Below are positions 1 through 37,080 of a stretch of DNA of 37,080 nucleotides, piece by piece. The translations under genes and the position numbers were made by a program. A model generated the notes under the pieces. The model saw only the letters and a program-made list of their open reading frames with translations. It was not told the DNA's origin and did not search any database. Every line of letters starts with the position of its first letter. Position 1 is the first letter of the stretch. The stretch is from a virus, in IMG/VR virus record IMGVR_UViG_3300021962_000284, positions 1 through 37,080 of that record, one strand, 5' to 3'.

Positions 1-3000
1 ATTAATTTACCTAACGCAGCGAACGACCCATTGATGGCCGTTCAAATGTTACAGGGTAAGATACCTTTAGTAGAAAGGGATTGGGTAATTACTCGACCTG
101 GTAATATTTTATTTAGAGCGGCAGATTTTGCGGCGAGACTTGGAGGTTTTTATTTTCCAGGTTCTGAAATTCCTGGTGACTATTTTGAAACTGACCCTAA
201 AAATTTAAATCTTGCAGGTCAAATAGGTAAAGCCCTTGGTATTAGTAGTAATAAAGGATTAATTGGTAGGTTAACACATCAAAAATCCGCATCTCAATTA
301 TTTCTTAATAATACAGGAGGAGGACAAAAATCCCAACTTTATTACACTTTAGGATTTAACAGATATGGTCCTGATTATGATAAGGGTATTATCGGTAACC
401 TTATTGACGGTGCTAAAAATTTATTAAATAGTCTTTTAGATAACCCAACTAAGGGAGGATACTATGTCGGTAGTAAAGAAGTTGACCCTAGTTATGTTGA
501 TGGTCCTTCAGGAAAATTACCTTTAAATATGTTTGGGGAAGAGGTTCAAACATCTGTTTACGGACCTAATGTATTGGCGGATTTATACGAGCCAGGTTTA
601 GACGGTATTAAATTTGGTTTTGCTGGCGATTCTTTCTATGGAAATGGTGGGTTATCGGGAGGACTGACTTGGTCTACCGCAAATTCAGATTCTAAAGTTG
701 GTTATAAGGTAGGAAAAAATGGTAATCAAATTAGTATTGATTCTGAATATAATCAAACCAAATCTTATTTAAGTCTTGATTTAAGTACTACTGATAAAAA
801 CTTTAGAGAAGGTTCTATTTTATGGCACACACAAAAATTAGTTGAAGCTGGAGACGGTGATACTGCTCACGTAGGTAATGCTATTAATCAAATCAGTAAA
901 GTTTTTAATGATGGGTATAAAGAAATTACCAAAGGTTCTAAAGTAATGACATATGTTGACGAGGGTGGTGTTGAAGTTGGTAAAGAATATTGTAGAGTCT
1001 TTACTAAAGATACACCATATTTTACATATGCTGATTTACAAAAGAGAGACGGTAATCATAGAGGGTATTCATATTCAGTTTTGGATAAAACATATAACCT
1101 TAACATAGCCCCTTTAAAAGGTACATCAACCTCAAGTTCAACAAATATTAAAGACGGTAGAGTTAAAAAATATATGTTTTCTATTGAGAATTTGGCTTGG
1201 AGAACATCTAATCGACCTGGATTAACTTATCTTGATTTACCTGAGTGTGAAAGAGGTCCTAATGGAGGAAGAATTATGTGGTTTCCACCTTATGATATAA
1301 GTTTTAACGAAAATGTTACACCAAGTTTCCAAGGACAAGATTTCTTAGGTAGACCTGAGCCTGTTTATACTTACAAGAGTACTCAAAGAACAGGCACATT
1401 GAGTTGGAAGATTATTGTTGACCACCCATCAATTTTAAACACTATTGTGGAGAAAGAATTGAAAGGAAAAAATAAAGACCTTATTAATAATGTAGTTGAT
1501 TCGTTTTTTGCGGGATGTAAGAAATACGATATATATGAGTTGGCTAGAAAATATAACACAATCCCGATTAGTGAATTGTTTTATATGCAACAAATCATTA
1601 CCAACCCAAATGTTAAACCCGAGGATGTCGTGGAAGTGGGAACAAATATACCTGATACCACAGACCAAACTACACCTGCAACACCAGTACCAACGAATGT
1701 TGATTTAAGTAAGTGGGTCGGTTTAGGGTTTTATTTTGATAATGATTACCCCAACCCTAAAACTACTCAAACAACAACTAATGATAGTTTTGCAACTTTA
1801 TATACTAACTATACCGCCAAACAAGGTACTTACCAAAGTAACGCAACTGCAACAAACAAACCATTAGTTGATACATTCTTTAAAGATGTTGTAATTTTTA
1901 ACTATACCGAGACTGAAAAGTTTTTAAATGATTTGGTTGAAACTTTTGAAAATAATAAAACTTCAGACGGATTATCAAGTAGTGCTGAGGTTGAGTTAGT
2001 ATTAGATGGAAGTGCTTCGGCACCTAACACTGCATCATATAATAAAAATTTATCACAACGAAGAATTTCTTCTGTTCAAAATTATTTAAGAGCTTGGAAC
2101 GGTGGTAAATTAAAAAAATACGTTGATGGTAAAACTTTAAAAATTGTTGACGGTGCATCTTTAGGTGAATCTGCTACTAATGTTTCACCAAAATCTAAAG
2201 GTGGTGGTACTTTAGGACCCTTTAATTGTTCTGATGGGGACCCGTCAGCAAACAAAAATAATGAAATATACACACCTAATGCTATGGCGTGTAGAAGAGT
2301 TAGTATACGAAGTGTAAAAGCCAATATTAAACCAAACGCAACTGTAACACCTGAAAACGGTACACAAGGTGGTAGTGGTAATGGTGTTATACCAGTTCCT
2401 GGTTATAAACCAGCGGTACCCGTACCACCAACAATAACAACAACTCAAAAACTTAAGGACGGTATTAGTAAGAAAATACTTAGAAGATTGTTATCTGAAT
2501 GTGATTATTTTACATTAATAGAAGAACAGAATCCTATGTTCTATGATACTATTAAAGAAAAGGTAAAATATTTTGACCCAGCGTTTCACTCTATGACACC
2601 TGAAGGTCTTAACTCTAGATTAACTTTCTTACACCAATGTACAAGACCTGGTGATACCATTCCTGTAATTGGTAATGATGGTAAACCTAAGTACAATAGT
2701 TCAGTTAACACTAGTTTTGGTGCACCGCCAGTATTAGTTTTAAGAGTGGGTGATTTTTACAACACTAAAATAATCCCGACATCATTACAAATAAGTTATG
2801 AACCTTTAGTTTTTGATATTAATCCTGAAGGTATTGGAGTTCAACCAATGATTGCTAAGATATCGTTAGGATTTAACTTTGTTGGTGGCTCAGGATTGAA
2901 AGAACCAATTGATAAATTACAAAACGCGTTGTCCTTTAATTACTACGCTAATACTGAGATGTATGATGAGAGAGCGGATTGGACTGATGATTCATTTAAA

Positions 3001-4317
3001 AAGATTGATAATGATTTACTTAGGGCGTTGTTAGATAAGACACCTGTTGTTGGAGTTAATGATGCTAATAACGCATTATCTAATGAGGGTGGAACTACTA
3101 TTGGTGTTATTCAAGAAAAGATAGAATCTGATTTAGGTACTAGTGGTACAATTACTTATCAAAAAATAATGGACGAATCCTTATTGAAAGGTGGGCAATC
3201 ATACATTGACACCACTTTAAATAAAATCGAACAAATAACTAAAGATTATAATTTTCAAATTTATACTGCATATTCTCAGGGAAGGAAATATGTTAAAGGT
3301 AAAACTAAAGAATTTACAACTCCTAAAGATTTAGAGATTTATGGTAAAACAGATACTATTGAGAGTAAAATTAGTAAATTGTATGAAATGGTAATTGAGG
3401 ATATCGATAAGGTTAATAGTAAAAATGATGATGGTCTTAAATATATTACCAATTTATATCAAAATGATTTTCAAAATTCGGTTATTAAAAAAGTTAAAGA
3501 AAATTTAAAAAACGCGGTAAATAAAACTAAATCAAGTGTATTAACGGCTTTAACATCTGCAGATAATGAGATGACTAAAGCACAATTAGAATTAATTAGA
3601 ACTCTCTCTAAGTTAGATATTGTTGACACAAAATCTGATGGTTATATTAAAACAGACCAAACTGCAAAAATTTATAATTTAACCGCAACTACTGAAGTTC
3701 AATCGGGGTCAACGTTTGCTAATACTTATGATGAATTAGTTGGGGACTACAGTTCTGCAATAGATTCACTATATTCTTTTTATACTGATATGAAAAGTTT
3801 TAAATCGACAGGAAATTCACCTAAAACATATGCGTTAGTGGATTTAGAATATAACCCTGAAAATTTAAAAACTTATAAAGCTGGAGGTTTTGGTACTGAC
3901 CCTAAAAATGGTGATGAAGAACGAAGATTTTATGCTTTAATGAGTAGAACAATTTTAGATAATAATTTATATGAAACGTTTATTAAAGATATTGTACCTT
4001 CCGATATTGCAAATTCAAAATCTGCGGGACCTACATTAATTGATTATACTAAAACATATTTTACAAACATCAAAACAAGTTATAAAGAAGAATACGATGC
4101 GGAACAACTAATTGTGAAGTCTTTCAAAGAAACTACTAACTATAAAGACAAATATTCTAAATGGACACCATACCCATCAGGTAAGGTTAGAAAGTTTGAT
4201 TTTAATGGATATGTTGAAGGAACTGGAGAACAAACAACTAGAATACAAAACTTATATAAAAATGGTAACTCAAATGAAGATACCACAACATTTAACGGAA
4301 AAAATAAACTAAACTAA
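1..4317 (+). CDS. Large baseplate/tail structural protein with inserted OmpA-like domain (5' partial)
   Basis: The reading frame is already open at base 1, so the true start is upstream; the TTG at 31 and ATG at 34 are internal. About 1438 codons are visible. The middle (about 1230-1440) contains the segments MWFPPYDISF, RPEPVYTYKST and RTGTLSWKIIVDHPSIL, which resemble baseplate structural proteins I know from T4-like phages, although I cannot name a T4 equivalent. Bases about 1873-2320 read as an OmpA-like peptidoglycan-binding domain: strand GSASAP, then the helix motif NLSQRRISSVQNYL, then a late RRVSI. The usual Asp of the GHTD loop is absent but the LSxxR arginine is kept. The gene overlaps the LysM-like gp53 gene by one base and a hub gene follows, so a baseplate or tail-tube-end role is inferred. 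A tape-measure role is less likely because there are no long coiled coils. Confidence 0.7.
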   Translation: MNLPNAANDPLMAVQMLQGKIPLVERDWVITRPGNILFRAADFAARLGGFYFPGSEIPGDYFETDPKNLNLAGQIGKALGISSNKGLIGRLTHQKSASQLFLNNTGGGQKSQLYYTLGFNRYGPDYDKGIIGNLIDGAKNLLNSLLDNPTKGGYYVGSKEVDPSYVDGPSGKLPLNMFGEEVQTSVYGPNVLADLYEPGLDGIKFGFAGDSFYGNGGLSGGLTWSTANSDSKVGYKVGKNGNQISIDSEYNQTKSYLSLDLSTTDKNFREGSILWHTQKLVEAGDGDTAHVGNAINQISKVFNDGYKEITKGSKVMTYVDEGGVEVGKEYCRVFTKDTPYFTYADLQKRDGNHRGYSYSVLDKTYNLNIAPLKGTSTSSSTNIKDGRVKKYMFSIENLAWRTSNRPGLTYLDLPECERGPNGGRIMWFPPYDISFNENVTPSFQGQDFLGRPEPVYTYKSTQRTGTLSWKIIVDHPSILNTIVEKELKGKNKDLINNVVDSFFAGCKKYDIYELARKYNTIPISELFYMQQIITNPNVKPEDVVEVGTNIPDTTDQTTPATPVPTNVDLSKWVGLGFYFDNDYPNPKTTQTTTNDSFATLYTNYTAKQGTYQSNATATNKPLVDTFFKDVVIFNYTETEKFLNDLVETFENNKTSDGLSSSAEVELVLDGSASAPNTASYNKNLSQRRISSVQNYLRAWNGGKLKKYVDGKTLKIVDGASLGESATNVSPKSKGGGTLGPFNCSDGDPSANKNNEIYTPNAMACRRVSIRSVKANIKPNATVTPENGTQGGSGNGVIPVPGYKPAVPVPPTITTTQKLKDGISKKILRRLLSECDYFTLIEEQNPMFYDTIKEKVKYFDPAFHSMTPEGLNSRLTFLHQCTRPGDTIPVIGNDGKPKYNSSVNTSFGAPPVLVLRVGDFYNTKIIPTSLQISYEPLVFDINPEGIGVQPMIAKISLGFNFVGGSGLKEPIDKLQNALSFNYYANTEMYDERADWTDDSFKKIDNDLLRALLDKTPVVGVNDANNALSNEGGTTIGVIQEKIESDLGTSGTITYQKIMDESLLKGGQSYIDTTLNKIEQITKDYNFQIYTAYSQGRKYVKGKTKEFTTPKDLEIYGKTDTIESKISKLYEMVIEDIDKVNSKNDDGLKYITNLYQNDFQNSVIKKVKENLKNAVNKTKSSVLTALTSADNEMTKAQLELIRTLSKLDIVDTKSDGYIKTDQTAKIYNLTATTEVQSGSTFANTYDELVGDYSSAIDSLYSFYTDMKSFKSTGNSPKTYALVDLEYNPENLKTYKAGGFGTDPKNGDEERRFYALMSRTILDNNLYETFIKDIVPSDIANSKSAGPTLIDYTKTYFTNIKTSYKEEYDAEQLIVKSFKETTNYKDKYSKWTPYPSGKVRKFDFNGYVEGTGEQTTRIQNLYKNGNSNEDTTTFNGKNKLN

Positions 4318-4640
4318 TGTCAGACATATATTTTAATAGATATTATAACTTTCTAATTAACGGAGACCAAACTGTGGTACCGTTTGTAAAAATACCCGTA
4401 AAATCTTCGGATAAGAAATATTTTTACAAAACAGGTATTAGTCGTTTAGATAAAATAAGTCAAGAATTTTATGGTACTCCTTTTTTTGGATGGGTTATAC
4501 TTGCGGCAAATCCACTATATGGGGGATTAGAATGGAACATACCTGACAATGCTCTATTGACAATTCCATTTCCTTTAGTAGCTTCTGTACAAGATTATGA
4601 ATCTGAACTAAACACTTACTTCTTCTATTATGGTAGATAA
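4317..4640 (+). CDS. 53: Baseplate wedge protein, gp53-like with LysM-like fold
   Basis: This is a 107-residue protein. Residues 41-86 carry the signature of gp53/tail-X type LysM-like modules: ISRLDKISQEFYGTP, then a W-x-x-x-x-A-N core (GWVILAANPLYGG), then IPDNALLTIPFPL. T4 gp53 is a baseplate wedge subunit of about 196 residues, so this version is close to the bare module. The ATG at 4317 overlaps the upstream TAA (TAATG), and its own stop overlaps the next start by 11 bases, so the three genes are probably translationally coupled. Its neighbours are a baseplate protein and the hub, which supports the call. The LysM-like fold may touch peptidoglycan or may be purely structural; the sequence does not decide. 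Confidence 0.8.
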   Translation: MSDIYFNRYYNFLINGDQTVVPFVKIPVKSSDKKYFYKTGISRLDKISQEFYGTPFFGWVILAANPLYGGLEWNIPDNALLTIPFPLVASVQDYESELNTYFFYYGR

Positions 4641-7600
4641 CAATGAAAACGTATTAGTTGAATTCGATTATCAAAACATTGTTTTAGTTGACCCAAATAA
4701 AATAATAGATAGTGAAGGAAACGTTAAAGAACGATTATTAAAACACGAAAATCTAGTTTATTATGCGAACTTGGAATGTAACTTATTTCCGAGAACAAGA
4801 CTTTCTGTAGGTAATAATGGGTATTATGAAAATAAAACCGTATCGATTGCCGCGATTAATTTTTTAAAGCCAGGTAATAAAACCTTTTTAGATAATGGTT
4901 ATTTAGATGAAATAACAGGGTTTAATAGTGTCCAAGGAAAAGGAGCTAATCAAATTATTGAAACTAACAATCAAATTGTTAAATCTGACAAATCTACTGA
5001 ATCATATCTAACACAATCCATTTCAAATAATATTGATAATAATTTATTATTAATTAGTGATATTTCAATAAACACTCCTTTAAATTTAACACCTACAGTT
5101 ACAATTAAAATGGAGGATATTAGAGGTAGAGCATTATTTGAACAAGGTGAAAATTCACCATATTCAGTATTCTTTAATTACCCATATCCGTTATTTTATT
5201 TAACGGTAAAAGGTTATTTAGGTAAAGCCGTAAAATATCAATTAGCATTAAAAACCTTTAACGCCAGATTTGACACTGCAAGTGGAAACTTTAAAATTGA
5301 ATGTGTTTTTATGGCATATAAGTATAATGTACTTACTAATTTAAGTATGGAACAAGTTAAGGCGGTTCCATATATGTATAGAACTAAATATACCTTAAGT
5401 CCTGTGGGAGATGCTTCAACACAATCTTCTCAAAATCAAGTTGGTAATACCACTAAAGATGTTTCTATGAAAACAACATCAAGAGGGTATGAGAAAATGA
5501 AGGAAGTGTACTCAGAATATAAAAGTAAGGGATTAATTCCTGAAGATTTTCCTGAGATGACTTTACAAGAATTAGTTGTAAAACTTGAAGTACTTGAAAA
5601 GACTATCACAGATAGTTTAAGTAAAGCGGATATGGCTCCGATAACTGACGGTGAAAACTATCAAAATAATTTAACTGAATATGAAAAAGAGGTTTATTTT
5701 GCTAGAGGTAATTCTTGGTTTTATAAGTATATGAATACTACTGAGTTTTTTATTGATAAAGCTACAGGGTTAAAAATGTACACATTCAATAAAGAAACTA
5801 TTGAAGGTAAGAAAAAATTAACTGCAATTACTGATTTATCAAAAGGTTTAATTCCGAAATGGAATAAAGTTTTGGCGGATAATAAAACTTTTGGTAATGG
5901 TGGAAAATATAAAGTTGGTGGTGAAGAATTTAATTCGGAGATTCAAAACAAGATTAATTTTTTAATGTTTACCATTAATTCTTCTCCTGACCAAATCAAT
6001 TGGGATGAAACCTATAGACAAAGAACAGGTAAAGAAGCTAATGAGGTTGGTGTTACAGAATTAAAAACAAAATCATATCAAAACGTTTTACGTTCAGCAA
6101 CTGTTGATGGTGAAGATGTTACATTTAATTGGTATGTTTTTGAGGGACCTGGTCGATTTGTCGACAGTATGCAGATTATGCACAATAAAGCGACCTCTAA
6201 ATTAGATGAAATCCAAGAGAAGTTCTCTAAATTATTATCTACAAGGTTATCAGACCCTAAAAGTGGTTTAGGATTTAAACCTACATTAAAAAATGTTATT
6301 GCCGTTTTATTAGCGGGTAGTGAGGCGTTTTTACGAATAATGTGTGATGTTCACCAAAATGCTTGGAACCAAAGAAAAAACAAATATAGAGTTGGAGCGG
6401 TTTTAAGTAATGATAAATCTGCAACTTCCGTTGACGCTAAACAATCCGTGGAAACTACTGACGGTAATTTAATTCCTGTTTATCCTTGGCCTCAATATTT
6501 TGTTGAAACTAATAATGATAAAGGTGAGAAGTTTGAAATTGCATACCCTGGTGACCCTAAAGTTATTTCTAAAACTAAAGGGTATCTCTATGATGTGTGG
6601 CCTGAAGTAGAATTTGTTGAAGAATTTATTAAAGGTAAAACAGTTACCATAGTACCTAGTGCCGATACTCAATCAAGTACTTCGGCGTCTAATCTTGTTA
6701 ATAGAGTATCGTTAAACGCCATAGATTTCCCAACAACTAATACATTCTTTTCAAACAAACAAGAATCTAAATTTATGTATGAAATTTGGGAAAGAATATT
6801 CTTACCTGCGAATTATCAAAGGTTTATGAGACCTAACGCTGAAAATGAGATTCTTGATGTTATTGCGGAATCAGAATATATTAACATTAGTAAATCATTA
6901 TTACAAGAAGCCCCGTTCCTAATTGAAAAATTAAAAAGATATGGTTTTAATTCAAGTAACTATGTCCCTTTCTTAGCGAGTATATCAAATGATGGACTTG
7001 GAGAAAGTTGGCAAAAATTTATTAGAGATGAATTTGTAACAACCTACATCCAACAGGAGGTTAATAGTCAATTTGTTATTTTAGATAACACAGTTATTAG
7101 TTCAGGGTATCAAAATGTTGACCCTCAGCCTACCAATATAGATAAACTTAAAAGTTACTTAAAAAGTAATGTAACTAATAGTACTAACTTCTTAGATACA
7201 TTACCGTATAATATGGAAGGATGGTATTCTAAAAATTTAGCAAATGGTAAAACTTCAGGTTCTATAAGGGACACATATAACACTAGTAAAGTTTATGTGT
7301 TGAATGAGGATAAGAAAATGGTTGCAAATTTTGACAGTAGTACTACCCCTAATGATAATAGACCCGTTAGTAGTTTTAATTATTTAAAACCTAATATCCC
7401 AACACAAGACGGATTGGGACTACAAAGTTTCTATTCTCAAAGAGCTGGTGACGATTTTGCTAATACACAACAAGTAACTGAAGGACAAGTTAATTATATT
7501 AATTATAGTGGTAATGTTTCGGCACAACAAACAACTTCTATGATGAATACCCCTATGTTTGTAAACTCAGTCTTACAAGGGGTTGATAATTGGTTATCGG

Positions 7601-10600
7601 GTAATACATATCCATATGTTAACGCGTCTTATTTGTTATTGAACAGTTTACCTATTGCAACTCTTAGAGAAAAATATAAATCATATTCAAATGGGGTTGC
7701 AACCGATTTAGATTATATTTTTGCGGTATTTAAAAAATTCGGTGCAATTCATAAAGTCCCATACGCTTGGGTTTTAAAATATGGGTCTATATGGCATAGA
7801 TATAAGAATTGGGTAGAAAACGGTGTTGATATATTAGACACGGTATGGAAAGATTTTGATGCCGCGGGTAATTATGACCCTAATGTGAGTGACCCTGAGA
7901 GAACTTACACTTTAACAATTCCTGGTGATACAACAACTACCGACATTGTTTTACAAAGTGTAACACCTGTTGTTGGTGGAACTGTAACACAATTAAATTT
8001 AGGGTTTTACCCTAAGGTAATTGATAAGTTTAACTTATTCTATAGAGGTTATAATCTCTTCGATAACTATACTAATAGTGGAATTCAAGCTCAGTTAGAT
8101 AACTCAACAAATGGTTTTACTTTAAAACCAGTTTCCGATGCAATAATTAACAAATATTCGGGATATAACGATTCTGATTTAACTGATATTTTATCAATTA
8201 AACCTTGGAATTGTACATTATTAGATAAGAAAAATAAAATCGAATATATTATACCTTCTTTTGGTAGTAATATAAATCAAATTGGTTCGGAATGTTTTAA
8301 TAATAGTGGACAATTGATATTAAACATTACGTCAAATCCTGCCATTTTTAATGGTTCAGTTAGAAGTTTTTGGGCTTTACCAAATTACGGATATTTTGAT
8401 TTATTTGAGGTGGATAAACCTGAACCGACACAACACCTTAAAACAATTTTAAGTGGTTCTCCAGACCAATTAGCGTTTACCTTAGGTAAATATAGTGCTT
8501 ACACTTCTAATGAAGAAATGTTCTCAGTTTTCAATAGAGAGATTTTAGATATGTTAGAAAATGAGTTCTTAAAGTTCTCAAAATCTATGTACGAATATGA
8601 GACTAAACAAGTGGATGGTTTAGTTACAACTAGAGTTCAAATTGATAAATTATATTTGGACCCTAACGGTATTAATAAAAATTTCCAACTTTTGTTAAAA
8701 GATATGATGTCGGTTAACATAGTTACCCCAACATCTACTAGTTCTTTAAATCAGACTAATACATTAAAACAAGAACAATTTATTAAAGTTAATAATACTA
8801 TTAAAAATTTCTTGGAATTTGATGTTATTTTAAAATATGGTAATCCTGGCGATTATAATAGACGATTGTTTGACAGTTTTGCGACTAATGTATTCATTGA
8901 AGATAAGATATCATTTAACTACTATGTTGAAGGTTCATTACCTAAATCAGGAGTTACAGGGACAACTCTTTCAGTTTATAAATCCGCAAATCCCGAAAGT
9001 TGGAAAGCTTTAGAAACGTATGTTGGATTTTCAACCGAGGAGGGGGTTAAATATACTAGTACGGGTAGTGTTATTACCGATTTCTTTATCGATATGAATG
9101 TTGAGTTTATTCCTGAGTCGGTGCAAACATTAGCACCTTTAATTAAGATTTATGCTACTCAAAAGAAATTAGACCCTACAATGAATCGTGGTAAATTTAT
9201 TGCGTTATTAAATCAATATCTAAACGATAACAAGAAATTTAGTGATACATTATTAAATTCTGTATTTCAGAAAGTTAGGTTTGGACTACCTAATGTTGAT
9301 ATTATTCCTGAAAAACCTATGGATACTGCATTACAGGGGGAACAAACTAAAGTTGAATTATGGGAAACATTTAAAGCCTTGAATGATACTTGGGTTGCGG
9401 GATATGATTATACACAAACAACTTTCTTAGAGGATGTACTTTTATTAGATAGAGGTAATAGAAACATTGCTGATGAGGTTTTAATTGACCCTTTTAAGGT
9501 TAGAAATTTATTAAAGTCAATCAATCCTAGTGCTTCGGTATATTTCTATTTAGAATCATTATTAGACATTCATCATTTTGTTTGTATGATGCACCCAGCA
9601 TATGTTAATTACTACAATGTACAGGAAGTTGAAAAAAACAATGTACCTAAAATTGAGGGTAGTTTGGAGTTTGGTAATACATTATTTGGTACCTACCTAA
9701 ATGTTGATACTCGAGCATCATCACCAAAATTAGTTTGTATATATGCCGCAGAACCAAGTAAGCATTTAGAAAACGATAAAAATGAAAATAACAGATTTAA
9801 ATCAGATTCATTTGATTTAAGAAGAAGTAGTGATAATCCTCTGACTGATAAGTTAGAAGGTAAAACAGATTGGGGGTTATCTAATAGGGTTGTTGGTTTT
9901 AATGTCGATATTGGAATTCGTAATCAAAATATATTTTACTATTTTGATGTATCTCAGGACAGTGGTAAACAAACATCGGAATCCTTACTTCAGATGGATA
10001 ATCTTATTAACCAATCAAATGGTAAACAAACTGCAACTCAAAACGTTTCATTATGGAACTTTTATAAGAGTAGGTCATACCAATGTAGAGTTAATATGTT
10101 GGGTAATGTTATGATACAACCAACAATGTATTTTAATGTTAGACACGTACCAATGTTTAATGGTCCTTATTATATTATGGACGTTAATCACAGTATTTCA
10201 CCAGGAAGATTTGAAACCACATTTACGGGTATTAGACAACAAGTGTTCGCATTACCGAAAATGGAGAATTATATTCAAACGTTAACTAAAAAGTTATTCC
10301 TTGATTTATATCAACAGGTTAAACAAAAAGTTAATACGGACGCTAAAAGTAATTCTACTGCTAATTCGAATCCAAATAGTGTTACTACTACAAGTTCAAC
10401 CGCGGCACCAAGTACTAATAACTCAACTGTGACAAATACAGGTAAGGTTGATGACTCTCAAAATTGTTCAACTAAGTTAGACCCAAAATATAACAAATAT
10501 GTTGGTACTAACCCTGAACAGTCTTCTTTAAGTCCTAAACAAGTGATTGATGGTATTAACTATAATGTATCAAGTGGTGACAATTTGGATATAACTAAGA

Positions 10601-11355
10601 TGATGTCATTTGTTACCATTTATTTAGAATCGTTTAAAGATAATCAATTTTATACATTCAATAATAACTTTGCGGGAGTTAAATTAAATTATGATTGGCC
10701 AGGTGAATTACCTAAATTCTTTACTCCTGACAAATATCTATGTGTTCTTTCCAAAGACGGGTATTCATACCCATATGCGGAATTTAGTGATATTAATAAT
10801 GTGTATAAATTACTTGGGGCTAAATGGGGACCCGTATCGTCATTATCAACAATGGACGCGGAATCACTAACTGAAAGTTGGATTAGAAGATGGAATAAAG
10901 GTACTATGAGTATTCCTGATTTTGAAAAATTCAAAACAGATAAAAAAACTGAGTACGATAATTTAGTTTATAAGGTAACTGAGGCAATGAAATTGGCGAC
11001 TACTTTAGGATTATTAACACCACCACCTCCTCCTGTGACTATTAATTATTTAGGTGAGTTTGATACATTACAGGGTGGAGACGGAAGTTACTATAACTTA
11101 GAACAAACCAATGGTAAGTTTAAAGTTTTACGAATTGTTGACCCTAATTATAATTACAATAATGTTGGTAGTACGTTGTTTAAAGATTCTAATGGAGATA
11201 TTATGGTCTATGGTTGTGTATCAGGCTCAGGTCCAAAGACTTGTACTGTGAATGGTAAAAACCCTGGAACATATACTATGAATGTTGAATATTACCCTAA
11301 CGGACCATTAAATTCAACTAAGATAGAATTGGTTAGTCAACCATTTACACAATAA
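4630..11355 (+). CDS. Giant baseplate hub protein (gp27-type) with C-terminal muramidase-like domain
   Basis: This protein has 2241 residues. Near the N-terminus (about residues 157-250) lies FFNYPYPLFYLTVKGYLG followed by an alternating beta segment, as in large tail proteins. Residues about 1810-1885 match the C-terminal half of hub proteins of the gp27/gpD/VgrG superfamily: YQCRVNMLGN, IQPTMYFNVRHVPMFNGPYYI, then a VNHSISPGRFETTFTGIRQ run. A Ser/Thr/Asn-rich linker (about 1900-1955) leads to residues about 1965-2125. That region resembles glucosaminidase/muramidase (FlgJ-type) domains: candidate catalytic Glu2000 in IYLESF, NNNFAGVKL like the family's NNLFGIK, and a later YPYAEFSDI. In T4 the hub is gp27 plus the lysozyme gp5; here the two jobs seem fused (inference). 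It overlaps gp53 by 11 bases. The enzymatic assignment is less sure than the hub assignment. Confidence 0.72.
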   Translation: MVDNNENVLVEFDYQNIVLVDPNKIIDSEGNVKERLLKHENLVYYANLECNLFPRTRLSVGNNGYYENKTVSIAAINFLKPGNKTFLDNGYLDEITGFNSVQGKGANQIIETNNQIVKSDKSTESYLTQSISNNIDNNLLLISDISINTPLNLTPTVTIKMEDIRGRALFEQGENSPYSVFFNYPYPLFYLTVKGYLGKAVKYQLALKTFNARFDTASGNFKIECVFMAYKYNVLTNLSMEQVKAVPYMYRTKYTLSPVGDASTQSSQNQVGNTTKDVSMKTTSRGYEKMKEVYSEYKSKGLIPEDFPEMTLQELVVKLEVLEKTITDSLSKADMAPITDGENYQNNLTEYEKEVYFARGNSWFYKYMNTTEFFIDKATGLKMYTFNKETIEGKKKLTAITDLSKGLIPKWNKVLADNKTFGNGGKYKVGGEEFNSEIQNKINFLMFTINSSPDQINWDETYRQRTGKEANEVGVTELKTKSYQNVLRSATVDGEDVTFNWYVFEGPGRFVDSMQIMHNKATSKLDEIQEKFSKLLSTRLSDPKSGLGFKPTLKNVIAVLLAGSEAFLRIMCDVHQNAWNQRKNKYRVGAVLSNDKSATSVDAKQSVETTDGNLIPVYPWPQYFVETNNDKGEKFEIAYPGDPKVISKTKGYLYDVWPEVEFVEEFIKGKTVTIVPSADTQSSTSASNLVNRVSLNAIDFPTTNTFFSNKQESKFMYEIWERIFLPANYQRFMRPNAENEILDVIAESEYINISKSLLQEAPFLIEKLKRYGFNSSNYVPFLASISNDGLGESWQKFIRDEFVTTYIQQEVNSQFVILDNTVISSGYQNVDPQPTNIDKLKSYLKSNVTNSTNFLDTLPYNMEGWYSKNLANGKTSGSIRDTYNTSKVYVLNEDKKMVANFDSSTTPNDNRPVSSFNYLKPNIPTQDGLGLQSFYSQRAGDDFANTQQVTEGQVNYINYSGNVSAQQTTSMMNTPMFVNSVLQGVDNWLSGNTYPYVNASYLLLNSLPIATLREKYKSYSNGVATDLDYIFAVFKKFGAIHKVPYAWVLKYGSIWHRYKNWVENGVDILDTVWKDFDAAGNYDPNVSDPERTYTLTIPGDTTTTDIVLQSVTPVVGGTVTQLNLGFYPKVIDKFNLFYRGYNLFDNYTNSGIQAQLDNSTNGFTLKPVSDAIINKYSGYNDSDLTDILSIKPWNCTLLDKKNKIEYIIPSFGSNINQIGSECFNNSGQLILNITSNPAIFNGSVRSFWALPNYGYFDLFEVDKPEPTQHLKTILSGSPDQLAFTLGKYSAYTSNEEMFSVFNREILDMLENEFLKFSKSMYEYETKQVDGLVTTRVQIDKLYLDPNGINKNFQLLLKDMMSVNIVTPTSTSSLNQTNTLKQEQFIKVNNTIKNFLEFDVILKYGNPGDYNRRLFDSFATNVFIEDKISFNYYVEGSLPKSGVTGTTLSVYKSANPESWKALETYVGFSTEEGVKYTSTGSVITDFFIDMNVEFIPESVQTLAPLIKIYATQKKLDPTMNRGKFIALLNQYLNDNKKFSDTLLNSVFQKVRFGLPNVDIIPEKPMDTALQGEQTKVELWETFKALNDTWVAGYDYTQTTFLEDVLLLDRGNRNIADEVLIDPFKVRNLLKSINPSASVYFYLESLLDIHHFVCMMHPAYVNYYNVQEVEKNNVPKIEGSLEFGNTLFGTYLNVDTRASSPKLVCIYAAEPSKHLENDKNENNRFKSDSFDLRRSSDNPLTDKLEGKTDWGLSNRVVGFNVDIGIRNQNIFYYFDVSQDSGKQTSESLLQMDNLINQSNGKQTATQNVSLWNFYKSRSYQCRVNMLGNVMIQPTMYFNVRHVPMFNGPYYIMDVNHSISPGRFETTFTGIRQQVFALPKMENYIQTLTKKLFLDLYQQVKQKVNTDAKSNSTANSNPNSVTTTSSTAAPSTNNSTVTNTGKVDDSQNCSTKLDPKYNKYVGTNPEQSSLSPKQVIDGINYNVSSGDNLDITKMMSFVTIYLESFKDNQFYTFNNNFAGVKLNYDWPGELPKFFTPDKYLCVLSKDGYSYPYAEFSDINNVYKLLGAKWGPVSSLSTMDAESLTESWIRRWNKGTMSIPDFEKFKTDKKTEYDNLVYKVTEAMKLATTLGLLTPPPPPVTINYLGEFDTLQGGDGSYYNLEQTNGKFKVLRIVDPNYNYNNVGSTLFKDSNGDIMVYGCVSGSGPKTCTVNGKNPGTYTMNVEYYPNGPLNSTKIELVSQPFTQ

Positions 11356-11373
11356 CATTTACAATAACCGCAA

Positions 11374-11380
11374 TATTTAT
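11374..11380 (+). promoter_or_regulatory. TATTTAT motif upstream of the 74-residue gene
   Basis: AATATTTATAA lies in the 40-base gap after the hub gene and ends 15 bases before the ATG at 11396. It is a variant (A instead of C at the first position) of the CTATTTAT motif seen before several other genes. A phage-type promoter element is possible, but AT-richness makes chance matches common. Confidence 0.25.
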
Positions 11381-11395
11381 AATAAAAATAAGATT

Positions 11396-11620
11396 ATGGA
11401 CGCAAATTTAATATTAGATAATTACTTAGGTAAAAAAACCAGAACCACAGAAAAAGATATGGGTGATGGTACTAAACAAGTATGTGATTTAGACACTAAC
11501 GAATGTTATACTGTTAGAATGAAAGATGGTTTAATTGAAAGAGTTGACCATATGATGTCTAAAAATAAAAAAGTTCAAGTTGAAACACTAACAGGTGTGA
11601 AACAATTATTAAACGGATAA
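11396..11620 (+). CDS. Small protein of unknown function (74 residues)
   Basis: I do not recognise this family. It is a small soluble-looking, highly charged protein with no signal peptide or membrane segment. The middle has a paired-cysteine stretch (QVCDLDTNECYTVRMKDG) and the C-terminus is a basic helix-like segment ending TGVKQLLNG. It follows the hub gene after a 40-base gap and precedes the next gene by 4 bases, so the two small genes are probably co-transcribed. The ATG has no Shine-Dalgarno sequence, only an A/T-rich leader, like most genes here. Coding status is supported by the tight packing and the same codon use as its neighbours. Confidence 0.65.
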   Translation: MDANLILDNYLGKKTRTTEKDMGDGTKQVCDLDTNECYTVRMKDGLIERVDHMMSKNKKVQVETLTGVKQLLNG

Positions 11621-11624
11621 GAAT

Positions 11625-12284
11625 ATGGCAATCGATAAAAAAATTATAGAAGAGATTAAAAGATATAATTCAATTAACAAATATATCTTGGAACAAGAAT
11701 TACCTGAACCACCAGATGGTGACACACCTCCATTACCTGTAGGTGATGAACCTGTTGGAGATGCACCACTACCAGGTGGTGAAGCACCTGTCGGAGGTGA
11801 AGTACCTGCGGAAGGAGAAGCCCAACCTATTGACACTGAAACAGACCCTGATGTTGAAAAAATTGACGACGAGGGAAATCCTGAAGATACTGATAGTGAA
11901 GAATTAGATATCACAGATTTGGTGACTACTCAAAAAGATATGGGTCAAAAACAAGATGAATATTTTGATAAGTTATTTGGTCACTTAGACAATTTAGAAT
12001 CTAAGTTAGGTGAAATGGACCAATTAATGAGTAAGATTAATTCTATGGAAGAGAAGATTGAGAAATACAGAGAAAAAACTCCACAAGAAAAATTAGAACT
12101 TAGAAGTTTAGACTCGGGACCTTTTAATCAGAAATTGACAGATTTCTTTATTGATAAAGAACCTGATATGGAAAAATCAGGTAAGAACGAATATATTTTA
12201 ACAAGTGATGATGTTGAGAACTTCTCATCTGCAGATATAAAAAATTCGTTTACTCCTGAACCTAAAAAGAATTTCGGATTTTAA
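11625..12284 (+). CDS. Acidic, Pro/Gly-rich protein with coiled coil, unknown function
   Basis: This is a 219-residue, strongly acidic protein in four parts. Residues 1-25 form a basic helix (IDKKIIEEIKRYNSINKYI), an N-terminal style I associate with small virion proteins of marine and Bacteroidota phages (weak recollection). Residues about 26-70 are low-complexity Pro/Gly/Glu/Val with loose repeats of the type GEAPVGGEVP. Residues about 95-150 look like a coiled coil (heptad Leu/Met pattern around DNLESKLGEMDQLMSKI). The C-terminal part ends PEPKKNFGF. There is no catalytic motif. It sits between the hub gene and the ssb promoter, so a structural or assembly role is as plausible as a replication-accessory one. 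I cannot assign a function. Confidence 0.7.
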   Translation: MAIDKKIIEEIKRYNSINKYILEQELPEPPDGDTPPLPVGDEPVGDAPLPGGEAPVGGEVPAEGEAQPIDTETDPDVEKIDDEGNPEDTDSEELDITDLVTTQKDMGQKQDEYFDKLFGHLDNLESKLGEMDQLMSKINSMEEKIEKYREKTPQEKLELRSLDSGPFNQKLTDFFIDKEPDMEKSGKNEYILTSDDVENFSSADIKNSFTPEPKKNFGF

Positions 12285-12285
12285 T

Positions 12286-12314
12286 TTGACAAAGTAGGTA
12301 ATTGGGTTTATTAT
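12286..12314 (+). promoter_or_regulatory. Sigma70-like promoter for the ssb/replication block
   Basis: TTGACA at 12286-12291 and TATTAT at 12309-12314 are separated by exactly 17 bases, 38 bases before the ssb ATG. The -35 box is a perfect E. coli-type consensus and the -10 box matches 5 of 6. A Bacteroidota-type reading (TTTG at 12285 with a TAnnTTTG-like TATTATTAG) is only a partial fit. It lies in the only gap between the virion genes and the replication block, which is where a promoter is expected. Confidence 0.6.
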
Positions 12315-12352
12315 TAGTTAACAAATAACTTAAAATTTTAAAAACAATTATT

Positions 12353-13204
12353 ATGATGTCAACACTAGATTCTGTCTTAGCTCAGTACGAGAAATCACAA
12401 CAGTCAGGAGGTAACTCCAACAAAATGTCTATGGACGAACGTATGAAGAAATACTTCGCAGCGATTCTTCCACAAGGACAAAATTCCGCACAAAAACGTA
12501 TTCGTATCCTCCCAACTAAAGATGGTAGTTCACCATTTGTTGAGGCTTGGTTTCACGAAGTACAAGTAGGTGGTCAATGGAACAAACTATATGACCCGTC
12601 AAAAAACGACAACGAACGTTCACCTTTGAACGAAGTTTATGAAGAACTTACCGCTACAGGTAAAGAGTCTGACAAAGAACTTGCAAAAAATTACAAATCA
12701 AGAAAATTCTACATTGTCAAAGTAATCGACAGAGATAAACCTGAAGATGGTGTTAAATTCTGGCGTTTCAAACACAACTACAAAAACGAAGGTGTGTTAG
12801 ACAAAATTATTCCAATTTGGAGAAATAAAGGAGATATTACTAACGCAGAAAACGGTCGTGATTTAATTATCGAATTAGCAAAGGCTAAAACTCCAAAAGG
12901 TAAAGATTACACCATCATTCAAACAATTATGTATGATGATGCACAACCATTACACGAAGATAAGGCTCAATTAGAGGCTTGGGTTAATGACGAATTAACT
13001 TGGAGAGATGTTTATTCTAAAAAACCAACTGACTATTTAGAGGCAATCGCAAGAGGTGAAACTCCACGTTGGGATTCTGAAAAAGGTGGTTATGTTTATG
13101 GTGATAGTTCATCTGAAGAAATGAGTATGGGTGGAGGAACAAGTGCTTCTTCATACAAAGACCCACAAGAGAATGCACAACCTGATGAGGATATGCCATT
13201 CTAA
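12353..13204 (+). CDS. 32: Single-strand DNA-binding protein, gp32-like
   Basis: This 283-residue protein coats single-stranded DNA during replication and recombination. It lines up with T4 gp32 through an N-terminal basic region (residues 1-45), an OB-fold core (RIRILPTKDGSSPFVEAWFH, then SRKFYIVKVIDRDKPEDG and FWRFKHNY) and a flexible Gly/Ser linker. It then ends in an acidic tip, PDEDMPF. T4 gp32 (301 residues) binds zinc through three Cys and one His; this protein has no cysteine at all, so the zinc site is lost. The DEDMPF end resembles the DDDIPF tip of bacterial SSB, used to recruit partners. Two ATG codons in tandem (12353, 12356) could start it, and there is no Shine-Dalgarno. CGT is used for 7 of 12 Arg codons, unlike the AGA-dominated virion genes, which suggests high expression. 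Confidence 0.9.
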   Translation: MMSTLDSVLAQYEKSQQSGGNSNKMSMDERMKKYFAAILPQGQNSAQKRIRILPTKDGSSPFVEAWFHEVQVGGQWNKLYDPSKNDNERSPLNEVYEELTATGKESDKELAKNYKSRKFYIVKVIDRDKPEDGVKFWRFKHNYKNEGVLDKIIPIWRNKGDITNAENGRDLIIELAKAKTPKGKDYTIIQTIMYDDAQPLHEDKAQLEAWVNDELTWRDVYSKKPTDYLEAIARGETPRWDSEKGGYVYGDSSSEEMSMGGGTSASSYKDPQENAQPDEDMPF

Positions 13205-13214
13205 TAATACAACC

Positions 13215-13251
13215 GAACTTGGACATCTACTTAGACAAGGTGTCCAAGTTC
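13215..13251 (+). terminator. Rho-independent terminator after ssb
   Basis: GAACTTGGACA (13215-13225) pairs perfectly with TGTCCAAGTTC (13241-13251). Three more pairs (one of them G-U) extend the stem inwards to 14, leaving a loop of about 9 bases. A T-rich run, TTTATATTTT, follows directly. It would let ssb be transcribed more strongly than uvsX and the genes downstream. Confidence 0.8.
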
Positions 13252-13291
13252 TTTATATTTTAAATAAAAAGAAATAATAACATAGACATAT

Positions 13292-14293
13292 ATGGCAATC
13301 AAAAAAAACGATTTTAAATCAATCAAAGATAAGTTCTCAACATCGGCAAAATACAAACCACAAAGATTTTTTGATTTGGGTACTGACTTTTTGGATGCGG
13401 TAGGATTACCAGGACCTGCGATAGGTCACTTGAATATGTTTTTAGGTCACTCGGACACAGGAAAAACAACTGCGTTAGTTAAAACTGCGGTTGATGCTCA
13501 GAAAAAAGGTATTTTACCTGTGTTTATTATTACCGAACAAAAATGGTCTTTTGAACACGCAAAACTTATGGGTTTTGAATGTGAAGAAGTTGTTGATGAA
13601 GCAACAGGGGAATTGGATTGGGATGGGTTTTATATCTTCAACAATAACTTTGACTATATTGAACAAATTACGGATTATATTAATTCATTGTTGGACGCTC
13701 AAGAGAAAGGTGAATTAGATTATAGTTTATGTTTTATGTGGGATTCTGTTGGTTCAGTTCCTTGTAAAATGACATTTGAAGGTAAGGGTGGTAAACAACA
13801 TAACGCATCTACATTAGCAGATAAAATTGGTATGGGTATTAACCAACGTATCTCAGGTTCTCGTAAAGCGGATTCTAAATATGAAAATACTTTAATCATA
13901 GTTAATCAACCTTGGGTTGAATTACCTGATAATCCTTTTGGACAACCTAAAATTAAGGCTAAAGGTGGGGAGGCTATTTGGTTAAACTCATCATTAGTTT
14001 TCTTATTTGGAAATCAAAAAGGTGCGGGAACAACAAAAATTACCGCAACAAAAGACAAGAGAACAATCAAATTCGCGTCAAGAACTAAAGTATCTGTAAT
14101 GAAAAACCACATCAATGGTCTTGGTTATGAGGATGGTAAAATCATTGTAACACCACACGGATTTATTGCGGGTAAAGAAGCGTCAGAAGAGAAGGCATCT
14201 ATTGAGAAATACAAAAAGGAATATGCTGACTATTGGAAAGAGATTATCGGAACCGATGGTGATTTTGATTTAAGAGAAGAAAAAGAGTCGTAA
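13292..14293 (+). CDS. uvsX: UvsX-like RecA-family recombinase
   Basis: This 333-residue strand-exchange ATPase drives recombination-dependent replication and repair in T4-like phages, working with the gp32-type protein encoded just upstream. Walker A is GHSDTGKT (residues 52-59), a Glu in the ITEQKW segment (Glu82) sits where the RecA-family catalytic Glu is expected, and Walker B is CFMWDSVGSV ending on Asp151. The later segments NQRISG and IIVNQPW fit the L2/motif-4 part of the RecA core. T4 UvsX is 391 residues, so this copy is shorter. The ATG at 13292 lies 41 bases after the ssb terminator and has no Shine-Dalgarno. UvsX rather than bacterial RecA is preferred because of the gene order and the N-terminal ...RFFDLGTDFLDAVGLPGPAIG arrangement. 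Confidence 0.85.
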   Translation: MAIKKNDFKSIKDKFSTSAKYKPQRFFDLGTDFLDAVGLPGPAIGHLNMFLGHSDTGKTTALVKTAVDAQKKGILPVFIITEQKWSFEHAKLMGFECEEVVDEATGELDWDGFYIFNNNFDYIEQITDYINSLLDAQEKGELDYSLCFMWDSVGSVPCKMTFEGKGGKQHNASTLADKIGMGINQRISGSRKADSKYENTLIIVNQPWVELPDNPFGQPKIKAKGGEAIWLNSSLVFLFGNQKGAGTTKITATKDKRTIKFASRTKVSVMKNHINGLGYEDGKIIVTPHGFIAGKEASEEKASIEKYKKEYADYWKEIIGTDGDFDLREEKES

Positions 14294-14311
14294 CAATATA
14301 AACAAAACTAA

Positions 14312-15322
14312 GTGACTAAAACATTATTAGTTGACGGTAATAATTTACTAAAAATAGGATTTCACGGGGTAAAAGATTTTTACCATAAGGGAGAACACGT
14401 TGGTGGGATATGGCATTTCATCAATACGTTACGTAAATTCATTGAAGAATATAACTACGATAAAGTTGTGGTATTTTGGGACGGTGAAAGTAGTTCATCC
14501 GCAAGAAAATTAATATATCCACAATACAAAGAAAACCGACATTCCGAAACCAATGTTTACAAGGAAGATTCTTTCACTAAACAGAAAGAACGAGTTAAAC
14601 AATATTTGGAGGAAATGTTTGTAAGACAGATAGACATTGACAATAATGAGGCCGATGATTTAATCGCTTACTATTGTCAGGTGTCTCCTGACGAAAATAA
14701 GACAATATTTTCAGGTGATAGAGACTTAACACAGTTAATCTCAGAACGTGTCTCTATCTATTCCCCAAACACTAAGACGATGTATCAGAATGGTGATAAG
14801 ATTAAAATATATCACTATGAATTCCCACATCAAAACATTAAAACTTATAAGATACTATCTGGTGATAAATCGGATAATATAGATGGTATCTATTACTTAG
14901 GTGAAAAAACTTTGGTTAAATTATTCCCTGAGTTACTTGAAAATACGGTAAATGTTTCCGATATTTTAACTAAGGCTGAAAAGTTATTTGAAACGGATAA
15001 AAACAACACTGCTTTAAATAATCTACTTACTGGTAAGACTAAAACAGGAGTGTATGGAAATGAATTTTTTATAATTAACGAAAAAATAGTAGATTTGTCT
15101 AATCCCTTAATAACTGATGAAGCTAAAGAATTGGTTGAACTTTATTACCGAGAAAGTTTAGACCCTGATGGTAGAGGGTATAAAAACTTGATAAAGATGA
15201 TGATGGAGAACGGATTCTTTAAATACTTACCAAAAACTGATGATGCTTGGGTTAACTTCATCAGACCTTTTATGAAACTAACCCGAAAAGAAAAAAGAAA
15301 TTATAAAACAAACAAAAATTAA
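14312..15322 (+). CDS. rnh: RNase H / 5'-3' exonuclease of the FEN family
   Basis: This 336-residue protein resembles T4 RNase H (305 residues), a flap/5' nuclease that removes RNA primers from Okazaki fragments. The acidic metal ligands of the family are visible: Asp8 in LLVDGNN, Asp57 in VVFWDG, Glu113/Asp115/Asp116 in NNEADD, Asp136/Asp138 in SGDRD, and Asp185/Asp188 in LSGDKSDNI, the last opening the helix-3-turn-helix DNA-binding element. The basic RKLIYPQYKENR segment forms the helical-arch entry seen in FEN proteins. The start is a GTG at 14312, 18 bases after uvsX; no in-frame ATG lies near it and Asp8 requires a start this early. The neighbours ssb, uvsX and helicase match its replication job. 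Confidence 0.85.
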   Translation: MTKTLLVDGNNLLKIGFHGVKDFYHKGEHVGGIWHFINTLRKFIEEYNYDKVVVFWDGESSSSARKLIYPQYKENRHSETNVYKEDSFTKQKERVKQYLEEMFVRQIDIDNNEADDLIAYYCQVSPDENKTIFSGDRDLTQLISERVSIYSPNTKTMYQNGDKIKIYHYEFPHQNIKTYKILSGDKSDNIDGIYYLGEKTLVKLFPELLENTVNVSDILTKAEKLFETDKNNTALNNLLTGKTKTGVYGNEFFIINEKIVDLSNPLITDEAKELVELYYRESLDPDGRGYKNLIKMMMENGFFKYLPKTDDAWVNFIRPFMKLTRKEKRNYKTNKN

Positions 15323-15325
15323 ATT

Positions 15326-15781
15326 ATGACAAAAGAGCAAGACTTAACGAAAATGGAGTTTTTACTTACGTTAAACGACAGAATCATTGTACAAAGATTT
15401 TACAATGTTAAAGGATTTAATTCATCGGCAAAAAATTCGTTAGAGTTATACGAATTTATTAAAGAGGTTAAAGAGGATTTAGAGTTAGATTTGAAAAACA
15501 GAACGGTATCATATATGATTGATAACATCAATCAAATTATGGAAGACGAGAACGTTTTAAACACATCAATGACTGAAGGTGAAGAACACTTTAATTTATT
15601 TATTAAGGTTGGTGATGAGACACTTTGTCATAGACAATTTAACGCAAAATTATACCCGCCAAAAATAAGATACACCGTAGACGTACGTCCGTACCTAAAA
15701 ACTGTACTTAAGGGTTTGACTGACATTTTTTCAGGTGAAAATTTAACTTATGAATATCTAGGCCTTCCGCTTTCAGTATAG
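15326..15781 (+). CDS. Conserved-position protein of unknown function (151 residues)
   Basis: I do not recognise the family. The protein is soluble, acidic in the middle and mixed alpha/beta: an N-terminal strand pair (MEFLLTLNDRIIVQRFYNV), a helical segment with many Glu/Lys (ELYEFIKEVKEDLELDL), then HFNLFIKVGDETLCHRQF and a C-terminal RYTVDVRPYLKTVLKGLTDIF. There is no nucleotide-binding or metal motif. It starts three bases after rnh and sits directly before the helicase, so a replication accessory role is possible. In T4 the helicase loader gp59 and late co-activator gp33 lie near gene 32 and rnh, but I see no sequence match to either. It is the only gene in the window that ends in TAG; the other 18 complete genes visible end in TAA. 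Confidence 0.7.
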   Translation: MTKEQDLTKMEFLLTLNDRIIVQRFYNVKGFNSSAKNSLELYEFIKEVKEDLELDLKNRTVSYMIDNINQIMEDENVLNTSMTEGEEHFNLFIKVGDETLCHRQFNAKLYPPKIRYTVDVRPYLKTVLKGLTDIFSGENLTYEYLGLPLSV

Positions 15782-15788
15782 TATTTAT
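15782..15788 (+). promoter_or_regulatory. TATTTAT motif upstream of the helicase gene
   Basis: GTATTTATC overlaps the TAG stop of the preceding gene and ends 24 bases before the helicase ATG. It is a variant of the CTATTTAT motif. This is weak evidence for a promoter on its own. Confidence 0.22.
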
Positions 15789-15812
15789 CAATTACACAAA
15801 CAAATATAGAGT

Positions 15813-17204
15813 ATGAATTCAGGCAAAAATTTTAATTATTTAGGGGAAACTTTCCAACTACAACTTCTTAATCAAACTATCTTAGACAAAGAATTCGCTC
15901 GCTCAATTATTGATGTTATTGAACTAAATTATTTTGAAAACAAGTATTTTAAAATCATCATTCAGATGATTAAAGAATACTATAAAAAGTACGAATCAAG
16001 TCCATCTTTTGAAACATTGGGTCAAATCGCCAAGTCAGAATTCCAACAGGAATTGGCTGCCAGAATGGTATTAGACACAATTAATAAAGTGGCTGAGGCA
16101 CCTCTTGAGGGTAGTACTTATGTTCAGGAAAAGGCATTAAAATTCTGTAAACAACAAGAGTTACAGAAAGTAATGACAAAGGCTCAAAAAATCATTGATG
16201 GGGGTGAGTTTGAAAACTACGACACATTAGAAGAAATGGTTAGTAAAGCCTTACAGGTCGGAGAGGTTGATAAGGGGACTGAGGACGTTTTTCACAATTT
16301 AGATGAAGTTCTAAATGATGATTATAGACATCCAGTACCTATGGGGATTCCAGGTATTGACAAACTACTTAAAGGTGGTTTGGCTAAAGGAGAAATCGGT
16401 GTAATTTTAGCACCAACAGGTGTAGGTAAATCTACATTATTGACAAAAATTGCTAATCACGGTTTTAACTTAGGTTATAACGTATTACAAATATTCTTTG
16501 AAGACAACCCAAAGATTATTCAAAGAAAACATTTTACACTTTGGACAGGAATTGCCCCTGATGATATGGCAAATAAGAAAGAAGAAGTAATGGAGAAAGT
16601 TACGGCAATTAAAGAATCTATGCCTAACAAGTTAACTCTTAAAAAATTACCTTCTGATACTCTAACTATGATGCAAATCAAAAATCAAGTTAGAAAAATG
16701 ATTGCTGAGGGAAATAAAATTGATATGATTCTTTTAGATTATATTGATTGTGTAGTACCTGATAAAAATCTTGGTGATGAATGGAAGAGTGAAGGTTCAG
16801 TTATGAGAGGTTTTGAGGCAATGTGTCACGAGTTGAACATTGTTGGATGGACTGCAACACAAGGAAATCGTTCCTCAATTTCATCAGAAGTGGTGACCAC
16901 CGACCAAATGGGTGGTTCTATTAAGAAAGCACAAGTTGGTCACGTTATCATTTCCGTGGCAAAAACTTTACAACAAAAAGAAATGAAACTTGCAACTATT
17001 GCAATTACCAAATCTCGTATTGGTTCTGATGGTGTTGTTTTTGAAAACTGTAAATTCGATAATGAACTTATCGAAATTGACACTGAAAGTTCTGTTACTT
17101 TCTTAGGATTTGAAGAACAAAAAGAAGAACAAAAAAGAGATAGAGTAAAAGAACTTCTTGAGAAAAGAAAAGAAAGAGAACAACAAAAACAAAAACAGTC
17201 TTAA
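15813..17204 (+). CDS. 41: Replicative DNA helicase, DnaB family, gp41-like
   Basis: This 463-residue protein is close to T4 gp41 (475 residues), the hexameric 5'-3' helicase that opens the fork and works with a primase (not encoded in this window). The N-terminal helical domain (about 1-150) leads to the RecA-like motor. Walker A is APTGVGKST (residues 200-208), Walker B is MILLDYIDCV with Asp309, and the later WTATQGNRSS and a SVAKT...TKSRIGSDG stretch correspond to the DnaB motif with the sensor Gln and the DNA-binding loop/arginine-finger region. The C-terminus is a Lys/Glu/Gln-rich tail (RKEREQQKQKQ), often a partner-binding end. The ATG at 15813 follows an A/T-rich leader without a Shine-Dalgarno sequence. 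Confidence 0.9.
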   Translation: MNSGKNFNYLGETFQLQLLNQTILDKEFARSIIDVIELNYFENKYFKIIIQMIKEYYKKYESSPSFETLGQIAKSEFQQELAARMVLDTINKVAEAPLEGSTYVQEKALKFCKQQELQKVMTKAQKIIDGGEFENYDTLEEMVSKALQVGEVDKGTEDVFHNLDEVLNDDYRHPVPMGIPGIDKLLKGGLAKGEIGVILAPTGVGKSTLLTKIANHGFNLGYNVLQIFFEDNPKIIQRKHFTLWTGIAPDDMANKKEEVMEKVTAIKESMPNKLTLKKLPSDTLTMMQIKNQVRKMIAEGNKIDMILLDYIDCVVPDKNLGDEWKSEGSVMRGFEAMCHELNIVGWTATQGNRSSISSEVVTTDQMGGSIKKAQVGHVIISVAKTLQQKEMKLATIAITKSRIGSDGVVFENCKFDNELIEIDTESSVTFLGFEEQKEEQKRDRVKELLEKRKEREQQKQKQS

Positions 17205-17226
17205 ATTAAACTAAATTAAAATTACT

Positions 17227-18174
17227 ATGGAAAAAATATTGGTAGAAAATCCCAACAGATTCGTTATCTTCCCTATCGAACACAATGATATTTGGGAATA
17301 TTATAAACAACACCAAGCCGCTTTTTGGACGGCTGAAGAAATTGACCTAACAAACGATATTCGTGATTGGGAAAATTTATCTGATAATGAAAAATACTTT
17401 ATTAAAAATATTTTATCATTTTTTGCAGCGTCTGATGGTATTGTAAATGAAAATTTAGCGGAGAATTTTCTGAAAGAAGTACAATACCCTGAAGCGAAAT
17501 TCTTTTACGGGTTTCAACTTATGATGGAAAATATTCATTCATTGATGTACTCATTACTTATTGACACCTACGTATCAAGTCCTGAAGAAAAAGATGAATG
17601 TTTTAACGCTATTGATAAATTACCTGCGGTACAAAAGAAAGCTAAATGGGCTTTAAATTGGATTGAAAACTCAACTTTTGAGGAAAGATTAATTGCGTTT
17701 GCGGCGGTTGAAGGTATTTTCTTTTCAGGTTCATTCTGTTCAATTTTTTGGTTAAAATCAAGAGGAATTATGCAAGGTCTATGTAATGCTAATTCACTTA
17801 TCTTTAAAGATGAAAACTTACATTGTGATTTTGCAATTCATTTATTAAACAATCACATTGAAAACAAACCGAGTGAAAAAAGAATTAGAGAAATATTATT
17901 GTCGGCATTAGAAATTGAGAAAGAGTTTATTATTGAATCGTTACCAGTATCTCTTATTGGTATGAATTCTAACTTAATGAAACAATATCTTGAATTTGTT
18001 ACGGATGGTTTATTAATTAAACTTGGTTGTAAAAAAGAGTTTAATGTTGAACAACCATTTAAATTTATGGAACAAATTGCCGTTGAAACAAAAGGTAATT
18101 TCTTTGAATCAAGAACCGTAGAATACCAAAAAGCAAAGTTAGGTGAATCACTTTCATTTACCGATGATTTTTAA
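17227..18174 (+). CDS. nrdB: Class Ia ribonucleotide reductase, small (radical) subunit
   Basis: This 315-residue protein generates the tyrosyl radical that NrdA uses to reduce ribonucleotides. All di-iron ligands are present: Asp70 (AASDG), Glu101 and His104 (ENIH), Glu162 (AAVEG), Glu196 and His199 (DENLH). The radical tyrosine is Tyr108 in HSLMYSLL. The C-terminal SFTDDF fits the tail that docks on the large subunit. The sequence style ([32 protein letters not shown]) is that of the eukaryote-like subgroup that includes mammalian R2, not the E. coli/T4 subgroup. It is followed after 18 bases by nrdA, so the two are co-expressed. No glutaredoxin/thioredoxin gene is seen in the window, so the electron donor must come from elsewhere. 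Confidence 0.95.
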
Positions 18175-18192
18175 TATATAAAAAAAATAAAT

Positions 18193-20625
18193 ATGATGTC
18201 ATTAAGAATAAAAAAAAGAAGTGGAGACGACGCGTCGTTTAACCCACAAAAGATATATCAAAGAATTAAACGAGCGTCTAAAGGACTTAACGTTAATTCT
18301 GACGAAATCTTCATTAAGGTAATTACTTCAGTACCAACTGAGGGATTAATTACAACTAAAGAGTTAGATAAACTTATTTATGAAATTGCTGCGGCGTATA
18401 CTGGTAGTCATCACGACTATTCAAGATTGGCGTCATCGGTAGCAATTTCTTCATACCATAAAGAAACTGATGATAGTTTTTCTAAAACTATGGAAGTTTT
18501 ATATGGCGATGGTGTTGTAAATGAAAGGTTAATGGAAATCATTAACTCTTACGGTGCTAGTAATGTTGATTCAGTAATTAATCACGAAAATGATTATAAT
18601 TTTGATTACTTCGCTTGGAGGTCATTAATTGAGATGTATTTGTTAAAAACACCACAGGGTAGAGTGATTGAAAGACCTCAACATATGTATATGAGAGTTG
18701 CATTATGGGTTACAAATACCTTTGAGGAAGCGGTTGACTATTACAATTCGTTATCAAACCAACTTATTTCACCAGCAACCCCAATTATGATTAATTCAGG
18801 TACCAAGACACCTCAATTAGCATCTTGTGTATTACATTACAATGATTCTGATTCAAGAAACGGTTTATTAAATACCTTTAACGACATCTCAACATATTCA
18901 TCTGATGCAGCAGGTATTGGATTATGTTTGTCTAATATTCGTAGTAAAGAAAGTCGAATTAATTCATCAGGAGGATTTGCGGGTGGATTATTGAAATATT
19001 TGAAAATTGTAAATGAAGGTTTGAGATTCTTTAACCAACAAGGTAGAAGACCTGGTAGTGCGGCTATCTATTTAGAACCTTGGCATAAAGATATTATGGA
19101 CTTACTTGAGATTAAAAAAAATACGGGGGCTGAAGAATTAAGAGCTCGTGATTTATTTACCGCATTATGGATTCCTGATAACTTTATGACTGCAGTTGAA
19201 AATAACGACGATTGGTATTTGTTCTGTCCTAATGATATTATTAAAGCAGGAATTAAACCATTACAAGAATGTTATGGTGATGAGTACGAAGAGAATTACC
19301 GTAAAGCGGTTGAGTTAGGTCTTGGTAAAAAAGTATCGGCACAAACAATTTGGAATAAAATTATTGAATCACAAGTTGAAACAGGTGTTCCTTATTTATG
19401 TTCTAAGGATAATGCAAACAGAAAAACTAACCATCAGAACATTGGGGTTATTAAACAATCTAACTTATGTAATGAGATTTATCAGTTTACAGATGAAGAA
19501 ACTACCGCGATTTGTACATTGTCTTCTATGGTTTTGAAAAACTTTATTATTGATGGTAAGTTTGATTTTAAATTATTGTATAATGAAGTTAGAAAAGTTG
19601 TTAGAGCATTAAATAATGTGGTTGATAAAAATAACTACTCCACAGATAAAGGGCATAAAGGTGGTTTAGAACAAAGGGCGATTGCTATTGGAACACAGGG
19701 ACTTGCAGATGTTTTCTATTTGATGGATTATATCTTCACTTCAGAAGATGCTAAAACATTAAATAAACAAATTTTTGAAACAATTTATTTTGCAGCTATT
19801 ACTGAAAGTAATGACCTATGTAAAACTGAAAATAGAAAACCTTATAAATTCTTTAACGGCTCACCTATGTCTAAAGGAGATTTCCAATTTGATATGTGGG
19901 GATTAGGAGAGTCTGACTTGTCAGGTATGTTTGATTGGGAATCGTTAAAAAATGACGTTAAAAAATATGGTGTTTGTAATTCATTATTTACGGCTCAAAT
20001 GCCTGTGGCATCTTCAGCCAAGATTACAGGTTCGTTTGAAATGACTGAACCCGCACACTCAGCGTTATTTAACAGACGAGTTGTTGGTGGTGAAATTATG
20101 ATTGTTAACAAGTATTTAATCAATGACTTTGAGAAAATTGGAATATGGTGTGAAGATTTAAAAAATGAAATTATTTTCAATGAAGGGTCTATCCAAAAAA
20201 TTAACTTTAATTCTTATTTAGATACTGAAGACAAAAATTACAATAAAAAAGTTAAAAGAATTGAACATTTAATTCCAAAATACAAAACTATTTGGGAAAT
20301 TTCACAAAAAGAACTTATTGATATGGCGGCTGACAGAGCACCATTCATTGACCAATCACAATCAATGAATATCTATATGTCAAACCCAACATTATCTAAG
20401 ATTTCATCATCACACTTCCACTCTTGGAAGAAAGGTTTGAAAACACTTTGTTATTATGTTAGAACAAAGGCAATTTCAACAGGGGCAAAACATTTGGCTA
20501 TGGATATTTCAAAAATGGAATCACCTAAGAAAAATGTTGATGTACCTAAAGTAGATTACAGTCATATGAATCTACCACCAAAACCTGAGGGTATTGAGAT
20601 TGAATGTTTTGGATGTTCCTCTTAA
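18193..20625 (+). CDS. nrdA: Class Ia ribonucleotide reductase, large (catalytic) subunit
   Basis: This 810-residue protein reduces ribonucleoside diphosphates with the radical supplied by NrdB. An N-terminal ATP-cone (residues about 1-90: LRIKKRSGDDASFNPQKIYQRI) suggests that dATP feedback control is kept. The catalytic redox pair is Cys212 (QLASCVL) and Cys441 (TAICTLSS). The thiyl-radical Cys426 lies in NLCNE with Asn424 and Glu428. The C-terminal shuttle pair is Cys805/Cys808 in ECFGCSS. All key residues are intact and there is no intein or frameshift. As with NrdB, the motif wording is closer to eukaryotic R1 than to the E. coli or T4 protein. Tandem ATG codons start the gene (18193, 18196). 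A strong terminator follows. Confidence 0.95.
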   Translation: MMSLRIKKRSGDDASFNPQKIYQRIKRASKGLNVNSDEIFIKVITSVPTEGLITTKELDKLIYEIAAAYTGSHHDYSRLASSVAISSYHKETDDSFSKTMEVLYGDGVVNERLMEIINSYGASNVDSVINHENDYNFDYFAWRSLIEMYLLKTPQGRVIERPQHMYMRVALWVTNTFEEAVDYYNSLSNQLISPATPIMINSGTKTPQLASCVLHYNDSDSRNGLLNTFNDISTYSSDAAGIGLCLSNIRSKESRINSSGGFAGGLLKYLKIVNEGLRFFNQQGRRPGSAAIYLEPWHKDIMDLLEIKKNTGAEELRARDLFTALWIPDNFMTAVENNDDWYLFCPNDIIKAGIKPLQECYGDEYEENYRKAVELGLGKKVSAQTIWNKIIESQVETGVPYLCSKDNANRKTNHQNIGVIKQSNLCNEIYQFTDEETTAICTLSSMVLKNFIIDGKFDFKLLYNEVRKVVRALNNVVDKNNYSTDKGHKGGLEQRAIAIGTQGLADVFYLMDYIFTSEDAKTLNKQIFETIYFAAITESNDLCKTENRKPYKFFNGSPMSKGDFQFDMWGLGESDLSGMFDWESLKNDVKKYGVCNSLFTAQMPVASSAKITGSFEMTEPAHSALFNRRVVGGEIMIVNKYLINDFEKIGIWCEDLKNEIIFNEGSIQKINFNSYLDTEDKNYNKKVKRIEHLIPKYKTIWEISQKELIDMAADRAPFIDQSQSMNIYMSNPTLSKISSSHFHSWKKGLKTLCYYVRTKAISTGAKHLAMDISKMESPKKNVDVPKVDYSHMNLPPKPEGIEIECFGCSS

Positions 20626-20645
20626 AATAAAATATAACGACAATT

Positions 20646-20671
20646 ATCCCGACACTATGTCGGGATTTTTT
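20646..20671 (+). terminator. Rho-independent terminator after nrdA
   Basis: ATCCCGACA (20646-20654), loop CTA, TGTCGGGAT (20658-20666): a perfect 9-bp stem with the GC-richest core in any gap here, followed by TTTTTATTTT. It closes the replication/nucleotide block before the baseplate wedge genes. Confidence 0.9.
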
Positions 20672-20679
20672 ATTTTACA

Positions 20680-20687
20680 CTATTTAT
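20680..20687 (+). promoter_or_regulatory. CTATTTAT motif upstream of gene 25
   Basis: ACACTATTTATAA lies just after the nrdA terminator and ends 30 bases before the gene 25 ATG. A second TATTTAT (20707-20713) is four bases from the ATG. Its place between a terminator and the first gene of a new block makes a promoter likely somewhere here. The motif is a candidate for a phage late promoter: it is the reverse complement in style of the T4 late box TATAAATA, but reads TATTTAT on the coding strand. Confidence 0.4.
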
Positions 20688-20717
20688 AAGAAATAATCAC
20701 GACATATATTTATTGAT

Positions 20718-21176
20718 ATGGCTAATGGTAAAACATATGGAATTGCGTTTCCCTTCAACAGTTCTACTGAGGGAGATTATCTGAAATTAACTCAAACTGC
20801 GAATGACGAGATAAGAACGGATTTAATTCACCTACTTCTAACAAGAAAAGGGTCTAGATATTTTTTGCCTGATTTTGGAACTCGATTATATGAGTATATT
20901 TTCGAACCATTAGATACTCCAACATTTAATAGTATCGAATCTGAGATTCGTGAGTCTTGTGAAAAGTATTTACCTCAATTAAGAATAACTAGTATTAGTG
21001 TAAAAGCTTACGTTAGTGAAGAAACTGAAAGTGGTGGTGTTAGTTCAGGTAGTAATACTACTGAGTATAATATGCCAGGTATGGGGGCTGACGAATATAC
21101 CGCGAAGGTTAAAATAGATTACGTAATAACCGACGATGTCTTTAGTAGTAAAGATTTCGTAATCTTAAATATTTAA
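20718..21176 (+). CDS. 25: Baseplate wedge protein, gp25-like
   Basis: This 152-residue protein of the GPW/gp25 family (T4 gp25: 132 residues) is a conserved wedge core piece shared by contractile phages and type VI secretion baseplates. The family signature is clear: an N-terminal DEIRTDLIHLLLTRKGSR segment, then FLPDFGTRLYEYIFEPLD (residues about 49-66), a helix around SEIRESCEKYLPQ and a closing beta pair with KVKIDYVI. A Gly/Ser-rich insertion (about residues 107-126) lies between the last strands. It begins a new transcriptional block after a terminator and is followed five bases later by gene 6, its structural partner. Confidence 0.92.
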   Translation: MANGKTYGIAFPFNSSTEGDYLKLTQTANDEIRTDLIHLLLTRKGSRYFLPDFGTRLYEYIFEPLDTPTFNSIESEIRESCEKYLPQLRITSISVKAYVSEETESGGVSSGSNTTEYNMPGMGADEYTAKVKIDYVITDDVFSSKDFVILNI

Positions 21177-21181
21177 TTAAT

Positions 21182-23023
21182 ATGGCAGAAAAAAGAATAT
21201 CCTATACCGTAAGGGACTTCCAAGAAGTTAGAACGGAATTAATAAATTTCACGAAAACCTATTATCCTGATTTAATAGATAACTTTAACGACGCATCTAT
21301 TTTCTCTGCATTATTAGATTTAAACGCTGCCGTATCAGACAATTTACATTTTCATATTGATAGAAGTATTCAAGAAACGGTTTTACAATATGCTCAACAA
21401 AAATCTTCAATATTTAACATTGCAAGAACTTACGGATTAAAACTTCCAGGTCAAAGACCTTCAGTGGCTTTAGTCGACTTCTCAATTACGGTACCCGCGA
21501 ATGGTGATAAGGATGATGAGAGATATGAAGGGATATTAAGAAGAGGAAGCCAAGTAACGGGAGTTGGACAAATTTTTGAAAACGTGTATGATATTGATTT
21601 TTCATCACCATATAATTCACAAGGTTTTCCAAACCGACTTAAAATACCTAATTTTGATGGTAATAATAATTTAATTAGTTATACAATAACTAAAAGAGAA
21701 TTAGTTGTTAATGGTATTACTAAAGTATTCAAACAAGTAATAACCGCTAATGATGTTAGACCGTTTTTTGAGTTATTCTTACCTGAAAAGAATGTGTTGG
21801 GTGTTACATCTGTTATACAAAAGGATGGTACTAACTATGCTAATGTACCTACAGTGTCTGAGTTTTTATCACCTGCGGGTAAATGGTATGAAGTTGACGC
21901 GTTAGCCCAAGACAGGGTATTCATTGAGGACCCAACTAAACCAAGTGATTTACCTGGTGTTAAAGTTGGACAATGGGTTGTTACTAATGATAGATTTATA
22001 ACTGAATATACACCTGAAGGGTTTTTAAAAATGACATTTGGAGGTGGTAATACATCGGCTGAAGACCAATTAAGAGAATTCGCAAGAAGTGGAATTGAAA
22101 CTTTACCAATGCAGAATTATTTAAATAATTTCTCATTGGGTAGTACTTTAAAGGCTAATACAACAATATTCGTACAATATCGAATTGGTGGTGGATTAGC
22201 AACAAATATTGGGGTTAACACTATTAATCAGATTGGTACTGTTTCATTTTTTGTAAACGGACCTTCAGAGTCTACAAATACCGCAGTTGTTAATTCATTA
22301 AGATGTACTAACGTAACCGCAGCGATTGGTGGTGCTGGATTACCTACATTAGAAGAAATAAGAAATTTCGTATCATTTAACTTCTCGGCTCAAAATAGAG
22401 CGGTAACAATTAATGACTACGAAGCTTTAATTAGAAAAATGCCTGGTCAATTTGGTGCTCCTGCTAAAGTATCTGTTGTTGAGGAAGATAATAAAATTAA
22501 GGTTAAAATATTGTCATATGATACCTCAGGTTCCTTAACTTCTATAGTTTCAAATACTTTATTAAATAATCTTGCCGAGTACCTTTCAAACTATCGTATG
22601 ATAAATGACTATATTTCAATTGAAACTGCGGATGTTATTGATTTAGCAGTTGAAGTTTCAGTTGTATTAGATGCTAGTCAAAATCAAGGTGTTGTTGTTG
22701 GTACGATTATTAATAAGATTTCGGATTATTTTAATCCGTCAACAAGACAATTAGGGGGTAATGTTAACATATCTGAAATTAATAAAATAATTCAATCAGA
22801 GAATGGTGTGATATCGTTAACCGAATTAAAAGTGTTTAACAAAGTTGGTGGAGAGTACTCATCATCAGAAACTTCAATGAAGTATGCGGATTCTTCTACA
22901 AAACAGATAGAACCTACCGATAATACTATCTTTGCACTCCCAACTCAAATCTATCAAATTAGATATCCTAATAAGGATATTACGGTTAAGGTTAAGAATT
23001 TCCAAACCGTATCAATTAGCTAA
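21182..23023 (+). CDS. 6: Baseplate wedge protein, gp6/baseplate J-like
   Basis: This 613-residue protein is close in size to T4 gp6 (660 residues), which joins the wedges into a ring around the hub. It opens with SYTVRDFQEVRTELINFTK and the FNDASIFSALLDLNAAVSDN segment typical of gp6/J proteins (attachment helices), followed by GLKLPGQRPSVALVDFSITVP. The J-type core VTINDYEALIRKMPGQFG (about residues 408-425) is followed by ACVSVV-like strands, and two beta repeats follow at the C-terminus (VVLDASQNQGVVVG, ISEINKIIQSENGVIS). It comes right after gene 25. A 118-base gap with a hairpin follows. Confidence 0.9.
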   Translation: MAEKRISYTVRDFQEVRTELINFTKTYYPDLIDNFNDASIFSALLDLNAAVSDNLHFHIDRSIQETVLQYAQQKSSIFNIARTYGLKLPGQRPSVALVDFSITVPANGDKDDERYEGILRRGSQVTGVGQIFENVYDIDFSSPYNSQGFPNRLKIPNFDGNNNLISYTITKRELVVNGITKVFKQVITANDVRPFFELFLPEKNVLGVTSVIQKDGTNYANVPTVSEFLSPAGKWYEVDALAQDRVFIEDPTKPSDLPGVKVGQWVVTNDRFITEYTPEGFLKMTFGGGNTSAEDQLREFARSGIETLPMQNYLNNFSLGSTLKANTTIFVQYRIGGGLATNIGVNTINQIGTVSFFVNGPSESTNTAVVNSLRCTNVTAAIGGAGLPTLEEIRNFVSFNFSAQNRAVTINDYEALIRKMPGQFGAPAKVSVVEEDNKIKVKILSYDTSGSLTSIVSNTLLNNLAEYLSNYRMINDYISIETADVIDLAVEVSVVLDASQNQGVVVGTIINKISDYFNPSTRQLGGNVNISEINKIIQSENGVISLTELKVFNKVGGEYSSSETSMKYADSSTKQIEPTDNTIFALPTQIYQIRYPNKDITVKVKNFQTVSIS

Positions 23024-23044
23024 GGATTTATTTATTACATTATC

Positions 23045-23085
23045 TTTTTATGTTTAGAGTAACTTGTTTTTTCTAAACATAAAAA
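23045..23085. repeat. 14-bp perfect inverted repeat in the gap after gene 6
   Basis: TTTTTATGTTTAGA (23045-23058) and TCTAAACATAAAAA (23072-23085) are exact reverse complements around a 13-base spacer. No separate T-tract follows the right arm, so this is not a textbook + strand terminator, though the stem is symmetric and could act in either direction. It could also be an mRNA processing or stabilising hairpin. Confidence 0.6.
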
Positions 23086-23117
23086 CCAGTGCACAGACTT
23101 GAAAAACAGTCTATCAA

Positions 23118-23125
23118 CTATTTAT
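23118..23125 (+). promoter_or_regulatory. CTATTTAT motif upstream of the 1628-residue gene
   Basis: CAACTATTTATCG ends 16 bases before the ATG at 23142, downstream of the inverted repeat. A further TATTTAT is at 23029-23035. Together with 20680 and 31753 this is one of three exact CTATTTAT copies I noticed, all in gaps before structural genes. Confidence 0.4.
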
Positions 23126-23141
23126 CGATTAAAGGAATATA

Positions 23142-26100
23142 ATGGGGAATTCGTATAGAATTAAAGCTAATCCAGGCAAAGACCAAAACTTAGTAGTTCA
23201 AGTTGACCAAGATTTTGAACAACTTGAAATATTATCATTAAAAATTAGACAAGGTGATGTCTACTTAAGAATGTGCTCAGATTATGGGGTTATTGCAGGT
23301 AGAGTTTTTGCAAACAATGGTTATGGTATACCAAACGCTAAATTATCAATCTTTATCCCTGTAACTGACGAGGACTTAAAAAATCCTGTTATTAAATCAA
23401 TATATCCTTATAAATCAGTTTTAGATACTAATGAGGATGGTTACAAATTTAATCTATTACCATATCTTCCTTCTTACAGTAATCACGTAGCCACAGGGAC
23501 ATTCCCTTCCCGAAAAGATAATTTAGTTGACCAAACTGTAGTTCAATTATATGACAAATATTACAAATATACCGTTCAAACAAACGATAGTGGTGATTAC
23601 TTAATTTATGGTGTGCCTGTTGGTAGTCATACTATTGTAATGAATGTTGACCTATCCGATATTGGACCTTTTTCGTTAGGGCCTCAAGACTTGGTTAGAA
23701 TGGGACTTGCAACAGAAGAACAATTCGATGGTAATAAATTTAATTCATCATCAAATTTTAATTCATTACCTCAGGTTATTGTTATTAATAAAAGTATTGA
23801 GGTAGCACCATTTTGGGGGGAACCCGAGATATGTCAAATAGGTATTACAAGAACAGATTTTGACATTACCAATGAAGCGAATATCGATATTAAACCTACC
23901 GCAATTTTTATGGGGTCTTTAGTTAGTACTTCTAACTCAATCGCTATTAAACAAAATTGTGTGTCGAGGAAAGAAACAGGAAATCAGTGTCAAATGACCA
24001 CAGGTCCTGGTGAGATTTTAGCAATTACTCAAACAATCTTTAATGACTCTGACGGTTTACCAATACTTGAACAAGCCAAATTACCTAATGGGGGTAAAGT
24101 TATTGACGGAAATGGTACGTGGATGTTTGACCTACCAATGAATAATAACTACATATCGACAAATGAATATGGAGAACAGGTTATATCTAATGACCCTAAA
24201 GTCGGTATTCCTACTAAAGCGAAATATAGATTTAAAATTAAATGGCAACAAAGTAAGAGTATTGCTGAAGATTTTAAAAGAGGTTATTTCTTAGTACCAA
24301 ATATTAAAGAAAAAGGTTGGGAGTTTTATGGTTCAGACCCATTACGTGGTGGACTTGGTGATTACAACGACGCGTTAACTTCATACGCATTTGATTTAGG
24401 TTGGTCTGGATATACAACAGGTCCTGTTGATTTAACGAATACTGAATTATTATCTTACATTAATTGTGAAGATAGATTTTATGAATTTGATTATAATAAA
24501 GTTTATACTGTTTCGGGGTTAATTGATAACTACAAGGTTGCCAATGGTAAAGAAAAGTTCTTGGCGATTAAAAGAATTGACGATGATACCTGTGATGATA
24601 GTGTAAATAAATTTCCCGCAAATGATGGGGTGTTCCACACATCCTTATTATGGATAATCTTAAATATATTAATTTCGATTATTGGGTTTTTAATGTTACC
24701 TGTCCTTATTGCTTATGATATTATCGCATTTATTGTAAACTTAATATTTCTAATTATAAATGCAATTCTTTGCGGACTTTGTGGTATTGGTTTTAGTATT
24801 GTTGCCATAAGTTGGTATCCATTTGGGTGGATTTGTAGTGCGTTAGGTATTAATTGTGATGACCCTCAACCACCAATCAAACCATTAGATATGCCAATGT
24901 TAACATATCCTGATTGTGAAGCTTGTAGTTGTGACGGTTCCGACGGTGAGAGTAATGACCCTACATCTGGAAATGGGGAACAAAACAGTAGTCAGGCTCA
25001 ACAAATTCAAAACCAATTTATCACCCCGTTTAATACCCCAACGTCTTTTGGTAAGTTAGACAATCCAACAGTTTTTAATTCAGTCTTTAGTAACACACTT
25101 TTTTGGTCTCCGTCTAATGTACCTATTATCAAACAATTATTAGGGGGTAGATTTGAAAACGGTACTTATATGACCGCGGGTGGTGTTGGAAGAATAAATA
25201 CTTCCTCAGGATTTATAGAATGTTATGATTTACCATTTGGGGAAAGAATTAATTTATTTAATACTAAAGGTTCTTACTATAATGGTGCTAATCAAGTAAA
25301 AGTAACATATGAACCAACCGCTAACGGTCCTGCCGCAGGGCATTTTGATAATGTAATAGCTATTTTAGTTAGTAAAGGTACAACTCTTACCGCGGGTAAG
25401 ATGTTCTCCTTTAATAGTCCATATTCTTCTAAAGACCCTAACTTTACGGGGGCTACAGTTAATAATCTTGGGGGTAATCAGTTAACTGGTACTACTACAA
25501 TACCTACAACATTAAGTGGTACTTACGCAAGTCCAACTAACCCGTTATCGAATATACCATTTTCTTACTCAACACCTACTATGTACAATACAAATGTGAA
25601 TAAAACATTATATTATACATATCCTTCAGACATTGAGTATTTTCAAGTAATTACGGGAATGACGGTATCTGAGTTTAGAAGTTTGGTACCATCAATTCGT
25701 TTCGCAAATAGTTTTGGAGAAATAATAGAGAGTACTTCAACGATTACTAATTTTAACGGGATTGCTAGCGATACCGTAACTGTTAAACCAATTGATTTTA
25801 TTGCTCAAGATAGTAAAGTTTTAATTGTTCAACGAGGTGTTGACCCTAATTCATTTATGGTACAAACTAAGTTTGACCTTAGTCGTATTTTTGGGTACAC
25901 ATCAATTAACCAACCTAATTGTATTGTTATAGGTGATTATAAAGTTAATGTTCCAATTAAAAATTCTACATTACCTGCATCATCATCACCTTTGAATATG
26001 TTTGACCACGATTTCGGTCCTGGTATGAATAACAACACCCCTAACAATGGGTTCAATTTGTATTTTAGTTCTCAATTTTTTGAACCCGCAAATTTACCAT

Positions 26101-28028
26101 CATATTATTATTCGGGATATAGTACTAACGCTCATACGTTCTATTCTAGTTTAGATAATACTAAAGTGATTCCTTCAGTATTTGTACCCTCACCACCAGC
26201 TACGGTGTTGAGTCCATCTAAAATCGATAATACAACACTGTCTCCTAGAAGTGTACTTAGGTCATTATTCGGTCAGGCGTTATATAGCGGTACATTAAAA
26301 CCAAGTAAATATAACCCTAACGAATTTGTTGATGGAGGTGCATATGTATATACCCCGTCAACAACAACACCAAATAATTTAAAATCATATTATTATAGTC
26401 CAGGATATAATACAGGTAATACTTTAAGTATGTCTTATTATAAGAATATTGTTATGAGAAGTGATAGATTACCTACCTCGGATATACAAACAACAAATGG
26501 TAATAACACTTATTTCTTACAACAAAATCCATTGATAACGATTTACACCTATTCTACTAATGGGGTTGTTGTTGCGGGACCAGGTCAATCAAACGCATCT
26601 TACGCAGACGAATTTGAACCTAATGATAATGCGTTTGAAAGTAATAGTGCTTTGAATACGTTTACTTGTAGTAAGATGGTTTCGTTAAAATGTTATGCGG
26701 GTAATGGTTTAAATATTACCGTAGACCCTGGTTGTAAAAACGATGATGCGGTAACTGATTCTGGATGTTATCGTTTTTGTCCTCGTTGTGGTGACGCTAA
26801 TGATATTTTTGGGCCTCTTGCGGGTATGTTAGATGACATTAAAAACTTCGGTGAGTATATTCTTAGATTTAAATTTTTCTTCGCATTATGCCAAGGAGTT
26901 CTAAGTCAGGTCTTTAATAATAATTGGGTTAACGGTGTTTTATTTGCGTACCCATTCAAAATTAACACTTACTATAATAGTAAGAACAAGGTTAACGGTA
27001 GAGAGTATTGTCGAGATATTGTTTTCTTACACCCGACAACAAATACGTTTTATTATAGAAGTACTCCTTGGGATGGTAGTAACTTTATTGGGTTTAAATC
27101 AAGAGGGGATGATGCTAAAGGGGCTAATGATACTAATTTAAAATACCCTACAACTCTTATTAATTTAGGTCCTAGAGATTCGTTTTTAAAAGAAATAATC
27201 TTAAATGGTAACTTTAATGGATATAATATGAAAGAGTTTGCGGAAACATCATATAACGATACTTCAGATATGGTTAATTTATTTGGTATTATGAGAATAC
27301 TTGACTCAAGTTTCTTAGCTAACTTCTTTGGTAATCAAATTACTAAATTATTTTCAAGAGGAGGTAGAAAGGTTGACGCGGATTTCGCTCAGTCAGTCGC
27401 GGTTAACTCTCAAATTGGTGTTGTACCTTTAGATACTTCATTCTATACTACATCACCATCATCACCTGGTGGAGCATCTGTTATTGCTGCGGGAGGTAGT
27501 TCAAGTAGTATTATGATGGGTATTATGTTTACTTCAAGTACTGAATCAATACAAGTTAGAGATTTTATATCACCTGTTAGAACAATTAGATGGAACCCAT
27601 TGACTAATGATTTTGCTTATGATTATACTGAAACTAAATCACAACTTACACCTCATTATATGTGGAGATTAAATTCAGGTCCTACGATTTTTGGTACTCA
27701 AACTAATAACTGGGCGACATCTCCAGACCCATCAAGTATTGTTGCGGTTAAATACCAACATATGGATAGATTACCAACACAAATACCTGGTAGTCCATAT
27801 CCTGTATGGAACGCTTCGGTTAATGAATATAATGCTCGAGGTTATTTATTTGCAAGTAATTCAAATGATATGGCGTCAATAACTTACAATTATTCGGCAC
27901 CAACAATTCAAGGTAAAACGATATTAGGAGGGGCTCCTTGGTATTTCTATTTTGGATTAAGAAAAGGTAATACCGCCATAAACAGATTTTCAAACAAGTT
28001 CATAGGGACTACAGGATTAAATGAGTAA
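23142..28028 (+). CDS. Giant structural protein with Ig-like N-terminus and internal membrane-type segments
   Basis: This protein has 1628 residues. Residues about 45-110 and 145-175 look like carboxypeptidase-regulatory/Ig-like beta modules (IAGRVFANNGYGIPNAKLSIF; TNDSGDYLIYGVPVGSHTI). Residues about 500-572 are very hydrophobic, with three or four possible membrane helices (SLLWIILNILISIIGFLML, then YDIIAFIVNLIFLIINAIL), followed by a Cys/Asp-rich stretch (CEACSCDGSDGE). Near residue 1205 a CxxxCxxC cluster (CYRFCPRC) could bind a metal. The C-terminus ends with PWYFYFGLRKGNTAINRF, a wording I associate with tail proteins of similar phages. It follows gene 6, where T4 has the large wedge gene 7, but I see no convincing gp7 match. 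AAAGGA seven bases before the ATG is one of the few Shine-Dalgarno-like leaders here. Its stop overlaps the next gene by 8 bases. Confidence 0.7.
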   Translation: MGNSYRIKANPGKDQNLVVQVDQDFEQLEILSLKIRQGDVYLRMCSDYGVIAGRVFANNGYGIPNAKLSIFIPVTDEDLKNPVIKSIYPYKSVLDTNEDGYKFNLLPYLPSYSNHVATGTFPSRKDNLVDQTVVQLYDKYYKYTVQTNDSGDYLIYGVPVGSHTIVMNVDLSDIGPFSLGPQDLVRMGLATEEQFDGNKFNSSSNFNSLPQVIVINKSIEVAPFWGEPEICQIGITRTDFDITNEANIDIKPTAIFMGSLVSTSNSIAIKQNCVSRKETGNQCQMTTGPGEILAITQTIFNDSDGLPILEQAKLPNGGKVIDGNGTWMFDLPMNNNYISTNEYGEQVISNDPKVGIPTKAKYRFKIKWQQSKSIAEDFKRGYFLVPNIKEKGWEFYGSDPLRGGLGDYNDALTSYAFDLGWSGYTTGPVDLTNTELLSYINCEDRFYEFDYNKVYTVSGLIDNYKVANGKEKFLAIKRIDDDTCDDSVNKFPANDGVFHTSLLWIILNILISIIGFLMLPVLIAYDIIAFIVNLIFLIINAILCGLCGIGFSIVAISWYPFGWICSALGINCDDPQPPIKPLDMPMLTYPDCEACSCDGSDGESNDPTSGNGEQNSSQAQQIQNQFITPFNTPTSFGKLDNPTVFNSVFSNTLFWSPSNVPIIKQLLGGRFENGTYMTAGGVGRINTSSGFIECYDLPFGERINLFNTKGSYYNGANQVKVTYEPTANGPAAGHFDNVIAILVSKGTTLTAGKMFSFNSPYSSKDPNFTGATVNNLGGNQLTGTTTIPTTLSGTYASPTNPLSNIPFSYSTPTMYNTNVNKTLYYTYPSDIEYFQVITGMTVSEFRSLVPSIRFANSFGEIIESTSTITNFNGIASDTVTVKPIDFIAQDSKVLIVQRGVDPNSFMVQTKFDLSRIFGYTSINQPNCIVIGDYKVNVPIKNSTLPASSSPLNMFDHDFGPGMNNNTPNNGFNLYFSSQFFEPANLPSYYYSGYSTNAHTFYSSLDNTKVIPSVFVPSPPATVLSPSKIDNTTLSPRSVLRSLFGQALYSGTLKPSKYNPNEFVDGGAYVYTPSTTTPNNLKSYYYSPGYNTGNTLSMSYYKNIVMRSDRLPTSDIQTTNGNNTYFLQQNPLITIYTYSTNGVVVAGPGQSNASYADEFEPNDNAFESNSALNTFTCSKMVSLKCYAGNGLNITVDPGCKNDDAVTDSGCYRFCPRCGDANDIFGPLAGMLDDIKNFGEYILRFKFFFALCQGVLSQVFNNNWVNGVLFAYPFKINTYYNSKNKVNGREYCRDIVFLHPTTNTFYYRSTPWDGSNFIGFKSRGDDAKGANDTNLKYPTTLINLGPRDSFLKEIILNGNFNGYNMKEFAETSYNDTSDMVNLFGIMRILDSSFLANFFGNQITKLFSRGGRKVDADFAQSVAVNSQIGVVPLDTSFYTTSPSSPGGASVIAAGGSSSSIMMGIMFTSSTESIQVRDFISPVRTIRWNPLTNDFAYDYTETKSQLTPHYMWRLNSGPTIFGTQTNNWATSPDPSSIVAVKYQHMDRLPTQIPGSPYPVWNASVNEYNARGYLFASNSNDMASITYNYSAPTIQGKTILGGAPWYFYFGLRKGNTAINRFSNKFIGTTGLNE

Positions 28029-29823
28029 TCAAATTGAAACAAGAATAGTATTAGGGTCTAAAAGATATAAGACTGCGATTGATACTGATTTAGGTATTAA
28101 AGTACCACTAGAAAATACTCAAAAAGAAATTGATGAGTTTGATAGGAATAATCGAATCAGTTTAGCTCAAGTATTTGATGATGAAAGACAAGCGTCATCT
28201 ACGTTTAGAATTAGTGCTAATATGGATTTTATGTTCTATAATGTGTACAGTGGAAGTACAGGTTTACTTGATTATAAACCTTTCACGTATAATATGTATT
28301 ATGCGAATCAATTAAGTTCATTTAATACAACTATGTGGACAGGTTACCCATTATACAATGAATTTGATTTTATAAGAACAGATAACAATGTACCAGGTTA
28401 CACCACAACATCAGGTACTGTCCAACCTCACATATATTTTGTTAATAAAAGTGCAACAACATATAATTGGACTCAATATATTAGTTATGCGTATCAAAAC
28501 GATTATACTAAACGATTGGAATATTATGAAGAAGATGGTGGTACTAATGGATGGGCTGCGGGTGACGGGATTCCTTTCTATATTCAAAATCCGTATAACG
28601 AATCGGGACAAGATTTAATTTCATTTGTCTGTCCCGTTAAACACAATCTATCTGAAGGAGAATATGTTGAAATAAACATTCCAGGATGGTTGGGTTATGG
28701 AGGAAGCAAAATCTTTCAAGTTTACTCCTTAGGTCAATCAGGGTTTGGTTCAGGTGAGTATATTTTCAATATCTATAATTACGGATTCACAGGAGTTACA
28801 TTTACAAATGATACTAAAGGTACTTTTAAAAGAATAATTGACATTTATAATTCAGGTGAAACTAAGTCAGAATATTATGTTAGAAAACACAAGATACTGA
28901 CAAATGTAAGTGACACTATATTAACTAAGGCGGGGTTTGAATATAATCCATTTGATAATGTAAGACAATACGAATATAGTTCGTTAACTCCTGACCATAC
29001 CGCTAGAATCACTCAAAAAGAAGGTAATCAGTCGTATCTAATTTCATTTAGTAAAGATATTAATATTAAACCTTACGTAGATAATCAAAATAGACCATTA
29101 AGTGAATTATTCATAACCATTATTAATAAAGGATACTTTGGTTGGATGAATAAACCACTTGATACTAACATACCAAATTTTCCAGCGATTAGAGAAGGTT
29201 TTGGATTTAATATAACTTCGGATGTTAATCCATATTGGGCGGCGTCTAATAGTTCAAGAAATAAAACTAATATTAGTACAGGTACTTATAGTAAGACAAT
29301 AGGTAGTAACACTTTCAATTTTTATTATAATAATGATTTAAAAGAAGGTGATATTATTGATGGTGATTATTGTGAATTTAATCGATTTGAACAAAAAGAA
29401 AGAGTTATATCTCCTCTATATCATAAGATTGTTTTTAATAATAATTTATTTAAAGTTGGGTGTATTTTAAATGCTGACCCATTTAATTTTTCGTGTAGTC
29501 CTAATAACCCTCCAGGATATTATTATCAACCACATAATACTATTACACTTAAAGTATATTCTGACTATATTGAAGAAGGGGATATTAAATCAATTGAAGG
29601 TGTGCCTGATTATGCTTACTTCTCAGAATACTATCAAACATTAAGATGGAGAGATTTATATACTTATGGTTTTATTGATAGTAATGGATTGGGTGTGGAT
29701 TACCCATTCTTAAACGGAACACATTATCCATCAAGAAAAATAATATTCAGATTATTTCCTGAAGGAAATGTACCTGAACAATTATACGCGATTTCAGACC
29801 CTGATACAGATGATTGTGAATAA
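28021..29823 (+). CDS. Structural protein of unknown function (600 residues)
   Basis: I do not recognise the family. The protein is rich in Tyr, Asn, Gly and aromatic residues with mainly beta character, as expected for baseplate or fibre proteins, and has no signal peptide or membrane segment. The N-terminal 60 residues are charged and helical (LENTQKEIDEFDRNNRISL); the remainder is beta-rich (YEYSSLTPDHTARIT, KVYSDYIEEGDI). The ATG lies inside the last codons of the preceding gene (8-base overlap), so the two are translationally coupled and probably assembled together. In T4 this position (after genes 6-7) holds gene 8, but sequence similarity is not apparent. Confidence 0.65.
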   Translation: MSNQIETRIVLGSKRYKTAIDTDLGIKVPLENTQKEIDEFDRNNRISLAQVFDDERQASSTFRISANMDFMFYNVYSGSTGLLDYKPFTYNMYYANQLSSFNTTMWTGYPLYNEFDFIRTDNNVPGYTTTSGTVQPHIYFVNKSATTYNWTQYISYAYQNDYTKRLEYYEEDGGTNGWAAGDGIPFYIQNPYNESGQDLISFVCPVKHNLSEGEYVEINIPGWLGYGGSKIFQVYSLGQSGFGSGEYIFNIYNYGFTGVTFTNDTKGTFKRIIDIYNSGETKSEYYVRKHKILTNVSDTILTKAGFEYNPFDNVRQYEYSSLTPDHTARITQKEGNQSYLISFSKDINIKPYVDNQNRPLSELFITIINKGYFGWMNKPLDTNIPNFPAIREGFGFNITSDVNPYWAASNSSRNKTNISTGTYSKTIGSNTFNFYYNNDLKEGDIIDGDYCEFNRFEQKERVISPLYHKIVFNNNLFKVGCILNADPFNFSCSPNNPPGYYYQPHNTITLKVYSDYIEEGDIKSIEGVPDYAYFSEYYQTLRWRDLYTYGFIDSNGLGVDYPFLNGTHYPSRKIIFRLFPEGNVPEQLYAISDPDTDDCE

Positions 29824-30622
29824 ATATAAAATATCATTACCTACTGATACTGATAAAGAATTAGTTATACCAGTACAAATGACTTGGGATTTAGCCGACA
29901 GGTCAGATTCTTTAGTCGCGTTTGAACGAAATGCGATTACTGAAATATTAAATGGTGATAAAGATTTTGAGGTTGCAAGATTTGCACCTGCGGGTATTGT
30001 TGACCCCACTAATAATGTGTTGAGGACTGATGTTAATTATTCATTTAACTTTGTACCTAATGGTGCTAGCGTTAGTACAACAATATGGGAACCGTCGTAT
30101 GTTGTCCAAGGATTCTCAACTAATGAAGTTTATATGTATTCAAATCCGTTTAAAAGGTCATTCTTTAAATTGGACTTATACGATAGTACGGATTTAAAGA
30201 CTCAGACGAATTACGTAACAATTATATTACCAACTCAACAAGGGGCTACAACCGCGGCAACAGTTAACTATGAGACTAAGAATATTAAAACTCCAATATT
30301 CAAATTGGATTATTTAGGGGACCAAGAAGGTATGTTTATTTATTGGTTAAAAAAACGAGATTTTTTAAATATTACAACATTTTATATGACCGCTAAGTTT
30401 TTTGATGCTAAAAATGGGTATTTTATTAAAATGATGAACAGACCTCAGTCAAGTTTGATTGGTGATAAGTTTAATTTCCCACAGGATAGATATTTTTATT
30501 ATAAGGTCATCTTAGATTATAATACTTACACCTATAAAATCTATGATATTTCAGGTGGAGGACAAACTCTTGTAGGTCAAGAGTCTAATCCGATAAAATG
30601 GTACGAATATATTAACCCATAA
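29810..30622 (+). CDS. Structural protein of unknown function (270 residues)
   Basis: I chose the ATG at 29810 (protein starting MIVNKYKISLPTDTDKE), which overlaps the upstream stop by 14 bases. An ATG 42 bases earlier, at 29768, would overlap by 56 and add an unlikely tail. The protein is beta-rich with no membrane segment: VIPVQMTWDLADRSDSLVAFE near the start, a VTIILPTQQGATTAATVNYE strand region, and a C-terminal FYYKVILDYNTYTYKIYDIS. The MTWDLADRSDSLVAFE stretch looks like a conserved interface, but I cannot name the family. It is coupled to both neighbours (14-base and 1-base overlaps) in a run of virion genes. Confidence 0.65.
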   Translation: MIVNKYKISLPTDTDKELVIPVQMTWDLADRSDSLVAFERNAITEILNGDKDFEVARFAPAGIVDPTNNVLRTDVNYSFNFVPNGASVSTTIWEPSYVVQGFSTNEVYMYSNPFKRSFFKLDLYDSTDLKTQTNYVTIILPTQQGATTAATVNYETKNIKTPIFKLDYLGDQEGMFIYWLKKRDFLNITTFYMTAKFFDAKNGYFIKMMNRPQSSLIGDKFNFPQDRYFYYKVILDYNTYTYKIYDISGGGQTLVGQESNPIKWYEYINP

Positions 30623-31734
30623 TGAACGAAGATAGATACTATATTAAAATTTCCCCTGAAGTTATTAATGGTGACATATTCAATATATGTTACCCAAGTG
30701 GTAATACATATCCGAGTGGTTGTACATATGTTTATTCTGGTATGAGTCAAATTCTTTCAGGAGGGACTAATGGAGATTCATTATTAACTGGACTAACAAT
30801 TCCTATTATGATAACAGAGACTGCGGTTGATGTTGGATTATATTCGATATTTGACGGTAACTTGTTACAATCTGATGTTGTTAAGAATTTTGTGTTTTCG
30901 GCTCAAACAGTTTCACCTAAAAGATATTATTTCTATAATACTTCAGACCAGAAATATAAAAACTATTTAAAGTTCTCAACGTTTGAGGTTGATTGGGGAG
31001 ATGGTGTTAGTGGTCAAACAATTACAACATTATCGCCAAATTATATTTATCACGACTACATTAATAACGGGACTTATACCATTACTTTAACTCAAAAAAA
31101 CCCTTGGGGGGTTAATACAGTTAAGAAAACTATAGTAGTTCCATTTACAGGTACTACAATAGATAACCCTAACGGTACTGCATATTTCACGTCAAATGTT
31201 GGTTCTTGGAGCGCGACGCCAATATCCTATGATTATATATTTACAGGAGATTCTGAGAACAACATAGTCTCCCAAGTTTCGAGTAACTATACATCAACAC
31301 CTTTTTTAATAACTGGTAACACAGATTCTCGAATAACTGAATTACAATCTTACGGTAAAAATCCTTACGTTCTTAATAAAGTTATTAAGGACAAAAATAA
31401 TCAGTTTTTTGGGGTAATAAGTGCGATGACCCCAACATATACAGGGTATACAATACAAGATACTCAGTATCTTGATTTTATTGATGGAACGACATCCTAC
31501 TTAACATATAGTAGTGGTTTAATTCCTGAGTGGATGGTTCAAGAACCAATAGTTAAAGATGAATCACTGATGAATATTGTTTACCAACCTGAAGTACAAT
31601 CCGACGTTTTTATTGAACGAGGTAAGAACAGTGCTTTAGAACGAATTGAAAGATTAGGTGAGGTTGATAACATCGGAGACCTTGAAAACTACGGATACGG
31701 ATTTTTTAATTTTATAAAACAAGAAAATCTATAA
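30622..31734 (+). CDS. Structural protein with a PKD-like domain (370 residues)
   Basis: Residues about 118-175 resemble a PKD/Ig-like fold: FEVDWGDGVSGQTIT carries the hallmark W-G-D-G, then YHDYINNGTYTITLTQKN and the closing strand KKTIVVPF. PKD domains are common in surface and adhesion proteins and also occur in phage tail proteins. The C-terminal segment (ERGKNSALERIERLGEVDNI, then DLENYGYGFFNF) looks like a conserved attachment motif of tail proteins in comparable phages, though I cannot name it. The ATG overlaps the preceding TAA by one base (TAATG). A 47-base gap with a CTATTTAT motif follows. Confidence 0.7.
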   Translation: MNEDRYYIKISPEVINGDIFNICYPSGNTYPSGCTYVYSGMSQILSGGTNGDSLLTGLTIPIMITETAVDVGLYSIFDGNLLQSDVVKNFVFSAQTVSPKRYYFYNTSDQKYKNYLKFSTFEVDWGDGVSGQTITTLSPNYIYHDYINNGTYTITLTQKNPWGVNTVKKTIVVPFTGTTIDNPNGTAYFTSNVGSWSATPISYDYIFTGDSENNIVSQVSSNYTSTPFLITGNTDSRITELQSYGKNPYVLNKVIKDKNNQFFGVISAMTPTYTGYTIQDTQYLDFIDGTTSYLTYSSGLIPEWMVQEPIVKDESLMNIVYQPEVQSDVFIERGKNSALERIERLGEVDNIGDLENYGYGFFNFIKQENL

Positions 31735-31752
31735 TCAAAAAAGACTAATAAA

Positions 31753-31760
31753 CTATTTAT
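31753..31760 (+). promoter_or_regulatory. CTATTTAT motif upstream of the 302-residue gene
   Basis: AAACTATTTATTAA ends 21 bases before the ATG at 31782, in the only real gap (47 bases) between 23142 and the window end. It is the third exact copy of CTATTTAT noticed in a gap before a structural gene. Confidence 0.4.
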
Positions 31761-31781
31761 TAAATAACAAAATAAAACAAA

Positions 31782-32690
31782 ATGGCAATAGGAACATATG
31801 GAACGATAAGACCGTCAGATGTATCACCCGAAGATGTTGATATTATTTTAAATTATACACCTTCAAGAGATGCTACGGACAACTTTATATTAAAATCGTT
31901 GGATGCTAAAACAATATTAAGACCTTACTTCAATAATGCAAGTACGGGTGGTAACGCCGACATTGAAATTCTTGGTGGGTTGTATAATTTAAAATTACCA
32001 GCAAATGAATTTAATAAACTTGGGATTTATACCTTATATCTTAGACCTGCACAAATTAGAACGCAGATTAATGATTGTGGTGTATTATCTGCGTTACCAA
32101 ACATTAAAGGTATTGTAATTAATTTAGATAATGTTCCTGCACAATTTAAAAATAAATTTACCGCACAAGGTTTAGTTGGTTTTAGAATTGAATACTTAAA
32201 TGATGACGGTACTAAGATACCTAATTTCTTTAGAGTAATTACGTCAAACTTTTACTGTCAACCCGTAACTCAAAACTTAACAAACACATCTCAAAAGGCT
32301 ATTAGATATCGTTATGTTGACGGTGTGACTAATTTAATGTTTTGTACGTTAACACCTTCATCTGCTCCAACTAATAAACCAAATGCAACACCATTCATTG
32401 GTCAGCCTGGTCAAAATATCATTATCAGTAATACTTTTTTTAATCCAATAACGATTGATATCGAAGTTGCGGAACACGATTTCAATACATTGGCGATAGC
32501 TCTTTACGGTAATCAAACTAAGTCTATTGACGACGGTATCTACACAATCTACGACACTGAAAATAACATATATAGACAATATAATCTTTACGAGATTAGA
32601 GATGAATATAATAAATTGTTATTTGAAGTTAGACAAGATAGAGGTAATAATATTGATTTCAGTAAAAACTTCACAAGTATTACAACATAA
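31782..32690 (+). CDS. Structural protein of unknown function (302 residues)
   Basis: I do not recognise the family. Residues 1-60 (RPSDVSPEDVDIILNYTPSRD) form a proline- and aspartate-rich N-terminal arm. The rest is beta-rich and compact (LKLPANEFNKLGIYTLYLRP; GLVGFRIEYLNDDGTKIPNFF), ending with a charged helix and strand (YEIRDEYNKLLFEVRQDRG). The size and mixed fold suit a baseplate trimer or a fibre connector. The ATG follows an A-rich leader (AACAAAATAAAACAAA) without a Shine-Dalgarno sequence. Its stop overlaps the next start (TAATGG), so it is coupled to the 994-residue protein that leads to the fibre. Confidence 0.65.
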   Translation: MAIGTYGTIRPSDVSPEDVDIILNYTPSRDATDNFILKSLDAKTILRPYFNNASTGGNADIEILGGLYNLKLPANEFNKLGIYTLYLRPAQIRTQINDCGVLSALPNIKGIVINLDNVPAQFKNKFTAQGLVGFRIEYLNDDGTKIPNFFRVITSNFYCQPVTQNLTNTSQKAIRYRYVDGVTNLMFCTLTPSSAPTNKPNATPFIGQPGQNIIISNTFFNPITIDIEVAEHDFNTLAIALYGNQTKSIDDGIYTIYDTENNIYRQYNLYEIRDEYNKLLFEVRQDRGNNIDFSKNFTSITT

Positions 32691-35674
32691 TGGCGAAAAA
32701 ATTCTATAGATATCCCCCGAGACCCTCTAGCGGAGCTGGAACTTTCTCCGACAACATTGTAGGTTTACAAATTGTTGACGGTGGAGGTTTGACGCAAGGT
32801 AATTTTGAATTCACAACATCGGTAGTTGAAAAAGTTAATAGAAACTTTAATATTGGTGCGTTTTCAGAACCGATATCTTTAGATAGTTTAAAGATTGGTA
32901 ATATTTTGGAATCTAAAGCAATTATCGCTAAAGATTTTAGAGTGTATCCTAATTTTGATTTATCTGAGATTTCAAGATTTACTTTGTACGGACCATTATC
33001 TAAAAGAATGTCAACGTCTATTCAAAAAATCATAAACTTCTTTCCAGGTGCTTTAGAAATATCGCCTGTTAACTATGACGCGTCTACCGCCAATACTGCG
33101 ACAAATGCGGTTTATGATATACTTGAAAATCATACAACATTTGATATTAATATTGCTAAAATTAGAAATCCGTTTGGAGTTGATTTTAGTATAAACTCGA
33201 CAAGAAACATTTCATTATTAGAGTATCAAGTTTCACCTTTAAGAAATTTAACCACAGAATATACTAAATACTCATTGTTTATTGGGGATAAGGAATATCC
33301 TATGGTTTACATTAACCCAACCCAAAGTCTATACAGTGGTATTTTAACTGTTACAATACTTGGTAAACCTTTTGGGGATAACTCAACAAGTTCCGAGTAC
33401 TTAGTAATCAGACCTAACAGTTTTTATTCCGATAAGTCATTATTGGAACCATTTGATGAGGTTGAAAAATTCTTATTAAATAGGTTAATAGTTCCTCAGT
33501 ACACTGCAGTTTTCCAAGTCCCAAAACAAACAGAAGAAGGATTATTTTATACTGATAACCAAAGAGTTACTTGGCCATTAAATGGTGTTTGGAATTTAGA
33601 TATTGCAACAGAATCTTTCGATTTTTATTTAGCAACCGTTAGTGATATTGCGGATTCATTTGACTCGTTTAGAACTAATTTGGTTACTAGATTTTTAACA
33701 ACACAAGCCTTTAAGGATTTTGACACGGAAGACCAAAAAGTTCAAAAAATATTGAACGTGTATGGTAGAAGTTTTGATGAGGTTAAAAAATTTATTGATA
33801 CCTTATCGTTTATGAATTCTGTAAATTATAATGTTGGTAATGATATTCCATCTCAATTACTTAAAAATCTTGCTGAAACGGTTGGTTGGAAAATCAATGT
33901 CTCACCAATTACTAATGATAGTTTCTTAGAATCTGTATTTGGTAATGATAGTAAAATACAATACCCTGGTTTCTCAAGAGCCAACACCCCGACAGAATTG
34001 AATTATCAGTTTTATAGAAATTTAATATTAAATGCTGCTTACTTATTCAAGTCTAAAGGTACTCGAAAGTCTATTGAATTTATGCTTAGATTAGTTGGTG
34101 CCCCTGAAGCTTTAGTCGAATTTAATGAAAACATTTATGTTGCGGGACAAAAGATTAATATGGGGGATTTTGAAAGACAATATTCTTATATTTCAGGAGG
34201 AACATACTCTCAAGATTTACCTTCGTATGATAGCGGTACTACATTTTCAATACACGGTATAAAATATACAGGGTTTACTAGTCAAAAAAATATTGAAGAT
34301 GCAAACGCAACACTTGCCGATTATCCGATAGACTCTGAAGGTTATCCTTCTTCATTATCAAATAATGAAAATTATTTCTTTCAAAAAGGTGCGGGTTGGT
34401 TTGAATTAGTTAAAGACCACCAAAGTATTCAACAGGTTAATAGAACCACTAGTGTATTTACAGGTCAAAACTTTAATATTCAAACTTACTTTGAACCGTT
34501 CACCTATGGACAAAAATATTTGGAAAGATATCGAACTTTCCCATATATGACTGAAGGGTTTAAAATAGTTAGAACAATTGATAATAAGAAAAGTTGGCCA
34601 ATTAATGATGTTGGGTTAAGAGTTAGTGGGGGTAGGTCAAATTACAACGCATATTACTTTGTTAATAATGAAAAGTTAGTAATTAATGTTAAGAACATAG
34701 ATTTATTTATGAATCCTGCTCAGGGGTTATTATATGATGTTTGGACAATGTCTACTAAATATGACTACCCAATCCCTAATACAGGTCTAACAACACCATA
34801 TCCACAACCTGGAGGTGTCGATTGGACTTTTATTAATCCGAAACCAAGTAAGAAAACATTTTTTGAGTTTGCTCAAACATTTTGGAGTAATATGATTAAT
34901 ACTCGAAATAGACAATTCATCTCCGATGGTAAAACAGGAGGGTATCCTACATTACAGTCTATTTGGTGGAAATATCTACAGTCAGAATCGGCGGTTAATA
35001 TCCCTAACGATAATTTTAATTATCAGACAATGATTAATTATATTAATGGTTTAGGTGATTATTGGGTAAGATTGGTGGAACAAATGATACCCGCATCCAC
35101 TTTATGGATGGCTGGGTCTAAGTTTGAAAACTCAATTTTCCATAGACAAAAATTTGTTTATAGATTACAAAGAGGTTGTGAAATTGTACCTTTACCTTGT
35201 GACCCTTGTAGTATTAACGGTAACATATTCCCATATAATTGTAGTGAGGAAAAAGTTACTTGTTATGTATATCCTTGGGATAATGGACAAACTACTGTAA
35301 CTTCATTTGGAGATGTATTGTACCAAACAATAAATAACTATTTAATATCTATTGGTGAATCCTTTACAACTTGTTCTGAACAATCAATCGTGTCTGATTG
35401 GTATGTTGACGTTAAATTAGGTGGGAATCAAATAATGAAAGTTCTGTTTTATAGTGGATTTGGTATTGGAGACGTACCGTCACCAACACAGTGGTTAAAT
35501 ACAATTACAACTTATTTACCTGATATATTATTAGAACAGGGTCTTGGTTTTACATTAGACGAAAGTACTAGCCAAAGTAAATTTGTTATTTATAATTTAG
35601 GATGTGACCCTAAATTTAACGATAAGACATTTGAGTTAAATGTCGGAATAAACTTTTCAATTAAGTGTGATTAA
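32690..35674 (+). CDS. Large baseplate/fibre-attachment protein with tail-protein-I-like section
   Basis: This protein has 994 residues. Residues about 345-410 and 440-480 contain a pattern like P2 gpI/TssG-type wedge proteins: VYGRSFDEVKKFIDTLSFMN, DIPSQLLKNLAETVGWKI, then LILNAAYLFKSKGTRKSIEF and MLRLVGAPEALVEF. The family call is by pattern memory, not alignment. The middle is beta-rich with many aromatics; the region WRWKYLQSE-like around 34960-35100 carries ASTLWMAGSKFENSIFHRQKF, another conserved-looking block. The C-terminal 150 residues hold clustered cysteines (CDPCS, NCSEEKVTC) and look like a separate module (SIVSDWYVDVKLGG...). The next gene, overlapping by one base, is the SprB-repeat fibre, so a role in anchoring it to the baseplate is inferred. 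Confidence 0.65.
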   Translation: MAKKFYRYPPRPSSGAGTFSDNIVGLQIVDGGGLTQGNFEFTTSVVEKVNRNFNIGAFSEPISLDSLKIGNILESKAIIAKDFRVYPNFDLSEISRFTLYGPLSKRMSTSIQKIINFFPGALEISPVNYDASTANTATNAVYDILENHTTFDINIAKIRNPFGVDFSINSTRNISLLEYQVSPLRNLTTEYTKYSLFIGDKEYPMVYINPTQSLYSGILTVTILGKPFGDNSTSSEYLVIRPNSFYSDKSLLEPFDEVEKFLLNRLIVPQYTAVFQVPKQTEEGLFYTDNQRVTWPLNGVWNLDIATESFDFYLATVSDIADSFDSFRTNLVTRFLTTQAFKDFDTEDQKVQKILNVYGRSFDEVKKFIDTLSFMNSVNYNVGNDIPSQLLKNLAETVGWKINVSPITNDSFLESVFGNDSKIQYPGFSRANTPTELNYQFYRNLILNAAYLFKSKGTRKSIEFMLRLVGAPEALVEFNENIYVAGQKINMGDFERQYSYISGGTYSQDLPSYDSGTTFSIHGIKYTGFTSQKNIEDANATLADYPIDSEGYPSSLSNNENYFFQKGAGWFELVKDHQSIQQVNRTTSVFTGQNFNIQTYFEPFTYGQKYLERYRTFPYMTEGFKIVRTIDNKKSWPINDVGLRVSGGRSNYNAYYFVNNEKLVINVKNIDLFMNPAQGLLYDVWTMSTKYDYPIPNTGLTTPYPQPGGVDWTFINPKPSKKTFFEFAQTFWSNMINTRNRQFISDGKTGGYPTLQSIWWKYLQSESAVNIPNDNFNYQTMINYINGLGDYWVRLVEQMIPASTLWMAGSKFENSIFHRQKFVYRLQRGCEIVPLPCDPCSINGNIFPYNCSEEKVTCYVYPWDNGQTTVTSFGDVLYQTINNYLISIGESFTTCSEQSIVSDWYVDVKLGGNQIMKVLFYSGFGIGDVPSPTQWLNTITTYLPDILLEQGLGFTLDESTSQSKFVIYNLGCDPKFNDKTFELNVGINFSIKCD

Positions 35675-37080
35675 TGTTTTATAACGCAATTGTAAATGGG
35701 GACTGTAATGGTTTGGGTGATGGTTCAATCCAAATATTCCCTATTGACGGTGTCGAACCATATACTATAGATTGGTACAATCCAAATTTAGGTGTTGATA
35801 CTTTAGTGTATGATGGTGACGACTCAACTAGAACAGGACTTAGTGGAGGTTTATATCAGATAAGAATAAATGACTCGAATACACCACCAAACGATGAGAT
35901 TTATGTGAATCTTTGGATTTCAACAGGTATGTGTCTTAGTTTAGAGACCATTACTGAGGCGAGTTGTGAAGGTAGTAATGGTATGTTATCTGTTACCGCA
36001 ACAACACAAAACTATCCCGTAACTTATGATTTATATCAGTTATCAGGATTAAATAGTACCCTTATCAGTACTTCAGTTGCCGATGATATTCAAATTTTTG
36101 ATTCATTACCGTCTGGAATTTATTACGTTATCGCCACAGATGATGGTGGTTGTACAGGTTCTACAGGTACTTGTGTTATTTCAGATTCAGGAAAATTCAC
36201 ATTTGGTTTATATACTATTGATGATTCCGCGTGTACTGCAGGTAATACTGGTGCCATTTATGTTACAGGATTAACGGGTACCGCTCCTTACACATATCAG
36301 TGGAGTAGTAGTCCATTAAATCAACCTTCATTAACAGGTTTAACAGGAGGGTCATATTCAGTTACTGTTACAGACGCTAATAATTGTTCAATTACTGAAA
36401 GTGTTGTAGTATCCGCAGCTACTCGTTTAGGTATTATTAATTTTGTTAACTCATCCCCGACTTGTTTTAATAATGATGGACAAGTTATCGTTAATATTTC
36501 AGGAGGTACTCCACCATTTTATTATCAGTTTTCAAATGGTGAAAATGATATTGATGGTGATAGAAGTTATACCTATAGTAATTTAGTTGCTGGTACCTAT
36601 ACTGTTATTGTAACTGATGCTGCATTATGTGTAGTTTCAGGTAGTACAACTATATTAACACCTAATTCATTTACATCAACTAGTGTTGTTGTAAAAAATT
36701 CCACCTGTTCTAACGGAAGTGGTTCTATTACGGTATCTGGTGGTGGAGGACAAACGCCTTATATTTTTGAATTATTAGATTCTAATGGAACTGTACTTAA
36801 TACACAAAATACATCTCCTAGTGCGATTTTTAACAATTTAAATTCTGGTACTTATACCGTCACAATGACAACCCAAGGTGGTATATGTACTTATACTAAA
36901 ACCGTAGTAATTGAAAACGTACAACCATTTGCAGTTAGTGCAACACCTATTGCGACCACCTGTGGAAATCAAAATGGTCAGGTTACAGTTTATGTTGATA
37001 CACCAGGTATTTACACATATCAAGTTGGTAGTCAGATAATTGCCAATAGTACAAGCCAAACCGCTACTTTTACAAATTTG
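35674..37080 (+). CDS. Fibre/adhesin-like protein of SprB-type repeats (3' partial)
   Basis: ATG at 35674 overlaps the preceding TAA by one base, and the frame stays open for 469 codons to the window end, so the stop lies outside. The protein is a chain of about six degenerate repeats of 77-89 residues, each beginning near a cysteine (residues 11, 98, 187, 264, 345, 430). The pattern is C..(N/G)xGx(I/V)xVxxxGGxxPYxYxW, then LxxGxYxVxVTDxxxC. The clearest copy reads LTGGSYSVTVTDANNCSI. This matches SprB-type repeats of Bacteroidota gliding adhesins (family knowledge, judged by eye). No signal peptide is seen, consistent with a virion protein rather than a secreted one. It is probably the host-recognition fibre or a fibre extension. 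Confidence 0.75.
   Translation, partial: MFYNAIVNGDCNGLGDGSIQIFPIDGVEPYTIDWYNPNLGVDTLVYDGDDSTRTGLSGGLYQIRINDSNTPPNDEIYVNLWISTGMCLSLETITEASCEGSNGMLSVTATTQNYPVTYDLYQLSGLNSTLISTSVADDIQIFDSLPSGIYYVIATDDGGCTGSTGTCVISDSGKFTFGLYTIDDSACTAGNTGAIYVTGLTGTAPYTYQWSSSPLNQPSLTGLTGGSYSVTVTDANNCSITESVVVSAATRLGIINFVNSSPTCFNNDGQVIVNISGGTPPFYYQFSNGENDIDGDRSYTYSNLVAGTYTVIVTDAALCVVSGSTTILTPNSFTSTSVVVKNSTCSNGSGSITVSGGGGQTPYIFELLDSNGTVLNTQNTSPSAIFNNLNSGTYTVTMTTQGGICTYTKTVVIENVQPFAVSATPIATTCGNQNGQVTVYVDTPGIYTYQVGSQIIANSTSQTATFTNL
35704..37080 (+). repeat. SprB-like protein repeat array (about six units, continues past the window)
   Basis: Repeat units start near 35704, 35965, 36232, 36463, 36706 and 36961, giving spacings of 261, 267, 231, 243 and 255 bases. 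The units share cysteine, PYxY and YxVxVTD positions at protein level but are diverged in DNA, so they are old duplications rather than recent tandem copies. Confidence 0.7.

Follow-up and report, generated by a model that had tools for sequence, protein, structure and literature searches.

What does a repeat of the Bacteroidota gliding adhesin SprB do in a phage? The question is raised by the last open reading frame (ORF) of a 37,080-base virus record, which was analysed over its whole length (the window) and at whose end this ORF is still open. A sequence-only reading had described the product as a phage fibre built from SprB-like units and had suggested that it resembles the moving adhesin of the host and binds SprB itself, the gliding machinery or the ligands of the adhesin. 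Our analysis favours a different role. The gene probably encodes a virion fibre of a myovirus, in which a stalk of Ig-like repeats, probably attached to the baseplate, carries exchangeable tips, and the host probably belongs to the Bacteroidota.

Results

The ORF (35674-37080, + strand) starts with an ATG that overlaps the stop codon of the preceding gene (TAATG) and continues for 469 codons without a stop before the window end. It is the 5' part of a gene whose complete relatives encode 877 aa. It lies within the tail/baseplate module, downstream of the baseplate wedge genes (20718-23023, +), which comprise a gp25-like gene (20718-21176) and a gp6 or Baseplate_J-like gene (21182-23023), and the same synteny is seen in relatives. 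The earlier description of a fibre-like protein is borne out by this position adjoining baseplate genes. A 370-aa protein of the tail module (30622-31734) has a sub-threshold match to PKD, another Ig-like fold (19.3 bits; cut-off, 27).

The repeat assignment of the sequence-only reading had been staked on a Pfam SprB score, and that score was found: PF13573, which has a curated cut-off of 28 bits, matched the 469-aa protein at 69.5 bits (E = 1.8e-19) over five stretches. When the DNA of the window record was searched with SprB, four places matched, two of which exceeded the cut-off on their own, and none of 14 control genomes matched. No family was matched at E <= 0.01 by one residue shuffle, one dipeptide-block shuffle or the reversed protein. 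With the boundaries placed by the analyst, the window holds five complete units (78-90 aa each) and the beginning of a sixth (47 aa). Unit 3 (residues 180-257; 36211-36444, +) and unit 4 (residues 258-338; 36445-36687, +) carry the two matches that exceed the cut-off, at 36211-36309 (29.2 bits) and 36451-36546 (35.6 bits), respectively. Unit 1 (residues 1-90; 35674-35943, +) and unit 5 (residues 339-422; 36688-36939, +) are matched at 35686-35787 (25.3 bits) and 36685-36786 (22.6 bits), each of which alone is below the cut-off. Unit 2 (residues 91-179; 35944-36210, +) has no single-place SprB match and shows beta-strands in the predicted model. Unit 6 (36940-37080, +) is cut by the window end and is complete in the relative L005.

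These units are strongly diverged. Their mean pairwise identity is about 32%, which is not above that of shuffled units, and their alignment scores exceed those of shuffled units (61 vs 30, s.d. 7.5). Two or more cysteines are present in most of them. The YxVxVTD strand is strict only in unit 3 (YSVTVTD) and unit 4 (YTVIVTD), and looser versions are found in unit 1 (YQIRIND), unit 2 (YYVIATD) and unit 5 (YTVTMTT). The earlier description of diverged SprB-style repeats therefore stands, but the single cysteine in each unit and the YxVxVTD strand in every unit, which were part of it, do not.

Four viral contigs contain the whole gene, at 94-97% identity and a length of 877 aa (in L005 at 12985-15618). 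These relatives supply the layout beyond residue 469, where the window gene is cut: seven repeats, an alpha/beta domain at about residues 601-709, a Pro/Thr linker of the TPTPTQTPT type and a short cysteine-containing end domain. Homologues that were read at full length in other relatives have 680 to 1201 residues. In every relative with a contig that extends far enough, a homologue occupies the position behind the same upstream gene, even if the upstream protein is only 51-56% identical, and SprB was matched (E <= 0.01) in 15 of the 16 family members. Many viral contigs, the longest of them 208 kb, have the gene at this place, which disposes of the suspicion that it is a host fragment; an assembly chimera is ruled out by this synteny.

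No relative of the upstream protein was found by its A2 profile in bacterial and archaeal genomes, and none of P0002 in annotated phages, so that no isolate anchors the family. The best annotated-phage match, in the 642-kb record LR756502, was rejected as a fibre homologue since it is a secreted SprB protein of the cellular type. This 1670-aa protein (L054:10933-15945; LR756502.1, 642,428 bases, labelled uncultured phage) has SprB repeats, a signal-peptide-like start and a type IX secretion system (T9SS) type B domain (50.1 bits).

Further genes were observed around the fibre genes of related phages. After the fibre gene of the nearest relatives stands an ORF with collagen-like Gly-Ser-Ser-Gly-Thr repeats (L005:16699-22980), which encodes at least 2094 aa and is open at the locus end. 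Downstream of the fibre gene of another related phage (L012:16642-18702) lies a gene for a further SprB-repeat protein of 687 aa (42.9 bits), distinct from the fibre, and in a third locus glycosyltransferase and heptosyltransferase-like genes lie near the tail fibre genes (L026:18236-22138).

Units that occupy corresponding positions in different phages had a mean alignment score of 147, and units at different positions one of 61. The number of repeats (seven) and their order are constant in the family alignment. Since same-position units align far better and their number is constant, the array appears to be old rather than recently amplified. Comparison of close relatives in pairs gave mostly 70-100% identity for the repeats and the post-repeat domain, whereas the part beyond the post-repeat domain is 39-74% identical and 0 to 480 aa long. 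The exceptions are unit 6, which is only 52-54% identical in two pairs, and unit 5, which is 59% identical in another. The end of the L022 protein is a FISUMP (Fib_succ_major) domain (Pfam E = 4.4e-25, the sole matching member; NCBIfam also over its cut-off), and the proteins of L024, L026 and L033 end right after the post-repeat domain, with no tip in the same gene.

The gene directly upstream (32690-35674, +) encodes a tail-module protein of 994 aa, a conserved partner with 33 relatives in viral contigs at 51-97% identity (alignment A2). Its C-terminal alpha/beta domain (35327-35671, +) is homologous to the post-repeat domain of the fibre (hhalign probability 95.7, E = 9.4e-9). In the ORFs of nine sequences, the HMMs of the two domains found each other reciprocally and nothing further except one borderline match in the split upstream protein of L035. 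Helices and strands come in a similar order in the models of the two domains, and no named family was found for the shared domain. The AlphaFold model of the upstream protein is poor (mean pLDDT 41), so that only its C-terminal domain is usable, and a fold search with this protein returned nothing at E <= 0.001. A domain shared by neighbouring tail genes suggests a duplication and, possibly, co-assembly of the two products.

AlphaFold predicted the fibre protein as a string of beta-sandwiches, in which the repeats mostly have a pLDDT of 70-88 and the end region is unconfident; at a pTM of 0.27, the arrangement of the domains is not given by the model. Fragments of GhpA, from the Bacteroidota bacterium Aureispira, were the best solved fold match (best E = 3.5e-16). 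In the viral structure library (BFVD), the first match was A0A6J5LD72 (34% identity, E = 4e-52). Since UniProt holds this phage homologue under the name 'SprB repeat', proteins of this kind are already in databases. A literature search for SprB together with phages (titles, abstracts and term counts) returned no paper describing SprB repeats in phages.

The features of exported adhesins were looked for in the phage proteins. The T9SS type B sorting domain (TIGR04131/CHU_C) was present in three cellular-type controls (L072, L056 and L054) and in none of the four complete phage homologues. By eye, the N-terminus (MFYNAIVNGDCNGLGDGSIQIFP) has no basic and hydrophobic segment of the Sec signal peptide type. 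A T9SS type A (TIGR04183) sorting signal in L005 was considered and rejected, as the match was weak, below the cut-off and in the middle of repeat 5.

The phage profile, in a scan that used only two peptide patterns, recovered 31 cellular loci, all of them from Bacteroidota. The NrdA protein of the window is 38-41% identical to those of Cellulophaga and Tenacibaculum phages and of one 642-kb uncultured record, and 28-30% identical to those of the next phages listed. The use of the repeat as a clue to a Bacteroidota host, proposed by the sequence-only reading, is upheld by the cellular loci and by these nearest NrdA relatives. The host is probably a member of the Bacteroidota, which NrdA supports independently.

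SprB repeats were also observed in other viral contigs. One of them, of 30,338 bases, has three genes side by side (L049:5493-10693). Their products are a protein with a T9SS type A sorting domain (TIGR04183, 34.6 bits, above the cut-off), a TonB-dependent receptor and a protein of 331 aa that has a single SprB repeat and a start resembling a signal peptide; a PHA02142-type RNA ligase is found at the same locus. Two readings fit: a phage with genes for secreted and outer-membrane proteins, or bacterial DNA among the viral contigs. A close relative of the 331-aa protein is encoded at L053:5836-6828, in a viral contig of 120,084 bases that also includes L087-L089. No homologue of the window tail genes was seen in the stretches of this contig that were read. 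At one end it carries a series of glycosyltransferase-like genes, and many of its proteins start with similar tags, such as MNLQEQIRKILKEE and MKIIITESQ, which are possibly a targeting signal.

Discussion

We infer that the protein is carried on the virion and attached at the baseplate, and that its tip rather than its repeats binds the host. Seven Ig-like beta-sandwiches of the SprB type in a row would form a spacer or stalk, the N-terminal part of which would be encoded by the window ORF. The post-repeat alpha/beta domain has a relative at the C-terminus of the upstream protein and may help the two proteins assemble. The variable end domain borne by the Pro/Thr linker is the likelier receptor-binding part, and beyond this flexible linker the end of the fibre would meet the host. 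It is also possible that other fibre-like genes downstream could encode the real receptor binders. The variable end region is the place to look for host range, and the analysis defines a domain that is common to two neighbouring tail genes.

Attachment at the baseplate is favoured because the gene shares a module with gp25- and gp6-like genes. Against a baseplate fibre, the best phage sequence matches are to neck-whisker and head-decoration proteins. The protein might then be a fibritin-like neck whisker or a head-decoration protein, whose protruding Ig-like repeats give a weak, general attachment to surface sugars. This alternative is rather unlikely in our judgement, and it stays a serious one because the sequence matches point there. 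The top PHROG match is to Hoc-like head decoration (phrog_2973, E = 3.3e-12), the nearest solved chains by sequence profile are the phage neck-whisker protein gp24 (4.6e-5) and phage decoration proteins, and the fibritin of phage RB43, which is encoded directly after gp12, has repeats near its C-terminus that match SprB and Ig families. However, the PHROG and PDB matches span the Ig-like repeats alone, and such repeats are common in phage structural proteins. Fibritin_C, which is present in RB43 Wac, is among the matched families in none of the 16 members. The gene also adjoins the gene of the 994-aa protein wherever the contig shows it, and the two products have a domain in common.

Two other explanations place the function in the repeats themselves. 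One is that the repeats are the adhesin, each Ig-like unit binding glycans or exopolysaccharide on the host surface. Phage Ig-like domains are often discussed as sugar binders, tail-associated BACON arrays have been suggested to act in host binding (PMC6949934), and some units are as variable as the tips in single pairs. On the whole, however, it is the repeats that are conserved, and each of the seven has kept its place in the array. No carbohydrate-binding family exceeded its cut-off in the repeats, with the exception of an IRG7 N-terminal galactose-binding model, which matched two members (best E = 1.3e-7) in overlap with the Ig-like repeats. We regard this explanation as improbable. The other is the one proposed by the sequence-only reading, that the fibre resembles the moving adhesin and binds SprB, the gliding machinery or the adhesin's ligands. 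A Flavobacterium johnsoniae protein that has a type B sorting domain also contains repeats of the SprB Pfam family. A paper on Flavobacterium columnare phages considers their receptors to be probable components of the gliding machinery, in line with a proposal made for F. johnsoniae (PMC7345892). However, it is the type B C-terminal domain and not the repeats that directs SprB to the gliding machinery (PMC12618676), and this domain is missing from the four complete phage homologues. The cellular relatives are just 23-40% identical, and the repeat is generic, as the fibritin of Escherichia phage RB43 matches it too. The conservation of the repeats and the variation beyond them give no support to such mimicry either, and we consider it very improbable. 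The same very low likelihood applies to the extension of this idea, that the phage took up gliding-adhesin repeats to engage the moving surface track or the adhesin ligands and that virions thereby travel over the surface of the cell.

The preferred reading, a baseplate fibre with an Ig-like stalk and exchangeable tips, does not depend on the name of the repeat. The Pfam SprB model describes an Ig-like unit that is common in exported Bacteroidota proteins, and 'SprB' names this building block. Because the model is not exclusive to Bacteroidota, the label does not lead one to expect that the fibre binds SprB or a gliding track, and on a phage protein the name 'SprB' should not be taken as a link to gliding. 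The exported T9SS type B proteins of Bacteroidota have repeats of the same Pfam family as the fibre. However, these cellular proteins carry the type B sorting domain and, where the start was seen, a signal-peptide-like N-terminus, and the phage proteins have neither. Judged by these two features, the fibre is not a gliding adhesin.

Similarities to other known systems are also partial. GhpA of the Aureispira grappling hook (PDB 9flp, 9fly and 9flw) is likewise a long string of beta-sandwiches, but it is part of a cellular appendage, is 14-19% identical to the fibre and has no sequence-profile match to it. A0A6J5LD72, a 714-aa 'SprB repeat' protein of an uncultured Caudovirales phage (UniProt/BFVD), is a nearly full-length structural match that has diverged from the window protein in sequence. 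RB43 fibritin (Wac) and its relatives are T4-like structural proteins in which the Ig-like repeats at the C-terminus score above the SprB cut-off (41.9 bits), and the RB43 protein is 34.7% identical to the window protein over 26% of the latter. RB43 fibritin has Fibritin_C and a long non-Ig N-terminal part and is encoded between gp12 and gp13, whereas the window protein is Ig-like from its first residues and is encoded beside the 994-aa protein. The BACON arrays of crAss-like phages (PMC6949934) are, like the fibre repeats, a Bacteroidota-type beta-sandwich in tandem, in a tail-associated protein. They belong to another domain family, and in several of these arrays single domains have been duplicated or transferred, whereas the number and order of the fibre repeats are fixed. 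In these syntenic uncultured phages, a Bacteroidota-type repeat seems to have been turned into a fixed, fibre-like stalk, in parallel to the BACON repeats of crAss-like phages.
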